Assembly: GCA_029782355.1 (NCBI GenBank)
Contig: JAKOUY010000016.1
Span: 62,001 to 126,000 of the forward strand
Direction: 5' to 3'
Source of the DNA: Actinomycetes bacterium
GTDB taxonomy: Bacteria; Actinomycetota; Acidimicrobiia; Acidimicrobiales; Ilumatobacteraceae
DNA length: 64,000 nt
Below the pieces are notes generated by a model that had not been told where the DNA came from, did no database searches, and worked only from the letters and a program-made list of their open reading frames with translations. The translations under genes and the position numbers were made by a program. This document shows, piece by piece, positions 1 through 64,000 of the stretch. Numbering within the stretch: position 1 is the first letter of the stretch; every line of letters starts with the position of its first letter.

Positions 1-279
1 TACTCCGGGACCCCGGAGCTGATGGAGCGCTACGCCCGGCTGGCCGTCCACGCCGGGGCGCGCATCGTCGGCGGGTGCTGTGGAACCTCACCCGAGCATC
101 TGGCGGCGATCCGCCGCGGCGTCGACGCCGGCATGGCCGACCTGGCCGCCGGGTCCCGCCAGGTGCCCGACCATGACACGGTGGTGGCCGAGATCGGCCC
201 GCTCACCCAAGCGGTGCCCAGCACCGCGGCCGGGCAGCGAGCCGGCGCCGGCGAGCGACGGTTGCGCCGGCGCGGCTGA
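1..279 (+). CDS. Homocysteine S-methyltransferase family protein, C-terminal fragment
   Basis: Only the last 92 codons lie in the window; the gene enters from the left edge and stops at TGA 277-279. The diagnostic feature is GGCCGT followed by SPEHL, the C-terminal double-cysteine Zn-binding motif of homocysteine S-methyltransferases (BHMT/MetH N-domain fold), which move a methyl group from a donor such as betaine or S-methylmethionine to homocysteine. After the motif there is a further helix and an Ala/Arg-rich low-complexity tail. The methyl donor cannot be assigned from this fragment. A strong hairpin follows 32 bp after the stop. Confidence 0.75.
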   Translation, partial: YSGTPELMERYARLAVHAGARIVGGCCGTSPEHLAAIRRGVDAGMADLAAGSRQVPDHDTVVAEIGPLTQAVPSTAAGQRAGAGERRLRRRG

Positions 280-310
280 GGGGCGCCCGCCGGCCGCGCC
301 GGCGGACTGA

Positions 311-337
311 GCTGACGGACCGCGACGGTCCGTCAGC
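311..337. terminator. Hairpin between convergent genes
   Basis: A perfect 11-bp inverted repeat (arms 311-321 and 327-337, GCTGACGGACC and its complement) with the 5-nt loop GCGAC lies between two convergent genes. It has no clear U-run, as is usual for intrinsic terminators in high-GC actinobacteria. It could end transcription from either side. Confidence 0.6.
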
Positions 338-391
338 ACCCGGTCGCAACCACCCGCCTAGCCGGCTGACCTCCTGCGCGACGAGCGCAGG

Positions 392-1090
392 TCAGACGTG
401 GGCGGGAACCTGGGTGTCGATCCACTCGGAGAGCGTCGGCGAGCTCTCCACGCTGGTGATCAGTGCGTAGCGCGGCCCGGTGCCGTTGTGCACGACGACG
501 TGCCACAGGCGCTGGGTGTCGACCACGAAACGGGCGCCACGCGGCAACGGGACCCGGCGCTCGGTCTCGGCGATCGGCAGGTGCCGGTCGTCGAGGTCCA
601 TGAGCAGCATGTAGCTCTCCGGGTTGTCGGTCAGCTCGACCCAGGTGCGCACGACCCACCCCTCGTTCTCGGGGTTGAACCGGTTGTTGTCGTCGCGGTG
701 GAAGCTCTTCAGCGCCTGCTCACGGTCCTGTGGCTCGAGCTTGATGATCCGCACCCGCCCGAAGTTGGCGCCGATCGAATCGACGTAGCGCTTCAGCGTC
801 GGGGCCTTCTCGGCGTTGCTGGTCCACAGGGCGTCCTTGTCGGTCTTGCCCTTGTCCCAGAAGCCGCGGCAGTCCAGCTCACCGTCGGCGGATGCCAACG
901 GGGCGAAGTTGGTGTCACCGCCGCTCTTCCAGTCCATGTACTCCAAGCCGAGGTACTCCTCCTCGGGGACGTCGAAGTTGGCCGGGGCCAGGGCGACGAA
1001 GCCGGTCTCGGCGAGCTGCGGCATCCGGTAGTGCTTGGTGTCGAGGGGGATCTCGACGCTCCAGTGTTGCTCAGTCGGCCAAAAGCTCAT
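392..1090 (-). CDS. Probable 2OG-Fe(II) / aspartyl-hydroxylase-like oxygenase
   Basis: A 232-aa soluble protein without signal peptide. In the middle it has FHRDDNN, fitting an HxD iron-binding pair, then an acidic strand region, and near the C-terminus LWHVVVHNG followed by GPRYALI, which could supply the distal iron His and a 2-oxoglutarate-binding Arg. This spacing suits the double-stranded beta-helix of Asp/Asn beta-hydroxylase-like dioxygenases, but the assignment rests on motif spacing only and a cupin-like enzyme is possible. It starts at ATG 1090 with an 89-bp gap to the LysM gene; that gap contains a near-perfect palindrome. Confidence 0.5.
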   Translation of the reverse strand: MSFWPTEQHWSVEIPLDTKHYRMPQLAETGFVALAPANFDVPEEEYLGLEYMDWKSGGDTNFAPLASADGELDCRGFWDKGKTDKDALWTSNAEKAPTLKRYVDSIGANFGRVRIIKLEPQDREQALKSFHRDDNNRFNPENEGWVVRTWVELTDNPESYMLLMDLDDRHLPIAETERRVPLPRGARFVVDTQRLWHVVVHNGTGPRYALITSVESSPTLSEWIDTQVPAHV

Positions 1091-1157
1091 GGTCGCGGAT
1101 CGTACTCCTGGGGGGGCATCGGCGCCCGGGCCTTCGGACCCTGGTGCCCGATGTCAC

Positions 1158-1181
1158 AGATCGTTTGGGTCCAAACGATCT
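1158..1181. terminator. 24-bp near-perfect palindrome at the 3' end of the LysM gene
   Basis: Arms AGATCGTTTGG (1158-1168) and its exact complement (1171-1181) are separated by only 2 nt. The palindrome begins inside the TAG stop of the LysM gene and lies about 70 bp upstream of the start of the next minus-strand gene. It could be a terminator for the LysM gene or an operator for the oxygenase gene; sequence alone does not decide. Confidence 0.45.
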
Positions 1182-1569
1182 ACCGGTTCTTGAACGTCGT
1201 GTCCAGCGTGGTCGTCGTGGTCGAGGTGCTCGTCGTCGTGGGCGCCGGGACGGTGGGCGGGGGCAGCTTCAGCACCTGGCCACGGAAGATCTTGTCCTGG
1301 TTGGTGATGTTGTTCATCGCCATCACCTGCTTGATGTCCAGACCCCACTTCTTGCAGATGTCGGCCAGTCGATCCCCGCGCTGGACCTTGTAGCGGGCCG
1401 GGACGGTCGTGGTCGTCGGGGCCTCCGTGGTGGTGGTCGTGGTGGTCTCGATCGGGGGCAGCGTCCCCGAGCCGGCCCGCTGGTCGCCGCACGCCGCACC
1501 GGCCACGGCACCGACCGCAGCCAGGCCGGCGAGGATCGTCAACCGGGCGCGACCAGACACGGCGGTCAT
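1180..1569 (-). CDS. LysM-domain lipoprotein
   Basis: A 129-aa exported protein. The N-terminus has a positive stretch, a hydrophobic segment and a lipobox-like AGAAC, so it is probably a lipoprotein anchored outside the membrane. Two Thr-rich linkers flank a single LysM domain (about residues 58-103, YKVQRGDRL...IFRGQVLKL), a fold that binds peptidoglycan N-acetylglucosamine. No catalytic domain is attached, so a cell-wall tethering or adaptor role is likely. The downstream neighbour on the same strand is the probable oxygenase; the upstream neighbour is a prenyl synthase 33 bp away. Confidence 0.75.
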   Translation of the reverse strand: MTAVSGRARLTILAGLAAVGAVAGAACGDQRAGSGTLPPIETTTTTTTEAPTTTTVPARYKVQRGDRLADICKKWGLDIKQVMAMNNITNQDKIFRGQVLKLPPPTVPAPTTTSTSTTTTTLDTTFKNR

Positions 1570-1602
1570 GCTAGGAGCCGAGCGGGCGCCCCGACGGTCA
1601 GC

Positions 1603-2664
1603 TCAGAACAGCCGCTGGCTGACGTAGGTGGCCAGCCCGGCGAGCTCGGTGCGCACGTCGTCGGCCACGTCGAGCCGGTCGAGAGCGTGGAGCGCCTGGG
1701 CGGTGAGACCGGCGATCGTCGACTCCAGATCGGCCAGGGCACCCGTGTCGACGATGGCCTGCTGGATCTCGGCCACCTCGGCGTCGGTCAGCGTGGAGCG
1801 CCCGACCCGGTCGAGCACGGCGCGCTGGGCCGGGTCGGCGGCGGCCACGGCACGCGCCAGCAGCGGCGTCGGCTTGCCCTCGCGCAGGTCCCCGCCCACC
1901 GGCTTGCCGGTCAGGGCCTGGTCACCGAACGCCCCGATGACGTCGTCGCGCATCTGGAAGGCGTCGCCGAGGGGCAGGCCGTAGGCACTGAGCGGGTCCT
2001 GCAGTTCGGCTCCCCGCTGGGGCGAGGCGAGCATCGCCCCGAGGTGCAGCGGTCGCTCGATGGTGTACTTGCCGCTCTTGTACCGGCAGATCCGCTCGCA
2101 GTAGTCGACCCGCCGCTCGAAGCGCACGCTGCCGAGGATGTCGAGGAACTGGCCGATGTTCAGCTCGATGCGCAACTCGTTCCACACCGCCCAGGCCGAC
2201 GGGTTGGCCGCCACCATCAGCTGGTCGGCGTAGACGAAGGCCAGGTCGCCGACCAGGATGGCGACGCCCTCACCGAACCGGCGGGCCTCGCCGCTCCAAC
2301 CGGCCTGCTGGTGATGGCGGGCGAACACGGTATGGGTGGTGAGCTGGCCGCGGCGGGTGGCGGCGTCGTCCATGACGTCGTCGTGGAACAGGGCGAAGGC
2401 GTGCATCAGCTCCAGCGCCGCCCCGGCGTCGACGATCAGCGGATCGTCCGGGTCGCCGCCGGCCGCGACGAAGCCCCAGTGGGCAAAGGCCGGCCGGAGA
2501 CGCTTGCCCCCGCCCAGCACCAGCCGGGCGACCTCACCGACGGGCTCGGCCAGGTCGGCCTCGAACCCGGCCCAGCGCTGTTGCTCGACGGCGAGCAGGT
2601 CGGCGAGGCGCCGTTCGACGCGCCCGGCGATGCGGGCCAGCGAGTCCGGGGCCGGCTGGGTCAC
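1603..2664 (-). CDS. Polyprenyl (geranylgeranyl-type) diphosphate synthase
   Basis: A 353-aa all-helical trans-prenyltransferase. It has GGGKRLRP (about 51-58), the first Asp-rich motif DDVMDD (95-100) followed by RRG, and the second Asp-rich region QMRDDVIGAFGD (about 237-248), so both Mg-diphosphate sites are intact. The family condenses isopentenyl diphosphate with allylic diphosphates to chains of C15 or longer for quinone, carotenoid or lipid-carrier synthesis. Product length cannot be fixed; the residues before the first motif (ALMHAFALFH) are medium to bulky, consistent with a GGPP-class enzyme. The neighbouring exonuclease VII genes are functionally unrelated. Confidence 0.85.
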   Translation of the reverse strand: MTQPAPDSLARIAGRVERRLADLLAVEQQRWAGFEADLAEPVGEVARLVLGGGKRLRPAFAHWGFVAAGGDPDDPLIVDAGAALELMHAFALFHDDVMDDAATRRGQLTTHTVFARHHQQAGWSGEARRFGEGVAILVGDLAFVYADQLMVAANPSAWAVWNELRIELNIGQFLDILGSVRFERRVDYCERICRYKSGKYTIERPLHLGAMLASPQRGAELQDPLSAYGLPLGDAFQMRDDVIGAFGDQALTGKPVGGDLREGKPTPLLARAVAAADPAQRAVLDRVGRSTLTDAEVAEIQQAIVDTGALADLESTIAGLTAQALHALDRLDVADDVRTELAGLATYVSQRLF

Positions 2665-2698
2665 GGTGGCAGGCTACGGTCCCGCGCCCCACGAGGCG

Positions 2699-2935
2699 CT
2701 ATGCGTCTCCGCCGCCCGACCCGCCCTGCAGGGTGCCGAGGGCCGTGTCGATCTGCAGTCGGGCGTTGGCGATGCGCTCCCGGCAGAACCCGATCAGTTC
2801 GGCCGCCCTCCCCACCTCGGCGGCCAGCACGTCGACGTCGACGTCGGTCCGTTCCAGCCGGGCGAGGATGGCCTCGAGCTCGCCGAGGGCCTCGGCGTAC
2901 CCAGCGGCGGCCGGGGCGGAGTCGGATGCGGTCAT
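2699..2935 (-). CDS. xseB: Exonuclease VII small subunit
   Basis: A 78-aa helical protein with the family pattern AEALGELEAILARLE, then LAAEVGRAAELIGFCRERI. It pairs with XseA to form the single-strand-specific exonuclease VII, in which several small subunits coat each large subunit. The ATG at 2935 overlaps the TGA of xseA (ATGA, 4 nt), giving translational coupling and supporting this start over longer upstream options in the same frame. The protein ends in a short Gly-rich tail. Confidence 0.88.
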   Translation of the reverse strand: MTASDSAPAAAGYAEALGELEAILARLERTDVDVDVLAAEVGRAAELIGFCRERIANARLQIDTALGTLQGGSGGGDA

Positions 2936-4278
2936 GGGCGGGTCTCCTCGACGGTGCTGGTCGCCGAGCCGGCGGCGAAGGTGGTGACAACTGACTGGCC
3001 GGGTCGGAGCTGGGCGGCATCGCGCACCGTGGTGCCGTCGGCCGTACGGGTGATCGACCATCCCCGCGCCAGGGTGTTCACCGGATCGAGCAGGCGGACC
3101 CGGGCGTGGTGCTGGTCGAGGTGGCGGGCCTCGGACGCCAGGCGCAGTGGGGCGCGAGACAGGGCGGCTGCGGCGTCGTCGAGGCGCCGTTCGGCACCAC
3201 GCTGGGCGGCCACGGTCCCGCGGCGCAACCGGTCGACCCGCTGGTCGAGGCGCTCCCCGCCGCGCTCCACGGCGGCGATCGTGCGTCCGTGGATGCGGTG
3301 GGCGACGTCGTCCAGGCGCTGCTCGGCCCGCTCGACGTGCCGCGCCGCGCCACGACCGATGCCTCGCCAAGCGTCCTCGCTGCGCTCGACGAACCGGCGG
3401 ACCACCTCGACCAGGGCGGTGGCGCAGGCGGTGGGCGTCTTGACCGCCCGGTGGGCGACCTCGTCGGCCACGGACGTGTCGGTCTCGTGGCCGAGCCCGG
3501 TGAACACGGGCAGCGGGCAGGTGGCCACGGCGACGGCGATGCGCTCGTGGTCGAAGGTCGCCAGCTCGCTGCGCGCCCCGCCACCGCGGATCAGCACGAC
3601 GACGTCGAGGTCGCTGCGCCGGCCGAGCGCAGCGACCGCAGCGCTGATCTCCTCGACGGCGAACTCGCCCTGGACGCGCACGTCGGCGACCACGACCTGG
3701 AAGCCGAGCGCGCTGCGACGCAGCTCGTCGCGGAAGTCGGCCCAGGCCGCGCCGTCGAGGCTGGTGACCACCCCGATGCGCAGCGGCACGGCGGCCAGCC
3801 GGCGGCCGCGATTGGCGTCGTAGAGCCCCGAGGCGACCAGCCGGCGGACCACCTCGGTGCGCTGCTGGGCCAGGTCGCCGAGGGTGAACCGCGGATCGAT
3901 CCCGCCCATCTTCAAGCCCAACTGACCGCTGCCGGCGAAGAAGTCGAGATGGCCGTGGATCCGCACGTTGAGCCCGTCGGCGAGGCGCAGCCGGTGCTTG
4001 GCCAAGATCGGTCGGAGGCGCTGCTGGGCCGGGGCGAAGAACTGCACGTTCAGCACCGCCTTGCCCTCCCCGTCGTCCTCCACCAGCCGGAAGTAGGCGT
4101 GCGGGCCACGCACGGTGTAGCCCTGGATCTCGCCCCGGACCCAGACCCCGTCGAGGAACGTCCGCCGCAACGTGTCGTTGAGCAACTGGGCCAGCTCGCC
4201 GACCCGGTAGGTGGGGTTGCCCTCGTCGAAGGACTCCGGCTGATCACCGAAGTCGGCGCCGAACGACAGCTGGCTCAT
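2932..4278 (-). CDS. xseA: Exonuclease VII large subunit
   Basis: A 448-aa catalytic subunit of the bidirectional single-strand exonuclease. The N-terminal OB-fold (about 20-120) contains VWVRGEIQGY and HAYFRLVEDD. The central catalytic region has GVVTSLDGAAWADF, VLIRGGGARSEL, FDHERIA and GLGHETDTSVADEVAHRAVKTPTA, all family signatures. A long Arg-rich coiled coil follows, then a small C-terminal domain ending with LARGWSIT and a beta segment. It is the first gene of an xseA-xseB pair. Length is normal for the family. Confidence 0.93.
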   Translation of the reverse strand: MSQLSFGADFGDQPESFDEGNPTYRVGELAQLLNDTLRRTFLDGVWVRGEIQGYTVRGPHAYFRLVEDDGEGKAVLNVQFFAPAQQRLRPILAKHRLRLADGLNVRIHGHLDFFAGSGQLGLKMGGIDPRFTLGDLAQQRTEVVRRLVASGLYDANRGRRLAAVPLRIGVVTSLDGAAWADFRDELRRSALGFQVVVADVRVQGEFAVEEISAAVAALGRRSDLDVVVLIRGGGARSELATFDHERIAVAVATCPLPVFTGLGHETDTSVADEVAHRAVKTPTACATALVEVVRRFVERSEDAWRGIGRGAARHVERAEQRLDDVAHRIHGRTIAAVERGGERLDQRVDRLRRGTVAAQRGAERRLDDAAAALSRAPLRLASEARHLDQHHARVRLLDPVNTLARGWSITRTADGTTVRDAAQLRPGQSVVTTFAAGSATSTVEETRP

Positions 4279-4326
4279 AGCCGCCGAGTCTGGCAGGCCG
4301 CCGACTCCCCGCCACCGGCCATGGCC

Positions 4327-5634
4327 TCAGGCGCCCAGCTCGCGCACGTTGGAGGGCAACTCGTCGACCTCGAACAGCTGCCCGTCGACGGGCAGGTGGT
4401 TGCGGCGGCGGATGTCGTCGATCTGGGCCAGGGGGCGCTCCAGGGCCCGGCGCCGGGTGGTGGCCAGTTCGTCGAAGCTCTTGGCGACCGTGTCGAAGTG
4501 CCGGCGGACCTTGTCGACTTGCTCGGCGTACTTGTCCCACTGCTGACCGAACTTGCCGAGCAGGCCGAGGATCTCGTGGCTGGTCTGTTCCAGGGCGTAG
4601 TTGTCGAAGGCCTGGCGGATCACCCCAAGGAAGGCGAACAGCGTCATCGGCGAGCAGATCACCACCTGCTCGGCCATCGCCTCGTCGATCAACCCGGACT
4701 CGGTCTCCATGATGAACCCGGACACGGTCTCGTTGGGCACGAACAGCAGCACCATGTCCACCGCCGGGCGGGCGTCGTTGCGGGCGTACTGCCGCTTGGC
4801 CAGCTCACGCACCCGGGCGCGCACGTCCCGGAGGAACGTGGCCCGGTGGGCGCTGCGCTCGGCCTCGGTGGTGGCGTCGAGGTACTTCAGGTAGGCCGCC
4901 ATCGGGAACTTGACGTCCATGAACAGCACGTGCCCCTTGGGCATGACGAAGGTGAAGTCGGGGATGCCACCGGCGTCGCCCTCCAGCGCCGTGCGCTTGT
5001 GGTAGTTGAGCCCCTCGCGGAACCCGGCGGCGCGCAGCACGTCCTCGGCCATCCGCTCGCCCCACTGCCCCCGCGCCGTCGACGACGCCAGTGCCTCCCG
5101 CAGACTGCCCGTGGTGGCAGCCAGCCGTTGGGCGATCTCGCCGTGGGTGCGCAGGGACGAGTCGACCTGCCCGAAGCGCTCCGAGGTAGCCTCGCCGAGC
5201 TGCTGGACCAGTAGGGCAAGGCGATCGATGTCGGCGCGGACGCCCGCCTGGACATCGCCCAGGCGCTGGTCGAGCTGGCGCTGACGATGCTCCAAGTCCC
5301 GGTCGAGCAGCTCCTGGCGGGATGCCAAGGTCTGGTCGAGGACCTCCTGCTTGCCGGCCAGGGCCAGCTCGGCCCGGGCCGCCTCGGCCTGCAACTGCTC
5401 CCGGGTGACCGCGGCCAACTGCTCGGCCGTGGTCCGCAGGACGGTGGTGGACTGCCGCTCGGTGTGCTCGGCCACCTGGGCGACGGCGTCGAGCACCGCC
5501 TGGTGGAACTGCTCGGCCGGCAGACCGGCCGGGGGTGCCGGGCGGCGGGAGGCCAGCAGCCAGACCACGGCGCCGGCGGCGGCCACGAGGGCCACGGCGA
5601 GGGCGACGATGAGCGTGGTGATCATGCCGACCAT
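4327..5634 (-). CDS. rmuC: DNA recombination protein RmuC
   Basis: A 435-aa protein with one N-terminal transmembrane segment (about residues 4-27), a long Gln/Glu/Ala-rich coiled coil (about 45-165) and then the RmuC nuclease-like domain: WGERMAEDVLRAAGF, IPDFTFVMPKG, FMDVKFPM and the C-terminal FGQQWDKYAEQVDKV. The D...E/DVK arrangement resembles the PD-(D/E)XK fold proposed for RmuC. The family limits inversion at short inverted repeats in E. coli. An ATG three codons downstream is an equal start candidate. It lies 48 bp upstream of xseA on the same strand, so a DNA-maintenance operon is plausible. Confidence 0.9.
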   Translation of the reverse strand: MVGMITTLIVALAVALVAAAGAVVWLLASRRPAPPAGLPAEQFHQAVLDAVAQVAEHTERQSTTVLRTTAEQLAAVTREQLQAEAARAELALAGKQEVLDQTLASRQELLDRDLEHRQRQLDQRLGDVQAGVRADIDRLALLVQQLGEATSERFGQVDSSLRTHGEIAQRLAATTGSLREALASSTARGQWGERMAEDVLRAAGFREGLNYHKRTALEGDAGGIPDFTFVMPKGHVLFMDVKFPMAAYLKYLDATTEAERSAHRATFLRDVRARVRELAKRQYARNDARPAVDMVLLFVPNETVSGFIMETESGLIDEAMAEQVVICSPMTLFAFLGVIRQAFDNYALEQTSHEILGLLGKFGQQWDKYAEQVDKVRRHFDTVAKSFDELATTRRRALERPLAQIDDIRRRNHLPVDGQLFEVDELPSNVRELGA

Positions 5635-5719
5635 GATGACGAGGGGGTGTCACGCGGTTCGCGGATGCGTCCTGAGCAGGGACGACGCCGGCGGAGCGGA
5701 TCGCCCGGGCGGTGGACGG

Positions 5720-6097
5720 TCAGCCGTCGAGGACCACGTGCACCAGCGGGCTGCCCGCCACCCAGTGGTCGAGGGAGTGGCCCTGCTCGACGTACCACGC
5801 CTCCCGTTCCCGGACCCGATCCATGATCCGACGACGCTCGGCCGGATCGGTGATCTCCTCGGCCGTCGCCGCCAGATCGGCGTGCGCACCCTCCTTGACG
5901 TGGAGGGTCAGGTGCGGGTGGGCACGCAGGTTGGCCAGCCAGTCACGCCGGCCGGGTGTGCCGGTCAGGTAGATCTCGCCGTCGATCACGAAGTACCAGA
6001 TCTCGATGCGCCGCGGCTCACCGCTGGACCTCCCGGTGGTGGTGATGTCGCAGGTCATCCCGGCGTCGATGGCGGCGCGGACGTGGGCGTTGATCAT
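5720..6097 (-). CDS. Deazaflavin (F420)-dependent nitroreductase-family protein (Ddn-like)
   Basis: A 125-aa split-beta-barrel protein: MTCDITTTGRSSGEPRRIEI, then WYFVIDGEIYLTGTPGRRDWLANL and HLTLHVK. The GRxSGxPR entry, the GTPG(R)xDW turn and the C-terminal W-rich segment are typical of the FDR/Ddn class, which uses reduced F420 or another flavin to reduce quinones or nitro compounds. I start it at ATG 6097 because the longer open frame upstream is Arg/Pro-rich and not protein-like. It ends 85 bp downstream of the rmuC start on the same strand. Confidence 0.75.
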   Translation of the reverse strand: MINAHVRAAIDAGMTCDITTTGRSSGEPRRIEIWYFVIDGEIYLTGTPGRRDWLANLRAHPHLTLHVKEGAHADLAATAEEITDPAERRRIMDRVREREAWYVEQGHSLDHWVAGSPLVHVVLDG

Positions 6098-6430
6098 CGA
6101 CCCACCGTAGGGCCGGCGGCGGACCTGTCGGCGCGCACGTCGAGCGCCGCACCCAGGCGGCCCGGGCGCCGGGGCGGCGACTGGCCCGCACCGGGCGGAG
6201 CAGACCGGCGGATCGCGCCGCCGTACCAGGCGCCCATGGAACGACGAGGCGGGGCGCCGCACGGCCGGGAGCATCGCCACTGGCTAGCGTGCCGGTGCAG
6301 ATGCGCGACGCGACTCGCCCGGAGCGCCCTGGCGCAGCCGGATCCGGCCCGGGCCGCTCGTCGCCGGCCAGCCGGCCGCGATCACCACAGCCGGGCCGAC
6401 GACCGCCCGCCCTCGCCCGGTGCGCGACGG
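6098..6430. other. Divergent intergenic region, no gene seen
   Basis: 333 bp between the Ddn-like gene (minus) and the sigma-factor gene (plus). It is very GC-rich; reading frames across it are Arg/Pro/Ala-rich without protein character. It must hold the promoters of both genes, but I see no convincing -35/-10 pair or palindrome. Confidence 0.5.
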
Positions 6431-6922
6431 ATGGCGGTCCGCCGGACTCGGCGGCGTCATAGCAGCGTGGACCACCGCGACGAGGAGATCTACGCCAAGC
6501 ACGCCGACGAGCTGCTCCGCTTCGCCACCACCCTGGTCGGTCCGTCGGCAGCCGAGGACGTCTTCGCCGCGGCGATCGTCCGGGCGATGACCTCGCCGGC
6601 CTGGGCCGCCGTCACCGATCCACGCCCGTACCTGTTCCGTGCGGTCCTGAACGAGGCCCGCTCGATGCGCCGGTCCGGGCTGCGTCGCGTGGCTCGCGAG
6701 CAGCGCGCCGCACGACCGGCGACCCTCGCCCCGACCACGCTGAGCGTGGAGGTGGCCGACGCGATGCGCCGGCTCTCGGTGCGCGAGCGGTCGGTGCTGT
6801 ACCTGGCCTACTGGCTGGAGCTGCCCGCCGCGGAGATCGCCCGGACCCTCGACCTGTCGGTCCGCACCACCGAGCGGGCGCTGCGCAGCGCTCGCACCCA
6901 CCTGGAGGAGTCCCTGCGATGA
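6431..6922 (+). CDS. ECF-type RNA polymerase sigma factor
   Basis: A 163-aa sigma-70-like protein with only regions 2 and 4. Region 2 is DEEIYAKHADELLRFA, then SAAEDVFAAAIVRAM and PRPYLFRAVLNEARSM. Region 4 is LSVRERSVLYLAYWLEL followed by AAEIARTLDLSVRTTERALR, a helix-turn-helix that would read the -35 element. Start ATG 6431 is used; GTG 6467, just before the first conserved residues, is an alternative. It overlaps the next gene by ATGA, so the two are translated together and the partner probably acts as a membrane-bound regulator of this sigma factor. Confidence 0.8.
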   Translation: MAVRRTRRRHSSVDHRDEEIYAKHADELLRFATTLVGPSAAEDVFAAAIVRAMTSPAWAAVTDPRPYLFRAVLNEARSMRRSGLRRVAREQRAARPATLAPTTLSVEVADAMRRLSVRERSVLYLAYWLELPAAEIARTLDLSVRTTERALRSARTHLEESLR

Positions 6923-7578
6923 ACCGTTCCCGCCCCACCTGGCCGACCGCCGTCGAGCGGGCCATGCACGAGCACGCCGACGCCACGCCCTTGGCTCCGC
7001 CGCTGACCGACGTGCTGGCCCGGGCCACTCGCCGGCGAGCGGCCTCGGCATCACACCGAGCGATGCTGGCCGCCGCCGTCCTCACCCTGATCACCGTGGG
7101 TGGCGGCGCCTACCTGCTCGGCCGGGATCATCGACCGGGCCGGCTGAGCGCCGCGCCGACGGCTGCCGCAGCGCCGCCCGACACGGTCGACGGGCCGGGC
7201 ACGCGATCGATCGTCTGCCGGTTGGACCCGCCCACGGTGCGCGTCGAGCTCGACCAACCTGGCGGACCGACGGTCCTGCGCTCCTGCATGGTGCCCGGCG
7301 GCAACTATGAGCTGCGGATCGACGTGCTCGACGTCCCGGGCAGTGCCACGCCGAGCTCCGGAGCGATCGACGGGTCGTGCGAGCTTCGCTTCACCCCCAC
7401 CGGAGTGCCGGCGGCGACGACGCCGACGCTGATCGTCCCCCTCCCGATGACCTGCCCGGATCACCTCGACGAGGCCGTCACCCGCGCCGTCGTCGTTGCG
7501 CTGCGCCTGCAGTGGCCGAGCGCCCCCGCCAGCAGCGTCCCGTTGGCTTCCGCGCCGACGGCGTCCACCCACAGCTGA
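6919..7578 (+). CDS. Single-pass membrane protein coupled to the sigma factor (putative anti-sigma or sensor)
   Basis: A 219-aa protein with an N-terminal cytoplasmic part (about 1-45), one transmembrane helix (about 48-66, MLAAAVLTLITVGGGAYLL) and an extracytoplasmic domain with four cysteines (in IVCRLD, RSCMVP, GSCELR and MTCPDH) that could form disulfides. No ZAS-type HxxxCxxC zinc motif is present, so a classical zinc anti-sigma is not supported; position and topology alone suggest sigma regulation. The start overlaps the sigma-factor stop (ATGA). A strong hairpin follows 4 bp after the stop. Confidence 0.65.
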   Translation: MNRSRPTWPTAVERAMHEHADATPLAPPLTDVLARATRRRAASASHRAMLAAAVLTLITVGGGAYLLGRDHRPGRLSAAPTAAAAPPDTVDGPGTRSIVCRLDPPTVRVELDQPGGPTVLRSCMVPGGNYELRIDVLDVPGSATPSSGAIDGSCELRFTPTGVPAATTPTLIVPLPMTCPDHLDEAVTRAVVVALRLQWPSAPASSVPLASAPTASTHS

Positions 7579-7582
7579 ACGA

Positions 7583-7625
7583 AGCGATGCCCACCGAGCT
7601 GGGCACTGGCTCGGTGGGCATCGCT
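7583..7625. terminator. Long perfect hairpin, probable bidirectional terminator
   Basis: A perfect 17-bp inverted repeat (arms 7583-7599 and 7609-7625, AGCGATGCCCACCGAGC and its complement) with a 9-nt loop begins 4 bp after the stop of the sigma-partner gene. A weaker hairpin (GTGAG-AA-GTCCC/GGGAC-C-CTCAC, 7683-7705) stands nearer the convergent ABC gene. No U-run is present. Confidence 0.7.
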
Positions 7626-7759
7626 CCGGGGGGAGGTGAGCATCAGCATCCCCTCCGACCCTGGGAGGTTGCTCCGAGTCACGTGAGAAGTCCCCGGGAC
7701 CTCACGGTGCCGGGGCGAGGGCCGCCGGGCGTCGGGCGCGGGACGGGCGGGGTCGGTGC

Positions 7760-7791
7760 GGGCACCGGCGGCGGCGGGCACCGGCGGCGGC
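7760..7791. repeat. 16-bp perfect tandem duplication
   Basis: GGGCACCGGCGGCGGC occurs twice in direct succession (7760-7775, 7776-7791) just downstream of the ABC transporter stop. It is probably a replication-slippage product in a GC-rich untranslated segment. Confidence 0.7.
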
Positions 7792-7807
7792 GGGTCCCCC
7801 GGGTGGG

Positions 7808-9679
7808 TCAGGCGGGGAGGTGCAGGCCGTACTCGCCGGCACGGACCTGGGCGGCGTAGGGGCCGTCGGCGGCCATCAGCTGGTCGTGGGTACCGGACTC
7901 GACGATCCGCCCGCCGTCGAGCACGACGATGCGGTCGGCGTCGCGCACGGTCGACAGGCGGTGGGCGATCACCAGGGCGGTGCGGCCGCGCAGGGCTTCG
8001 TCGAGGGCGGCCTGGACGTGGGCCTCGTTCTCGTTGTCCAGGTGGCTGGTCGCCTCGTCGAGGATCATCATCGCCGGGTTCTTCAACAGCAGCCGGGCGA
8101 TGGCCAGGCGTTGCTTCTCGCCGCCGCTCAGCCGGTAGCCGCGGTCGCCCACCATGGTGTCGTAGCCGTCGGGCAGCGCCCGGATGGTGTCGAGGATCCG
8201 CGCCCCGCGGCACGCCGCGTCCAGCTCGGCCAGCGTGGCCGAGGGCTTGGCGTAGCGCAGGTTCTCGCCGATGGTCTCGTGGAACAGGTGCGGATCCTGG
8301 CTGACCACGCCGACCGCGGCGCGCACGGTGTCCTGGGTGAACTCGCGCACGTCGCGCCCGTCGATCAGCACCGCTCCACCGGTGACGTCGTACAGCCGCG
8401 GCACCAGGCCGGCCATGGTGGTCTTGCCCGAACCGGAGGCCCCGACCAGGGCCACCGTCTCGCCGGGCTCGATGAGCAGATCGACCCCGCACAGCACATC
8501 GCGGTCGGGATCGGCGCCACCCACGGCCGTGGGCGCCTCCAGCGACGCCACGGTCACCTCGGCCGCTGCCGGGTAGCGGAACCACACGCCACGGAACTCG
8601 ACCCGGCCCTGCGGATCGACCAGGTCGATCGCGCCGGGATGGTCGGCCACCGCCTCGGGGGCGTCGAGCACCTCGAACACCCGGTCGAAGCTGACCATCG
8701 CGGTCATCAGGTCGACCCGGGCGTTGGTCAGACCGGTGAGCGGCTGGTACACCCGGGCGACCAGCGCGGCCAGGGCCACGAGCGTGCCGGCGGTGATCGA
8801 GCCGTCGACCACCAGGTGGGCGCCGATGCCGTAGATCGCCGCCCCTCCCAGCGCGCCGACGAGTCCCAGGGCGACGAAGAACACCCGCCCGTACATCGCC
8901 TGCTTGATGCCGCTGTCGCGGACCTTGCGAGCCCGACCGGCGAACAGGCGGATCTCGTCGCCACCGCGACCGAACAGCTTGACCAGCTGGGCCCCGGCCA
9001 CGTTGAACCGCTCGGCCATCTGCGAGCTCATCTCGGCGTTCCAGGACATCTGGTCGCGGGAGATCTTCTGCAGCCGGCGACCCACCCGCTTGGCCGGGAT
9101 GATGAACAGCGGCAGCACCACCAGGGCCAGCAACGTCAGCCGCCACTCGAGGGCGATCATCGCCGCCAGGGTGGTGGCCAGCACGACGACGTTGCTGACC
9201 GCGCTGCCCAGCGTGCTGGTGACCGCGGTCTGGGCCCCGACCACGTCGTTGTTCAGCCGGCTGGTCAGCGCCCCGGTCTGGGTGCGGGTGAAGAAGGCGA
9301 TCGGCATCCGCTGGACCTTGGCGAACAGGGTGACGCGCAGGTCGTAGATCAGGCCCTCACCGATGCGTGCCGAGCACCACCGCTGCAGGATCGCCAGGCC
9401 GGCGTCGGCCAGGGCGACGGCGACGACGATCGCCGCCAGCCAGGTGATCAGCGATCGATCACGCTGGGGGATGGCCCGGTCGATGATCGTGCGGAAGGCC
9501 AGCGGGGGGACGAGGGCCAGGACCGCGTCGACGACGATGGCGGCCAGGAATCCGACGATGGTGGCGCGATACGGGCGGGCGAAGGTCCACGCCCGGCGCA
9601 CCGCGGCGCGGCGCAGCCGGACGTCGCGCACGGCATCGGGATCGTTGCGCGACAGCACGTGATGCGGACCCATTCGCAT
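7808..9679 (-). CDS. ABC exporter, fused permease and ATPase
   Basis: A 623-aa half-transporter. The N-terminal domain has about six transmembrane helices (from TIVGFLAAIVVDAVLALVPP), with the MPIAFFTRTQTGALTSRLNND loop typical of type I exporters. The C-terminal ATPase has Walker A GASGSGKTT, the signature LSGGEKQR, Walker B MMILDEATSHLD and the switch His in VIAHRLSTV. It would work as a homodimer; the substrate is unknown (lipid or drug). ATG 9679 is preferred because the longer GTG 9709 start would leave only 13 bp to the divergent gene. It converges on the sigma-factor pair. Confidence 0.85.
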   Translation of the reverse strand: MRMGPHHVLSRNDPDAVRDVRLRRAAVRRAWTFARPYRATIVGFLAAIVVDAVLALVPPLAFRTIIDRAIPQRDRSLITWLAAIVVAVALADAGLAILQRWCSARIGEGLIYDLRVTLFAKVQRMPIAFFTRTQTGALTSRLNNDVVGAQTAVTSTLGSAVSNVVVLATTLAAMIALEWRLTLLALVVLPLFIIPAKRVGRRLQKISRDQMSWNAEMSSQMAERFNVAGAQLVKLFGRGGDEIRLFAGRARKVRDSGIKQAMYGRVFFVALGLVGALGGAAIYGIGAHLVVDGSITAGTLVALAALVARVYQPLTGLTNARVDLMTAMVSFDRVFEVLDAPEAVADHPGAIDLVDPQGRVEFRGVWFRYPAAAEVTVASLEAPTAVGGADPDRDVLCGVDLLIEPGETVALVGASGSGKTTMAGLVPRLYDVTGGAVLIDGRDVREFTQDTVRAAVGVVSQDPHLFHETIGENLRYAKPSATLAELDAACRGARILDTIRALPDGYDTMVGDRGYRLSGGEKQRLAIARLLLKNPAMMILDEATSHLDNENEAHVQAALDEALRGRTALVIAHRLSTVRDADRIVVLDGGRIVESGTHDQLMAADGPYAAQVRAGEYGLHLPA

Positions 9680-9722
9680 AGGCCGAGGATACGGAGCGCG
9701 ACGACTCACCTACCATGGTCCA

Positions 9723-11399
9723 GTGCGTCGCTCCCCCGCCCTGGCCGTTGGTTCGCTGGCCCTCCTCGCCGCCGCGGTCGTGACCGCCGCCGGCACGGCC
9801 GCCACGGCCGCACCCCTCGCCAGTGTCCCGCCCTCGACTCCACCACCGACTCCGCCCGCGGCCGTCACCCCGGCCGGCACGGTGCCTGCGGTCGAACCGG
9901 TGACCGTGCCGCCACCGGGCCCGCCGAGCACCACCCCGTCAGCCCCCGGTGCCACGGCCGCCGGCACCACGCCCGGGACCGCCGCCGGATCGACCCCCGG
10001 GTCTACCCCGGCGGGTGACCCGTTCCACTGGAAGCCCTTCGCCGAGGGCGTGGACGGCCGCACGCAGGAGGGCACCCTGACCGTCCCGCTGGACTACGCC
10101 CACCCGGAGGGCGCCACCGTCGAGCTGTACCTGCTCCGCCATCTGGCCGATCCGGCCAAGCGGATCGGCACGATGCTGGTCAACCCGGGTGGCCCTGGGT
10201 TCGGAGGCAGCTTCCTGGTCAGCGGGGCGCTCTCCCTGTACAGCCCGGAGCTGGTCGAGGCCTTCGACATCGTCGCGTGGGATCCCAGGGGCACCGGCCT
10301 GTCGACGCCGGCCATCGACTGCATCGGCAACACCGACTACGACCGGTTCTACGCCAGCCCGGACGTCACCCCGGACACCCCGGAGGAGCGCCAGCAGATC
10401 CTTGGCCTGGCCAAGGAGTTCGCCACCGACTGTGCCACGAAGAACGCCTCGATCATCCAGTTCATCGGCACCAACAACTCGGCCCGGGACATGGATGCGA
10501 TCCGCCGGGCCCTCGGCGAGCGGACCCTGACCTACTTCGGGTTCAGCTACGGCAGCGAGCTGGGCGCGACGTGGGCGACGATGTTCCCCACCACGGTGCG
10601 CGCCGCGGTCCTCGACGGGGCCTCGGACCCCACCGCCACGGCGTTCCAGTCCGCGCTGCAGCAAACGGTCGGCTTCGAGCACACCCTGAACACGTTCCTG
10701 CAGCGCTGCGCAGCGTCGGCGACGTGCCCGTTCCACCACGGCGGGGCCAGCGCCGCGGCGTTCGACCGGCTGATGATGCTGATCGACCAGCGCCCGATCC
10801 CCAGCGTCGCCGGCCGCCCGCCGGTCAACCGCGGCGTCGCCCTGCAGGCCGTGGCCGAGGCGATGTACTCACAGGGCTACTGGGACCAGCTGGCTCAGGC
10901 GCTGGACGACGCCCAGCACGGCAAGGGAGCCGGCCTGCTCGACCTGTTCGACCAGTACTACGACCGGCACATCGACGGCACCTACGACAACAGCCTGGAG
11001 GCCTTCCAGACCATCAGCTGCATGGACACCGCCGACCGGGAGACCGTCGCCCAGGAGGACGCCGATGCCGCGGCCATCAGCGCGGCCGCGCCGCGCATGT
11101 CACCCGCCGGCTCGATCAGCTACTTCTGCACGTTCTTCCCCAAGCCGGACGACCCGCGGGTGGCCATCACCGGAGCCGGTGCCGGGCCGATCCTGGTCAT
11201 GGGCACGACGGGCGACCCGGCCACCCCGCTGGACAGCAGCCGCAACATGGCCAAGGCCCTGCAGGACGGGCGTCTGGTGATCGTCCACGGCGATCAACAC
11301 ACCGGCTACGACATCAACGCCTGCTCCCGGTCGACCATCGACCAGTACCTGCTCGACCCGGTCCAGCACGCCCCGGCCGACAACACCGAGTGCCGCTGA
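9723..11399 (+). CDS. Secreted alpha/beta-hydrolase, TAP-like tripeptidyl aminopeptidase family
   Basis: A 558-aa protein with a GTG start and a signal peptide (MRRSPALAVGSLALLAAAVV..., cleavage near ATA-A about residue 29), followed by a Pro/Thr-rich linker to about residue 98. The hydrolase core has the oxyanion region LVNPGGPGFGGS, the nucleophile elbow GFSYGSELG (Ser about 275), and in the TAP-like C-terminal part GTTGDPATPLDSS (Asp) and GDQHTGYD (His about 526). The family releases N-terminal tripeptides or hydrolyses related esters outside the cell. Cysteines near the C-terminus probably form disulfides. It stands alone, divergent from the ABC exporter. Confidence 0.82.
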   Translation: MRRSPALAVGSLALLAAAVVTAAGTAATAAPLASVPPSTPPPTPPAAVTPAGTVPAVEPVTVPPPGPPSTTPSAPGATAAGTTPGTAAGSTPGSTPAGDPFHWKPFAEGVDGRTQEGTLTVPLDYAHPEGATVELYLLRHLADPAKRIGTMLVNPGGPGFGGSFLVSGALSLYSPELVEAFDIVAWDPRGTGLSTPAIDCIGNTDYDRFYASPDVTPDTPEERQQILGLAKEFATDCATKNASIIQFIGTNNSARDMDAIRRALGERTLTYFGFSYGSELGATWATMFPTTVRAAVLDGASDPTATAFQSALQQTVGFEHTLNTFLQRCAASATCPFHHGGASAAAFDRLMMLIDQRPIPSVAGRPPVNRGVALQAVAEAMYSQGYWDQLAQALDDAQHGKGAGLLDLFDQYYDRHIDGTYDNSLEAFQTISCMDTADRETVAQEDADAAAISAAAPRMSPAGSISYFCTFFPKPDDPRVAITGAGAGPILVMGTTGDPATPLDSSRNMAKALQDGRLVIVHGDQHTGYDINACSRSTIDQYLLDPVQHAPADNTECR

Positions 11400-11421
11400 G
11401 CCGGGCACGGCGTGCGTCGCG

Positions 11422-11907
11422 TCAGGGGCGCTGCCAGCGAACCACGCCGTCGAGCTCGCCCGACTCCACGTCGTAGACGAATCCGCCGACCGTCGTGATC
11501 CTGCTCAGGTAGGGCGTGGCGATCAGCACGTCGATGTCCTCGCGCAGGTCGGCCGCCTGGTCGTGGATCGGGAGGAAGCCGAGGTCGGCCCCGGTCAGGG
11601 CGGCCAGCTCCTCGTCGGTCACGCCCGCCAGACCGCACTTGGTGTGCTGCATGAACACGACGGTGTCGACCCCGAGCACGTGGGACGACAGCGCCAGGCT
11701 GCGCAGCACGTCCTCGGTCAACCGCCCGCCGGCGTTGCGCAGGACGTGAGCCTCGCCGAGGTGCAGGCCGAGCACGGCGAACACGTCGATGCGGGCGTCC
11801 ATGCAGGTGATCACGGCCAGGTGGCGGCTGGGCCGGGCGTCGTGGACGTTGGCCCGGGCACTGGCGTATCCGGCGTTGGCGTCGAGCAACCGCTGGATCT
11901 GAGTCAT
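11422..11907 (-). CDS. Beta-class carbonic anhydrase
   Basis: A 161-aa protein with the beta-class zinc ligands: Cys35 in ITCMDAR (with the Asp37/Arg39 dyad), His88 and Cys91 in QHTKCG. NAGG follows at about 58-61. The family interconverts CO2 and bicarbonate in the cytoplasm as dimers or tetramers. The sequence is short and lacks N-terminal extensions, matching the small actinobacterial clade. It converges with the peptidase gene 22 bp away and is the last gene of the minus-strand run that begins with the acyltransferase. Confidence 0.87.
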   Translation of the reverse strand: MTQIQRLLDANAGYASARANVHDARPSRHLAVITCMDARIDVFAVLGLHLGEAHVLRNAGGRLTEDVLRSLALSSHVLGVDTVVFMQHTKCGLAGVTDEELAALTGADLGFLPIHDQAADLREDIDVLIATPYLSRITTVGGFVYDVESGELDGVVRWQRP

Positions 11908-11963
11908 GACCCGGTTCTAGGTCAGCGGGTGGCCGTCGTGCAACGCCACCGTGACCGGGTCGG

Positions 11964-14252
11964 TCACGAGCCGGCGGGGAACAGCGCGGCGCGCAGGAGC
12001 GGCATCAACAGGTCGGCCGCCTCGACGGTGAGGTGGTCGACATCGCGGTACAGCAACACGTCGCCGACGATCACCGGGCACGCCGTCGGGGCGCACAGCC
12101 AGTCGGTCGGGTCGATGTGCCGGGCGCCAACCGCTGCGGCGGCGGCGGCATCGGCGGCGACCCGGCCCGGCGCGGTGGCCCGCTGGCGGCGGTTGTTGCA
12201 CGCCGTGACGCTGGTGAGGTGGCGTGACAGGCAGTCGGCGGGGACATCGGCTCCGCCGGGACTGTCGGACAGGACGACGAGATCCTTGGTGTTCGGGGCG
12301 ATGCGCTGCAGCGTGGCCTGGAGACCGCTGCGCCACTCGGCATCTGGGTTGTCGTAGTGCGACGAGGCGGTCACCAGCACCAGGGCCGGCTTGGCCCGTG
12401 CGATCACGGACATCGCCTCGGTGCGCCACGCCGGGCACGTCCGACCGAGGGTGGCCGTCTTGATGCGCACGTCGGCCGTCGGGCATCCGCCCTTGGTCAG
12501 CACGATCAGCTCGGCATGCTGCTCCGTGGCGATGGCCTCGACGGCCGAGAACCACTGGGCGGCGTGCGAGTCGCCGTACAGGACGAACTTCTTCGGCGCG
12601 CCGCGCACCCCGTACCGGCAGTCGCGCACGTGCGCCTCGACGCCGACGTTGACGCAGTTGTCGGGGTACAGCCGGGACTTGTCGTCGAAGGCCTTGCGCA
12701 GCGGTGGACGCAGGTTGGAGGGGACCTCCGTGGTGCCCAGGGCGGTGGTCAGGATCTGCTGCATCGAGGCGGTCAGCCCGGCGAGGTCCCGCCGGCTGGT
12801 GTCGACCTGGGCGCCGCCGGCCGTGCCGCGGCCGGGGGTGGCGGCCTGACCGACCGGGGTGGTGGCGTCGGGAGCCGTCCCGCCGCCGCCGGCGAGCGAA
12901 CCGTCGGCGGATGCGTCCGGCGTGTTGCCATCCGCCCCCTCGGCGTCCAGCGTGACGTGGGTGGCCTGACCGCCACCGGCGAGGTCCGGCCATATCGCCC
13001 ACATCCACGCCCCCACCAGGAGCGATCCGGCGATCAGACCGGCCCCCAGCGCCAGGCCGCGGCGGGGTGGCCGGGCCAGCCGGGTGGAGAAGCGCACCGG
13101 GTTCTCGACGACCTGCACGGACACGGCCGACAGGGCCACGGCGACCGCGAGGGCCACCAACCGCTCGGCCACCGACAGCGGGCCGCGCTGGGCCTCGGCC
13201 AGCACCAGCACCGGCCAGTGCCACAGGTAGATGGCGTAGGAGTGCTTGCCGATCCACTGCAGCCAGGGCAGCTCGAGGATCCGCTGCGGGCCGTCGGGCG
13301 ACGCCGGAGCGGTGCCGGCGACGATGACCGCCACGGTGCCGAGCACGGGGAGCAGGACGGCGATCCCGGGGAAGGCCACGGACTGGTCGTAGAAGATGGC
13401 CGCCACGGCGATGGCGAACAGCCCCACCCACCCGGCGTACCCGCGCCGCCGGGCCGACCAGCGGGTGACCGCCGGACCGGCCACGGCCAGGGCCGCCCCG
13501 GCCAGCAGCTCGACGATGCGCGCCGGCAGGAGGTAGAAGGCGGCAGTCGGGTTGCGATCCGTCAACCAGATCGACACGAGCAGCGAGGCCAGGGCGGCGG
13601 CGACGATGACGGTGGTCAGCAGGCGGCGGAACTGCCGTGGCCGGCTGCTGACCAGCAGCATGGTGGCCGGCCACACCAGGTAGAACTGCTCCTCGACGGC
13701 CAGCGACCAGTAGTGCAGGAGCGGCGACGGGGTCAACGCCCCGAGCTGGGCGCCGAAGTAGTCGCCGAGGGTGTGGGCGAAGCGGAAGTTGGCGACGAAC
13801 GCCGACACCGCCAGCCCGTCGAGGATGACCGCCTGGTGGCGCAGCGGCGGCAGGATCCACCACGAGAACACCAGGGTGACGACGAGGGTCAGCGTGGCGG
13901 CCGGCAGCAGGCGGCGGGCCCGGCGCGACCAGAACGCCGGCAGGGAGATGGTCCCGTGCGTGGCCATCTCCTTGAGCAGCAGCCGGGTGATCAGGAATCC
14001 GGAGACGACGAAGAACACGTCGACGCCGACGAACCCGCCGGTGAAGGACAGCAGGTTGGCGTGGAACAGCAACACCAGGACGACGGCCACCGCCCGCAAC
14101 CCCTCGACGTCGGCTCGGAAGTCGTCGATGACCACGCCGTGCAAGGCGCCGCGGATGCGGTGGGCGTGCCGCGGCGGGCGCCGTGGCCCGCCGGGCGATC
14201 GCGTGGGTGGCGACGGATCCGGTCGCGTCGTCCCCACGCCCATCCGGCTCAT
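11964..14252 (-). CDS. Membrane acyltransferase of the OafA/acyltransferase-3 family with SGNH domain
   Basis: About 760 aa. A basic N-terminal tail is followed by FRADVEGLRAVAVVLVLLFHA, the acyltransferase-3 opening with its His, then GGFVGVDVFFVVSGFLIT and about ten transmembrane helices (to about residue 420). A Gly/Thr/Ala-rich linker leads to an extracytoplasmic SGNH-hydrolase domain with FVLYGDSHAAQW (Ser) and the C-terminal DVDHLT (Asp/His). Such fusions O-acetylate cell-surface polysaccharide. ATG 14252 is used; GTG 14291 and ATG 14243 are possible. It lies 52 bp after a gene for a helical unknown on the same strand. Confidence 0.83.
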   Translation of the reverse strand: MSRMGVGTTRPDPSPPTRSPGGPRRPPRHAHRIRGALHGVVIDDFRADVEGLRAVAVVLVLLFHANLLSFTGGFVGVDVFFVVSGFLITRLLLKEMATHGTISLPAFWSRRARRLLPAATLTLVVTLVFSWWILPPLRHQAVILDGLAVSAFVANFRFAHTLGDYFGAQLGALTPSPLLHYWSLAVEEQFYLVWPATMLLVSSRPRQFRRLLTTVIVAAALASLLVSIWLTDRNPTAAFYLLPARIVELLAGAALAVAGPAVTRWSARRRGYAGWVGLFAIAVAAIFYDQSVAFPGIAVLLPVLGTVAVIVAGTAPASPDGPQRILELPWLQWIGKHSYAIYLWHWPVLVLAEAQRGPLSVAERLVALAVAVALSAVSVQVVENPVRFSTRLARPPRRGLALGAGLIAGSLLVGAWMWAIWPDLAGGGQATHVTLDAEGADGNTPDASADGSLAGGGGTAPDATTPVGQAATPGRGTAGGAQVDTSRRDLAGLTASMQQILTTALGTTEVPSNLRPPLRKAFDDKSRLYPDNCVNVGVEAHVRDCRYGVRGAPKKFVLYGDSHAAQWFSAVEAIATEQHAELIVLTKGGCPTADVRIKTATLGRTCPAWRTEAMSVIARAKPALVLVTASSHYDNPDAEWRSGLQATLQRIAPNTKDLVVLSDSPGGADVPADCLSRHLTSVTACNNRRQRATAPGRVAADAAAAAAVGARHIDPTDWLCAPTACPVIVGDVLLYRDVDHLTVEAADLLMPLLRAALFPAGS

Positions 14253-14304
14253 GGTAGTGGCGAGGCCAGCGGGCGGCCCGGGACGTGGCACGGGCGGGGA
14301 ACGA

Positions 14305-15333
14305 TCAGGCCGTCTCCATCACGTACGCCCCGAGCTCGGTGAGGCGGCGCGTCGCCTGCTCGTGCAGCTTCGCCGCCCGGTCGTCGCCGGCCACATCGGC
14401 CAGCGCCGCCAGCCACGAGTCGACCGGCCCGAAGTGCCCCCCGGGGAGCATCGACAGGTCGGTCCCGGAGGCCGCCAGGTTGGCCTCCAACAGCTGCGCG
14501 GCCAGGTCTCGGTCACCGATCTCGCGGGCCACGTTGGCCAGCACGGGGAGCCGGGTCGCCACCAGCACCGACTGGGCCATGAACTCCACGGGCGAATCGA
14601 ACCGGCGCAGGATCGACGCCGCGGCCGCGGCGTCCCCCGCTGCGCACGCCGTCGCCGCCTGCCACAGCAGGCGATCGGGTGTCGCCCCGACCCGCCACGC
14701 GGTGGGGTCGCCCACCATCTCCACCGACGGCATCTGGGTCCACGCCGGGCGACCGACGAACCGTTGGGCCAGCTGGAACAGCTGGCTGTACAGCGGCGCC
14801 ACGTACCAGGTCTGCGGCCTGACCAGCGAGGGGCTGGGTGGGAAGCGGCGGATGCCCAGCAGCTGGGCGGCGACGCGCACCCCGAAGACACGCAGCTCGG
14901 GGATGCCGTCCGGACGGGTGCGTTCCAGCCACAGCAGCTCGTCGATCCTCGGATCGTCGAAGGTCGCCTCCTGGCGGCGCATGTCGGCGCACAGCAGGTA
15001 GCACAGCGCTCGGGCGGCCATCGCCGGGATCGCCCTGGCGCGCGCCGCCTCGAGCGCGAAGCTGGCCTCGCTCACCAGGGTGCGGTCCCAGACCAGGTCG
15101 CAGGTCAGGTGGATCGAGACCCGCCGGGCCAGCTTGAGGTCGAATGGCCTGCTACCGATCCGACCGGTGGCTGGACGAAGGCCTGGCGACGATGCGGGTC
15201 CTGCCGTGGTCGCGCCGGCCCGCCTACCTCGCCGGCCTGGTCCTGCCGTCCCGTGCCCACCGCCGCCGTGTCCGGACCCGGCGCCGGTGGCCGTGGCGGG
15301 TCGGCTGAGCGGGTGCACCCGGCCGCTCGCCAC
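14305..15333 (-). CDS. Unknown helical protein
   Basis: I do not recognise the family. The supported part runs from about 15130 to 14305: an Ala-rich alpha-helical repeat-like protein (FALEAARARAIPAMAARAL, LWQAATACAAGDAAAAASIL, LVATRLPVLANVAREIGDRD) ending in LPGGHFGPVDSWLAALA and HEQATRRL. The spacing resembles TPR-like solenoids such as those C-terminal in some large regulators. The first 60 or so residues of this maximal frame (GTG 15333) are Gly/Pro/Arg-rich and overlap a better-looking plus-strand frame, so the true start is probably further in, e.g. GTG 15075 or a codon near 15126. Confidence 0.5.
   Translation of the reverse strand: MASGRVHPLSRPATATGAGSGHGGGGHGTAGPGRRGRRAGATTAGPASSPGLRPATGRIGSRPFDLKLARRVSIHLTCDLVWDRTLVSEASFALEAARARAIPAMAARALCYLLCADMRRQEATFDDPRIDELLWLERTRPDGIPELRVFGVRVAAQLLGIRRFPPSPSLVRPQTWYVAPLYSQLFQLAQRFVGRPAWTQMPSVEMVGDPTAWRVGATPDRLLWQAATACAAGDAAAAASILRRFDSPVEFMAQSVLVATRLPVLANVAREIGDRDLAAQLLEANLAASGTDLSMLPGGHFGPVDSWLAALADVAGDDRAAKLHEQATRRLTELGAYVMETA
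15144..15308 (+). pseudogene. Possible 3' remnant of a nucleotidyltransferase-like gene
   Basis: A 54-codon plus-strand frame, antisense to the doubtful N-terminus of the helical unknown. It begins MACYRSDRWLDEGLATMRVL and continues PWSRRPAYLAGLVLPSRAHR to a basic end. The codons are strongly GC3-biased and the pattern (PW..RPAYLAGLV.PSRA) reminds me of C-termini of NTP_transf_5-type nucleotidyltransferases. The frame is closed by a TGA immediately upstream, so no complete gene exists here. It may be a decayed fragment or chance. Confidence 0.25.
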
Positions 15334-15377
15334 GGTGGCTGCTCAGCTCGCCGCTGGCCTGCCCGTATGCTGGAGTC

Positions 15378-15803
15378 ATGGCCAGCAAGAGGGCGTACAT
15401 CGAGCACCTGCGCAACGTTCCGTTGTTCCAGGGCTGCTCGGGGAAAGACTTGGAGAAGATCGCCAAGGCGGGCGACGAGGTGCACATGCCTGCCGGGTCG
15501 TTGATCGTCGACCAGGGTCAAACCGGTCGGGAGGCCTTCGTCGTGCTCGACGGCACGGTGTTGGTGAAGCGCAACGGCAAGAAGGTGACCACACTCGGCA
15601 AGGGGGCGATGGTCGGCGAGCTGTCCCTGCTCGACCACGGCCCGCGCACGGCGACGGTGGTGTGCCAGACCGACTGCGACCTGCTGCTGCTCGATCAGCG
15701 CCACCTGATGGGTGTCCTCGACGAGGTCCCCACCCTGGCCCACAAGCTGCTGGCCACCTTGGCCGGGCGGATCCGCGAGCTCGACCGGCAGTACTACGGC
15801 TGA
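15378..15803 (+). CDS. Stand-alone cyclic nucleotide-binding domain protein
   Basis: A 141-aa protein consisting of one cNMP-binding beta-barrel: FQGCSGKDLEKIAKAGD, IVDQGQTGREAFVVLDGTV, then the phosphate-binding cassette GELSLLDHGPRTATVVC (about 81-97) with the Arg of PRTA. No helix-turn-helix follows, so it is not a Crp-type transcription factor; it would act as a small cNMP-responsive partner. It has a single transcription unit with ATG 15378. The convergent neighbour is a Tat-exported protein 12 bp downstream. Confidence 0.8.
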   Translation: MASKRAYIEHLRNVPLFQGCSGKDLEKIAKAGDEVHMPAGSLIVDQGQTGREAFVVLDGTVLVKRNGKKVTTLGKGAMVGELSLLDHGPRTATVVCQTDCDLLLLDQRHLMGVLDEVPTLAHKLLATLAGRIRELDRQYYG

Positions 15804-15815
15804 GCCGGGATCGCC

Positions 15816-16346
15816 CTACGGTGCGACGGGGCACGCCGTGCCCGTGGTGATCGCCGTCTGGGTCCACACGTTCTGGCCGCCTTGCAGGTTCTCGAAGGTG
15901 CGCACGTAGGACTGGCAGACGGTGACGGTCCGCGTCGGGTAGACGCATTCGAACCGGGCTCGGACGGTCACGGTCAACCGGTTGGTCGTTCCGGTGATCC
16001 GATTCATCGGCAACGTCTGCGTCGACGGAACGGTGGTCGTCGTCACGTCGATGCTGTTGGCGACTGGCGTCGGTGAGTTCATCTGCGAGACATTGGTGAT
16101 GGTGTAGTCCCAGACGATGCGCTTGATCGTGGCGCTGGCCCCGCAGGTCTGCAACGACCGGAACGCCATGGTCAGCGTGCCGGAGTTGTTGTTCGTGTTC
16201 AGCAGGGCGCCGATGTTGATGTCCGGTGTCGGCAGGTTGCTGGGAGCCGCTCCGCCGGCGAAGGCGGCGCGGCTGACGATGGCCGACGCGGACGCGGCGC
16301 CGACCCCGCCGGCTGCCAGCTTGGCCAGCGCATCTCGTCGATTCAT
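15816..16346 (-). CDS. Tat-exported protein of unknown function
   Basis: A 176-aa protein. The N-terminus MNRRDALAKLAAGGVGAASA has twin arginines and a hydrophobic stretch with an Ala-rich cleavage region (about AFA at 30). The mature part is Thr/Asn-rich and beta-like, with three cysteines (LQTCGA, RFECVY, VTVCQS) plus a C-terminal TACPVAP, so two disulfides are possible. I do not recognise a family. The start at 16346 is supported by GGAGGG seven bases upstream; a longer frame exists but lacks this signal. Confidence 0.6.
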   Translation of the reverse strand: MNRRDALAKLAAGGVGAASASAIVSRAAFAGGAAPSNLPTPDINIGALLNTNNNSGTLTMAFRSLQTCGASATIKRIVWDYTITNVSQMNSPTPVANSIDVTTTTVPSTQTLPMNRITGTTNRLTVTVRARFECVYPTRTVTVCQSYVRTFENLQGGQNVWTQTAITTGTACPVAP

Positions 16347-16471
16347 GGGTGCCCTCCACGTTCCGTCGCGGACGTTCGCTGTGTGTGAGCGTAGCCTCGT
16401 CGCCACGGTGGGTGGCAGTCGGATCGCGGGATGGGCCGCGCCCCGGCCGGTCCACTAGCGTCGCGACTGCC

Positions 16472-18748
16472 ATGAGCACGCACTCGTCACCCCCGCCGGA
16501 CCCGTCCGGACGCCGGCGCGTCACGCCTCACCAGCTGGTCATCGGCCTCGGCATCTTCATGGGGCTGTTCACCGTGGTGTCCGGAATCCTCCCGCAGATC
16601 ACCGCCTGGCACGACGCCAAGCACCCGTCACGGGAGGTCTTCGGCGGCATCCCCGGCGCCCTCCAGGTGGCCTTCTACACGGTGGTCCCGGTGCTGCTGG
16701 TCTGGGGGGCGTTCGCCTTCGCCGCCCGGGTCCGCAACTGGGAGCGCGGCGGCCCGGACCGCCGGCGGACCACCCCGAAGAACGTCAAGCGTCGCCTGGC
16801 CGACTTCCGGGCCGGGGTGTACATGCAGACCCTGCTGCGCGATGCCGGCGCCGGGTTGATGCACTCGATGATCTACTTCGGCTTCCTCGGCCTGCTGGCG
16901 GTGACCACCGTGTTGGAGGTCGATCACCAGCTGCCACCTAGCCTGAAGTTCCTCCACGGCCGGACGTACCTGGCCTACAGCTGCTTCGGCGACCTGGCCG
17001 GGGTGGTCTTCCTGGCCGGCATCGTCTGGGCGGTGATCCGCCGCTACGTGCAGCGCCCGTACCGGATCCGGATCAAGACCAAGCCGGAGCACGCTGCCAT
17101 CCTGGCCACCTTCTTCGTCATCGGGATCTCCGGGTTCCTGGCCGAGGCGACGCGCATCGCCGCCGAGGGCCGGCCGAGCCATGAGCGGTGGAGCTTCGTC
17201 GGCTACCCGCTCTCGGCCCTGTTCGACGGGCACGTGCAGTCGACCATGGACCGCTGGCACCAGATCACCTGGGTGGTCCACGTCGTCGCCTTCGTGGTCT
17301 TCCTGGCGTTGCTGCCGGTCACCATGCTCCGGCACATGTTCACCTCCCCGCTGAACATGTACCTGCGCGACAAGCAGCGCCCGAAGGGGGCGATGAAGCC
17401 GATGCCGAATCTCGCCGAGACCGAACTGGAGACCTTCGGTGCCAGCGTGGTCGAGGACTTCACCTGGAAGCAGCTGCTCGACACCGACGCCTGCACGATG
17501 TGCGGGCGGTGCACCAGCGTGTGCCCGGCGCACGCCACCGGCAAGCCGCTCGACCCGCGCGAGATCGTGCTGAAGACCGGCGAGGTGATGGCCGCCAGTG
17601 CCCCGCACGGCCACGTCGGTCCGCCCCTCGGAACCGACCGGGAGATCACCATCTCGTCGAACTCGCTGTTCGAGCGGATCACGGCCGAGGAGGTGTGGAG
17701 CTGCACGACCTGCCGGGCGTGCGACGAGATCTGCCCGGTGAACATCGAGATCCTCGACAAGATCCTGGACATGCGCCGCTACCTGTCGCTGATGGAGAGC
17801 AACTTCCCGGCCGAACTGGGCAGCGCCTACCGGGCGATGGAGAACCAGTCGAATCCGTGGGGCATGAACCAGGGCGAGCGCGCCGACTGGGCCAAGGGCC
17901 TGGCCGACGTGCGGGTGGTCGACCCGGGCCAGCCGCTCCAGGCCGAGTACCTGTATTGGGTGGGTTGCGCCGGATCGTTCGACGACAAGAACAAGAAGGT
18001 CACCCAGGCGGTGGCCAAGCTGCTGTCCCGAGCCGGCATCGACGTGGCCATCCTCGGCCCGAGCGAGATGTGCACGGGTGACTCGGCGCGGCGCAGCGGG
18101 AACGAGTACCTGTTCCAGATGCTGGCGACCCCGAACATCGAGATGCTCAACGGCATGGGCGTCACCAAGATCATCACCCAGTGCCCGCACTGCTTCAACA
18201 CCCTGAAGAACGAGTATCCGCAGCTCGGCGGGAACTACGAGGTGATCCACCACACCCAGCTGCTCGAAGACCTCATCGCCAGCGGGCGCCTCGACGTCAG
18301 TCAGGCCAGCCTCGACGAGCGCTTGACCTATCACGACTCGTGCTACCTCGGCCGGCACAACGACGTCTACCTGGCACCGCGGCGGGTGGTCGGCAGCATC
18401 AAGGGCATCGAGGTGGTGGAGATGCCGCGCAACGGGACCAAGGGCATGTGCTGCGGCGCGGGCGGGGCGCGGATGTGGATGGAGGAGTCCATCGGCACCA
18501 AGGTCAACGACGAGCGGGCCAAGGAGGCCATCTCCACCGGCGCCTCGCGAGTCGCCACGGCGTGCCCGTTCTGCTACATCATGCTGGACGACGGGGTCAA
18601 GGCGGCCGGGGTCGAGGACGACCAGGTCAAGGTGGCCGACATCTCCATCCACCTGCTCGACGCCATCGAGGCCGGCGAGCGGCGCCTCTCGCAGCCGGAC
18701 GCCCCGCTGGCGGTGACCGCCGGTCAGCCGGGGGAACCGCCGGCCTGA
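16472..18748 (+). CDS. Membrane-bound Fe-S reductase, EtfD/heterodisulfide-reductase-like
   Basis: A 758-aa fusion. About five transmembrane helices (residues 20-310) form a NarI-like b-type cytochrome domain with histidines in [20 protein letters not shown] and MLRHMF. Two 4Fe-4S motifs follow, [12 protein letters not shown] and [12 protein letters not shown], then two CCG domains (CAGSF, CPHCFN, then [14 protein letters not shown] and CPFCY). This order is that of HdrDE-like fusions including mycobacterial EtfD, which passes electrons from electron-transfer flavoprotein to menaquinone during fatty-acid oxidation. No etf genes are nearby, so the donor is inferred. Its 3' end overlaps gpmA on the opposite strand by 25 bp. 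Confidence 0.8.
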
Positions 18749-19479
18749 GCCGCCACCGCGGCGGCCGCCGCGGCCACCGCCTCGGCGTCGCCGAGGTACT
18801 CGGCCGAGGTCGGTGTCAGCGCGGCATCGAAGGTGTAGCGGCGCGGCGCGCCGGTGGGGATGTTCAGCTCGGCGATGTCCGTCTCACTGACATGTTCGAG
18901 GTGCATCACCAGGGCGCGCAGCGAGTTGCCGTGGGCCACGATGAGGACGTCCTGGCCACCGAGCAGCTGCGGAGCGACCACGTCGTGCCAGTACGGCAGG
19001 ACGCGAGCGACCACGTCCTTCAGGCACTCGCTGGCGGGCAGCACGTCGGGTGCCAGGAGCCGGTAGCGGCGGTCCTGGGCGGGGTGCTCGGGACTGTCGA
19101 CGGCCACCGGCGGCGGCGGGACGTCGTAGCTGCGCCGCCACAGCTTGGTCTGCTCGGCGCCGTGGCGCTCGGTCGTCGCCTTCTTGTCGAGACCTTGGAG
19201 GGCGCCGTAGTGGCGCTCGTTCAGCCGCCAATGACGCTGCACCGGCAGCCACATCTGGCCCATCTCGTCGAGCGCCAGGTTGCAGGTGTGGACGGCCCGG
19301 GTGAGCACGGACGTGTGGGCGACGTCGAAGCGCAACCCGGCCTGGCGCATGGTGACGCCAGCGGCGGCGGCCTCGCCGCGGCCCTGCTCGGTCAGCGGGA
19401 CGTCGTGCCACCCGGTGAACAGGTTCTCCAGGTTCCAGGTGGACTGCCCGTGGCGAAGGATGACGAGTGTTCCGGTCAC
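18724..19479 (-). CDS. gpmA: 2,3-bisphosphoglycerate-dependent phosphoglycerate mutase
   Basis: A 251-aa histidine phosphatase-fold enzyme interconverting 3- and 2-phosphoglycerate in glycolysis. It has the phospho-His motif LRHGQSTWN (His10), [21 protein letters not shown] (Glu88) and the second catalytic His183 in [10 protein letters not shown]. The length of about 250 aa and the [13 protein letters not shown] block separate it from short phosphatases of the superfamily. An Ala-rich C-terminal tail overlaps the 3' end of the Fe-S reductase gene. Confidence 0.93.
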
Positions 19480-19500
19480 GCCACCGACGTTACCGCTGGG

Positions 19501-20751
19501 TCACCCGGCGGACCCCGACGACGGTGCCGAACCGAGTGCGGCGCGCAGGTCGGCGTAGCTGTCGTCCCACGTGACGGGCACCCGGGCGGCGATGCGCCGC
19601 TCGAGCTCGGCGCGGCGGGTGTCGTCGAGCAGCTCGACGAAGCGAGCGAGACAGGCGCCGCTGTCGAACGGCGACGTGTACACCACGGCGTCCCCGCCGG
19701 CCTCGTGGGAGGTGGGGATGTCGCTGGCCACGCAGGTCTTGCCATAGGCGAGCGCTTCGGAGATGGGCAGGCCCCACCCCTCGGCCACGCTGACCATCGC
19801 GGCGAAGCGGCAGTGCCGGTACAGCCACCGCCGACCGGCATCGTCGACGTCGCTGGCGATCACGATCCGCCCGGCCACCACCGGGTCGGTGCGGATCATC
19901 CGGTACAGCTCGTCGGGGTGCGGTGGGAGCCGGCCGGCGATGACCAGCACGGGCAGCTCGATGCCGCGCTCGGCCGCCAGCCGGTAGGTCTGGTACAGCA
20001 GCACGTAGTTCTTGCGCGGCAGGAACCAGCCGACGGCGACGACGAACGGTCGGTCGCCGAGGCCGAGTTGGACCGGTTCGACCTCCGCCGCACCGGGCGG
20101 CTCGGCGGCCATTCGCACCAGCCGGATGGGCTGGACGGCGCCGACCACGCCGAGCCCACGCAGCTCGGCGGCCGTGGCGTCGGAGATGACCAGGACCACG
20201 TCGGCGGCGGCGACCGCCCGGCCGATGGCGGGCCCGAAGCTGTCGACCATGTCGGCCGGGTTGACGTGTGGATGGGTCACCGGCAGGACGTCGTGGACGA
20301 ACAGCCCGACGCGAATGCCCCGGCGGGCCCGCAACCGCTCGAGCTCGGCGGTCATCCCCGGCGTTCGCCACTGCAGCCCGACCACGACGAGCTGGTCGCC
20401 ACGGCGGAACCCGCCGGTGAGCCAGTTGACCGGCCGCAGCGTCAGGAGCGGGCGGAGCGTCACCCGGCGCGCCGCGTGCCCGAGGCGATGCGTCGTGGCC
20501 GCGCCCCATCGCCGGGCGCGGCGGGCGATCGGCGCATCCATCCCGGCCGTGATGGCCGACCGATCAGTGTCCAGGATCCGGCTCACCATCCGGTCGTCGA
20601 GCTGGCGGAAGCGGCCGGCGGCGCGATCGAAGTGGACCAGCCGCCCGCCGTCGGCCACCAGCCGGGCGCCCAGCTCGACCTGGACGCGGCGGATCCCGGT
20701 CAGCGGGCCGCGCCAGCGGACCAGGTCGGTGACATCCATCCAGGTGGTCAC
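19501..20751 (-). CDS. Glycosyltransferase family 4/1, tandem copy 2
   Basis: A 416-aa GT-B glycosyltransferase. The N-terminus reads WMDVTDLVRWRGPLTGIRRV, a family opening shared with its neighbour. The C-terminal half has the nucleotide-sugar region VAVGWFLPRKNYVLLYQTY and the EX7E motif in SVAEGWGLPISEALAYGK. GTG 20751 overlaps the TGA of the upstream glycosyltransferase (GTGA), which supports this start. The two proteins are clearly paralogous and probably add successive sugars to one cell-surface glycan. The acceptor is unknown. Confidence 0.82.
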   Translation of the reverse strand: MTTWMDVTDLVRWRGPLTGIRRVQVELGARLVADGGRLVHFDRAAGRFRQLDDRMVSRILDTDRSAITAGMDAPIARRARRWGAATTHRLGHAARRVTLRPLLTLRPVNWLTGGFRRGDQLVVVGLQWRTPGMTAELERLRARRGIRVGLFVHDVLPVTHPHVNPADMVDSFGPAIGRAVAAADVVLVISDATAAELRGLGVVGAVQPIRLVRMAAEPPGAAEVEPVQLGLGDRPFVVAVGWFLPRKNYVLLYQTYRLAAERGIELPVLVIAGRLPPHPDELYRMIRTDPVVAGRIVIASDVDDAGRRWLYRHCRFAAMVSVAEGWGLPISEALAYGKTCVASDIPTSHEAGGDAVVYTSPFDSGACLARFVELLDDTRRAELERRIAARVPVTWDDSYADLRAALGSAPSSGSAG

Positions 20752-21971
20752 GACACCGCCTCGACGGCCCGGCGCAGATCGTCGTAGCAGTCGTCCCACG
20801 TCGGGAGCTGGATCCGGGCGATGCGCGCCTCCAGCTCGCCGCGGACGTCCTCGTCGAGCAGTTCGACGAGGCCATCCAGGCAGGCACCGCTGTCGTACGG
20901 CGAGCAGTAGCGCACCAGCTCGCCGGCGGCCTCGTGGGCCGCGGGGATGTCCGGAGCCAGGGCCGTCTTGCCGTAGGCCAGCGACTCGGTCAGCGGCAAC
21001 CCCCAGCCCTCGGCGAAGGAGGTCATCACGGTGAACAGGCAGTGCCGGAGCAGCCAGCGACGCTCGGCCTCGTCGGCGCCGTGGGCCACGACGATGCGCC
21101 CGGACACGACCGGGTCGCGCCGGATCACGTCGTAGGTGTCCCCGGCCAGCCAACCGGTGCGCCCGACGATGACCAGCTTGGGTAGCTCGATGCCGCGCTC
21201 CGCGGCCAGGCGGTAGGCGAGGTACAGCAGACCGTAGTTCTTGCGGATCTCGAACGTTCCGACGGCCACCAGGAACGGCTCGTCCACGCCGAACCGCTCG
21301 GGGCGCTGCTCGGAGCCGCCCGCTGCGTCGGTCCCCATGCGTACCACCCGCACCGGCGTGGCCGCCGGGATCAACCCGGCGCGGCGGAGGTCGGCCGCCG
21401 TCGCCTCGGAGATCGCCGCCACGAGGTCGACCTCGGCCAGCGCCGCCGCGACGTGGGCGGCGAACGTCGTCGCGGTGTGGGCCATGACGAGGTGCGGGCT
21501 GGTGAACGGGATGACGTCGTAGGCGACCAGCACCACCCGCAGGCCGAGCTCGGCGCGCAGCCGGGCGATCAGCGCCGTGTGGTGCGCGGCCCGCCAGTTG
21601 AGCCCCAGCACCACGAGGACGTCCGCCCGGCCGAACGGGTGCCAGCGGCCGGAGACCTCGCGTCGCTCGGGGTCGCCGTGGCGGACACGGGCGACGCGGA
21701 CGGCCATCGCCGCTCGGCCGCGCCGAGCGGCACCCCGAGCGATCCGTCGGGCTCGTGGCACCGTGGCCCGGATGGTCCCCGATCGAACGCTGCGCATGCT
21801 GCGCACGGCGTCGGCGGGCACCTCGACGAAGCAGGAGCGCACGGCGTCGAAGCGGATCAGCCGGCCGCCGTCGGCCAGGCCCCGCTGGGCCAGCTCCAGG
21901 GCGACGCGCTGGATGCCGGTGAGCTGATCGGGCCAGCCGACCAGGTCGCTGACGTCGTACCAGACCGTCAT
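20748..21971 (-). CDS. Glycosyltransferase family 4/1, tandem copy 1
   Basis: A 407-aa GT-B glycosyltransferase starting VWYDVSDLVGWPDQLTGIQRV-type (ATG 21971). Donor-side features are VAVGTFEIRKNYGLLYLAY and the EX7E motif in SFAEGWGLPLTESLAYGK. It shares the order and wording of all motifs with the downstream gene, to which it is coupled by a 4-nt GTGA overlap. It is the first gene of a two-gene unit; 153 bp of sequence without recognisable genes separate it from the ACT protein gene upstream. Confidence 0.83.
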   Translation of the reverse strand: MTVWYDVSDLVGWPDQLTGIQRVALELAQRGLADGGRLIRFDAVRSCFVEVPADAVRSMRSVRSGTIRATVPRARRIARGAARRGRAAMAVRVARVRHGDPERREVSGRWHPFGRADVLVVLGLNWRAAHHTALIARLRAELGLRVVLVAYDVIPFTSPHLVMAHTATTFAAHVAAALAEVDLVAAISEATAADLRRAGLIPAATPVRVVRMGTDAAGGSEQRPERFGVDEPFLVAVGTFEIRKNYGLLYLAYRLAAERGIELPKLVIVGRTGWLAGDTYDVIRRDPVVSGRIVVAHGADEAERRWLLRHCLFTVMTSFAEGWGLPLTESLAYGKTALAPDIPAAHEAAGELVRYCSPYDSGACLDGLVELLDEDVRGELEARIARIQLPTWDDCYDDLRRAVEAVS

Positions 21972-22124
21972 CGTCGAGACGGCCGGGCGGCGGTGACGGC
22001 CGCGCGGCGGGGGTGCGGGACGATCACGCGGGGAACGCTACTGCCGGCCGTCGGTGCCCGCCCGGCACCCGCGGCGTGGGCGTGGCGTGGGCGCGGTGTG
22101 GGCGGCGCGCGGCGGCGACCGGGA

Positions 22125-22502
22125 TCAGTCCGCCAGGGCGCGGCGCAGGCCGTCGATGTCGTCGGAGCCGAACACCACCCGGTTGCCCGTGGCGACGTAG
22201 ATCGTGTCGACGTTGACACCGGCCTCGGCGATTTTGCGGGCCAGGTCGGCCAGCTCGCCCGGGCGGTCGTGGACCTCGGCGACGACCACCTCGTGCTCGC
22301 GGGTGATCACCGCCTGGTGGGTGAGCGCCAACGCGTGGCGCACCGGTTCGGCATGCGGCACCAAGATGTGCAGCTCGGCCTTGTCGCCGCGCCCGATGCA
22401 GGTCGCCGCGGCAAGGTTGACCCCGGCGTCACTGATCGCTGCCGCGACCGTGGCCAGGGTTCCCGGCTTGTTGTCCACCTCGATGACGATGTCGACCGAC
22501 AT
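22125..22502 (-). CDS. Tandem ACT-domain protein
   Basis: A 125-aa protein made of two ACT repeats: IVIEVDNKPGTLATVAAAIS then VVVAEVHDRPGELADLARKI. Each has the (D)xPG(T/E)L turn that binds amino acids in ACT domains. No enzyme domain is attached, so it is a stand-alone sensor or regulator of amino-acid metabolism. The start at ATG 22502 follows GGAGGT at 4-nt spacing; an ATG four codons upstream, inside that element, is less likely. Confidence 0.75.
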   Translation of the reverse strand: MSVDIVIEVDNKPGTLATVAAAISDAGVNLAAATCIGRGDKAELHILVPHAEPVRHALALTHQAVITREHEVVVAEVHDRPGELADLARKIAEAGVNVDTIYVATGNRVVFGSDDIDGLRRALAD

Positions 22503-22607
22503 GTGCACCTCCATGCTTGGCGTCGGGGTCGGAGCCCGCATTGTGACACGCCCCGGCCGGGGATGTCGCCGCCGCTCGGCACGACCGGCCGGCCGGCCGA
22601 TCCGGCA

Positions 22608-23831
22608 TCACGACGGTCGCCGTGGCGGTCGATCGAGACGAAAGAGCCGGGCGTACGGCGACGGGTGACCGGTGACCACGCCCGTCAGGTACTCGGCGGC
22701 CAGGGCGCTGTAGGTGATGCCGTTGCCGCCGAACCCCAGGGCGAACAGCGTGCGCGGCGTGCTGCGGTGGCCGCCGATGTAGGCCAGTCCGTCCGGGGTC
22801 TCGGCAAAGGTTCCGGCCCAGGCGAAGGCCCGCTCGAGGGTCAGCTCGGGCAGGAAGCGGGAGATCGCCTGGTCCAGGCCGCGAGCCTTCGACGGGATCG
22901 CCCGCCGCCGGCGCAGCGGGTCGCGGTACTCCTCGTCCTTGCCGCCGTAGAGGATCCGCCCGTCGTCGGTGGTCCGTCCGTACAGATAGGGATCGGCGTG
23001 CTCCCAGAACAGCACGCCGTCGGGGTACCGCCGGGTCAGATCGGGAACGGGCTCGCTCACACAGGCGAACGAGGTGTGCAGCGAGACCGCCAGACCGGGC
23101 AGCACGTCGACCACCTCGTAGCCGGTGGCCAGCACCGCCCAGGAGGCCCGCACCTCGTGGCCACGATCGGTGGCCACGAGGACGCCGCGCCGACCGGTGG
23201 TGAGGGCGGTGACCGTCGTCCGATCGAACACGGCCACGCCGCGCCGGGTCAGCGCAGCCAGGCCGCGGTGCGCCAGGGCGTAGGGGTCGACGGAGGCCCC
23301 TTCGGCGCTCTGGATGGCGCCGAACCCGTCGAGCCCCCAGTAGGAACGCAGCTCGTCCGGCTCCAGCCAGTCGGCTCGGAACCCGGCCCGCTGCCGGGCG
23401 GCGAGCTCGGCCTGGAGCAGGTCCACGTCACGGCGCCGGGTGGCCACGAAGATGCTCGGCGATCGGCGGAACCCGCATGGGTCACCGATCCGCCGGGTCG
23501 CCGCCTCGACCAGGTCGATGCCTCGGGCGCACTCGGCGTAGCAGGCTTCGGCGTCCTCCACGCCGTAGGTCGCGGCCAGATCGACGAGCAACTCGTCGAT
23601 CTCGTACTGGAGCATCGACGTGCTGGCCGCGGTGCTGCCGTGGGCCACGTCACGGCGGTCGAGGACGACCACGTCCACGCCGGCGTCGGCCAGGGCGGTG
23701 GCCACCAAGGTGCCGGTGATGCCCGCACCGATCACCACCACGTCGGCCCGTCGGGGGGCATCCAGGGCGGGGAAGACGCTGGGGATCCCGTCGCGGGTCA
23801 TCCAGAAGGGTTGGCCGTCGTGCAGGTCCAT
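22608..23831 (-). CDS. FAD-dependent oxidoreductase, DAO/glycine-oxidase family
   Basis: A 407-aa flavoenzyme. The Rossmann motif VVVIGAGITGTLVATALADAG lies at about 31-51, followed by VVLDRRDVAHGSTAASTSML. C-terminal parts are WAVLATGYEV, GRTTDDGRILYGG and the second FAD contact FALGFGGNGITYSALAAEYL. The family oxidises secondary or tertiary amines such as N-methyl amino acids; the substrate is not evident. The start chosen at ATG 23831 removes a long unlikely Arg/Pro-rich extension. It diverges from the PhoD gene with an 86-bp shared promoter region. Confidence 0.8.
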   Translation of the reverse strand: MDLHDGQPFWMTRDGIPSVFPALDAPRRADVVVIGAGITGTLVATALADAGVDVVVLDRRDVAHGSTAASTSMLQYEIDELLVDLAATYGVEDAEACYAECARGIDLVEAATRRIGDPCGFRRSPSIFVATRRRDVDLLQAELAARQRAGFRADWLEPDELRSYWGLDGFGAIQSAEGASVDPYALAHRGLAALTRRGVAVFDRTTVTALTTGRRGVLVATDRGHEVRASWAVLATGYEVVDVLPGLAVSLHTSFACVSEPVPDLTRRYPDGVLFWEHADPYLYGRTTDDGRILYGGKDEEYRDPLRRRRAIPSKARGLDQAISRFLPELTLERAFAWAGTFAETPDGLAYIGGHRSTPRTLFALGFGGNGITYSALAAEYLTGVVTGHPSPYARLFRLDRPPRRPS

Positions 23832-23917
23832 CGCCGGACTGTAGACCGGCCTGATCGGTGTCACGCCGGGCCGGGCGGCCGGGGCACCGGCACCCGCCGA
23901 CGAGTAACTTGCCGGTC

Positions 23918-25591
23918 GTGGCTGAGCTGTTGATCGGGCCGTTGCTCCGGTACGTGGGCCAACACGAGGCGACGATCTGGGTGGAGACCGATCAGGCCTG
24001 CACCGTGGAGGTGCTCGGCCGCCAGGCCCGGACCTTCCAGTTCGCCGGCCATCACTACGCCCTGGTGATGGTCGAGGGCCTCGAGCCCGGGCAGGTGCTG
24101 CCCTACGAGGTGCACCTCGACGGTCAGCGGTGCTGGCCGCTACCCGGCGCGGCCGTCCCACCCAGCGCGATCCACACGATCGTCCCCGACGGTGAGGTTC
24201 GTTTGCTGTTCGGCAGCTGCCGGGCCGCCGCGCCCCACGAGGAGCCCTACACCCTGGAGCCCCACGACCACCCGGAGGGTCGCGGCATCGACGCCTTGCG
24301 GGCCATCGGCCAGCGGATGGCCACGGGTGAGGTCGAGAGCTGGCCGACGATGATCATGATGCTCGGGGATCAGGTCTACGCCGACGAGTCCTCGCCCGGT
24401 GCCCAGGCGCGCATGGATCGCACCGACCGCCACGGCGTTCCCCACCGGGTGGTCGCCAACTTCGAGGAGTACACCTGGCTGTACCGGGAGGCCTGGACCC
24501 CCGAGGTCGAGCGATGGATGCTGTCGACCGTCCCCTCGGCGATGATCTTCGACGACCACGACACGATCGACGACTGGAACATCTCCCAGTCATGGGTGGC
24601 GGACATCCGCGCCGAGCCGTGGTGGTCGGAGCACATCATCGGCGGCATGGTGTCCTACTGGATCTACCAGCACCTCGGGAACCTCTCACCGGAGCGGATC
24701 CGCCAGGAGGGAATCCTCGCTCGACTGGTCGAGGTCGACGACGCCACGGCGATCCTGCGGGCCTGGGCGCTCGAGTCGGAGTCGTTCACCCCGGTGCCCG
24801 GCGGGTACCAGTTCAGCTACGACCGTCACCTGGGTGACGTCCACCTGGTGGTCGCCGACTGCCGCAACGGACGGGTGCTCGAACCCGGCCAGCGGCGGAT
24901 GCTCGATCGCGACGAATGGGCGTGGGTGCGCGGCCGGGTGCTCGAACCGGCGCGCCACGTCGTGGTCGCCTCGTCGCTCCCGGTCTTCGCCCCCGGTGGC
25001 CTACACGGCATCCAGCAGTGGAGCGAGGCGACCTGCGAGGGCGCCTGGACCCGGCTGATGAACCGCCCCGCCGAGGCCCTCCGCCGGGCACTGGACTGCG
25101 AGCACTGGGCAGCCTTCGACACCTCCTTCCGGGAGATGGAGGAGCTGCTGATCGAGGTGAGCGATGCGGGTCGGGACCGCGCCCCCGAGTCGGTGACGGT
25201 CATCGCCGGCGACATCCACTTCGGGTTCATCTCCGAGATCACCATGCCCCAACCCGGTGGATCGGTGGTCCGCCAGGCGGTGTGCTCCCCGATGCGCAAC
25301 GAGCTGGCGCGGCGCGACCGGCGGGTGATGCGCTTCGGGTCCAGCCGGGCCGGCCGACGGATCGGTGCCTGGCTGGCGCGCTCGGTTCGCCGGGCGCGCA
25401 GCCGGCTGACGTGGGAGATGTCGTCCGAACCGGTGTTCACCAACAACATCGGGACGATGACCTTCGGTCCGCGGCGCGCCGACATTGTCATCGAGGCCGT
25501 CCGCCCAGGCACCGATGGTGGTCGCACCCTCGCTGTCGCCTGCCACAGCGAGCTGAGCGGACCGGACCACCAGGACGGCGTTTCCCGCTGA
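23918..25591 (+). CDS. PhoD-like metallophosphatase
   Basis: A 557-aa protein. It has an N-terminal fibronectin-like strand region (LLRYVGQHEATIWVETD), then metallophosphoesterase motifs: LFGSCR, MMLGDQVYADE, MIFDDHDTIDDWN, VVADCRNGR and VTVIAGDIHFGF. These match the alkaline phosphatase/phosphodiesterase D superfamily with Ca/Fe metal sites. No Tat or Sec signal is seen at GTG 23918, so it appears cytoplasmic, as in the PhoD_2-type clade. It is followed after 25 bp by lipid-phosphatase genes, so it probably belongs to a lipid/phosphate remodelling operon. Confidence 0.78.
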   Translation: MAELLIGPLLRYVGQHEATIWVETDQACTVEVLGRQARTFQFAGHHYALVMVEGLEPGQVLPYEVHLDGQRCWPLPGAAVPPSAIHTIVPDGEVRLLFGSCRAAAPHEEPYTLEPHDHPEGRGIDALRAIGQRMATGEVESWPTMIMMLGDQVYADESSPGAQARMDRTDRHGVPHRVVANFEEYTWLYREAWTPEVERWMLSTVPSAMIFDDHDTIDDWNISQSWVADIRAEPWWSEHIIGGMVSYWIYQHLGNLSPERIRQEGILARLVEVDDATAILRAWALESESFTPVPGGYQFSYDRHLGDVHLVVADCRNGRVLEPGQRRMLDRDEWAWVRGRVLEPARHVVVASSLPVFAPGGLHGIQQWSEATCEGAWTRLMNRPAEALRRALDCEHWAAFDTSFREMEELLIEVSDAGRDRAPESVTVIAGDIHFGFISEITMPQPGGSVVRQAVCSPMRNELARRDRRVMRFGSSRAGRRIGAWLARSVRRARSRLTWEMSSEPVFTNNIGTMTFGPRRADIVIEAVRPGTDGGRTLAVACHSELSGPDHQDGVSR

Positions 25592-25616
25592 GAGGCCGAG
25601 GGTAGACGGCTGCCCG

Positions 25617-26306
25617 ATGCCCGCCGCCGACCTCGATCCACCGGTCCGAATCCGCCCGACCCTGGCCGACGCCGGATGGTTCGTGGCCACCTACGTCCTG
25701 CTCACCGCGGTGTGGGTGGGCATCGGTGAGCTGGTGACCCACTGGCCGGCGCTGGAGCGCCGTGATCTGGCCGTCGAGCGGCACCTCGCCGCGCACCGCA
25801 CGGACACGTGGAACACGCTGACCACGTACGGGTCGATGCTGTCGGAGTCGTGGGTCAAGATCGGGCTGACCCTCGTGGTGTGCGTGGCGCTGTACGTCGT
25901 CTTCCGGCGGACGCTCGAACCGTTGCTGGTGGCCATTCCCCTGGTCATCGAGGCCGCGGTGTTCATCACGACCACGGCCATCGTCGGCCGGCCCCGCCCG
26001 GCCGTGACCCGTCTGGAAGGCTCGCCGGTCGGCAGCAGCTTCCCATCCGGTCACACCGCCGCCGCGGCGGTCTACGCCGCGATCATCCTCGTGATCGTCC
26101 TGCACACGGCGCGGCGGTGGCCGGTGATCGTCGCCGGTGTCCTGGTGGCCGCCGTCGTCGCTGCCGTGGCCGGGTCGCGGATGTACCGGGGCATGCACCA
26201 TCCCACTGACGTCGTCTTCGGCGCCCTCCTCGGCGCAGTGTGCGTGGTCTGGTCACGCTGGTTCGTCATGCGGATGGCCGGCCCGGCGCGGCAGGTGGCC
26301 CGATGA
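25617..26306 (+). CDS. PAP2-family membrane phosphatase, copy 1
   Basis: A 229-aa protein with about six transmembrane helices. The three PAP2 phosphatase motifs are present: IVGRPRPAV, SSFPSGHTAAA (catalytic His) and SRMYRGMHHPTD (nucleophile His). It would dephosphorylate a lipid phosphate such as phosphatidate or undecaprenyl diphosphate at the outer membrane face. It overlaps the following DUF1206 gene by ATGA. Confidence 0.85.
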   Translation: MPAADLDPPVRIRPTLADAGWFVATYVLLTAVWVGIGELVTHWPALERRDLAVERHLAAHRTDTWNTLTTYGSMLSESWVKIGLTLVVCVALYVVFRRTLEPLLVAIPLVIEAAVFITTTAIVGRPRPAVTRLEGSPVGSSFPSGHTAAAAVYAAIILVIVLHTARRWPVIVAGVLVAAVVAAVAGSRMYRGMHHPTDVVFGALLGAVCVVWSRWFVMRMAGPARQVAR

Positions 26307-27223
26307 CGGCGGTGTCCCGTCCCCCCACTGACGACCGGGGTCAGGGTCAGGCCGGCGTGGTCGACCAGGTCGCCCGCTCCGTGGACGGCACGGTGTCCGA
26401 GCACCCGTGGATCGAGCGCCTGGCCCGCATCGGGTGGTACGCGAAAGGGCTCGTCTACCTGCTGATGGGCGTCGCCGCCTGGACGGTCGCCCACCATCCG
26501 TCGACGTCCGGCCAGACCGCCTCCCCCCAGGGTGCGCTGCAGCGCGTCTCGCAGACGCCGGGCGGCCGTGCCCTGCTGGCGGTGCTGGGCGCCGGCCTGG
26601 TCCTGTACGCCGTGTGGCGGCTGCTCAGCGTGGCGGCGATGCGTGGGAGGACCGGCCGGGACCACCTCAATCGGGTCGGCTACACCCTGTCCGGGCTGTT
26701 CTACGCCGGACTGGCGGTGACCGCACTGCGCAGCGCGGTGCGCCACTCGACCCCCCGTGACACGAACACGATCGAGCGCCTCTCCCGGCGGCTGATGGCC
26801 AACGGGGCCGGGCGGGTCGTGCTGATCGTGGCCGGCGTCGTGGTCCTCGCCGTCGGGGTGTTCTTCGTGGTCAAGGCGGTGACCGGCCGCTACACCGACA
26901 ACCTGGCCGGCGTATCCGACGACGAGGGCGCCAACCGCGGCCATGCCCGCCTGCTGTGGTGGCTCGGCCTGGTCGGGTGGACGGCGCGTGGCATCGTCAC
27001 CGGACTGGTGGGCTGGTTCGTGCTGCGCGCCGCGTGGACCTACGACCCGGCTGAGGCGCACGGATTCGACGGGGCGCTGCGCCAGAGTGCCGACACCGAC
27101 CTCGGCCGGATCCTGGTCACGGTCGTCGCCGTCGGGCTGATGGTCTACGGCCTCTACTGCGTGTTCAGCGCCGGTCGGCGCACCATCGCCCAGCAGGGCT
27201 CCGGCTTGGCAGGACGGTCGTGA
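26303..27223 (+). CDS. DUF1206 membrane protein
   Basis: A 306-aa protein with six transmembrane helices arranged as three repeats of a helix pair: RIGWYAKGLVYLLMGVAAW, then NRVGYTLSGLFYAGLAVTAL, then WWLGLVGWTARGIVTGLVGW. Each repeat begins with a (R/N)xGWxA/Y-Gx(V/I/L)Y-like turn, the DUF1206 pattern. Function is unknown. Four-base overlaps on both sides (ATGA upstream, GTGA downstream) place it firmly between two PAP2 phosphatases, which suggests a role in the same lipid process. Confidence 0.8.
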   Translation: MTAVSRPPTDDRGQGQAGVVDQVARSVDGTVSEHPWIERLARIGWYAKGLVYLLMGVAAWTVAHHPSTSGQTASPQGALQRVSQTPGGRALLAVLGAGLVLYAVWRLLSVAAMRGRTGRDHLNRVGYTLSGLFYAGLAVTALRSAVRHSTPRDTNTIERLSRRLMANGAGRVVLIVAGVVVLAVGVFFVVKAVTGRYTDNLAGVSDDEGANRGHARLLWWLGLVGWTARGIVTGLVGWFVLRAAWTYDPAEAHGFDGALRQSADTDLGRILVTVVAVGLMVYGLYCVFSAGRRTIAQQGSGLAGRS

Positions 27224-28101
27224 TCGTCGCCGTGGTGCTGGCCGCCGCGGCCGCGGCCACCGCGCTGCTGGTCGGCGGCAATGCGGTGGTCGGCCGTCGA
27301 CCGCGCCCGTTGGACACCGAGCGGCAGGAGCGCTGGCTGGTGTCCAAGGCCCCTGGCCGGTGGCAGCCGGCGCTGCGGGCCGTCGATCGCCGGGTGGCCG
27401 GCGGGGTCATCGTCGCCGCCTCCTTCGCCACGGTGACCGTGGGCGCGCTGATCGTCGGATGGGTGCTGCAGTCCGTGGACAACCACGAGGGGTTCGCCCG
27501 GTGGGACCGCTCGGCGGCGCAGTGGGGCGCCGATCATTCGACCCGCCAGAGCGAGCGGATCCTTCGGCAGATCACCAACCTCGGCGGGACGCCCGTGCTG
27601 GTCGGGCTGCTCGGCCTGACCGGCCTGTACCTGGTGGTCGTTCGCAAGCGCGGCTGGGGAGTGCTCGGCTACCTGGCCATCGTGGCCATCGGCTCGCTGA
27701 CCATCAACAACATCCTCAAGGCGCTGGTGAACCGGCCGCGGCCGGACATCCACCGGGTGTACAACCCGATCGGGTCGTCGTTCCCGTCCGGGCACTCGGC
27801 CGCCGCGGCATCGGGGTGGATGGCGCTGGCGATGGTGGTGTTCGCCCTGTCCGCCCGGCGCTGGCGAATGGTCGGGGTCGTCGTGGCCGTGTTCGTCGCC
27901 CTGGTGGTGGCGGCCAGCCGGGTGCTGCTCGGCGTGCACTGGTTGACCGACGTGATCGCCGGGCTCACCGTCGGCTGGACGTGGGTGGCGCTGGTGACCA
28001 TCGCCTTCGGCGGGCGCTTGCTGAGGTTCGGTGAGCCGGCTCAACGAGTCGCCGCCGGCGCCACCGCGCCCATCGAACCGCGACCACGGGAGGACGCATG
28101 A
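27220..28101 (+). CDS. PAP2-family membrane phosphatase, copy 2
   Basis: A 293-aa protein with about six transmembrane helices and an N-terminal helix absent from copy 1. PAP2 motifs are VNRPRPDIH, SSFPSGHSAAA and SRVLLGVHWLTDV, all intact. The GTG start overlaps the DUF1206 stop (GTGA), and the stop overlaps the lipid-kinase start (ATGA). The long cytoplasmic C-terminal tail is not conserved-looking. Having a phosphatase beside a lipid kinase suggests a phosphorylation/dephosphorylation cycle on one lipid. Confidence 0.85.
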   Translation: MIVAVVLAAAAAATALLVGGNAVVGRRPRPLDTERQERWLVSKAPGRWQPALRAVDRRVAGGVIVAASFATVTVGALIVGWVLQSVDNHEGFARWDRSAAQWGADHSTRQSERILRQITNLGGTPVLVGLLGLTGLYLVVVRKRGWGVLGYLAIVAIGSLTINNILKALVNRPRPDIHRVYNPIGSSFPSGHSAAAASGWMALAMVVFALSARRWRMVGVVVAVFVALVVAASRVLLGVHWLTDVIAGLTVGWTWVALVTIAFGGRLLRFGEPAQRVAAGATAPIEPRPREDA

Positions 28102-29042
28102 CTGCCGCCAACGAGCGCCGGGCGGGGGCCGACGTCGCCGTCATCGTCAACCCGCAGAGCGGGTCCGCCGGAGACCAGGACGAACTGCGCCAGGCCTTCG
28201 CCGATGCCGGGACCACGCCGTGGTGGTTGCCGACCTCCGCCGACGACCCGGGAACCGGACAGGCCGAGCAGGCCGCTCGTGGCGGGTGTTCCACCGTGGT
28301 GGCCTGTGGCGGCGATGGCACGGTGCGCGCCGTGCTGCAGTCGGTCGCCGGAACCGACGTCGCCCTCGGCATCGTCCCCCGGGGCACGGGCAATCTGCTG
28401 GCGGCGAACCTCGAGCTGCCCACGGGTCTCGACGCGGTGGGCACCGCCGTCCACGGCGACGTCCGCCAGATGGACGTCGGCGTGGTCAACGGCGAGCGCT
28501 TCGCCGTGATGGCCGGGATCGGGTTCGACGCCTTGATGGTGCGCGACGCCCCGGGAGCCCTGAAGCAACGGCTCGGCAGCGCTGCGTACGTGGTCTCGGC
28601 GGTGCGGCACCTGGCGTCGATGCGCTCCAAGGTGTTCGGCGCCAGCGTGGAGATCGACGGCCGGCCGAGTTGGCACGGCCGGACCGTGATGGTGCTGGTC
28701 GGCAACTGCGGCACCGTCTCCGGGGGGCTGGAGGTGTTCCCCGACGCTCGCCGCGACGACGGGATCCTCGACGTGGCGGTGCTCACCGCCCACGGGCTGC
28801 GCCAGTGGCTCACCGTCGGCTGGCGGCTCCTGCGCAACCGCCCGCAGTCGCCGCGGATGGTCACCCGCCGTCGTGGCGCCTCGGTCACGGTGCACACCTC
28901 GCACCCCGTCGTCTACGAGCTGGACGGCGAGGTCCGTCACCCCACCACCCGGCTGGACTGCTCGGTGGAGGCCGGGGCGCTGCGGGTCCACCTGCCCGCA
29001 CCCCCGTCAAACGACGCGGAACCTACGCGAGATCGGCGCTGA
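28098..29042 (+). CDS. Diacylglycerol-kinase-family lipid kinase (YegS/DagK-like)
   Basis: A 314-aa soluble kinase. It has AVIVNPQSGSAG at the N-terminus, the ATP-binding VVACGGDGTVRAVLQ (GGDGT at about 72-76), GIVPRGTGNLLAANL, GIGFDALMV and a C-terminal beta domain with LDVAVLTAHG and VYELDGEV. The family phosphorylates diacylglycerol, sphingosine or other lipid alcohols. It is the last gene of the PhoD-PAP2-DUF1206-PAP2 run and is coupled to the previous gene by ATGA. Confidence 0.87.
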   Translation: MTAANERRAGADVAVIVNPQSGSAGDQDELRQAFADAGTTPWWLPTSADDPGTGQAEQAARGGCSTVVACGGDGTVRAVLQSVAGTDVALGIVPRGTGNLLAANLELPTGLDAVGTAVHGDVRQMDVGVVNGERFAVMAGIGFDALMVRDAPGALKQRLGSAAYVVSAVRHLASMRSKVFGASVEIDGRPSWHGRTVMVLVGNCGTVSGGLEVFPDARRDDGILDVAVLTAHGLRQWLTVGWRLLRNRPQSPRMVTRRRGASVTVHTSHPVVYELDGEVRHPTTRLDCSVEAGALRVHLPAPPSNDAEPTRDRR

Positions 29043-29654
29043 TCGACGCGAGCCGCACTCGGCGGGCAGCCGCCGCCGACCCGTCTCCGTAGCGTGGCGG
29101 CGAGGCAACCATCCTCGGCTCCCGGCGACCATCAGGCGCGACGGGTGGTCGTCGATGGCCTCTGAGCGGCGGGTTGCTCCGGCTCCCGGGTGGCGAGTCC
29201 TTCGTCATCGGGCCATCCGGCCGGTGCCAGTGCCCAGGCGCCGGCCGGAGGTCCCCGTCGCTCGCCCGCACCGCGCCCCGGTACCGCCCCGCGGACCCGG
29301 TTCGGCCGGGCCGCGGGGTCAGTGGGGCTCGATCTCGCCGTCGGGGCGCAGGTGGTCGGCGGAGGCGGCCGTGGAGTCCGCCGCGGCCGGTTGGCCCGCC
29401 TCGGCCAGACGGGTGCGGCTGCCCAGCAGGCCCGCTCCGGTGGCCCCGACGAGGGCCAGCAGCCGGCGGCGGTTGAGCCGGGCCAGCTCGAGTCGGTTGG
29501 CGGGAAGACCGGTGGCCATCGGTCCATCGTGACCAGCGCGGCCGTCGAGGGCAAGCCGATTGCCGGCTTCTCACCGAACTCCAACGTGTGCGCGCTCGGC
29601 GGGCCGTCGGCAACGATGTTGAGTCGATGACGCGCAGGATCTTGGTCGGCCAGG
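29043..29654. other. Long intergenic region between lipid and heat-shock operons
   Basis: About 610 bp with no plus-strand gene. The only coding candidate is a small minus-strand Tat-like frame (29319-29519, listed separately). I see no tRNA, riboswitch or strong hairpin. The right end leads into the dnaK promoter. Confidence 0.5.
29319..29519 (-). CDS. Small Tat-signal-like peptide (uncertain)
   Basis: A 66-aa frame whose N-terminal half is LARLNRRRLLALVGATGAGL, an arginine-rich start followed by a hydrophobic Ala/Gly/Leu stretch, as in Tat signal peptides or single membrane anchors. The remaining 30 residues are Ala/Asp-rich and charged. No ribosome-binding site is convincing before ATG 29519. 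It lies alone in a long intergenic region; it may be a truncated exported protein or a chance frame. Confidence 0.3.
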   Translation of the reverse strand: MATGLPANRLELARLNRRRLLALVGATGAGLLGSRTRLAEAGQPAAADSTAASADHLRPDGEIEPH

Positions 29655-29683
29655 TTGACGCTGCACGACCCTCCCCCTAAACT
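29655..29683 (+). promoter_or_regulatory. dnaK promoter (-35/-10)
   Basis: TTGACG (29655-29660) and TAAACT (29678-29683) with 17-bp spacing form a good sigma-70-type promoter. Its -10 box overlaps the left arm of the HAIR operator, explaining repression by HspR. The dnaK start codon is 45 bp downstream. Confidence 0.7.
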
Positions 29684-29702
29684 TGCGTCACATCCACTCA
29701 AG
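29682..29702 (+). promoter_or_regulatory. HAIR operator for HspR
   Basis: CTTGCGT, a 7-bp spacer, then ACTCAAG. The known actinobacterial HAIR consensus is CTTGAGT-N7-ACTCAAG, so only one base of fourteen differs. It lies immediately upstream of dnaK and overlaps the -10 box; the cognate repressor gene hspR ends the operon, giving autoregulation. Confidence 0.88.
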
Positions 29703-29728
29703 TTTTCCACGAGGAGCACACGTCCACC

Positions 29729-31581
<1,853 letters not shown>

Positions 31582-31585
<4 letters not shown>

Positions 31586-32172
31586 GTTCGATGGACCCCT
31601 CGCACGACGACGAGCTCGACCCGGGCGTCGAGCGAGCCAGCGAGATCGAGGACGTCACCGGTGGGGTCGAGCGCCCTGCCGGTGACGCCGGCATCGTCGA
31701 CGTCGACGGCACCGGTGACGGAGCCGACGAAGCGGCCGAGGCCGTCGAGCACGACGTCGACGCGCTGCTGGCCGAGCGGGACAGCTTCAAGGACACCGCC
31801 CTGCGGCTGCAGGCCGACTTCGAGAACTATCGCAAGCGGGTCACCGCCCAACATGCCGACGACGTCCAGCGGGCCACCGGCCGGTTGGCCGAGGCCCTCC
31901 TGCCGGTGCTCGACGCCTGCGAGGCGGCGTTCCTGGCCCACCCGGCGGAGATCGAGCCGCTGTTCAACCTGCTGCTCGGCGAGTTGCGCAAGCAGGGGTT
32001 GGAGGCCATGCACCTGGACGGCCAGCCGTTCGACCCGACCCTGGCCGAGGCCGTCCTGCACGAGCCGGGCGACGAGGCCGGCGCCGGACCGGTGGTCGCC
32101 GAGGTGCTGCGCAGCGGGTACACGTGGAAGGGTCGGGTCCTGCGCCCGGCCATGGTCAAGGTCGCCGGCTGA
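31582..32172 (+). CDS. grpE: Nucleotide exchange factor GrpE
   Basis: A 196-aa protein that releases ADP from DnaK. The N-terminal 60 residues are acidic and disordered. The coiled coil carries [20 protein letters not shown] and NYRKRV, and the C-terminal beta domain contains [19 protein letters not shown] 31582 overlaps the dnaK stop (GTGA); ATG 31591, three codons in, is an alternative. The gap to dnaJ is 42 bp and holds GGAGGTGAG before dnaJ. Confidence 0.93.
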
Positions 32173-32214
32173 CGGCCGGGCGGCGCGGTGGGCGAGCGAT
32201 GGAGGTGAGACCCG

Positions 32215-33342
32215 ATGGCGCCACAACGTGACTGGTTCGACAAGGACTACTACCGGATCCTCGGGGTCGCCGAGAGCGCCACGCCGAAGGAGATCACCAA
32301 GGCCTATCGCAAGCTGGCCCGGGAGAACCACCCGGATACGCATCCCGGGGACGCCGCCGCCGAGGAGCGCTTCAAGGAGGCCAGCGCGGCCTACGACGTC
32401 CTCGGCGACGAGGAGAAGCGAACGGAGTACGACGAGGTCCGTCGCCTGGGACCGATCGGGTTCCCGGGCGGTGGGGGCGGCCCGGACCACGGTCCGTACA
32501 ACTTCAACGTCGGGGCCGACGGCCTGGGCGACCTGCTCGGGCAGATGTTCGGCCGCGGTCGCGGCAGCGGGCGGGGACGCGGCGGCTCGGCCGGTGCGGG
32601 TCCGCAGCGCGGCGACGACCTGGCCGCGTCGTTGACCCTCGAGTTCGCCGACGCGGCACGCGGCGTCACGACCACGCTGTACCTGACCAGTGACGCCGAG
32701 TGCGGCACGTGCCATGGCAGCGGGGCTCGCCCCGGCACGACCCCCACGGTGTGCTCGGCCTGCGGTGGCCGTGGCGTGGTCGACGACAACCAGGGGTTCT
32801 TCTCCTTCTCCTCCCCGTGCCGCAGCTGCGGTGGGCGGGGCGTGGTGATCGAGTCCCCGTGCCCGAACTGCCACGGGTCGGGCACCGAACACCGGGCCCG
32901 CGAGGTCCAGGTGCGGATCCCGGCCGGCGTGGCCGACGGGCAGACCATCCGGCTGCCCGGGCGCGGCGGTCCGGGGCGCAACGGCGGGCCGGCCGGCGAC
33001 CTGCTCGTCGAGTGCCACGTCACCCATCACCCGCTGTTCGGCCGGCAGGGCAACAACCTCACCGTCAAGGTGCCGGTCACCTTCGCCGAGGCCGCCCTCG
33101 GCGCCGACATCGACGTGCCCACCCTCGAGGGGCCGCGGGTCACGCTACGGCTCCGACCGGGGACGGCCAGCGGGTCCAAGCACCGGGTCAAGGGCAAGGG
33201 CATCGCCACCAAGAAGACCACCGGCGACCTGATCGTCACCGTCGACGTGCAGGTCCCGACCTCGCTCACCGACGCGCAGCGTCACGCCGTGGAGGCCTAC
33301 GCTGCGGCCACCACCACCTCGCCACGAGCCGGGATGGGCTGA
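32215..33342 (+). CDS. dnaJ: Co-chaperone DnaJ (Hsp40)
   Basis: A 375-aa type I J-protein that stimulates DnaK ATP hydrolysis. The J domain (about 8-75) has the HPD tripeptide at 39-41. A Gly-rich linker GGGGG/GRGRGSGRGRG follows. The zinc domain holds four CxxCxGxG units: CGTCHGSG, CSACGGRG, CRSCGGRG and CPNCHGSG. The C-terminal substrate domain contains VRIPAGVADGQTIRLPGRGG and HRVKGKG. It is separated by 3 bp from hspR. Confidence 0.97.
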   Translation: MAPQRDWFDKDYYRILGVAESATPKEITKAYRKLARENHPDTHPGDAAAEERFKEASAAYDVLGDEEKRTEYDEVRRLGPIGFPGGGGGPDHGPYNFNVGADGLGDLLGQMFGRGRGSGRGRGGSAGAGPQRGDDLAASLTLEFADAARGVTTTLYLTSDAECGTCHGSGARPGTTPTVCSACGGRGVVDDNQGFFSFSSPCRSCGGRGVVIESPCPNCHGSGTEHRAREVQVRIPAGVADGQTIRLPGRGGPGRNGGPAGDLLVECHVTHHPLFGRQGNNLTVKVPVTFAEAALGADIDVPTLEGPRVTLRLRPGTASGSKHRVKGKGIATKKTTGDLIVTVDVQVPTSLTDAQRHAVEAYAAATTTSPRAGMG

Positions 33343-33345
33343 CCG

Positions 33346-33759
33346 ATGAACCCCGACGACCGCACCATGCGCCCCACCCACCGTTCCCAGCACCACGCCG
33401 TCTACGTCATCTCCGTGGCGGCCGAGCTGGCCGGCATGCACCCGCAGACGCTGCGGATCTACGAGCGCCGCGGCCTGGTCCGCCCGGCGCGCACCCAGGG
33501 CGGCAACCGCCGCTACAGCGACGTGGACATCGATCGCCTGCGGCGCATCGCCGAGCTGACGGCCGAGGGGATGAACCTCGAGGGCATCCGCCGGATCATC
33601 GAGATGGAGCGCGAGCTGATCGAGCTGCGCAGCGAGGTGGTCCGCCTGCGCCACCAGGTGATGGCCGCCCAGGCCGAGACCGAGCGGCGCCCGCCGCGGC
33701 GTGATCTCGTCCCGCTGCGCCAGGACGTCACCCTGTTCACCGACCGCCCCCTGCGCTGA
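33346..33759 (+). CDS. hspR: Heat-shock repressor HspR
   Basis: A 137-aa MerR-type regulator. The winged HTH spans about 22-60: VISVAAELAGMHPQTLRIYE, then RRGLVRPARTQGGNRRYSD. A dimerisation coiled coil follows (LIELRSEVVRLRHQVMAAQ). The family binds HAIR elements with DnaK as co-repressor. Its place at the end of the operon and the HAIR site before dnaK predict negative feedback: free DnaK keeps the operon silent, unfolded protein titrates DnaK and relieves repression. Confidence 0.95.
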   Translation: MNPDDRTMRPTHRSQHHAVYVISVAAELAGMHPQTLRIYERRGLVRPARTQGGNRRYSDVDIDRLRRIAELTAEGMNLEGIRRIIEMERELIELRSEVVRLRHQVMAAQAETERRPPRRDLVPLRQDVTLFTDRPLR

Positions 33760-33805
33760 TCCCGCCGATCGGTGCCGCCGCTGGGCCGGTCGACGCGATC
33801 GACGC

Positions 33806-34477
33806 TCACGGGGAATCGCGGTTCGCCGGCTCCTGCGAGGTGCAGATGCACAGTTCGTTGCCCTCGGCGTCGGCGAGGATCCACCATGACGGGGCGAAGC
33901 GCTCGCTGACCAGCCGGCCACCGGCGGCCAGCGCTGCAGCGACCCGGGCCTCGGCCAGCTCGGCGGGCACGTAGAGGTCGAGGTGGATGCGGTTGCGTTG
34001 CGGGCGGGGCTCGTCCGTCGGCTGGAACCACAGCACGGGGAGCTGCCCGCTGGGGTCCACCAATGCCCACCCCTCGGGATCGGCGGCCACCCCGAGGGCC
34101 GCTTCCCAGAACGGGCAGATCGCCCGGCGATCGACGGTGTCGATGCACACGGTCAGCACCGCGGGGGAGGCCGGCCGGGCCGGGTGACCAGCGGCCGCGG
34201 CGAGTTCGCTGATCGTCCGCGCCAGGCGCAGGTCGCGCCCGGTGATCCCATCGACGTCGTGGCTCGACAGGGCCAGGCCGACCCAGCCGTGGCGCAGGTC
34301 GATGTCCGGGTGATGGTCGGCCGCTTCGGCCGCGGCGCCGATCCGGGCCACCAGCGCCAGCGCGGCCGCGTAGCTGGCGGTGTCGTACCGAGTCCGCAAA
34401 GCCCGGCCGACGTGGCGCCAGTCGGCCAACCCGGCCGCCTCGATCTCCTCGGCGCTGAGCACGTCCGTGTGGTCCAT
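33806..34477 (-). CDS. Fusion of pterin carbinolamine dehydratase-like and VOC domains
   Basis: A 223-aa two-domain protein. Residues 1-98 look like 4a-hydroxytetrahydrobiopterin dehydratase: WRHVGRALRTRYDTASY, then the active-site HHPDI (55-59, usually HHPE/HHPD) and SSHDVDGITGRD (His73). Residues 105-223 are a VOC/glyoxalase-like domain (CIDTVDRRAICPFWEAALG, RIHLDLYVP, LADAEGNELCI). The pair may act on a pterin or on another carbinolamine. ATG 34477 is chosen because the upstream frame lacks protein character. It converges with hspR and lies next to the catabolic island. Confidence 0.72.
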   Translation of the reverse strand: MDHTDVLSAEEIEAAGLADWRHVGRALRTRYDTASYAAALALVARIGAAAEAADHHPDIDLRHGWVGLALSSHDVDGITGRDLRLARTISELAAAAGHPARPASPAVLTVCIDTVDRRAICPFWEAALGVAADPEGWALVDPSGQLPVLWFQPTDEPRPQRNRIHLDLYVPAELAEARVAAALAAGGRLVSERFAPSWWILADAEGNELCICTSQEPANRDSP

Positions 34478-34515
34478 CCGGTCATCCTCGCACGGTCCGG
34501 GCAGACGGCCGCCGG

Positions 34516-35523
34516 TCAGGAGGTCGGGGTCATGAACTCCAGCAGGCGGCGGCGCCACTCGACGCTGCACTTGTCGGCTTGCACGCTGACCAGCGTGGTC
34601 TGGTCGAGGGGGAGCACACCGGGCAGTTGCTGCAACATCCGCTTGTCCTCGGCACCGATGGCCAGATCGAAGGCCAGGATCTCCTCGGCCGGCACGGTGT
34701 GGTCGTCGTTGCGCCAGACGACGAACGTGAAGTACGAGGTGACGTCGTCGATCGGCGTCGACAGCAGCAGCAGGATGTGCTGCAACCCGGTGTGGTACTG
34801 GATGGTGCTGCGCACCGCCAGCGGCATGGTGAACCCGCTGGACATCCGCCGCTCGACGATCTCGGTGGTCTGACCGCTGGCGGCGTTGGCCAAGGCGTCG
34901 TTGCGCGCCCGGACCTCGTAGCGGTAGCCGAACCAACCGTGGTCCAGCGGGCCGAGCTCGACCTTGGGCACGCGGGTCTCCTGGGCGATGCCGAAGGTGC
35001 CGGTGTGGACGAACGGGAAGTGGGTGATGTCCAGGAAGTTGTCGGCCATGCGCGTCGCCGACACCTGCCAGACGTCGACGGGCGTGTTCAGCCGGCGGAA
35101 CGCCGGGTCGTCGTCCTCGGCGACCACCGGAACGTCGCCGGCCGGCGTCCCGACGCTCATCCACACCAGCCCGTAGCGCTCGGTGACCGGGAAGGTGGGC
35201 AGGTGGGCGCGCGGCGGTGGCGGCACGCCGTCGCTGGCCGAGGGGACCAGCACGCACCGCCCGCCGGCGCCGAAGCGCCAACCGTGATACGGGCACTCCA
35301 GCGTGCCGTCGACCATCGCACCGGGCGACAGCGGCGACTCGCGGTGCGGGCAGCGGTCCGGTGCCGCGACCACCGCACCCGCCGGGTCGCGATACAGCAC
35401 CGCGGCGCACCCGAGCAGGGTGACCGCCTGGGGACGCTCGCCGACGGCGTCCGCGCGGGCCACGGCGTACCAGGAGTTGCGCAGCGCGTCGTTGCTGCAC
35501 AGGACGGAGGTTGATGTCGACAT
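34516..35523 (-). CDS. Rieske non-heme iron oxygenase, alpha subunit (copy 1)
   Basis: A 335-aa VanA/demethylase-sized oxygenase. The Rieske 2Fe-2S site is CPHR (Cys58, His60) and CPYHGW (Cys77, His80). The mononuclear iron site is ADNFLDITHFPFVHTG with His168, His173 and an Asp at 161 or 165 as bridge. It resembles one-subunit O- or N-demethylases more than ring dioxygenases. A reductase partner gene is not in the window. The start codon at 35523 overlaps that of the divergent amidohydrolase. It is at the left edge of the catabolic island. Confidence 0.85.
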   Translation of the reverse strand: MSTSTSVLCSNDALRNSWYAVARADAVGERPQAVTLLGCAAVLYRDPAGAVVAAPDRCPHRESPLSPGAMVDGTLECPYHGWRFGAGGRCVLVPSASDGVPPPPRAHLPTFPVTERYGLVWMSVGTPAGDVPVVAEDDDPAFRRLNTPVDVWQVSATRMADNFLDITHFPFVHTGTFGIAQETRVPKVELGPLDHGWFGYRYEVRARNDALANAASGQTTEIVERRMSSGFTMPLAVRSTIQYHTGLQHILLLLSTPIDDVTSYFTFVVWRNDDHTVPAEEILAFDLAIGAEDKRMLQQLPGVLPLDQTTLVSVQADKCSVEWRRRLLEFMTPTS

Positions 35524-36901
35524 GGTGTGGCAACCTTGGCACGTGGACCCGGCCGCCGAAGACACCGGGGTCCTGGTCCGGGGCGACGTCGTGACGATGG
35601 CGGGCGGGACCGCCGAGGTCCGGTCCGGCGCGGCCGTGTGGATCTGTGGGCCACGGATCGGCGCCGTCGGTCCGTGGGACGAGCTGCGCGCCGCCCATCC
35701 GCGCGCCGACGTCGTCGGCGACGGCCGCGGGCTGGTCACGCCGGGGTTGATCAACGCCCATCAGCACCTGACCGGCGACCGCCTGGTGGCCAGCTGCATC
35801 CCCGAGGCGATCAGCAGCGAGGAAGCCATCTTCGGCTGGGCGGTGCCGGTGCACGACGCGCACACCGCTGACGACGACGAGCTGTCGGCCACCCTGGCCG
35901 CCGTGGCCGCGGTGACCAACGGCGTGACCTGCACGGTGGAGGCGGGCACGGTGGCCCACCCGGAGCGGGTGGCCGCGGCGGTCCAGCGGGTGGGCATGCG
36001 CACGATGCTGGGCCGGTGGGGGTGGGACGCCGAGGGCGTGCCCTTCGGCGCCCCGGCCGACGAGGTGCTCGATGCCCAGCGCCGCCTGGCCGAGCGCTAC
36101 CCCCCCGGCGGCCTGGTCCAGGCCTGGGTCACGCTCGTCGGCCACGACCTGGTCAGCGACGAGCTGTTCGCCGGCGCCGCCGACCTGGCCAGGCGGTTGG
36201 GAACCGGGCTGACCTTCCACATGAGCCCGCACGACCGCGACGCCGCGGCGTTCCTGGCGCGCACCGGGCAGCGCCCATTGGTGCACCTCGACCAGCTCGG
36301 CGTGCTGGGCCGCAACGTCCTCGTGGCCCACGCCGTGCACCTCGACGACGGCGAGGTGTCCGCCATCGCCACCAGCGGAACCGCCGTCGCCGCCTGCCCG
36401 TGGGCCTACCTGCGCCTGGCCCAGGGCGTGACCCGTGCCGGGCGCTACGCCGAGCTGGTCCGCGCCGGTGCTCGCCTGGCGGTGGGGTGCGACTCGGAGA
36501 ACGCCGGCGATGCGGTCGACGTGCTGCGCGCCGCGGCGCTGCTGGTCGGCCTGCTGCGCGACGGGTCCGGGGATGCCACCCTGGCCACCGCCGCCGACGG
36601 CCTGGCGATGGCCACCTGCCGCGGGGCCGAGGCCATCGGGCTGGGGGGGATCACCGGGACCATCGAGGTCGGCCGGGCCGCCGACGTCGTCCTCCACGAC
36701 CGGCGCGGCCCGCAGTTCGTGCCGCCGTCCACCGACCCCGTCCGCCAGCTGCTGTGGGCCAGCGACGGTCGCTCGGTGGCGGACGTGTGGGTCGCCGGCC
36801 GGCGGGTCGTGGCCGACGGCCGTTGCGTGACCGTCGACCTCGACGCCCTGCGCGCCGAGGCCGTCGAACGCCGCGATCACCTCCTGCGCGCCCGCCTCTG
36901 A
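35522..36901 (+). CDS. TRZ/ATZ-type amidohydrolase (copy 1)
   Basis: A 459-aa TIM-barrel metal hydrolase of the cytosine/guanine-deaminase-like group. Metal ligands are His80/His82 (INAHQHLTGD), His233 (FHMSPHD), His270 (LVAHAVHLDD) and Asp324 (CDSENAGD); IEVGRAADVVLHD marks the C-terminal beta sandwich. These enzymes deaminate purines, pterins or triazines, or remove a halogen or alkylamine. I start at ATG 35522, which has GGAGG 11 nt upstream; GTG 35543 is possible. The start then overlaps the divergent Rieske start by two bases. Confidence 0.83.
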   Translation: MVWQPWHVDPAAEDTGVLVRGDVVTMAGGTAEVRSGAAVWICGPRIGAVGPWDELRAAHPRADVVGDGRGLVTPGLINAHQHLTGDRLVASCIPEAISSEEAIFGWAVPVHDAHTADDDELSATLAAVAAVTNGVTCTVEAGTVAHPERVAAAVQRVGMRTMLGRWGWDAEGVPFGAPADEVLDAQRRLAERYPPGGLVQAWVTLVGHDLVSDELFAGAADLARRLGTGLTFHMSPHDRDAAAFLARTGQRPLVHLDQLGVLGRNVLVAHAVHLDDGEVSAIATSGTAVAACPWAYLRLAQGVTRAGRYAELVRAGARLAVGCDSENAGDAVDVLRAAALLVGLLRDGSGDATLATAADGLAMATCRGAEAIGLGGITGTIEVGRAADVVLHDRRGPQFVPPSTDPVRQLLWASDGRSVADVWVAGRRVVADGRCVTVDLDALRAEAVERRDHLLRARL

Positions 36902-36942
36902 CCCCGAGGCACCCCACCCCCGCCTCCGCCCTGAGCCCGAGG

Positions 36943-36983
36943 TGATCAGCGAAGGTCGGCATGGCGCCGACATTCGCTGATCA
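36943..36983 (+). terminator. 3' palindromic element, copy A
   Basis: An 18-bp inverted repeat with one mismatch (arms 36943-36960 and 36966-36983) and the loop ATGGC, 41 bp after the amidohydrolase stop. The right arm GCCGACATTCGCTGATCA is identical to 42424-42441, where the same element follows the ABC-permease gene on the other strand. It is probably a terminator of a dispersed family. Confidence 0.7.
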
Positions 36984-37049
36984 GTTGCCGTGCGAGGGAC
37001 CGAGCGGGAGCCGGACGGGGCGTGGTGGCAGGGCACCTCGCCGATCCCA

Positions 37050-37062
37050 ATGGTCAGACCAT
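37050..37062 (+). promoter_or_regulatory. GntR/FCD operator, site 1
   Basis: Perfect palindrome ATGGTC-A-GACCAT followed by CAGTCCA, 25 bp before the first gene of the plus-strand operon. It fits the FadR-subfamily operator core TGGTCxGACCA. The same 20-base string, differing only in the central base, stands before the VOC gene at 53.9 kb. The likely ligand-responsive regulator is the GntR gene 52750-53448. Confidence 0.8.
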
Positions 37063-37087
37063 CAGTCCATCGTGGTACTGTTCGGCC

Positions 37088-37579
37088 ATGGCGACACCGA
37101 ACACCCTGATCTTCGTCGACATCCCCGCCGACGACACCAACGCGGCCGGTGAGTTCTACCACCGGGTCTTCGGCTGGGAGGTCGAGGGCCGCCCGGCCGG
37201 CGTCTTCCACCGCATCGTCCCTGGTGGGTTCTTCGCCGGGCCGGACGGCAACGACAGCGAGGTCGGCAACCTGCACCTGGGCATCTACGCGGTCGGCAAC
37301 GCCCGGCCGCACCCCGACCCGGCCGGCGTCGAGCCCCGCCAGCTGAACCGCAGCGGCCGAGCCCTGCGGCTGTGGATCCTGGTCAGCGACGACGACAGCG
37401 AGGACGCCATCCTGCAGCGCGCCGAGGACAACGGGGCGACGGTGCTGTGGCGGCATCACTACTGGAAGGAGTTCAACGGGTTCAACGGGGCCTTCGAGGA
37501 TCCGTGGGGCAACACGATCGTGCTGTGGACCAAGGGTGGCGACGACCCGCAGATTCCCGAGGGGTTCACCCGTGAGTAG
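37088..37579 (+). CDS. VOC-fold protein without obvious metal site
   Basis: A 163-aa glyoxalase/bleomycin-resistance-fold protein with two babbb modules: LIFVDIPADDTNAAGEFYHR then ALRLWILVSDDDSEDAILQR, ending FEDPWGNTIVLWTK. The first-strand metal His is replaced (IFVDIP), and no clear His-Glu pair remains, so it may bind a substrate without being a metal dioxygenase. First gene of a five-gene operon under the GntR operator; the next gene overlaps its end by 8 nt. Confidence 0.72.
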   Translation: MATPNTLIFVDIPADDTNAAGEFYHRVFGWEVEGRPAGVFHRIVPGGFFAGPDGNDSEVGNLHLGIYAVGNARPHPDPAGVEPRQLNRSGRALRLWILVSDDDSEDAILQRAEDNGATVLWRHHYWKEFNGFNGAFEDPWGNTIVLWTKGGDDPQIPEGFTRE

Positions 37580-38051
37580 CGACACCGCCCGGCACTCCCT
37601 GCTGCCCACCCAGCCGCGCTGGACGCACATCGCGCTCCCGGCGACCGACATCGATGCCACCATCGCCTGGTACGAGCGGTACACGCCGTTGCGCCTGCTG
37701 GACCGCCGCGAGGATGCCGACGGCTACGGCGCCTGGCTCGGCCACCCGGACATGGGCGACAAGCCGTTCGTCCTCGTGCTGGTCAGCTTCTTCCGCGACC
37801 AGGACAAGGGTCCGCAGCCGATCATGGCCCCCTTCGCCCACATCGGCATCGAGCTGCCCACCGAGCAGGCGGTGCGTGACGTGGCCGACATGGCCCGCGC
37901 CGACGGTTGCCTGGTCTGGGAGCCCCAGCAGATGCCCGACCCGATCGGGTACATCTGCGCCTGCACCGACCCGGACGGCAACATGATCGAGTTCAGCTAC
38001 GACCAGGGCGTGTACGAGAAGGCCCAGGAGGTCTGGGGCGCAGCCGGATGA
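37572..38051 (+). CDS. VOC-family metalloenzyme, possible extradiol dioxygenase or lyase
   Basis: A 159-aa VOC protein with a complete candidate metal triad: His19 (WTHIALP), His90 (FAHIGIEL) and Glu140 (DPDGNMIEFS). Such single-repeat VOC proteins include extradiol dioxygenases, glyoxalases and epimerases. GTG 37572 starts inside the end of the previous gene (8-nt overlap) and its stop overlaps the next start (ATGA), so it is translationally coupled on both sides. Confidence 0.77.
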   Translation: MSSDTARHSLLPTQPRWTHIALPATDIDATIAWYERYTPLRLLDRREDADGYGAWLGHPDMGDKPFVLVLVSFFRDQDKGPQPIMAPFAHIGIELPTEQAVRDVADMARADGCLVWEPQQMPDPIGYICACTDPDGNMIEFSYDQGVYEKAQEVWGAAG

Positions 38052-39082
38052 AGGCCCTGCGCTACCACCAGCCCGGTGGGCCGGAGGTCCTGCGCTACGA
38101 GGAGGTCCCCGACCCGGTCCCCGGCCGGCGCGATGTGGTGATCCGCGTGGCGGCCACGGCGCTGAACCGCCTCGACGTCGTCCAGCGCAACGGGTGGTAC
38201 ACCCTGCCCGGATTCGCCCTCCCGCACATCGCCGGCATGGACGTCGTGGGGGTCGTCGAGCAGGTTGGTGCCGACGTCACCACCGTGCGCCCCGGCGATC
38301 GGGTGGTCGTCGATCCGTCGCTGGCCGAGGTGCCCGACGGCTCCTCCCTGGCCGGCATGGGTGACCTGTACGGCGTGCTCGGCGTGGTCGGTGCCACGGT
38401 CGACGGGGGCTACGCCGAGCGATGCCTGGCGCCGGAGACCCACGTCCATCAGGTGCCCGACTCGATGGCGTGGGAACACGCGGTGAGCTTCCCCACGGCG
38501 TGGATGACGGCGTGGCACGCGCTGTTCCCCGTCGGCGCGCTGGCAGCCGGCGAGACGGTGATGATCCACGCCGCCGGCAGCGGAGTGTCCACCGCGGCCA
38601 TCCAGCTGGCCAAGCACGCCGGAGCCACCGTGCTGGCCACCGCGGGGAACGACGAGAAGTGCGCCAAGGCCCTGGCCCTCGGGGCCGACGCAGTGCTGAA
38701 CAACCGCACGGGCGACCTCATCGCCTGGGCCCGCGAGCACACCGCCGGCGCCGGGGTCCAGCTGGTGCTCGACCATGTCGGCCCGGCGCTGTGGGAGGCC
38801 TCGCTGTTCGCCCTGGCGCCGCGTGGTCGCCTGGTGAACTGCGGCAACACCACCGGTGACACGGCCACGATCCCCTCGCTGGGCCACCTGTTCCACCTCG
38901 GCCTGCGCATCCTCGGCTCCGACCCGTACCGCTACGACGAGTTCGCCGAGGCCTGGGCGGTGTTCTGCGCCGGCTCGTTCCAGACGCCGGTCGAGCGGGT
39001 CGTCCCGCTGGCCGAGGGCGCCGAGGCCCAGCGCCAGCTGGAGCGAGGTGAGGTGTTCGGCAAGCTGATCCTCGCGCCGTGA
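38048..39082 (+). CDS. MDR-family (quinone oxidoreductase-like) dehydrogenase
   Basis: A 344-aa medium-chain reductase: GroES-like domain (MKALRYHQPGGPEVLRYEEV, NRLDVVQRNGWY, HIAGMDVVGVVEQVG) and Rossmann domain with HAAGSGVSTAAIQLAKHAGA. Structural-zinc cysteines are absent, as in NADPH:quinone oxidoreductases and enoyl reductases. In this operon it probably reduces an enone or oxidises an alcohol formed from the catabolic substrate. ATGA overlap with the VOC gene upstream; 11 bp to the methyltransferase gene. Confidence 0.82.
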   Translation: MKALRYHQPGGPEVLRYEEVPDPVPGRRDVVIRVAATALNRLDVVQRNGWYTLPGFALPHIAGMDVVGVVEQVGADVTTVRPGDRVVVDPSLAEVPDGSSLAGMGDLYGVLGVVGATVDGGYAERCLAPETHVHQVPDSMAWEHAVSFPTAWMTAWHALFPVGALAAGETVMIHAAGSGVSTAAIQLAKHAGATVLATAGNDEKCAKALALGADAVLNNRTGDLIAWAREHTAGAGVQLVLDHVGPALWEASLFALAPRGRLVNCGNTTGDTATIPSLGHLFHLGLRILGSDPYRYDEFAEAWAVFCAGSFQTPVERVVPLAEGAEAQRQLERGEVFGKLILAP

Positions 39083-39093
39083 CCCACTGACCG

Positions 39094-40170
39094 ATGTCCA
39101 CCGACTCGCCGTACCCGGAGCTGAAGAAGACCCACACGATGGCCCGCGCCGGGCGGCCGTGGCGGGACCGCAAGCCGCCGCCGGCCGGTCCGGTGTGGGC
39201 GGTGATCCAGGGCTTCGGGTCGTACTGGGCGTTGGTCAGCGCCGTCGAGTTGGGCGTGTTCGACGCCCTCACGGATGGTCCCCGGGGGATCGACGACCTG
39301 GCTGAGCAACTGGCGGTGTCGGCACGGCCGCTGACCCACCTGTGCGACGTGATGGTCGCCTTCGGGTTCCTCGACCAGCTCGACGACGTCTACGAGCTGA
39401 CCGAGACCGCCGAGCGCTACCTGTGCACCGATGGGGCGGCGTCGATGGCGGCACTCATCCGCGTCGCCCCCGGGCCGCACGCCAACTGGGAACGGCTGGC
39501 GGAGACGGTGCGTGCCGGGCAGGCGCCGACCCCGATCGACGACGACCCGGCGGCCTTCTACGGCCCGCTGGTCGCGGCCACCTTCGCCACCCAGCTACGC
39601 GCCGCCACCCGGCTCGGCCTGCGGCTCGGGTGGGCTCGCCGCCCCGGCCTGCGGGTGGTCGACCTCGGGGCCGGGCGGGCACCGTGGAGCATCGCGGTCC
39701 TCGAGCAGTCCGCCGGGTCGACCGCCGTCGTCAACGACCTCCCCGGCGTCATCGAGGACGCCGCCGCCGAGCTTGCCCGGCGCGGCCTGACCGAGCGGGT
39801 CGAGCTCCGGTCGGGTGAGGCCCACCGACTCGACCTCGCGCCGGAATCGGCCGACCTCGTGGTGCTCGGGCACCTGCTGCGCACCGAGGGCGAGGCCCGC
39901 AGCCGCCTGCTGCTGGACGCCGCCTGGCAAGCGCTGGAGGCGGGTGGGCAGGTGATCGTGGCCGACTACTTCGCCGACGACGAGCGCACCGCCCGCCCCT
40001 TCGGGGTGCACATGGGGCTGACGATGTTGGCCAACACCCGCCGCGGCGGCGTGCTGACCCACGGCCAGGTCGCCGGCTGGCTCGCCGCAGCCGGGTTCTC
40101 CGACATCCGCCTGCTGGAACCGATCGGTTTCAACCTGGCCTACGTGGCCACTAAAGGAGCACGTCCATGA
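39094..40170 (+). CDS. SAM-dependent methyltransferase with winged-helix dimerisation domain
   Basis: A 358-aa protein of the O-methyltransferase (Methyltransf_2) type. The N-terminal winged-helix dimerisation domain (about 40-112) has ALVSAVELGVFDALTDGPRG and FLDQLDDVYELTETAERYL. The SAM site is RVVDLGAGRAPWS (DLGAG at 190-194), followed by VVNDLPGVIEDAA and DLVVLGHLLRTEG. The usual His general base of plant-type enzymes is plausible in the GHLLRTEGE segment. A methyltransferase within a degradative operon is unexpected; it may shield an intermediate or transfer methyls released by demethylation. Stop overlaps the next start (ATGA). Confidence 0.8.
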   Translation: MSTDSPYPELKKTHTMARAGRPWRDRKPPPAGPVWAVIQGFGSYWALVSAVELGVFDALTDGPRGIDDLAEQLAVSARPLTHLCDVMVAFGFLDQLDDVYELTETAERYLCTDGAASMAALIRVAPGPHANWERLAETVRAGQAPTPIDDDPAAFYGPLVAATFATQLRAATRLGLRLGWARRPGLRVVDLGAGRAPWSIAVLEQSAGSTAVVNDLPGVIEDAAAELARRGLTERVELRSGEAHRLDLAPESADLVVLGHLLRTEGEARSRLLLDAAWQALEAGGQVIVADYFADDERTARPFGVHMGLTMLANTRRGGVLTHGQVAGWLAAAGFSDIRLLEPIGFNLAYVATKGARP

Positions 40171-41576
40171 ACCCGCCGACCGAGACCTCGCCGCAGCCCT
40201 GCGACCTGCTGGTCCACGGCTCGCACGTCGTGACGATGAACGCCGGCCGGGACGTGATCCGTCACGGGGCGGTGGCGGTGCGCGGCACCGAGATCGTCGC
40301 GGTCGGCAAGACCGACGAGCTGCGGCGGCGGTTCGCTCCGGCCCGGGAGGTGGGCGGGGGGCACCACGTGGTCACGCCCGGGTTGGTCAACACCCACATC
40401 CACGTGACCGGTGAGCCGCTGACCCGTGGGTACGTCCCCGATGACACCCCGTTCGTCGAGAACGTCTTCGAGTGGCTGTGCCCGCTGTACAGCGTGTACG
40501 ACGCGGCCGAGGAGCGGACCTCGGCGCAGCTGGCCGCGGTGGAGATGCTGCGCAGCGGGACGACGACCTTCCTCGAAGCCGGCACGATCCGCTTCCTCGA
40601 CGAGGTGGTCGACGGCCTGGTCCAGACCGGCATCCGCGCCCGCGTCGGACAGTGGGTGTGGGACCTCCCGCCCGAACCCGGCGTCTACCGCCAGACCACC
40701 GATCAGGCCATCGCTCATCTCGCCGAGCAACTCGATCGCCATCGCAGCCACGCCGGCGGTCGGGTGGCGGCGTGGAGCATCCTGGTCGGCCACACCACGT
40801 GCAGCGATCCGCTGTGGCGGGCCGCCAAGGCGCTGGCCGACCAGCACGGGGTCGGGCTGAGCTTCCACATGAGCCCGGCTCAGCTCGATCCGGACGGGTT
40901 CATCGCCGAGTTCGGCCAGCGCCCGATGGTCCATCTGGCCGAGCTCGGTGTGCTCGACCGCAACGTGGCGATGACCCACGTGGTGCGCATCGACGAGCAG
41001 GAGCTGGGGCTCATCGCTGCCAGCGGGGCCAGCGTGGTGCACTGCCCGACCACCGCGCTGAAGGTCAGCTACGGCGTCACCCAGGTGGGCCGGTTCCCGG
41101 AGATGGTCCAGCGCGGCATCAACGTGTCGATCGGCACCGACGGGAACAACGCCTCGAACTACAGCGACCTGATGCGCGCCACCTATCTGGTCGCCGGGCT
41201 GTTCAAGGACGCCCGCACCGATCCGCAGATGTTCCCGGCCGAGACTGCCCTGGAGATGGCCACGCTGGGCGGGGCACGCACGATGCTCCTCGACCAGCAG
41301 ATCGGCTCGCTGGAGGTGGGCAAGCGCGCCGATCTGGTGGTCCACGACACCGACCGACCGGAGTGGCGGCCGCTGCTGAACGTGGTCAACCAGTTGGTGT
41401 GGAGTGCCGACGGCCGCAGCGTCGACACCGTCGTGGTCGACGGGGCCGTGGTGGTCGAGCACGGCCACTGCACCACCGTCGACGAGGAGCGGTTGTGGGC
41501 CGACGCCCAGCGGATGGGCGAGTCGATCACCGCCCGCAGCGGCCTGCCGGATCGGGCCAAGTTCCCGACCTGGTGA
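40167..41576 (+). CDS. TRZ/ATZ-type amidohydrolase (copy 2)
   Basis: A 469-aa TIM-barrel amidohydrolase, paralogue of copy 1. Metal ligands are His77/His79 (VNTHIHVTGE), His234 (FHMSPAQ), His271 (MTHVVRID) and Asp325 (IGTDGNNAS). VHCPTTALKVSYG resembles the substrate loop of triazine hydrolases and thiomethyladenosine/guanine deaminases. Strong ribosome-binding site AAAGGAG before ATG 40167, and ATGA overlap with the methyltransferase. The two copies may deaminate successive intermediates. Confidence 0.87.
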   Translation: MNPPTETSPQPCDLLVHGSHVVTMNAGRDVIRHGAVAVRGTEIVAVGKTDELRRRFAPAREVGGGHHVVTPGLVNTHIHVTGEPLTRGYVPDDTPFVENVFEWLCPLYSVYDAAEERTSAQLAAVEMLRSGTTTFLEAGTIRFLDEVVDGLVQTGIRARVGQWVWDLPPEPGVYRQTTDQAIAHLAEQLDRHRSHAGGRVAAWSILVGHTTCSDPLWRAAKALADQHGVGLSFHMSPAQLDPDGFIAEFGQRPMVHLAELGVLDRNVAMTHVVRIDEQELGLIAASGASVVHCPTTALKVSYGVTQVGRFPEMVQRGINVSIGTDGNNASNYSDLMRATYLVAGLFKDARTDPQMFPAETALEMATLGGARTMLLDQQIGSLEVGKRADLVVHDTDRPEWRPLLNVVNQLVWSADGRSVDTVVVDGAVVVEHGHCTTVDEERLWADAQRMGESITARSGLPDRAKFPTW

Positions 41577-41610
41577 GCGGGCCGCAGCCACGTCGCCGCA
41601 CCGGCGGCGG

Positions 41611-42360
41611 TCAGGCCAGGCCGGCCTGGCGCTGGAACACGAGACTGTCCCAGTAGTCGGTGCGCCGGGTGATCAATCCACCGGCGATCTCGAAGTGCAT
41701 GCAGCCGGGCACGGCGACCGGGCGGCCGCCGACGGTGGCGTGCAGGGTGTAGGTGGCCGCGGCGCGGCCTCGCTCGGCGACGACGTCGTGGACCTCGTAG
41801 CGCAGGTCGGCCATCGAGGCCAGGAAGCCGGGCAGCCGTTCGGCGTACGCCGCCTTGCCGGAGCACCCGCTGCCCAGCGCGGCGGTGTGCTCGTTGACGA
41901 AGTCGTCGGCGACGCAGTCCAGCACCGGTCGGGGGTCGCCGGTGGCGAAGGCCGCCAGGTAGCGGCGGACCAGTGCCGCTGGTTGCTCGGCTCCGACGAA
42001 CAGGCAGAACGGATGCCCGGCCGGGTCGAGCATGACGCGCACGTCGTCCTGCGGTTGATGGGTCGCCAGGGTGGCCCCAGCCGCTTCGGCCTCCGCCACC
42101 GCCGCGGCGAGGTCGTCCACGGCCAGGTCGAGGTGCATCGACATCTGCTGCTGGCCCGGCCCGGCCGGCCACACGGGACGCTGGTAGTCCGCTTCCGTTT
42201 GGAAGGACAGCCCGGCCCCGCCGCGCGGATCGGCAAGCATGGTCCAGTCACCCTCGTCGTGGACGATCGGCCAACCGGTCAGCCTGGCGTAGAAGCCGGC
42301 CAGCGTGGCCGCATGCGGCGCGCCGAGGACCGTCCCCGCAACCCGCAACGGTGTCCCCAT
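41611..42360 (-). CDS. VOC-SnoaL fusion protein
   Basis: A 249-aa two-domain protein. Residues 1-120 are a VOC domain (LAGFYARLTGWPIVHDEG, MHLDLAVDDL, MLDPAGHPFCLF). Residues 128-245 look like a SnoaL/NTF2 polyketide-cyclase-like cone: LVRRYLAAFATGDP, VADDFVNEH, RYEVHDVVAERGRAAATYTL, FEIAGGLITRRTDYWD. Both folds bind small hydrophobic or cyclic compounds; the fusion suggests isomerisation or hydrolysis of a ring compound. ATG 42360 is preferred to a start 21 codons upstream because the upstream part overlaps palindromic element B. It converges with the amidohydrolase operon, 34 bp away. Confidence 0.75.
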   Translation of the reverse strand: MGTPLRVAGTVLGAPHAATLAGFYARLTGWPIVHDEGDWTMLADPRGGAGLSFQTEADYQRPVWPAGPGQQQMSMHLDLAVDDLAAAVAEAEAAGATLATHQPQDDVRVMLDPAGHPFCLFVGAEQPAALVRRYLAAFATGDPRPVLDCVADDFVNEHTAALGSGCSGKAAYAERLPGFLASMADLRYEVHDVVAERGRAAATYTLHATVGGRPVAVPGCMHFEIAGGLITRRTDYWDSLVFQRQAGLA

Positions 42361-42400
42361 CGCCGTCACGCTAGGCCCCGGCCGCCGCAACCCGGGCAAC

Positions 42401-42441
42401 TGATCATCGGATGTCGATGCCATGCCGACATTCGCTGATCA
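42401..42441 (-). terminator. 3' palindromic element, copy B
   Basis: Imperfect inverted repeat whose right arm 42424-42441 is identical to that of copy A. Read outwards from the permease gene (minus strand) it starts GTGATCAGCGAA and continues GTCGGCATG, the same direction relative to its upstream operon as copy A. It begins 69 bp after the permease stop. The opposite arm is less conserved (TGATCATCGGATGTCG). Confidence 0.6.
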
Positions 42442-42445
42442 CCTG

Positions 42446-42500
42446 GCGGGGGGGCGGGGAGAGGGGAGGAGGGGAGGGGGGAGGAGAAGGGGGGCTGGGG
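42446..42500 (+). repeat. G-rich purine tract with quadruplex potential
   Basis: About 55 bp on the plus strand almost entirely of G and A, with at least six runs of four or more G separated by one to five bases. This meets the usual G4 pattern with short loops. It lies in the 3' untranslated region of the ABC-permease gene (C-rich in that mRNA). Confidence 0.6.
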
Positions 42501-42509
42501 CTGCCGGGG

Positions 42510-43445
42510 TCAGGTGAGGCCGCGGAGGAAGGGTTGGGCGAGGGCTCGCGGTTGGCGGGTGCGGCGGGCGAAGATGGCGGTGATGCCGAGGGCGACGAGG
42601 TAGGGGAGGCTGGCGTTGAGCTGCGGGTTGATGTCGACCAACTTGGCCTGCTGGAAGGCGAAGAAGTAGCCGAACAGCAGGCAGCCGGCCACCGTGCCAC
42701 GCAACGTCCACCCGCCGAAGATCACCGCGGCGATGGCGATGATCCCCTTCAGGCCGACGTGGCCCGGCTCGTAGCCGTTGATGCCGATCTGGCCGAGGAC
42801 CAGGACCCCGCCGCCTAGCCCGCAGCACGCACCGGCGAACAGGATCGCCTGGCGCCGGCGGCGGTTGACGTGGATGCCGGACACGTCGGCGGCCTGCGGG
42901 TTGTCGCCCACGCTGCGGACCTCCAGGCCCCACCGGGTCCGGAACACCAGCCACCAGGCCAGGACCACCAGCGGCACGATCAGCAGCATCGGCCATGGCT
43001 GGCCGAACAGCGCCTGGCCCACCACCGGGATGCGGTGCAGCAGCGGGATCCGCCACGCCTTGGGAACTGGGGTGACGGCCTTCCAGCGGTGGTCGAGGAA
43101 CAGGGCCAGGCCGAGCACGAAGATGTTCAGCGTCAACCCGACGACGAACTGGTCGATGGTCAGGCGGTGGCTCAGCCAGGCCTGGGCGGACGACACCGCG
43201 GCACCGGCCAGCACGCCCACGGCGAGGGCCGCCGGGACGTTGTGCCAGGCGCCGACGGCCACCGCCGAGCTGTACGCCCCGCCGATCATGAACGACTCGA
43301 GCGAGATGTTCAGCGTGCCGGCGCGCTCGGCCACCCATTCGCCCACCGCAGCGAACGCCAGGATCACGGCGAATCGCACCGTCGACCCGTAGAGCGCAGC
43401 GGAGGAGAGGATGTCGCTGAGCGTGTTGGCCAGCATTCCCGTCAC
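42510..43445 (-). CDS. ABC importer permease, BMP/nucleoside type (second permease)
   Basis: A 311-aa permease of the branched-chain/nucleoside BPD_transp_2 family. It has about eight transmembrane helices and the segments ERAGTLNISLESFMIGGAYS, FVVGLTLNIFVLGLALFL, RSVGDNPQAADVSGIHV and GGVLVLGQIG. It forms the channel with the neighbouring permease. GTG 43445 overlaps the first permease stop (GTGA). Last gene of the importer operon; palindromic element B and a G-rich tract follow. Confidence 0.85.
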   Translation of the reverse strand: MTGMLANTLSDILSSAALYGSTVRFAVILAFAAVGEWVAERAGTLNISLESFMIGGAYSSAVAVGAWHNVPAALAVGVLAGAAVSSAQAWLSHRLTIDQFVVGLTLNIFVLGLALFLDHRWKAVTPVPKAWRIPLLHRIPVVGQALFGQPWPMLLIVPLVVLAWWLVFRTRWGLEVRSVGDNPQAADVSGIHVNRRRRQAILFAGACCGLGGGVLVLGQIGINGYEPGHVGLKGIIAIAAVIFGGWTLRGTVAGCLLFGYFFAFQQAKLVDINPQLNASLPYLVALGITAIFARRTRQPRALAQPFLRGLT

Positions 43446-44548
43446 CCTCCCGCGGCCACGGTGGCCAGGGTGCCGGCGGCCGCCACGGCCGGACGCCGCC
43501 GTTGATCGAACAGGGTCATCAGCGCCGGAGGCACCAGCATGGCCATCACCAGCAGGGCGCGGACCACCTCGGCGATCGAGCGGGGGACACCGGTGGCGGC
43601 GAGGAACCCGGAGCCGGTGCGCAGCATGCCGAACACGAACGCCACGGGGATGCAGGCCCACGGGCGGTTGCGGGCCACCAGGGCCACCAGCAGGCCCTCC
43701 CAGCCGACGTTGTTGGAGAAGCCGGCGGTGAACCGGTAGCCGCTGGCCCCGGCCGCCAGCATCGACGCCCCGGCCAGGCCGGCCATCGCCCCGCCGAGCA
43801 TCAGCGCCGTGCTCCCGGCGATCATCACCGGCACGCCGATGCGCTGGGCGGTGCGCGGGTTGCGGCCGAGCACGGTCAGGCGGAACCCCCAGCGGGTCCT
43901 GCTGATCAGCACCCCGACGGCGACGGCCAGCGCCACGGCCGCCAGGGCGGTCCACGGGACGGCGTTGCCCAGCAGGCGGACGCTGCCCACGCGGGTGGTG
44001 GGATCGAGCTGCTTGCTGGTCTGCACCTGGTTCTGCACGCCCTTCTCCAGGTACTGGAGCAGGAAGCTGCGCGACAGCAGCCACCCGGTGATCTGCGAGG
44101 CGACGAACACCAGCAGCAGGGTGGAGATCACCTCGGGCACCTTGCGCCAGTAGCGCAGCACGGCGGCGAGGCCGGCCCACAGCGCCCCGCCGACGAACCC
44201 GGCCGCCAGCATGAACAGCAGCGCCACCGGGCCACGGTGGTTGACCGCCACCCACGTGGCCGCCGCCGTGCCCATGGCCAGCTGGCCCTCCTGGCCGATG
44301 TTCACCAGCCCGGCCCGGCTGGACACGATGACGCCGAGGGCGACGATCAGGATCGGCGTGGCCTCGGTGATGGTGGTGCCCCACCGCCCGGGGTTGCGCA
44401 CGCTGCCGTCGAGCAGGGCGGTCAGCACCCTGCGCCACGGGCCACCGGTCATGGCGATGAGCACCGCGGCGACGGCGAGGGCGGTCAGCACGCACACGAC
44501 GTACAGGACGACGACGCTGACCATCCGGCGGACCGACCGGTCAGGCAT
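43442..44548 (-). CDS. ABC importer permease, BMP/nucleoside type (first permease)
   Basis: A 368-aa permease with a long N-terminal helix pair, family segment SSRAGLVNIGQEGQLAMGTA, the EVISTLLLVFVASQITGWLL helix and GRNPRTAQRIGVPV, the counterpart of the EAA-like loop in YufP-type permeases. It starts 8 nt inside the ATPase gene and overlaps the second permease by GTGA. Together with ATPase and BMP protein it makes a complete importer of the type that carries nucleosides, purines or other heterocycles. Confidence 0.85.
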   Translation of the reverse strand: MPDRSVRRMVSVVVLYVVCVLTALAVAAVLIAMTGGPWRRVLTALLDGSVRNPGRWGTTITEATPILIVALGVIVSSRAGLVNIGQEGQLAMGTAAATWVAVNHRGPVALLFMLAAGFVGGALWAGLAAVLRYWRKVPEVISTLLLVFVASQITGWLLSRSFLLQYLEKGVQNQVQTSKQLDPTTRVGSVRLLGNAVPWTALAAVALAVAVGVLISRTRWGFRLTVLGRNPRTAQRIGVPVMIAGSTALMLGGAMAGLAGASMLAAGASGYRFTAGFSNNVGWEGLLVALVARNRPWACIPVAFVFGMLRTGSGFLAATGVPRSIAEVVRALLVMAMLVPPALMTLFDQRRRPAVAAAGTLATVAAGG

Positions 44549-46148
44549 GCTCGGCCATCCCTCCGAGCAGCAGGCCCATACGCTCGGCGGTGGCCTCGGC
44601 CCGGGTCAGCTCGCCGATCACCCGGCCGCGGCTGAGCACCACGATCCGGTCGGAGAGGTCGAGGATCTCCTCCAGCTCGGTGGAGATCAGCAGCACGCCG
44701 ATGCCGGACGCGGCTGCGGCGCGCAGCCGGGCGCTCATGTACTCGATCGCCCCGACGTCGAGGCCACGGGTCGGTTGGGCGGCCACGAGCACCGCCGGGT
44801 GGTGGCTGAGCTCGCGCGCCAGCACGACGCGTTGCTGGTTGCCGCCGGACAGGCTGGCGAAGGTGGCGTCGGGGCCGGCCCCCTTGATGTCGAACTCGTC
44901 CATCAGCGCCAGCGCCCGCTGGCGCAGCTCGGTGCGGCGGACGAAGCCCATCGTGCTGACCGATCCGATCCGGTCCAGCAGGAGGTTCTCGGCGACGGTC
45001 ATCGAGAGCACGCAGCCGGAGTCGTGGCGGTCCTCGGGGATCACCGCGACGCCAAGGCCGGCCATGCTGCCCGCCCGGCCGGGGTGGGCGGTGACCCCGT
45101 TGACGGTGACCGTGCCGCCGTCGAGGTGCACCAGGCTGGACAGCAGGTCGCCGAGCTCGCGCTGCCCGTTGCCCTCGACCCCGGCGACGCCGAGGATCTC
45201 CCCGGCGTGCAGCGTCAGGCACAGGTCGTCGATCACCGCCACGCCGTGGCGCAGCACCCGGGCGTGGTCGATCTGCAACACGACGGGCCGCGCCGCCGCC
45301 GGATCGGTCCCCGAGCCCTCGGGCGTGTCCGGTTCCCCGTGCCCGGCATCGAGGTCGTCGGTCGCCCCCAGTGCCGCGGCACTGCTGCGCAACGACACCC
45401 GCCGTCCGACCATCGCCGTGGCCAGGTCGAGCGCGGTGGCGCCGGTGGTGGGCCGGTGCTCGACGACCTTGCCCTGGCGCATGATCGTGACGACGTCGGT
45501 GGCGTGGAGGATCTCGGCCAGCTTGTGGCTCACCAGGGCCACGGCGCGCCCCTCGGTCACCACCGCGGCGCGCAGCGTGGAGAACAGGTCCTCGCTCTCG
45601 GCCGGGGTGAGCACGGAGGTCGGCTCGTCGAGGATCAGGATCTTCGGGTCGCGGCGCAGGCACTTGATCAGCTCGACCCGTTGGCGCAGCCCGGCGGACA
45701 GGTCGCCGACGCGCACGTCGGGGTCGATCGCCAGGCCGTAGCGGGCTGCCGTGTCGGCCACCTGGCGGCGCGCTATGCCGCGGTCGAAGCGGCGGTGGTC
45801 ACCGAGCAGGACGTTCTCCCACACCGTCAGCTCGTCCACCAGGCTGAGGTGCTGGTGGACCATGCCGATGCCCAGGTCGGCAGCCGTCTGCGGGTCGTGG
45901 ACCGACACCGGCCGGCCGTGCAGCAGCAGGTGGCCCTCATCGGGCTGGACCAGCCCGATGAGGATCTTCATCAGCGTCGACTTGCCCGCACCGTTCTCGC
46001 CGAGGATCCCGTGGATCTGCCCGGGGTGCAGCATCAGGTCGACGTCGTCGCAGGCGACCACCGAGCCGTAGCGCTTGGTGATCCCGTGCAACGTGATGGT
46101 GGGGGAGGCCGAGACCTCCCCCACCATCGTGCGGTCCGACGCGGTCAA
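44541..46148 (-). CDS. ABC importer ATPase with two nucleotide-binding domains
   Basis: A 535-aa duplicated ATPase like those of ribose/nucleoside importers. First half: Walker A GILGENGAGKSTLMKILIG, signature DLSAGLRQRVE, Walker B ILILDEPTSVLT. Second half: degenerate Walker A GVAGVEGNGQRE, signature SLSGGNQQRV, QPTRGLDVGA. In this family the second site is usually degenerate, as here. It stands 4 bp after the BMP gene and overlaps the first permease gene by 8 nt. It energises uptake of the island's substrate. Confidence 0.9.
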   Translation of the reverse strand: MTASDRTMVGEVSASPTITLHGITKRYGSVVACDDVDLMLHPGQIHGILGENGAGKSTLMKILIGLVQPDEGHLLLHGRPVSVHDPQTAADLGIGMVHQHLSLVDELTVWENVLLGDHRRFDRGIARRQVADTAARYGLAIDPDVRVGDLSAGLRQRVELIKCLRRDPKILILDEPTSVLTPAESEDLFSTLRAAVVTEGRAVALVSHKLAEILHATDVVTIMRQGKVVEHRPTTGATALDLATAMVGRRVSLRSSAAALGATDDLDAGHGEPDTPEGSGTDPAAARPVVLQIDHARVLRHGVAVIDDLCLTLHAGEILGVAGVEGNGQRELGDLLSSLVHLDGGTVTVNGVTAHPGRAGSMAGLGVAVIPEDRHDSGCVLSMTVAENLLLDRIGSVSTMGFVRRTELRQRALALMDEFDIKGAGPDATFASLSGGNQQRVVLARELSHHPAVLVAAQPTRGLDVGAIEYMSARLRAAAASGIGVLLISTELEEILDLSDRIVVLSRGRVIGELTRAEATAERMGLLLGGMAEHA

Positions 46149-46152
46149 CGAA

Positions 46153-47319
46153 TCAGCCGCCGCTGTAGGCCTTGACCTTGATCTCGCCGAACTGGGCGGC
46201 GAGCTTGCCGGCGGCGATGTCGCGGTAGACGGCGTCCATGGCGGACTGCTGGTCCGCGGTCGGGTTGCAGATCTGGGCGCCGGGTTGCGGGTCGACGCCC
46301 ACCTTGAAGACGCGGATGTCGCCTTCCTTGAACTTGCCGGTCAGGATCTCGTTGAAGATCGTCGTCAGGTAGTCACCGGCGTCGAAGCGGACTTGGATGT
46401 CGTACTTCAGGTCGGTGCGCGCGCAGGCCTTCGACGACCCGGCGGACATGACGATCAGCCCCTTCTCGTTGGCCAGCTTGACCACGGGTTCGTGGGCCCC
46501 GCCGAGGAACGGGTACACCGCCTGAGCACCGTTCGAGATCGCCGTGTTCAGCGCCTCCGTGGCCCCCGAGGTGTTGTCGAAGTCGTACGGGAAGTTGCCG
46601 CTGGCGACGTAGGTGTTGGTGAACGACGGATCGACGGCCTTCAGCCCGAGCTCGAAGGCCAGGTAGGCCTCCTTCTCGAAGTTCAGGTCGCAGCACCCGA
46701 TGAACACGCTCTTCGAGCCGCCCTTGGCCTTCAACAGCAGGCCGGTGGCGTACCCAGCGGTGTAGCTGATCTCCGACGAGTCGTCCTGGCTCTGGGCCAG
46801 GGTGGGGATCTGCGGCTGGCCGGCACCGCAGTTGCAGTACCAGAAGATGTCCTGGTACTTGGCGGTGAGATCCTTCAGCGGGGCGGCCAGCGAGCTGGCA
46901 CCGACCAGGATCATGTCGACCTTCTGCTCGGCGAGGTTGGTCAGTTCGGTGGCCGCAGCGTCGGACTTGATGTTGTCGACCACGATCGGGTCGGCGAAGC
47001 CGTACTTGGCCGAGACTTCCTTGGTCTTGTCGACCAGCGCCTGGTAGTAGGCGCCGTCGTTGGCCGGCCCGGCGGTGGCGATGCCGATGACCACCTTGCC
47101 GTCACCGTTGACGTCGAACTGCTTGACGGCATCGGCGGCCGACATCGGGACCAGCGTGTCGGAGGTGGACGCGGCGGACCCGGCGGTCGTCCCGGCGGTG
47201 GCGGCGGCCGTCCCGGCCGGGGTGGTGGGTGGTGTGGTGCCGCTGGCCGTGCCGGCCGCGGCGATGGTCAGGGCGGCGCACGCCAGCGTGGCGCCGAGCA
47301 AGGTGCGAGTGCGATTCAA
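46153..47319 (-). CDS. BMP-family ABC substrate-binding protein
   Basis: A 388-aa exported binding protein. A signal peptide (MNRTRTLLGATLACAALTIA) is followed by a Thr/Ala-rich linker to about residue 55. The BMP domain has VVIGIATAGPANDGAYYQAL, VDMILVGASSLAAPL, VFIGCCDLNFEKEAYLAFEL and NGAQAVYPFLGGAHEPVV. Members bind purine nucleosides, purines, autoinducers or other heterocycles. A signal-peptidase II site at TLAC is possible but the preceding hydrophobic stretch is short. First gene of a four-gene importer operon; a palindrome lies 42 bp upstream. Confidence 0.85.
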   Translation of the reverse strand: MNRTRTLLGATLACAALTIAAAGTASGTTPPTTPAGTAAATAGTTAGSAASTSDTLVPMSAADAVKQFDVNGDGKVVIGIATAGPANDGAYYQALVDKTKEVSAKYGFADPIVVDNIKSDAAATELTNLAEQKVDMILVGASSLAAPLKDLTAKYQDIFWYCNCGAGQPQIPTLAQSQDDSSEISYTAGYATGLLLKAKGGSKSVFIGCCDLNFEKEAYLAFELGLKAVDPSFTNTYVASGNFPYDFDNTSGATEALNTAISNGAQAVYPFLGGAHEPVVKLANEKGLIVMSAGSSKACARTDLKYDIQVRFDAGDYLTTIFNEILTGKFKEGDIRVFKVGVDPQPGAQICNPTADQQSAMDAVYRDIAAGKLAAQFGEIKVKAYSGG

Positions 47320-47360
47320 GGTGTCCCCCAGAGTGATTGAGCCAACAGGATGATGATGTC

Positions 47361-47376
47361 GTTAGGTTTCCCTAAC
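47361..47376. promoter_or_regulatory. Palindrome upstream of the BMP operon
   Basis: GTTAGG-TTTC-CCTAAC, a 6-bp inverted repeat with 4-bp centre, 42 bp before the BMP start in a 107-bp gap. It is AT-richer than its surroundings, as expected for an operator or promoter. It differs from the GntR operator, so the importer may have separate control. Confidence 0.4.
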
Positions 47377-47426
47377 ACGGTTGTGGATCGACAGTACAAC
47401 GGGTTTCGAGTCGTGCGTGGCGCAGC

Positions 47427-48599
47427 TCACCTCCCTGCCGCCGGCCAGCCGGCACGGTACTGGCGGACCAGCCACTTGTTGAACTGCACGTGGCTCTCCT
47501 CCTGCCAGCTGTAGCGGCCACGGGCGGCGAACCGGCTGTGCAGGCCGCGCTGGACCTTCATCGTCGCATCCTGGTCCTGCTGGACGAAGACCTGGACGCC
47601 AGCGTCGCTCATCTCCAGCAGGTGGTCGAACATCGGGTGCTCCAGCGCCGAGGGGTGGAACAGGTACCCGATCTCGACGTCGATCGTGTCGGCCGAGGTC
47701 GGGCGGACGATGAAGAAGAAGGCCTGGTCCGGGGCGGTGCCCATGCACAGCGTCGGGGGCAGCAGGGCGAACGTGCTCCGCCAGCGCTCGTCCTCGGTGA
47801 GCTGCGGGAAGATCGGCATCAGCGCCTTGGTGGTGGCGTTGAACCCGCCGTCCATGTGGATGTAGCCGTTGGTCCGGAAGATCACGTTGCTGCCCGGCTG
47901 CCAGTCGACCGGGAAGGCGGCCAGCTCGCTGGGGCAGAAGTCCTGGATGGTGTGGTGCAGCTTGTTGGCGTGGTAGCCGTCGTTGAAGTTCTCGAACATC
48001 ACCTTCCAGTTCCACGGCAGGCCGGTCAGCGTGAACGTGCCCGGGCAGACCGCGGTGTCCAGCTCGTAGTGCTCGAGGTACGGGGCGTAGGTGGCGAGCG
48101 TCGGCCCCAGCGGCTCGGCCTGCTGATCGAAGTGGACGAAGACGAAGCCCTGCCAGATCTCGACCTTCAGCGCCGGGAGCGGGAACTGCTTCTTGTCGAA
48201 GTCGGCGGTGCGCTCCATGGCGGGGGCGCCCAGCAGCCGCCCGGTCAGGTCGTAGCTCCACAGGTGGTAGACGCAGGTGAACTTGGTGCAGTGACCCTCG
48301 TCGTCGACCAGCTGCATGCCACGGTGCTGGCACACGCTGGAGAAGGCGTGGATCTCGCCGTCCTTGGCCCGGGCGACGATGATCGGCTCGCCGTTGACCG
48401 TGGTGGTGAAGTAGTCGCCGACGTTCGGGATCCGGCTGGCCCGGCCGACGCACTGCCAGTTGGTGGCGAACACGGCGCGGCGTTCGAAGTCGAGGAACTC
48501 CTGGCCGGTGTAGATCTCCGGTGGGAGCGTCACCGCGTGGGCGACGTCGGTGATCGACTCGTCGAAGCTGGCGAGCAGATCGTCGGTGAGCATCGTCAT
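47427..48599 (-). CDS. Rieske non-heme iron oxygenase, alpha subunit (copy 2)
   Basis: A 390-aa oxygenase. Rieske site: SSVCQHRGM (Cys90, His92) and CVYHLWSYD (Cys109, His112). Mononuclear iron: FENFNDGYHANKLHH with His210, His215 and bridging Asp207. The W-W-YHAN pattern recalls the quaternary-amine/choline-monooxygenase-like group of Rieske enzymes, but substrate prediction is unsafe. It starts at ATG 48599 with ATGA overlap with hyuB and is the last gene of the six-gene minus-strand operon. No reductase or ferredoxin is encoded nearby. Confidence 0.87.
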   Translation of the reverse strand: MTMLTDDLLASFDESITDVAHAVTLPPEIYTGQEFLDFERRAVFATNWQCVGRASRIPNVGDYFTTTVNGEPIIVARAKDGEIHAFSSVCQHRGMQLVDDEGHCTKFTCVYHLWSYDLTGRLLGAPAMERTADFDKKQFPLPALKVEIWQGFVFVHFDQQAEPLGPTLATYAPYLEHYELDTAVCPGTFTLTGLPWNWKVMFENFNDGYHANKLHHTIQDFCPSELAAFPVDWQPGSNVIFRTNGYIHMDGGFNATTKALMPIFPQLTEDERWRSTFALLPPTLCMGTAPDQAFFFIVRPTSADTIDVEIGYLFHPSALEHPMFDHLLEMSDAGVQVFVQQDQDATMKVQRGLHSRFAARGRYSWQEESHVQFNKWLVRQYRAGWPAAGR

Positions 48600-50191
48600 G
48601 CGCTGACCTCCTGGGTGGGTTCGACCGGCGCCCCGTACCCGCCCCCACCGGGCAGGTCGAGGCGGACCACGTCGCCGGGTTGCAGGGTGACCCGGGCTTG
48701 GGTGCGCACCGGGGCGTCGTTCACGGTGAACGCCCCGGGCGCACCCGGCTGACCGCCGAAGATCCCCTGCGGCGCATCGCTGAGCCGGGAGGTGACGGCG
48801 TTGAGCTGCCACGGCCGTTCGGTGTCGACGGTGAACTCGATGGTCTGGCCGAGGCCGCCGATCTGGGCCCCCGCCCCGCCAGAACCCGGGCGGAGTTGCT
48901 TGCGCAGGAAGTGGATGGGAGCGGAGGCCTCGACCACCTCGATCGGCACGGCCGAGACCCCGGTCGGGTACGAGCACGCCGACAGCCCCGGCTTGGTGGC
49001 CCGGGCGCCGACGCCGCCGGCGTAGGTGAACATGGCGGTGATGAACGGGCGGCCGTCGTCGTGGGTGCCGCTGACCTGCATGGTCCACACCGCCCCGCTG
49101 CCCTCGGCCATCGCCTGGTCCGGGCGGATCTGGGCCAGGGCCTTCAGCAAGGCGTTGGGCAGGAACATCCCCACCACGTGGCGGGCGGTGCACGGCTGGG
49201 GTGACACGGCGTTGACGATCGAGCCCTGCGGTGCCTCGACGCGGATCGGCGCCAGGCTGCCGTGGTTGTTCGGCAGGTCGGGGTTCAGCACGCTGCGCAC
49301 CGTGAAGGTGGTGTAGGCGTGGGTGTAGTTGCGCACCACGTTGATGCCCGAGGGGCTGGCGCCGGACGACCCGGTGTAGTCGACCAGGATCTCGCCGGCG
49401 TCCGGGTCCACCGTCACCGCGCAGACGATGTCGATGGTGCTGCCGTCGGCCAGGTCGAGCACGGCGCTGGACCGGTAGGTGCCGGCGGGCAGGTCACGGA
49501 TCGAGGCCCGGGTGGCGGCCTCGCTGCGCTCGATGATCTCGTCGGCCAGGTCCTGCAGGTCGTCGAGGCCGTGCTGGTCGCACAGCGCGGCCAGGCGCTG
49601 GGCGCCGACCTCGCCGCTGGCCATCTGGGCGTGCAGGTCGCCGGCCATGTGGTCCGGCTGGCGGACGTTGGAGAGGATGAACCGCCAGACGTCGTCGTTG
49701 CGCTCGCTGCGTCCGTTGCGCCCGACCATCAGCCGGCAGATCGGGATCCACAGCCCTTCCTCGAACACGTCGCGAGCGCCCGCGCCGATTCCGTACCCGC
49801 CGACATCGGTGTGGTGGATGGTCGAGCCGAAGAAGGCGATGACCCGACCGTTGCGGAACACCGGAGACAGCACGGTGACGTCGAGCAGCTGACCGGCCGT
49901 CTTGTACGGGTCGTTCGTGATCAGCACGTCGCCGGGGGACAGGGTGTCGGTGGGGTACTGCTCGAGGATCGCCGAGGCCGCCCGGGCCAGGCTATTGATG
50001 TGCCCGGGGGTGCCGGTGACCGCCTGGGCCACCATCCGCCCGGTGCGGTCGAACACCGCGTTGGCCAGGTCGCCGGCTTCGCGCACGATCGGCGAGAACG
50101 CGGCGCGCTGCAGGGCCTTGGCCTGCTCGTTCACCGTGGCGATCAGGCTCTGCCACAGCACTTCCAGCTCGATGGCGTCGAAGCGGCTCAT
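48596..50191 (-). CDS. Hydantoinase/oxoprolinase subunit B (HyuB-like)
   Basis: A 531-aa protein with the HyuB hallmarks: IATVNEQAKALQRAAFSPIV, DLANAVFDRTGRMVAQ, GDVLITNDPYKTAGQLLD, HHTDVGGYGIG, NVRQPDHMAGDLHAQMAS and the Gly-rich end RLDLPGGGGYG. Together with HyuA it forms an ATP-dependent amidase that opens cyclic imides or lactams (N-methylhydantoin, 5-oxoproline, caprolactam), or in other branches carboxylates ketones. Overlaps of 4 nt with hyuA and with the Rieske gene show tight coupling. Confidence 0.88.
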   Translation of the reverse strand: MSRFDAIELEVLWQSLIATVNEQAKALQRAAFSPIVREAGDLANAVFDRTGRMVAQAVTGTPGHINSLARAASAILEQYPTDTLSPGDVLITNDPYKTAGQLLDVTVLSPVFRNGRVIAFFGSTIHHTDVGGYGIGAGARDVFEEGLWIPICRLMVGRNGRSERNDDVWRFILSNVRQPDHMAGDLHAQMASGEVGAQRLAALCDQHGLDDLQDLADEIIERSEAATRASIRDLPAGTYRSSAVLDLADGSTIDIVCAVTVDPDAGEILVDYTGSSGASPSGINVVRNYTHAYTTFTVRSVLNPDLPNNHGSLAPIRVEAPQGSIVNAVSPQPCTARHVVGMFLPNALLKALAQIRPDQAMAEGSGAVWTMQVSGTHDDGRPFITAMFTYAGGVGARATKPGLSACSYPTGVSAVPIEVVEASAPIHFLRKQLRPGSGGAGAQIGGLGQTIEFTVDTERPWQLNAVTSRLSDAPQGIFGGQPGAPGAFTVNDAPVRTQARVTLQPGDVVRLDLPGGGGYGAPVEPTQEVSA

Positions 50192-52281
50192 CGTTGGCCC
50201 CGTTCGCAGATCAGGCTCCCGTCGTCGGCCACCGTCACCCGCCAGCCGGGGCGGATCACGGCGGTGGTCTCCCGTTCCTCGACGATGGCCGGTCCGTCGA
50301 AGGACTGCCCGGCGCCCAATTCGGCGCGGCGGTACACGGGGGTGTCCTGCACGCCGCCCGACCGGGCGAAGCGAACCGGACGGGTGCCGGCGGGCGAGCC
50401 GGCGGCAGCGGGCAGCGTGGCTCGCGGCTCGACGTCGCCGGCCGGGGCGTAGGCCGACAGGCGCCAGGTGACCGCCTCGACGGCCACGTCCGGGATGGTC
50501 AGGCCGTAGATCCGCCGGTAGTCGTCCTCGAAGCGCCGGCGGACGGCGGCATCGTCGGCGGGCCAGGCGGCGCCCTCGCCCACCCAGATGGTGATCTCGT
50601 TGCCCTGCCCGGCGTAGCGGGCGTCGACGCCGTAGCGGAAGCGGATCCGCTCCTCGTCGACCCCGGCGGCCACCAGCACCCGGCGGCCCTCGGCGCGCAG
50701 CTCGTCGAGCAATCGGTCGCGCTCGGCCGGGTCGACGCCGATCAGCGGGCGGACCATGCTGCGGGCCAGGTCGATGCGCACCGGGGTGACCAGCGTGCCG
50801 AAGGCCGACAGCACGCTGGCGTTCACCGGGAACACCACCCGGGGCGACTCCAGCAGCTCGGCCACCCCGCAGGCGTGCACCGGCCCGGCGCCGCCGAAGG
50901 CCAGCACGGTGATGCCGCGCAGGTCGGCTCCCTGCTCGACGGCGTGCATCCGTGCCGCCGCGGCCATGTTCTGGTTGACCAGCTCGTGGATGCCGGCGGC
51001 GACGTCGTCGGCGCCGAGCCCGAGTGGCGCGGCCACGGTGCCGAGCGCGGCGCGGCAGGCGTGGAGGTCGAGGGGCATGTCCCCGCCCAGGAAGAACCCG
51101 GCGTCGAGCAGGCCGAGGGTCAGGTCGGCATCGGTGACCGCCGGCTTGGCGGCGCCGCGCCCGTAGCACGCCGGACCCGGATCGGCGCCGGCCGACTCCG
51201 GGCCGACCTTCAGCAACCCGAGGTCGTCGACCCGCGCCTGGCTGCCGCCGCCGGCTCCGATCTCGACCAGGTCGACGCTGGGCACCGACACCGGGAACCC
51301 GGAGCCCTTCTTGAATCGGTAGATCCGGGCGACCTCGAAGATGTTGGTCAGGTCCGGCTCGCCGTGCTCGATCAAACAGGCCTTGGCCGTGGTGCCGCCC
51401 ATGTCGAAGCACAGCAGGCGGTCCTCACCGAGCCGCCGGGCGAAGAAGCTCCCGGCCAGGGCCCCGGCCGCCGGGCCGGACTCGACCAGGCGGATGGGTG
51501 CCCGGGCGGCATCGTCGGCCGACACCACCCCGCCGTTGGACAGCATCATCAGCACGGACCCGCCGAAGCCCTCGGCGGCCAGCCACTTCTGCAGCTCCTC
51601 CAGGTAGGGACCGATCACCGGCATCGTCGCCGCGTTGCACGCCGTGGTGATCATCCGCGGGTACTCACGGATCTGCGGCGAGATCTCCGCCGAGACGCAC
51701 ACCGGCACGCCGAGGGCGGCCTCCAGATGGGCGGCCACGGCGCGCTCGTTGGCCGGGTTGGCGTAGGCGTTGATCAGGCAGACGCCCACGCTCTCCACCC
51801 CGGCGGCGTGCAGCCGGCCGGCCAGCTCCTCGAGGTCGGCCGGGTCGGGAACCGCCTCGACCAGCCCGGTGGCGGTGGTCCGCTCGGCGATCTCGAACAC
51901 CCGATCCCGCGGCACCGGCGGCGCCGGGAACTCGATCTGCAGGTCGTACATGTCGTAGCGGTGCTCGCTGCGGATCTCCAGGGTGTCGCCGAACCCGGCG
52001 GTGGTGACCACCGCGGCCCGGCCGATCTTGCCCTCGATCAACGCATTGGTGATCAGCGTCGTGGCGTGGACGATGGGTGCGGTGATGTCCGCGGCGCACA
52101 CCCCGGCCTTGGCCAGCAGCTGGCGCACGCCCGTGCGCACGCCATCCAGCGGTGCCGCCGGGGTGGTCAGCGTCTTGTCGACGACCACCCGGCCGGAGGC
52201 CGCGTCGAGCAGGACCACGTCGGTGAAGGTCCCGCCGATGTCCACGGCCAGGCGCCAGTCGGCGGCGGTTGGCGACGTCAT
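50188..52281 (-). CDS. Hydantoinase/oxoprolinase subunit A (HyuA-like)
   Basis: A 697-aa ASKHA-fold ATPase subunit. The N-terminal phosphate-binding RLAVDIGGTFTDVVLLD is followed by VHATTLITNALIEGK, LIESGPA-like RLVESGPAAGALAG, FDMGGTTAKACLI, SVDLVEIGAGGGS, GPESAGADPGPACYGRG and LAFGGAGPVHACGVAELL. The length is normal. It phosphorylates the cyclic amide so that HyuB can hydrolyse it. ATG 52281 overlaps the cupin stop (ATGA). Confidence 0.9.
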   Translation of the reverse strand: MTSPTAADWRLAVDIGGTFTDVVLLDAASGRVVVDKTLTTPAAPLDGVRTGVRQLLAKAGVCAADITAPIVHATTLITNALIEGKIGRAAVVTTAGFGDTLEIRSEHRYDMYDLQIEFPAPPVPRDRVFEIAERTTATGLVEAVPDPADLEELAGRLHAAGVESVGVCLINAYANPANERAVAAHLEAALGVPVCVSAEISPQIREYPRMITTACNAATMPVIGPYLEELQKWLAAEGFGGSVLMMLSNGGVVSADDAARAPIRLVESGPAAGALAGSFFARRLGEDRLLCFDMGGTTAKACLIEHGEPDLTNIFEVARIYRFKKGSGFPVSVPSVDLVEIGAGGGSQARVDDLGLLKVGPESAGADPGPACYGRGAAKPAVTDADLTLGLLDAGFFLGGDMPLDLHACRAALGTVAAPLGLGADDVAAGIHELVNQNMAAAARMHAVEQGADLRGITVLAFGGAGPVHACGVAELLESPRVVFPVNASVLSAFGTLVTPVRIDLARSMVRPLIGVDPAERDRLLDELRAEGRRVLVAAGVDEERIRFRYGVDARYAGQGNEITIWVGEGAAWPADDAAVRRRFEDDYRRIYGLTIPDVAVEAVTWRLSAYAPAGDVEPRATLPAAAGSPAGTRPVRFARSGGVQDTPVYRRAELGAGQSFDGPAIVEERETTAVIRPGWRVTVADDGSLICERGQR

Positions 52282-52655
52282 CGGCCACCTCTCGGCGGGG
52301 AGAACACGTCGAGGATCCACACCTCGTCCAGCTCGGCGTCGCCGACGAACACGCTGTCGCCGTGCCAGACGCGCATCGGCGCCAGGTAGACGTCGCCGGC
52401 CGACAGCACGACGCGCTCGGGGGCGTCGCGGTCGGCGCTGATCCGGAAGTCGAGCGAGCCGCGCATGATGATGCCGAGCTGCTCGTTGCCCTCGTGCTGG
52501 TGGATCACCGAGCCGCTGGCACCGCCGCGGATCCGCCAGAACCACAGCTCGAGGTGGTCCCCGGTGATGATCCGGCGGCGGAACCCGGGCCGGTCCGTCT
52601 CGGCGAAGGCCGCCTCGTCGAAGAAGTGGCAGTACTGGTTGGTCAACGCCGTCAC
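52278..52655 (-). CDS. Small cupin-domain protein
   Basis: A 125-aa single cupin barrel. Motif 1 is GSVIHQHEGNEQLGIIMRGS (HxH with Glu), and motif 2 includes DVYLAPMRVWHGDSV, so a metal could be held by three His and a Glu. It may be a small isomerase or dioxygenase, or store an intermediate. GTG 52655 has GGAG 8 nt upstream; ATG 52694 in the same frame would add an unlikely Arg-rich tail. It is cotranscribed with hyuA. Confidence 0.72.
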   Translation of the reverse strand: MTALTNQYCHFFDEAAFAETDRPGFRRRIITGDHLELWFWRIRGGASGSVIHQHEGNEQLGIIMRGSLDFRISADRDAPERVVLSAGDVYLAPMRVWHGDSVFVGDAELDEVWILDVFSPPRGGR

Positions 52656-52749
52656 TGCAGCCGCTCCGCGACCTCGGGGGCTGCGCTGCCGCACTCCATC
52701 TGCGGCCGGCTCCCTGGCGGTTGCTCGGGTGCCCCGAGCGGCTGATGCG

Positions 52750-53448
52750 TCACAGCAGCCGCTCGGTCATCCGGCGCTCGACGTCGTCGAGGTGGGCGAT
52801 CACCGCGGCCTCGGCCTTGCGCACGTGGCCCCTCGACACCGCCTCGGCGATCGATCGGTGGGCCTGGGTGGCCTCGGCGATCAGCTCGTCGACCTCGGTC
52901 CGGTTGACCTCGGCATACAGCAGCGAGGCGAACTCACCGGAGCCGAACAGGGAGGCCAGCGCCTTGGCGTGAACCTCGGCCAGCATCGGGTTGCCGCACG
53001 AGCGGGCCAGCGTGGCGTGGAACGCCCGGTCGATCGAGCGGAAGTCCTCCAGGCCGCGTGGCCGGCGAGCGGCCAGCTCGACCAGCGTCGCCCGATCGTC
53101 GTCGGTGGCCCGCTTGCAGGACAGGCCGGCGATGGTGGGCTCGATCACCTGGCGGACCTCGAACAGCTGCGTGACCATCGCCTTGCGGTCGTCGCCGGCG
53201 AAGTTGATCTCCGGCAGGACCTCGGCCACCACCGTGCGGTTGCCGCGGCGCTCGATGTAGCCGGCCATCACGAGACCCTGGATGGCCTCGCGGACCGAGG
53301 TCCGGGCCACGCCGAACTCCTGGCACAGCACCCGCTCGGCCGGCAGCGGCATGCCGGGGGTCAGGCTGCCGGTGTGGATGGCGTCGGCCAGCTGGGCGCG
53401 GATCTGCGCCGACACCGTACGGCGATCGACCGGGTCGAAGCTGCCCAT
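52750..53448 (-). CDS. GntR-family regulator, FCD subfamily
   Basis: A 232-aa regulator. The winged HTH spans about 12-75: LPAERVLCQEFGVARTSVRE then IQGLVMAGYIERRGNRT. The FCD ligand domain holds the metal-site residues Asp140, His144 (SIDRAFHATLARS), His197 and His219, typical of sensors for small carboxylates or ring-cleavage products. Encoded second in the operon behind the operator at 53974-53986, it is autoregulated if it binds that site. It is the obvious regulator of both operators in the island. Confidence 0.9.
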   Translation of the reverse strand: MGSFDPVDRRTVSAQIRAQLADAIHTGSLTPGMPLPAERVLCQEFGVARTSVREAIQGLVMAGYIERRGNRTVVAEVLPEINFAGDDRKAMVTQLFEVRQVIEPTIAGLSCKRATDDDRATLVELAARRPRGLEDFRSIDRAFHATLARSCGNPMLAEVHAKALASLFGSGEFASLLYAEVNRTEVDELIAEATQAHRSIAEAVSRGHVRKAEAAVIAHLDDVERRMTERLL

Positions 53449-53451
53449 CGC

Positions 53452-53937
53452 TCAGTCCAACCCGTGGGCGGCGAAGCGGCGTCGCTCGGCGGGGATGTCG
53501 AGCGGATCGATGATCGCCTGGTGCTCGGCGGCGCCCCAGTGCTCGGCCGGCACCAGCCACATCACCTCGAACTCCAGGCCGTCGGGATCCTTGGCGTACA
53601 GGCTCTTGTTGGCCCCGTGATCGCTGGCCCCGACCAGGGCCCCGGCCGCCCGCAGCCGGTCGGCCATGTCCTCCAGGTCGGCCAGGGTGGGCACCTCCCA
53701 GGCGATGTGGTACAGCCCGACGGTGCTGCGCCCGGCCTGGCTCGGCCCGGCCTGGGCGCCGATGGTGAACAGGGCCAGATCGTGATGGTTGGTGCTGGCC
53801 GGGGCGCGCAGGAACACGAAGGCGCCCTGCGGGTGCTCGATGATCGTCCGGAACCCGAGCACGTCGGCGTAGAAGTCGCGGGTCCGGCGGGCGTCGCGGA
53901 CGTAGAGCACGGCGTGGTTCATGCCGGTGATCGCCAT
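53452..53937 (-). CDS. Extradiol-dioxygenase-like VOC protein
   Basis: A 161-aa VOC metalloprotein: His8 (MNHAVLYVRD), His77 (LYHIAWEVP) and Glu124 (DPDGLEFEVMW) form the 2-His-1-carboxylate site of extradiol ring-cleavage dioxygenases, with a central DFYADVLGFR. Small catechol 2,3-dioxygenase-type enzymes have this size. First gene of the minus-strand operon (VOC - gntR - cupin - hyuA - hyuB - Rieske), 36 bp downstream of GntR operator 2. Stop is 3 bp from gntR. Confidence 0.82.
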   Translation of the reverse strand: MAITGMNHAVLYVRDARRTRDFYADVLGFRTIIEHPQGAFVFLRAPASTNHHDLALFTIGAQAGPSQAGRSTVGLYHIAWEVPTLADLEDMADRLRAAGALVGASDHGANKSLYAKDPDGLEFEVMWLVPAEHWGAAEHQAIIDPLDIPAERRRFAAHGLD

Positions 53938-53973
53938 CGCCCCTCCCCTCCGCGTCTCGCCCTACTTGGACTG

Positions 53974-53986
53974 ATGGTCAGACCAT
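53974..53986 (-). promoter_or_regulatory. GntR/FCD operator, site 2
   Basis: Perfect palindrome ATGGTC-T-GACCAT (minus strand reading), followed by CAGTCCA, 36 bp before the VOC start. It matches site 1 over 19 of 20 bases, the single difference being the central base of the palindrome. It overlaps the TGA stop of the histidine kinase gene on the same strand, so the catabolic promoter lies in the kinase 3' end. Confidence 0.8.
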
Positions 53987-55420
53987 AGCAGCGGGCGCCA
54001 GCGGAAGTCGAACGGTGAACACCGCACCACCTCCCGGCGCATTGGCCGCATCGACCTGCCCACCGTGCTCCGCGGCGATGCCGGCGACGATCGACAGTCC
54101 CAGTCCCGATCCGGCACCGACCCGGGCCGGGTCGGCCTGCCAGAAGCGATCGAAGACATGGGCCAGGGCCTCGGCGGACAATCCGGGACCGTGGTCGCGC
54201 ACGACGAGCTCGGCCTGCTCGCCCGACCGCCGGACGCGGACCTCGACGGGGGTGCCGGGCGGCGTGTGCCGGCCGGCGTTGGCCGTCAGGTTGAGCACCG
54301 CTTGGCGGAGGTGGTCGGGCACCCCGTGGATCACCACCGGCTCGGGGGCATCCAGGGACACCGGTCGCTGCGGGTCGGACGCCTTCAGGTCGGTGCAGGC
54401 GTCGGCGGCGATCGTGGCCAGGTCGACGTCGGTGCGCTCGGCGGGCGCGGTGCGGTCGAGGCGGGCCAGCAGCAGCAGGTCGTCGACCAGCCGGGACATG
54501 CGCGTCGACTCGTCCTCGATCCGGCGCAGCAGCGTGGCCTGGTCGAGGGTGGTCGACTCGCCGCCCAGTCGGGACAGCTCGGCGAAGCCGCGGATCGAGG
54601 TCAGCGGCGTGCGCAGCTCGTGAGCGGCGTCGGCCAGGAACTGGCGCAGCGTCTGCTCGGTCTCGTCGCGGGCGGCGAACGCCGACTCCAGGTTGGCCAG
54701 CATGGTGTTCAGGGCCAGGCCGAGCTGGCCGACCTCGCCCCGCCCGTCACCGGCATCGACGCGATGGGACAGGTCGCCGGCGGTCAGCGAGCGGGCCTGG
54801 GTGGCCATGTGCTCCAGCGGGCGCAGGCCGCGGCGCAGGATCAGCCACGCCCCACCGGTCAGCGCTGCCAGCAGGGCGGCGCCGGCGATGGCCTCGATGA
54901 TCACCAGCTGGCGCAGCGAACGGCTGATGTCGCCCATCGGGGCGGCGACGACCGTGGTGTACCCGGACGCCCGGTCGGACGGGACGGCCAGGATCCGCCA
55001 CTGACCCGACCCGCTGCTGGCGTCGACCGTGACCGGGTGCCCGACGGCCAGCGTGGCCGGCAGGGCCGGCGTGTCGGCGTCGGCCGCCGAGGAGAGCTGT
55101 TGCACGGCACGGCCGGCGTGGTCGCGCAGCTCGGCGTAGACCCCACCGAGGCTGACGTTCGGTGGACCCTCCCGCGGTCCCCGCTCGTGGGCATCGCCGG
55201 GGTTCAACCCGGCGGCATCGAGGAGCTGGCCTTCGGCATCACGCGACAGCGTGCGCAGCCGGGCGTCGAGGGCGTTGCGCTCGGTGGTGGCGTAGCGCGT
55301 GTAGGTGCCCACGCCGAACGCGGCGAGCCCGATGAACAGCAGCGTCGCCAGGGCCAGCACCAGCCGGCCGCGCAGGCTCACGGGCGCGGCTCGAACGGCA
55401 CGGGCGTCACGGTGCCTCAT
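53978..55420 (-). CDS. Sensor histidine kinase (OmpR-type pair)
   Basis: A 480-aa membrane kinase. Transmembrane helices are at about 17-40 and 171-195, with a 130-residue extracytoplasmic sensor between them. The HAMP domain follows, then the H box DAAHELRTPLTSIRGFAEL (His267), N box NLTANAGRHTPPG, and DHGPGLS and GSGLGLSIV in the ATPase domain. ATG 55420 has only 105 bp to the divergent response regulator, so the two genes share a promoter region. The stop codon lies in the GntR operator of the downstream operon. Confidence 0.88.
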   Translation of the reverse strand: MRHRDARAVRAAPVSLRGRLVLALATLLFIGLAAFGVGTYTRYATTERNALDARLRTLSRDAEGQLLDAAGLNPGDAHERGPREGPPNVSLGGVYAELRDHAGRAVQQLSSAADADTPALPATLAVGHPVTVDASSGSGQWRILAVPSDRASGYTTVVAAPMGDISRSLRQLVIIEAIAGAALLAALTGGAWLILRRGLRPLEHMATQARSLTAGDLSHRVDAGDGRGEVGQLGLALNTMLANLESAFAARDETEQTLRQFLADAAHELRTPLTSIRGFAELSRLGGESTTLDQATLLRRIEDESTRMSRLVDDLLLLARLDRTAPAERTDVDLATIAADACTDLKASDPQRPVSLDAPEPVVIHGVPDHLRQAVLNLTANAGRHTPPGTPVEVRVRRSGEQAELVVRDHGPGLSAEALAHVFDRFWQADPARVGAGSGLGLSIVAGIAAEHGGQVDAANAPGGGAVFTVRLPLAPAAMV

Positions 55421-55525
55421 TGTGCTCGATGGTGGGGCGGGGTGCTCGGCCACGGCTGTGGCCCGGCTTGGAGTTCGGTGAGAATCGGGGTCGAGGTCGC
55501 GGTGCTCCCGGTACGGTGGGCGGTC

Positions 55526-56239
55526 ATGGCGACCGAGGCCCGCAAGCCGTTCGTGCTGGCCGTCGACGACGAGGAGCACATCACCGAGCTGATCGCCATG
55601 GCCCTCGGGTTCCACGGTTTCGAGGTCGAGCGGGTGTCCAGCGGGCGTGCCGCCCTGGCGGCCGTCGATGCCCGCCGGCCGGAGCTGGTGCTGCTCGACG
55701 TGATGCTGCCGGACCTCGACGGGTTCGAGGTCGCCCGCCGTCTGCAGGCCGGGTCGACGGCCACGAGCCGCGTGCCGATCATCTTCCTCACCGCCCGCGA
55801 CGCCACCGCCGACAAGGTCGAAGGCCTGCGCCTCGGGGTCGACGACTACGTCACCAAGCCCTTCTCCATCGAGGAGCTGATCGAGCGGGTCAAGGCGGTG
55901 CTGCGCCGGACCGGTGGGAGCGGGCCGGGCCAGACCAAGCTGGCCTTCCACGACCTGGAGCTCGACGAGGACACCCGCGACGTCTGGCGGGGCGGGCGAC
56001 TGATCGAGCTGACCCCGACCGAGTACAAGCTGCTGCACTACCTGCTGGCCAACGCTCGCCGGGTGCTGACCCGCGAGCAGATCCTCGAGGCGGTGTGGGA
56101 CTACACCTTCGCCGGCAACGCCAGCGTGCTGGAGACCTACATCAGCTACCTGCGCCACAAGGTCGACGCCACCGAACCGGCGCTGATCCACACCGTGCGT
56201 GGCGTGGGCTACAGCCTGCGGCTGCCGGCCGGAACCTAG
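55526..56239 (+). CDS. OmpR-family response regulator
   Basis: A 237-aa regulator. Receiver: acidic pair in VLAVDDEEH, phospho-acceptor Asp58 (LVLLDVMLPDLDG), Thr in FLTARD and Lys111 (YVTKPF). The winged-helix DNA-binding domain has IELTPTEYKLLHYLLANARR, REQILEAVWDYTF and the wing VRGVGYSLR. It is probably the partner of the divergent kinase. Its location before the lipoprotein/ApbE/cytochrome genes suggests that they are its targets. Confidence 0.9.
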   Translation: MATEARKPFVLAVDDEEHITELIAMALGFHGFEVERVSSGRAALAAVDARRPELVLLDVMLPDLDGFEVARRLQAGSTATSRVPIIFLTARDATADKVEGLRLGVDDYVTKPFSIEELIERVKAVLRRTGGSGPGQTKLAFHDLELDEDTRDVWRGGRLIELTPTEYKLLHYLLANARRVLTREQILEAVWDYTFAGNASVLETYISYLRHKVDATEPALIHTVRGVGYSLRLPAGT

Positions 56240-56359
56240 CCCTCGCCAGATCCCGGCGAACTCTCCGGCGACTCTCAGCGTTCTCCCAGGCATGCGTCCG
56301 ATCATCGAGTCATGACCGAGCAGCACCAGCGCATCGCTGCCGCACCACGGGAGGGCGTC

Positions 56360-56770
56360 ATGAACCGCATCGAGATCTCCACGGCCCCGGCCTCGGCCCA
56401 TCCGGTCACTCGCCCGATTGCCGGCGGGCGCGCCGCCGGCCGCCGCCGGCCCCACCCCGCTCGCCGAGCCCGGCGGGTCAGCGGCCTGCTGGCCGTTGCC
56501 GGCGGCGTGCTGATGACCGCCTGCATGGCGGACCGCGCCGCCGACACCCAGGCGGCCACCGTCTCCGCCGCAGCCACGACGGGAGCCACCGCCTCGACGG
56601 CCACCACCTCCACCGCCGCCAACCGCACGACCTCGGCCACCACGGCCACGACCGCTGCGACCACGACCACCGCGGCGACCGCCACGACCACGTCGACGGT
56701 CACGACCACCGCGACCGCCGTCGCCGCCCAGCCGGCGGCCCAGGCCAACACCACCTCCAGTGGCAGCTGA
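56360..56770 (+). CDS. Ala/Thr-rich lipoprotein
   Basis: A 136-aa protein starting at ATG 56360 (GGGAGGG upstream). Basic residues (about 20-41), a hydrophobic segment and lipobox VLMTAC predict a lipoprotein. The mature part is nearly all Ala/Thr/Ser, a flexible wall-spanning stalk without a folded domain. Thr residues next to ApbE may be flavinylation or glycosylation targets, but no D(g/a)xT(s/t)AT-type FMN motif is seen. It overlaps the ApbE gene by 11 nt. Confidence 0.65.
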   Translation: MNRIEISTAPASAHPVTRPIAGGRAAGRRRPHPARRARRVSGLLAVAGGVLMTACMADRAADTQAATVSAAATTGATASTATTSTAANRTTSATTATTAATTTTAATATTTSTVTTTATAVAAQPAAQANTTSSGS

Positions 56771-57716
56771 CCCGACCGAGCGCCGCTTCCGGGCGATGGG
56801 CTCGGACATCCACCTCGTCGTGGTGGGCGGCGCCGGGGGCCTGGCCGACTGGGCCGAGTCGCGCATCGCCGAGCTGGAGGCCCGCTGGAGCCGGTTCCGT
56901 GCCGACAGCGAGATCAGCCGCTGGAACGCCCAGCCCGGCCGATGGGTCGAGGTGTCCGCCGACACTGCTGCGCTGGTCGAGCGGGCCACCGAGGCGTGGC
57001 GGCTGACCGGTGGCGGATTCGACGCCACCGTCCTGCCTGACGTCGTCGCGGCCGGCTACGACCGCAGCTTCGACGGGCTGCCGGCCGACGCGCCGCGCCC
57101 GCCGGCCGGCCCGGTGCACGTTCGCCTGATCAGCGGAGCGGACGTGGAGGTCGACGGCCACGCCGTCCGCCTTCCCGAGGGCGCCGGCTTCGATCCCGGC
57201 GGGATCGGCAAGGGGCTGGCCGCCGACCTGCTCGTCACCGGGTTGATCGAGCGCGGCGCGGCGGGAGCGTGCGCCAACATGGGCGGCGACCTCCGCCTGG
57301 CGGGCAGCGCCCCGGACGGCGGCACCTGGACCGTTGCCGTGGACCATCCGCACTGCCGTCAGCCGATCGCCCTGGTCGGGCTCGGGGCCGGGGCGGTGGC
57401 CACCTCGACCGTGCTGCGCCGGACCTGGCGGGTGGGCGGGGAGCTGCGCCATCACCTCATCGACCCGGCAACCGGTCGGCCCAGTGAGTCCGACGTCGAG
57501 CTGGCCAGCGTTGTGGCCGGCGAGGCCTGGCTGGCCGAGGTGCTGGCCAAGGCGATCCTGCTGCGTGGCACGGATCGAGCGTTCGACATCGTCGAGCCCG
57601 GGCAGGCCAGCGCGCTGATCGTCGACCGCAACGGGCGGATGCAGTCGACGCCGACGTTCTCGGCGTTCACCGGCGGTGTGGCCCTGTCTGGCACGATCGT
57701 CCGCGACCTGATCTGA
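56760..57716 (+). CDS. apbE: ApbE-family FAD:protein FMN transferase
   Basis: A 318-aa Mg-dependent flavin transferase that attaches FMN to Thr of exported redox proteins. Motifs: RRFRAMGSDIHL, ARWSRFRADSEISRWN, TGGGFDATVLP, GFDPGGIGKGLAADLL, ACANMGGDLRLAG and HHLIDPATGRP. No signal peptide is evident, unusual for enzymes that act outside, so it may work cytoplasmically or be exported otherwise. GTG 56760 lies within the preceding lipoprotein gene. It is followed by a flavocytochrome-like membrane protein. Confidence 0.88.
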   Translation: MAADPTERRFRAMGSDIHLVVVGGAGGLADWAESRIAELEARWSRFRADSEISRWNAQPGRWVEVSADTAALVERATEAWRLTGGGFDATVLPDVVAAGYDRSFDGLPADAPRPPAGPVHVRLISGADVEVDGHAVRLPEGAGFDPGGIGKGLAADLLVTGLIERGAAGACANMGGDLRLAGSAPDGGTWTVAVDHPHCRQPIALVGLGAGAVATSTVLRRTWRVGGELRHHLIDPATGRPSESDVELASVVAGEAWLAEVLAKAILLRGTDRAFDIVEPGQASALIVDRNGRMQSTPTFSAFTGGVALSGTIVRDLI

Positions 57717-57748
57717 TCGACGGGCGCGACGGCACCCGAGGGGGACCT

Positions 57749-58330
57749 GTGAACGACACGACCTGGTGGTACATCGCCCGCTCCGGCGGGATCGTCGGCT
57801 GGGCCCTGCTCGCCGGCAGTGTGCTGTGGGGCCTGGCGCTGTCCACCAAGGTCCTCCACGGCAAGCCGCGGCCGAACTGGATCCTCGACCTGCACCGCTT
57901 CCTCGGCGGCCTCGCCGTGGTCTTCGTGGCCGTCCACGTGATCTCGCTGATGGTCCACCGGTACATGCGCTTCAGCATCGGCGAGGCACTGATCCCGGGG
58001 GTCAGCACCTTCAAGCCGGCGGCGGTGGCCTGGGGCATCATCGGCTGGTACCTGCTGCTGGCGGTGGAGATCACCTCGCTGTTGCGCAAGCGGATGTCCA
58101 AGCGGTCGTGGAAGGCGGTCCACTACCTGAGCTTCCCGCTGTTCGCCCTGGCCACGGTCCACGGGTTGCAGGCGGGTACCGACCGGCGCGCCGGGCTGTT
58201 CGTCATCGCCAACGTGGTCGTCGTCGTGGTGGTGGTCGCCCTGACGGTGATGCGCCTGGCCAAGGCCGACCAGCACGACCTGATGACCGCTCCGCCTGCC
58301 GGCGTGCCGCCGCGTCGCCCGGCACGCTGA
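57749..58330 (+). CDS. Ferric-reductase-like transmembrane cytochrome
   Basis: A 193-aa protein with five to six transmembrane helices and a heme-b-type His pattern: DLHRFLGGLAVVFVAVHVIS, LMVHRYM, AVHYLSFPLFALATVHG. The family (FRE/MsrQ-like) passes electrons across the membrane from flavin to extracytoplasmic acceptors. It lacks a flavin domain; the ApbE gene 32 bp upstream suggests that an FMN-carrying partner exists elsewhere or is the adjacent lipoprotein. GTG start with GGGG upstream. Confidence 0.82.
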   Translation: MNDTTWWYIARSGGIVGWALLAGSVLWGLALSTKVLHGKPRPNWILDLHRFLGGLAVVFVAVHVISLMVHRYMRFSIGEALIPGVSTFKPAAVAWGIIGWYLLLAVEITSLLRKRMSKRSWKAVHYLSFPLFALATVHGLQAGTDRRAGLFVIANVVVVVVVVALTVMRLAKADQHDLMTAPPAGVPPRRPAR

Positions 58331-58461
58331 GCCGACCCGCCGGGTGTGCGGGGTGTCGGATTCCCGGTGACATCGGAGCCGACGCGGAGGGTGCGCTGAG
58401 CTTCGGGTTCGACGATGGGTCCGGTGAGGCGTCCGCCTCGCCGTCACGAAAGGAACCTCCC

Positions 58462-59121
58462 ATGTCGCACCCCCCGTGCCTCGATCCGTCCCGCCCGTCC
58501 CAGCCCGCTGGACCCGGCGGCCGGGCCCGATCGCGCCGTTCCCACCCGGCCGGCAGCGCCCGGCGCACCACGGCGATGGCCGGCCTCGGCGCCGCCGTGC
58601 TGCTGGCCGGCTGCGGAGCTGCCGCGGCGCAGGACCGCTCGCCGTCGGCGGTGGCCGCCGCGGCCGCGACGTCCGCGACGTCCGCGGCGTCGGCCAGCGG
58701 GCCGCAGGTGGTCACCGGTCCGATGGCGCCGGACGCCACCACCCAATCCGCGTCGGCCGACGACGCCAGCGTCATCCTCGACGACGGCACCTGGTGGGGC
58801 GACGACCCGTGGGCGGATGGCCCGGGCGACCTCGCCGGCCTCGATGTGCACGGCGGCCACGGCGGCTACGGCGGCCAGGGCGGCCAGGGCGGCCAGGGCG
58901 GCCACGGTCACGCCGGCATCGGCGACCTGCGGCCCGCCAACCCCGGCGCCGCAGGCGGCCCGGGCCAGGAGCAGGGCCAGCAGCAGGGCCAGCAGCAGGG
59001 TCAGGAGCACGCTCCCACCCAGAGCCAGGGCGTCCCCGGCGCGGTCTCGCCGTCGGGGTCGTCGGGCGCCACGCCCGCCCCGCCGAGCGGCCAGCCCACG
59101 TCGTCGACCCACGGCAGCTGA
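58462..59121 (+). CDS. Gly/His/Gln-rich lipoprotein
   Basis: A 219-aa exported protein with a strong AAAGGA ribosome-binding site. A basic tail (about 20-38) precedes a hydrophobic segment and lipobox VLLAGC. Around 100-120 there is an acidic block DDGTWWGDDPW, then HGGHGGYGGQGG repeats (DNA 58850-58915, GGCGGCCAG units) and a QQQGQ block (about 58970-59010, 12-bp units). These low-complexity repeats are likely metal-binding or wall-associated. It may be a target of the redox module. Confidence 0.7.
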   Translation: MSHPPCLDPSRPSQPAGPGGRARSRRSHPAGSARRTTAMAGLGAAVLLAGCGAAAAQDRSPSAVAAAAATSATSAASASGPQVVTGPMAPDATTQSASADDASVILDDGTWWGDDPWADGPGDLAGLDVHGGHGGYGGQGGQGGQGGHGHAGIGDLRPANPGAAGGPGQEQGQQQGQQQGQEHAPTQSQGVPGAVSPSGSSGATPAPPSGQPTSSTHGS

Positions 59122-59130
59122 CCTGCGACC

Positions 59131-59307
59131 AGCCCACCCGTCGCCCGGTCGGTGTGCGCCGCCCCGGTCGGCGTGCGCCGCCCCGGTCCCAGCCCCGTCG
59201 CCCGGTGGGCGTGCGCCGCCCCGGTCCCAGCCCACCCGTCGCCCGGTTGGCGTGCGCCGCCCCGGTCCCAGCCCCGTCGCCCGGTCGGCGTGCGCCGCCC
59301 CGGTCCC
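59131..59307. repeat. GC-rich minisatellite
   Basis: Imperfect tandem copies of a 38-41 bp unit (AGCCCCGTCGCCCGGTCGGC, then GTGCGCCGCCCCGGTCCC) begin at 59131, 59191, 59229 and 59270; the first has an internal duplication. It sits directly after the lipoprotein stop, outside any gene. Copies differ by a few bases and by CA insertion. Confidence 0.75.
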
Positions 59308-59352
59308 ATGGGCGCGAAACCTGCCGGATGTGCATGATTCCGCGCCCATGGG
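59305..59352. terminator. Hairpin between convergent genes
   Basis: Arms CCCATGGGCGCG (59305-59316) and its complement (59341-59352) with a 24-nt loop follow the minisatellite. It lies between the convergent lipoprotein and dehydrogenase genes. Extending by AA/TT gives 14 paired bases with one mismatch. Confidence 0.55.
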
Positions 59353-59434
59353 CCTGGGGACGGTCATCCGACGGGGATCCGGACTGCGGCTGGGGGTGCG
59401 GCGGGACGAGGAACCCCTGCCCGGCGGCGGCAGG

Positions 59435-60250
59435 TCAGGCCGGGTCGGCGGGGAGGGTGGCGGCCACCTCGCCGGCGTGGACCAGCCGGCCGCGCCACTC
59501 GTCGGCAGCCGGGTCGGTGACCAGCCAGGCGATGATCCGGGCGATCGTGTCCGGCTCGAAGGCGTCGTAGTGCTGGCGGTAGAGATCGGCCCGCCCGGCC
59601 AGCTCCATCCGTTCGGTGATCGTCAGTCCCGGCTCGATGCTGAAGGCCCGCAGCCCGGCCGGGCCGTGCTCGACGTGCAGGAGCGGGGCGACTCGCCCGA
59701 ACGCCGCCTTGCTGAGGGCGTAGGCCAGGCTCCACCCGCCCGCCCCGATCGGCGCCGGCGGGGTGATGAACCCGGCCTGCGACACCAGGTTGACGATGGT
59801 GCCGGCACCGTGCTGCAGCATGGCCGGGAGCACCCGGCGGATGATCCGCAGCTGGCTGTGCAGGTTGCCCTCGAGCACCAGACGGATGTCCTCGTCGGTG
59901 CTGTCGACGAAGCGGGACATCGCCGCCGGACCTTGGTAGATGCCGTTGTTGACCAGCACATCGAGGCGCGGGGTGATCGCCTCGATCTCGTCCAGGGCTC
60001 GATCGACACTGGCCGGATCCGTGAGGTCGAGGGCCACGGCGTGCGCCTGGCCGCCAGCATGACGGATCATCGCCGCGGTGGTGTCCAGGCCCCCGGCCAA
60101 CACGGTGTCGCCGCCGTCCAGCCGGGCGGTGCCGTCGACCAGGGTGCGCGCTGCGACGATCACGTCGTACCCGGCTGCGGCCAGGCGGACGGCGGTGGCC
60201 CGACCGATGCCGCGACTGGCGCCAGTGACCAGGGCGGTCGTGGTGGCCAT
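59435..60250 (-). CDS. Short-chain dehydrogenase/reductase
   Basis: A 271-aa classical SDR. NAD(P) site ALVTGASRGIGRATAVRLA (Gly10-Gly16), VLVNNGIYQG (NNAG-equivalent NNG), catalytic Ser157 (VNLVSQAG) and Tyr177/Lys181 (YALSK). The substrate is a carbonyl or alcohol of unknown identity. Single gene, 32 bp downstream of the SWIM gene on the same strand. Confidence 0.87.
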   Translation of the reverse strand: MATTTALVTGASRGIGRATAVRLAAAGYDVIVAARTLVDGTARLDGGDTVLAGGLDTTAAMIRHAGGQAHAVALDLTDPASVDRALDEIEAITPRLDVLVNNGIYQGPAAMSRFVDSTDEDIRLVLEGNLHSQLRIIRRVLPAMLQHGAGTIVNLVSQAGFITPPAPIGAGGWSLAYALSKAAFGRVAPLLHVEHGPAGLRAFSIEPGLTITERMELAGRADLYRQHYDAFEPDTIARIIAWLVTDPAADEWRGRLVHAGEVAATLPADPA

Positions 60251-60282
60251 CGCCGCACGCTATCCAGAACGGCGTGACCCGG

Positions 60283-60996
60283 TCACCGCCACGCGGTGAT
60301 GGTGTCCAGCATCGACTGGACGAGCTCCTCGACCCCGGTCACGTCGATGGCACTGACGCGCCGCACCGACTCCAGGCTGGGCAGGGGGAGCGACGGGATG
60401 GGCGAATCGAGCCCCTCGAATGCCCGCCACTCGTCGGTGGCGAACGGGTCGACGGCGGGGGCCGGCGGCGCCGGGCGTGGCACCGGTGCGGGCCGACCGG
60501 GCACTGACCGGCCGGCGGTGGCCAGTGCGGCCCGGCCGCGACGCGGCGCGCCCTCGGCGCAGCGCCAGGCGACGATCAGCTCCGGGCGGCCGGCCAGCTC
60601 CTCGGCCAGCGTCAGCAGGGCGGCGATGGCGTGCTTGCACGGATCGTCCCAGTCCGGGCAGGTGCAGCTGACCATCAGCTCGGAGGCGTCGGGGACCAGT
60701 CGGGTCATCTCGGCGCGGTACCCGGCCGGGTCGGTGACGTCGCCGGGCGGGGTCACGGTGGGCACGGCGACCACCACCCGGTAGGGCTCGGCCCGGCTGC
60801 CGCTGACGACGGCCTCGCACACCCCGGTCTGCACGGTCAGGCGGGTCACTGCCCGCTGCCCGGCGTACGCCTTGCCGCGCCGGAACCGGTTGGGGTCGGC
60901 CATGCCCGCCACGGCCACGGACAACAGGGTGGCCGCCAGCTTGCCCACCGGATGGGCCTCGCGCCGGAAGGCGCCGGGAATCAGGACCACGCTCAT
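60283..60996 (-). CDS. SWIM zinc-finger protein
   Basis: A 237-aa protein with the SWIM pattern CxCx(n)CxH: MVSCTCPDWDDPCKHAIAAL (Cys111, Cys113, Cys120, His122). The N-terminus has RFRRGKAYAGQRAV and VVSGSRAEPYRVVV, common in SWIM partners of SNF2 proteins. It lies 7 bp after the SNF2 gene and probably binds DNA or the helicase. Confidence 0.85.
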   Translation of the reverse strand: MSVVLIPGAFRREAHPVGKLAATLLSVAVAGMADPNRFRRGKAYAGQRAVTRLTVQTGVCEAVVSGSRAEPYRVVVAVPTVTPPGDVTDPAGYRAEMTRLVPDASELMVSCTCPDWDDPCKHAIAALLTLAEELAGRPELIVAWRCAEGAPRRGRAALATAGRSVPGRPAPVPRPAPPAPAVDPFATDEWRAFEGLDSPIPSLPLPSLESVRRVSAIDVTGVEELVQSMLDTITAWR

Positions 60997-61003
60997 CGCC
61001 GGA

Positions 61004-63946
61004 TCACCGCTCCAGCACGACCAGCTCGCGCAACTCGTCGGTGCTCAGCTCGCTGAGCCAGGCCTCGCCGGTCGTGCCGACCACGGCGTCGGCCAGCGCC
61101 CGCTTGTCGGTGATTAGGGCGTCGATCTTCTCCTCCACGGTGCCCTGGCACACCAGCTTGTGGACGAACACGGCCTGCTGCTGGCCGATGCGCCAGGCCC
61201 GGTCCGTGGCCTGGTCCTCGACCGCCGGGTTCCACCAGCGGTCGTAGTGCACCACCCGCGATGCCGCGGTGAGGTTCAGGCCGGTGCCGCCGGCCTTCAG
61301 CGAGACCAGCAGCAGCGACCCGCCCCGACCGTCCTGGAAGCGCTCGACCATCCGGTCACGCTGGGCCTTCGAGACACCGCCGTGCAGGAACGGGGTCTGC
61401 AACCCGAGCTGCTCGGAGAGGTGGCGCTGCAGCAGCAGTCCCATCTCCCGGAACTGGGTGAACACCAGGGCTTGCTCGCCGGCATCGAGCAGGTCGGCCA
61501 CCAGCTCGTCGAAGCGGGCCAGCTTGCCCGAGCGTCCGGCGAGGCGCGAGCCGTCGCCCAAGGCGTGGGCCGGGTGGTTGCAGATCTGCTTGAGGCGGGT
61601 CAGCGCGGCCAGCACGAGGCCGCGGCGGCGCATGCCGGTGGCGGCTCGGGCGTCGGCCAGCAGTTGATCGACGACCTGCTGGTAGAGGTGGGCCTGCTCG
61701 TGGGTCAGCGGCGCCCAGGCGACCTGTTCGATCTTGTCGGGCAGGTCCGGCACCAGCGTGCGGTCGGCTTTCGTGCGCCGGAGCAGGAACGGGGCGGTGA
61801 GCCGGCGGAGCCGAGCCGCGGCCTCGACGTCGCGGTTGCGCTCGATCGGCGTGGCGTAACGCCGGCGGAACTCGGCCGCCCCGCCCAGCAGCCCGGGCGC
61901 CACGGTGTGCAGGATCGACCACAGCTCGCTGAGCCGGTTCTCGACGGGTGTCCCGGTGAGGGCGATGCGCTGACCGGCCGGCAGGGTGCGCATCGCCCGC
62001 GCCGTGCGAGTGTCGGCGTTCTTGATCGCCTGGGCTTCGTCGAAGACCACGGTGGACCATGGTTGGGCGGCGAGGTGGGCGATGTCCCGCGTCGCCACCT
62101 GGTAGGTGGTGACCACCAGGTCGTGCAGGCCGACGGCGTCGGGCAAGGTCTCGGCGTCGTGTCGGGCCCCGCCGTGGTGGACCAGGACGCGCAGCTCGGG
62201 GGCGAAGCGGGCCGCCTCGGCCTGCCAGTTGCGGACCACGCTGAGCGGACAGACCACCAGGTGCGGCCCGGCCCGACCAGCGAGGTGAGCCAGGGTGGTG
62301 GGGGTCTTGCCGAGTCCCATGTCGTCGGCCAGGCAGCCGCCGAGTCCGAGTTGGGCGAGGAACTGCAGCCACCCCAGACCGCGGCGTTGGTAGGGGCGCA
62401 GCACCGCCCGGAAGCCATCCGGTTCGACGCCCTCGGCAATGGTCTCGTCGGGGAGTCCGGCCAGCAGGTCGCCCACCCAACCGCCGGCCTCGATGGCATC
62501 GGCTGGTGAGGACTCGCCGCCGGCCGACGGGTCGGTGTCGTGCTGGGCTCCGAGTTCGGCGGCGAGGGTCAGGAGTGCCAGGGGCGACAGCTCGGCGTGG
62601 TCGGAGCGGTGGCGGTCGAGGCGCTCCAAGGCTCGGCGGGCGTCGGCCCGGTCGACCTGCACCCATCGCCCGCCGACTTGCAGCAGGTTCGCCGCGCCGG
62701 CGGCGATGCGCGCCAGCGCCGACTCGTCCACCGCCTCGCCGTCGACGACCGCTTGCCAGTGCACGAGGGCGGTGGCGTTGAACCGCCCGGATCCCTGGCC
62801 CTGCGGTTGAGCCGTGCCCCGGGCCGCCGGCCGGCGGCGGGCCAAGGCCTCGGGGACCACCAGGCGCACGCCGTGACGCTCCAGCGCCTCGGTGGCTTCG
62901 AGAACGGCGGCGGCGGCGTCGAGGTCGACCATGGGGTCGCCGGACTGCAGCCAACCGGCCAACTGGCTCACGGCGCCGGTCACGACCTGCTCCGCCGCGT
63001 CGAGGTGCGCGGTGAGCACGTCGAGGAATCGCGGCTGGCGGGCGACGGCCAGGGCTGCGGCACCGCCCTCGCGCACGTCGGCCGCGGTGCACCACCTCCC
63101 GCGATCGTCGGCGTCGACGACCTCCAGTGTCAGCGGCCAACGCGGCGCGGCCTCGGCCTGATCGGGGTCGGGGGGATCGGCGTCGACCGCGCCGTCGACC
63201 GTGCCGTCGACCGTGCGGGCGTCGACATCCGCGGCGGTGTCCGGCAGGGCCAGGCGCAGGCGGGTCTCCAGCACGGGGATCCCCTCGGCCCGCTGGTGGG
63301 CGTGGTGCAGGGCCTGGGCGATGTCGGCCAGCTCGGCGTCGAGGTGGCCGGGGGCGACGAACGACGCCGACGGTTGAGCGAGCGCACCGGACACCAACCG
63401 CAGCGCCCGCTGCCGGCCATGGCCGAGGTGGGTCGGTCGGTAGTGCAGGGTGGTCAGGGCGGTGCGCGCCACGGCGTCGACCACGGTGGCCAGGACCTCG
63501 CCCGGGACCACGGGCCCCAGCGCGGCGACCACCGGGGGCATGGCGGCGAACAGCTCGGCCGCGGCCTCGAGGTCGGCGCCGAGCGGCAACCAGCGCGCCG
63601 CCCACACCGTCGGGCGGGTGTTGGCCAGCAGCGGCACGATCCGCCCGGTGCGCACCAGCGAGGCGGCATAGCGATGCAGGGCGACGAACCAGGCCAGCGA
63701 CGGGCTGGGCTCCCCGGTGAAGCTGCGCTGCTGCCCGAGCACCGCCAGCGCCTCGGGTGCCAGGCGCTGGGCGACGACCTCCACCGTGCCGTGGGGCAGC
63801 GCGGCCTTCACCACCCGGAACCCGAGGCTGCTCATCCCGGAGGCGCCGGCCCGCAGCGACATCGCCAGGCGGCGGTCCGGTTGCCAGGCCAGGGCCTCGC
63901 CGTCCAGCCAGCTCAGCTGCAGACCGGGCGTCGACGAGGCGGACAC
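61004..63946 (-). CDS. SNF2-family ATPase/helicase
   Basis: A 980-aa Swi2/Snf2 protein. The N-terminal half (about 1-450) is the bacterial SNF2-associated region. Then come DDMGLGKTPTTLAHLAG (motif I, about residue 540), VVFDEAQAIKN (DEAQ box, about 637), LTGTPVENRLSELWS and, in the C-terminal lobe, SLKAGGTGLNL and QATDRAWRIGQ. GTG 63946 starts it. It translocates on double-stranded DNA or remodels protein-DNA complexes, probably with the adjacent SWIM protein. The 54 bp beyond it show nothing definite. Confidence 0.92.
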   Translation of the reverse strand: MSASSTPGLQLSWLDGEALAWQPDRRLAMSLRAGASGMSSLGFRVVKAALPHGTVEVVAQRLAPEALAVLGQQRSFTGEPSPSLAWFVALHRYAASLVRTGRIVPLLANTRPTVWAARWLPLGADLEAAAELFAAMPPVVAALGPVVPGEVLATVVDAVARTALTTLHYRPTHLGHGRQRALRLVSGALAQPSASFVAPGHLDAELADIAQALHHAHQRAEGIPVLETRLRLALPDTAADVDARTVDGTVDGAVDADPPDPDQAEAAPRWPLTLEVVDADDRGRWCTAADVREGGAAALAVARQPRFLDVLTAHLDAAEQVVTGAVSQLAGWLQSGDPMVDLDAAAAVLEATEALERHGVRLVVPEALARRRPAARGTAQPQGQGSGRFNATALVHWQAVVDGEAVDESALARIAAGAANLLQVGGRWVQVDRADARRALERLDRHRSDHAELSPLALLTLAAELGAQHDTDPSAGGESSPADAIEAGGWVGDLLAGLPDETIAEGVEPDGFRAVLRPYQRRGLGWLQFLAQLGLGGCLADDMGLGKTPTTLAHLAGRAGPHLVVCPLSVVRNWQAEAARFAPELRVLVHHGGARHDAETLPDAVGLHDLVVTTYQVATRDIAHLAAQPWSTVVFDEAQAIKNADTRTARAMRTLPAGQRIALTGTPVENRLSELWSILHTVAPGLLGGAAEFRRRYATPIERNRDVEAAARLRRLTAPFLLRRTKADRTLVPDLPDKIEQVAWAPLTHEQAHLYQQVVDQLLADARAATGMRRRGLVLAALTRLKQICNHPAHALGDGSRLAGRSGKLARFDELVADLLDAGEQALVFTQFREMGLLLQRHLSEQLGLQTPFLHGGVSKAQRDRMVERFQDGRGGSLLLVSLKAGGTGLNLTAASRVVHYDRWWNPAVEDQATDRAWRIGQQQAVFVHKLVCQGTVEEKIDALITDKRALADAVVGTTGEAWLSELSTDELRELVVLER

Positions 63947-64000
63947 CCCCGCCAGTCTACGGGCGGGGAGCGCGCCGGTTCCGGGGGTCAGTCGGCGGCC

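Follow-up and report, generated by a model that had tools for sequence, protein, structure and literature searches.

A dispersed 41-bp palindrome near gene ends in a bacterial genome: a probable untagged REP-like element

The repeated element considered here, designated A, is probably an untagged REP-like palindrome of 41 bp, dispersed in its genome, copied as a unit, kept mainly downstream of genes, and tolerated or possibly used at transcript ends. Two copies are situated in the window, that is, the whole stretch of 64,000 nucleotides analysed, which corresponds to C7:62001-126000 of a draft genome of 3,785,116 bp (40 contigs, 98% complete). Earlier, an identical arm had been noticed behind two operons; this observation is real yet incomplete, as the arm forms one side of a 41-bp dyad. 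The two copies and their neighbouring genes are as follows.

36943..36983, + strand: element A copy 1, 41-bp palindrome TGATCAGCGAAGGTCGGC-ATGGC-GCCGACATTCGCTGATCA
42401..42441, - strand: element A copy 2, 41-bp palindrome TGATCAGCGAATGTCGGC-ATGGC-ATCGACATCCGATGATCA
35543..36901, + strand: amidohydrolase-family gene (Pfam PF01979), its stop codon 41 bp ahead of copy 1
37088..37579, + strand: glyoxalase-family gene, a co-directional neighbour that begins 104 bp past copy 1
42510..43436, - strand: ABC permease gene, its stop codon 68 bp from copy 2; final member of a Bmp-type ABC transporter set, 47301-42510
41611..42360, - strand: glyoxalase/SnoaL-like gene, a co-directional neighbour whose start is 40 bp past copy 2

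The 18-mer GCCGACATTCGCTGATCA occurs exactly, as had been reported, at 36966-36983 and 42424-42441, on the + strand both times, and shuffled sequences gave an expectation of 0.01 matches in the window at up to 3 mismatches. A third match with 1 mismatch (36943-36960, - strand) is the other arm of the copy 1 hairpin. This hairpin is near-perfect (17/18 arm pairs match), its predicted RNA fold is -31.1 kcal/mol against a shuffled mean of -14.6 (z -6.5), and it is strong on both strands. The partner arm of copy 2, at 42401-42418, is diverged (TGATCATCGGATGTCGAT), and the RNA fold of this copy has -20.0 kcal/mol (z -1.5) on the - strand and -23.2 kcal/mol (z -3.0) on the + strand. The original prediction gave distances of 41 and 69 bp from the stop codons; the first is correct and the second has to be changed to 68 bp. 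It also ascribed to the arm the same orientation relative to each operon. The operons ahead of the two copies lie on opposite strands and the strand of the 18-mer is unchanged, so this does not apply to the arm alone; it does apply to the whole elements, whose asymmetric loop GGCATGGC sets their orientation in the same sense relative to the upstream genes.

Throughout the genome, form A has the consensus TGATCA-K-CGA-W-TGTCGGC-ATGGC-RYCGACA-W-TCG-M-TGATCA, a 41-bp dyad with near-complementary 18-bp arms and a 5-base loop. A spaced-pattern search revealed 19 copies, and the reversed control pattern gave 0; TGATCA was found at both ends of 16/19 copies and TGTTCA at one or both ends of the remaining 3/19. 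Searching the genome for the arm led to 36 matches, nearly all within 41-bp pairs; the sole exception was at C32, with 3 mismatches. Since arms do not occur singly, the possibility of a DNA-uptake sequence was discarded. The 19 copies served to build a covariance model, which recovered all 19 and, after them, two members of a sister form, B, described as TGGTCAGCGAATCCGG-N9-CCGGATTCGCTGACCA, for which its own pattern gave 8 copies (control 0). A and B have in common their length, the TGRTCAGCGAAT outer arms and the gene-end location, and they are distinguished by changes that match between the two arms. Beyond A and B, the profile search of the genome gave a few weak extra matches only. It is hardly conceivable that these repeats arose as palindromes by chance or through common coding sequence: no support for this was found, though high-GC genomes hold many GC-rich dyads, and it is refuted by the 0.01 matches expected in the window and by 19 and 8 copies, mostly intergenic, against 0 for the controls. 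The same 19 + 8 copies, chiefly intergenic and close to 3' ends, bear out the earlier statements that the repeat is not due to shared genes, is dispersed and is REP-like. The genome search and gene-end tabulation proposed at that time were carried out, and copies were neither absent elsewhere nor scattered randomly inside genes.

Gene models were obtained with a codon-usage gene finder, and distances close to gene starts are approximate. Although genes constitute 88% of the sequence sampled, 17/19 A copies are intergenic or overlap a gene's end only. The 17 intergenic regions with A include 14 between co-directional genes, 2 between convergent and 1 between divergent ones. The copies are nearer to a 3' than to a 5' end in 14 cases out of 19 (null 0.40, P = 0.003) and are depleted between divergent genes (1/17 vs 40/111 other intergenic regions of at least 80 bp, P = 0.009). 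The 3' bias may stem solely from avoiding promoters and genes. With respect to the nearest 3' end, 10 copies of A point one way and 6 the other (P = 0.45). The flanks are C-rich before the element (50%) and G-rich after it (58%), resembling element-free convergent intergenic regions. Copy-specific pairing of left and right flanks was rejected: flanks of the same copy pair no better than those of different copies (-38.9 vs -41.1 kcal/mol), so the flanks share composition only.

Five copies, three of A and two of B, include the stop of an adjacent gene model. A tandem A pair with a 93-bp period (C19:307920-308053) lies in frame within a sugar-kinase-like gene, in which an SBD_N match ends ahead of the pair and NBD_C stretches after it. 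Both tandem copies start with TGTTCA on the coding strand, which gives Cys-Ser; TGATCA would be a stop, and an in-frame TGA is thus avoided. No relative of this gene was found in the PDB. Both the tandem in-frame pair and the copies from which neighbouring genes take their stop codons have an insertion-like appearance. By eye, no target-site duplication was recognised in the A flanks, and the arm search, whose only match outside 41-bp pairs was that at C32, revealed no full-length insertion sequence with A as terminal repeats (a MITE parent).

The 19 A copies provide 38 half-sites, in which TG, TCA and GTCG are invariant and positions 7, 9, 10, 11 and 18 vary. Among the first 16 positions, nine never vary (simulation P about 0.02, each distinct variant counted once), a value that is partly due to ascertainment, as the search pattern favours the same letters; a selected binding site would explain these 9/16 positions equally well. 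At the variable positions, core pairs are disrupted and significant compensatory change is not seen: 88.9% of cells are paired vs 87.9% after shuffling, 77/500 shuffles scored as high, and the covariation score was reached in 22/500. The lack of significant co-variation between the arms at positions 7, 9-11 and 18 means that selection for RNA pairing is not visible in the core. Paired changes were found in columns 1-4 and 46-49, just beyond it. Taken alone, the uncompensated core leans towards recognition of each half-site as DNA over selection for RNA pairing.

These data are relevant to an explanation that we consider unlikely, namely that A is an operator or architectural site with inverted half-sites TGATCA-K-CGA-W-TGTCG, which would be recognised by a dimer of some nucleoid, segregation or regulatory DNA-binding protein and selected copy by copy. 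The same degenerate half-site in both arms, with TG.TCA and GTCG invariant in 38/38 and variation at matching positions, agrees with it, as do the core without significant co-variation and the absence of a fixed orientation to genes. The copies are also unevenly spread, with 10/19 on one 851-kb contig and 0 on three contigs totalling 1.25 Mb (a post hoc observation), which would suit such a site. However, A is found close to 3' ends, not promoters, and rarely between divergent genes, its in-gene and stop-codon-spanning copies resemble insertions, and the motif is missing from the searched relatives, whereas members of a family usually share regulators together with their sites.

The terminator half of the original wording, 'terminator or REP-like', was not established, since there is no U-tract, no terminator-like match and no fixed orientation; the dispersed, REP-like half was upheld. 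On both strands, the longest T-run in the 40 nt that follow each of the 27 copies does not exceed 3; terminator scans at the two window sites gave no match, and no match over the gathering score was obtained with Rfam 15 in window positions 36000-43500. A GC-rich hairpin, as in intrinsic (Rho-independent) terminators, is present in A (z -6.5 for copy 1, weaker for copy 2). A terminator role of A is possible but unsupported, and termination is here a predicted activity. It is rather improbable that A is primarily a bidirectional transcription terminator that would have been homogenised genome-wide by recombination. The copy 1 hairpin, strong on both strands, the closeness of copies to 3' ends and the C-rich sequence before and G-rich sequence after the palindrome, as in other convergent gaps of the genome, are consistent with this idea, and other palindromes of a related genome (D1 and D2, see below) occupy convergent gaps, often 2-45 bp off stop codons. 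It is opposed by the fact that none of the copies is flanked by a U-tract, the lack of a terminator-like match at both window sites, the moderate fold of copy 2 on the strand of its operon (z -1.5), the core pairs broken without compensation and the fact that most gene ends of the genome carry no element.

In the preferred reading, that of a REP-like element copied as a unit, some enzyme would copy it through transposition or gene conversion, and copies would persist mainly just 3' of genes, where insertion harms least. The hairpin, readable on either strand, could help to form or protect RNA 3' ends. Its effect on RNA ends might be bidirectional and might involve Rho, as suggested by the C-rich flank before the hairpin on each strand.

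In 148 related genomes, which include no other species of the window genome's genus, no true copy of the A pattern was found, and two of them had one chance-like match each with 3 mismatches. The exact A pattern is absent in GTDB genome contigs and IMG/VR, two scans outside which very near genomes may fall. The outer-arm pattern common to A and B had no match in GTDB genome contigs, and in the relatives it gave one 3-mismatch palindrome (genome G026). Judging from sequence matches, A and B are restricted to a single lineage among the genomes searched, and we infer that they are the window genome's own palindrome set.

Genome G018 from another genus (g19) of the same family has its own palindromes, D1, D2 and D3. 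There are 29 copies of D1 in G018 (18 exact pattern matches), 3 in its congener G078 and none in 8 other congeners. Nearly every D1 copy of G018 is 2-45 bp from a stop codon and D1 often fills convergent gaps; D2, like D1, occupies short gaps between convergent genes, often at the same distance from stops. Two D1 copies of G078 follow orthologues of genes that have D1 in G018, and show a matched change in both arms. Downstream of an orthologous LLM-type oxidoreductase gene (81-86% identical), there is D1 in G018, an unrelated palindrome in G089 and a short gap without a palindrome in G037. As three congeners differ after one orthologous gene, such elements turn over and look mobile; gene-end palindromes are replaced within g19.

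A search of the window genome, a 98%-complete draft, for a RAYT-type Y1 transposase (PF01797) gave no match at E<=1, and control genomes were positive. PF01797 transposases are present in 5/7 related genomes tested. In genus g19, a Y1-transposase gene is flanked by two palindromes in L215 and L219 and adjoined by one palindrome in L214 and L218, that of L218 being a double D3 unit; the palindromes beside these genes have sequences unrelated to those of A and B. This proximity makes RAYT-type spread a local precedent, though one that would extend to A and B only by analogy with relatives. A common mobilising gene between close element pairs (C7:519692/520680; G018 135770/136688 and 482295/483177) was rejected because the genes between the pairs examined are unrelated. 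It should be mentioned that the modest copy number and the fact that neither a RAYT-family gene nor another mobilising enzyme was recognised in the genome count against the preferred reading, as do the missing target-site duplication and the core without significant co-variation. A broader idea, which we regard as doubtful, is that the family has a RAYT-independent class of palindromes of ~41 bp, which would be spread by a protein reading two inverted 18-bp half-sites; the outer arms would be kept and both inner arms exchanged together (as from A to B, or from D1 to a TGCGCA variant of it), each species remaking its own gene-end set.

Comparison with known systems concerns, first of all, the GTAG- and CGTC-tagged repetitive extragenic palindromes, or REP elements (PMC3733652). 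Like A and B, these are short palindromes that form species-specific families, several per genome, and are found 3' of coding sequences, mainly in spacers that separate unidirectional or convergent genes (PMC3733652). A, with its 41 bp, is close to their size class (20-40 bp) and shares their intergenic repetition. Unlike them, A has near-complete 18-bp arms; neither tag was found in the aligned four-base flanks of the 19 A copies; REP elements usually number >100 copies per genome (PMC2817692), compared with 19 A and 8 B here; and the RAYT with which they are associated was not found in the window genome. Because of the tag, abundance and RAYT results, A and B are not filed as REPs, though they behave alike. 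Similarly, in REPtrons and TIRtrons palindromes flank a RAYT (PMC3733652), which resembles the g19 Y1-transposase genes beside or between palindromes (L214, L215, L218, L219), and the window genome differs in that no such gene was found in it. Rickettsia palindromic elements (RPE), as presented in PMC3733652, can lie in frame within genes and may be likened by placement to the tandem pair, which is the single in-gene location here.

Further counterparts are the spaced palindromes in passages of a survey (PMC5217627), where untagged 3'-end palindromes are already listed without a mechanism. One of them, GAATCCAT(N)23ATGGATTC of Bradyrhizobium, has 52 copies near 3' ends. It resembles A in its 39-bp dyad (41 bp here), tens of copies, 3'-end proximity and a termination role that is merely guessed; its sequence is unrelated to A, and those passages contain neither inter-species comparison nor evidence of insertion. 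In one bacterial family, different gene-end palindromes are found per genome and their replacement is visible at an orthologous site. The family therefore offers a natural comparison for studying the spread of palindromic repeats in genomes where a RAYT is not found, and it also bears on whether, in high-GC bacteria, RNA 3' ends are formed by untagged palindromes free of a U-tract.

Element A, the 41-bp dispersed palindrome, is spread unevenly over the contigs of the genome. Contig C7 (851 kb) holds 10 of its 19 copies, and none of the 19 is found in C1, C29 and C35 of G000 taken together (1.25 Mb); the contrast between C7 and these three, all picked post hoc, gives P ~0.0005, and P ~0.002, again post hoc, when close pairs of copies are merged.

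In the window, two copies stand at the ends of a 5.4-kb stretch of small enzyme genes:

36943-36983, + strand, element A copy 1
36984-42400, small enzyme genes
42401-42441, - strand, element A copy 2

Within 34516-47301, where some genes were named by eye and others by Pfam match, this stretch has a gene of the Rieske type on one side and an ABC transporter set on the other.

Element A also occurs inside a gene. Two copies with a 93-bp period (C19:307920-308053; L061:9921-10054) are located within a four-carbon-acid-sugar-kinase-like gene, the frame of which is unbroken through both, with the SBD_N and NBD_C matches on either side of the pair.

The genome that carries A and its sister form B has a third palindrome family, TGCGTGCGCARACC-N12-GGTTTGCGCACGCA (40 bp), which is frequently arranged in short arrays with a period of 51 bp.

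Stretches with the third family
L086:17806-17947 and onward (C1)
L125:5315-5405 (C7:835.3 kb)
L123:13474
L054:18535

Related genomes possess their own gene-end palindromes, D1, D2 and D3 in G018 (stretches L155, L163, L165, L169-L174) and TGACGTTCACGTTGTGTCAGACACAACGTGAACGTCA in G089 (L201:2268-2300, 3532-3568), and these often occupy the gaps between convergent genes. Some D1 copies in G018 are paired at a spacing of 0.9-1.1 kb, and among the copies listed the GCATGAAC arm variant is confined to such pairs.

Paired D1 copies, G018 C1
135770/136688
482295/483177
4620127/4621196

In genus g19, palindromes flank or adjoin genes of the Y1 (RAYT-like) transposase (stretches L214, L215, L218, L219); the Y1 gene of G078, which contains an internal TAG, has a double D3 palindrome close to it.
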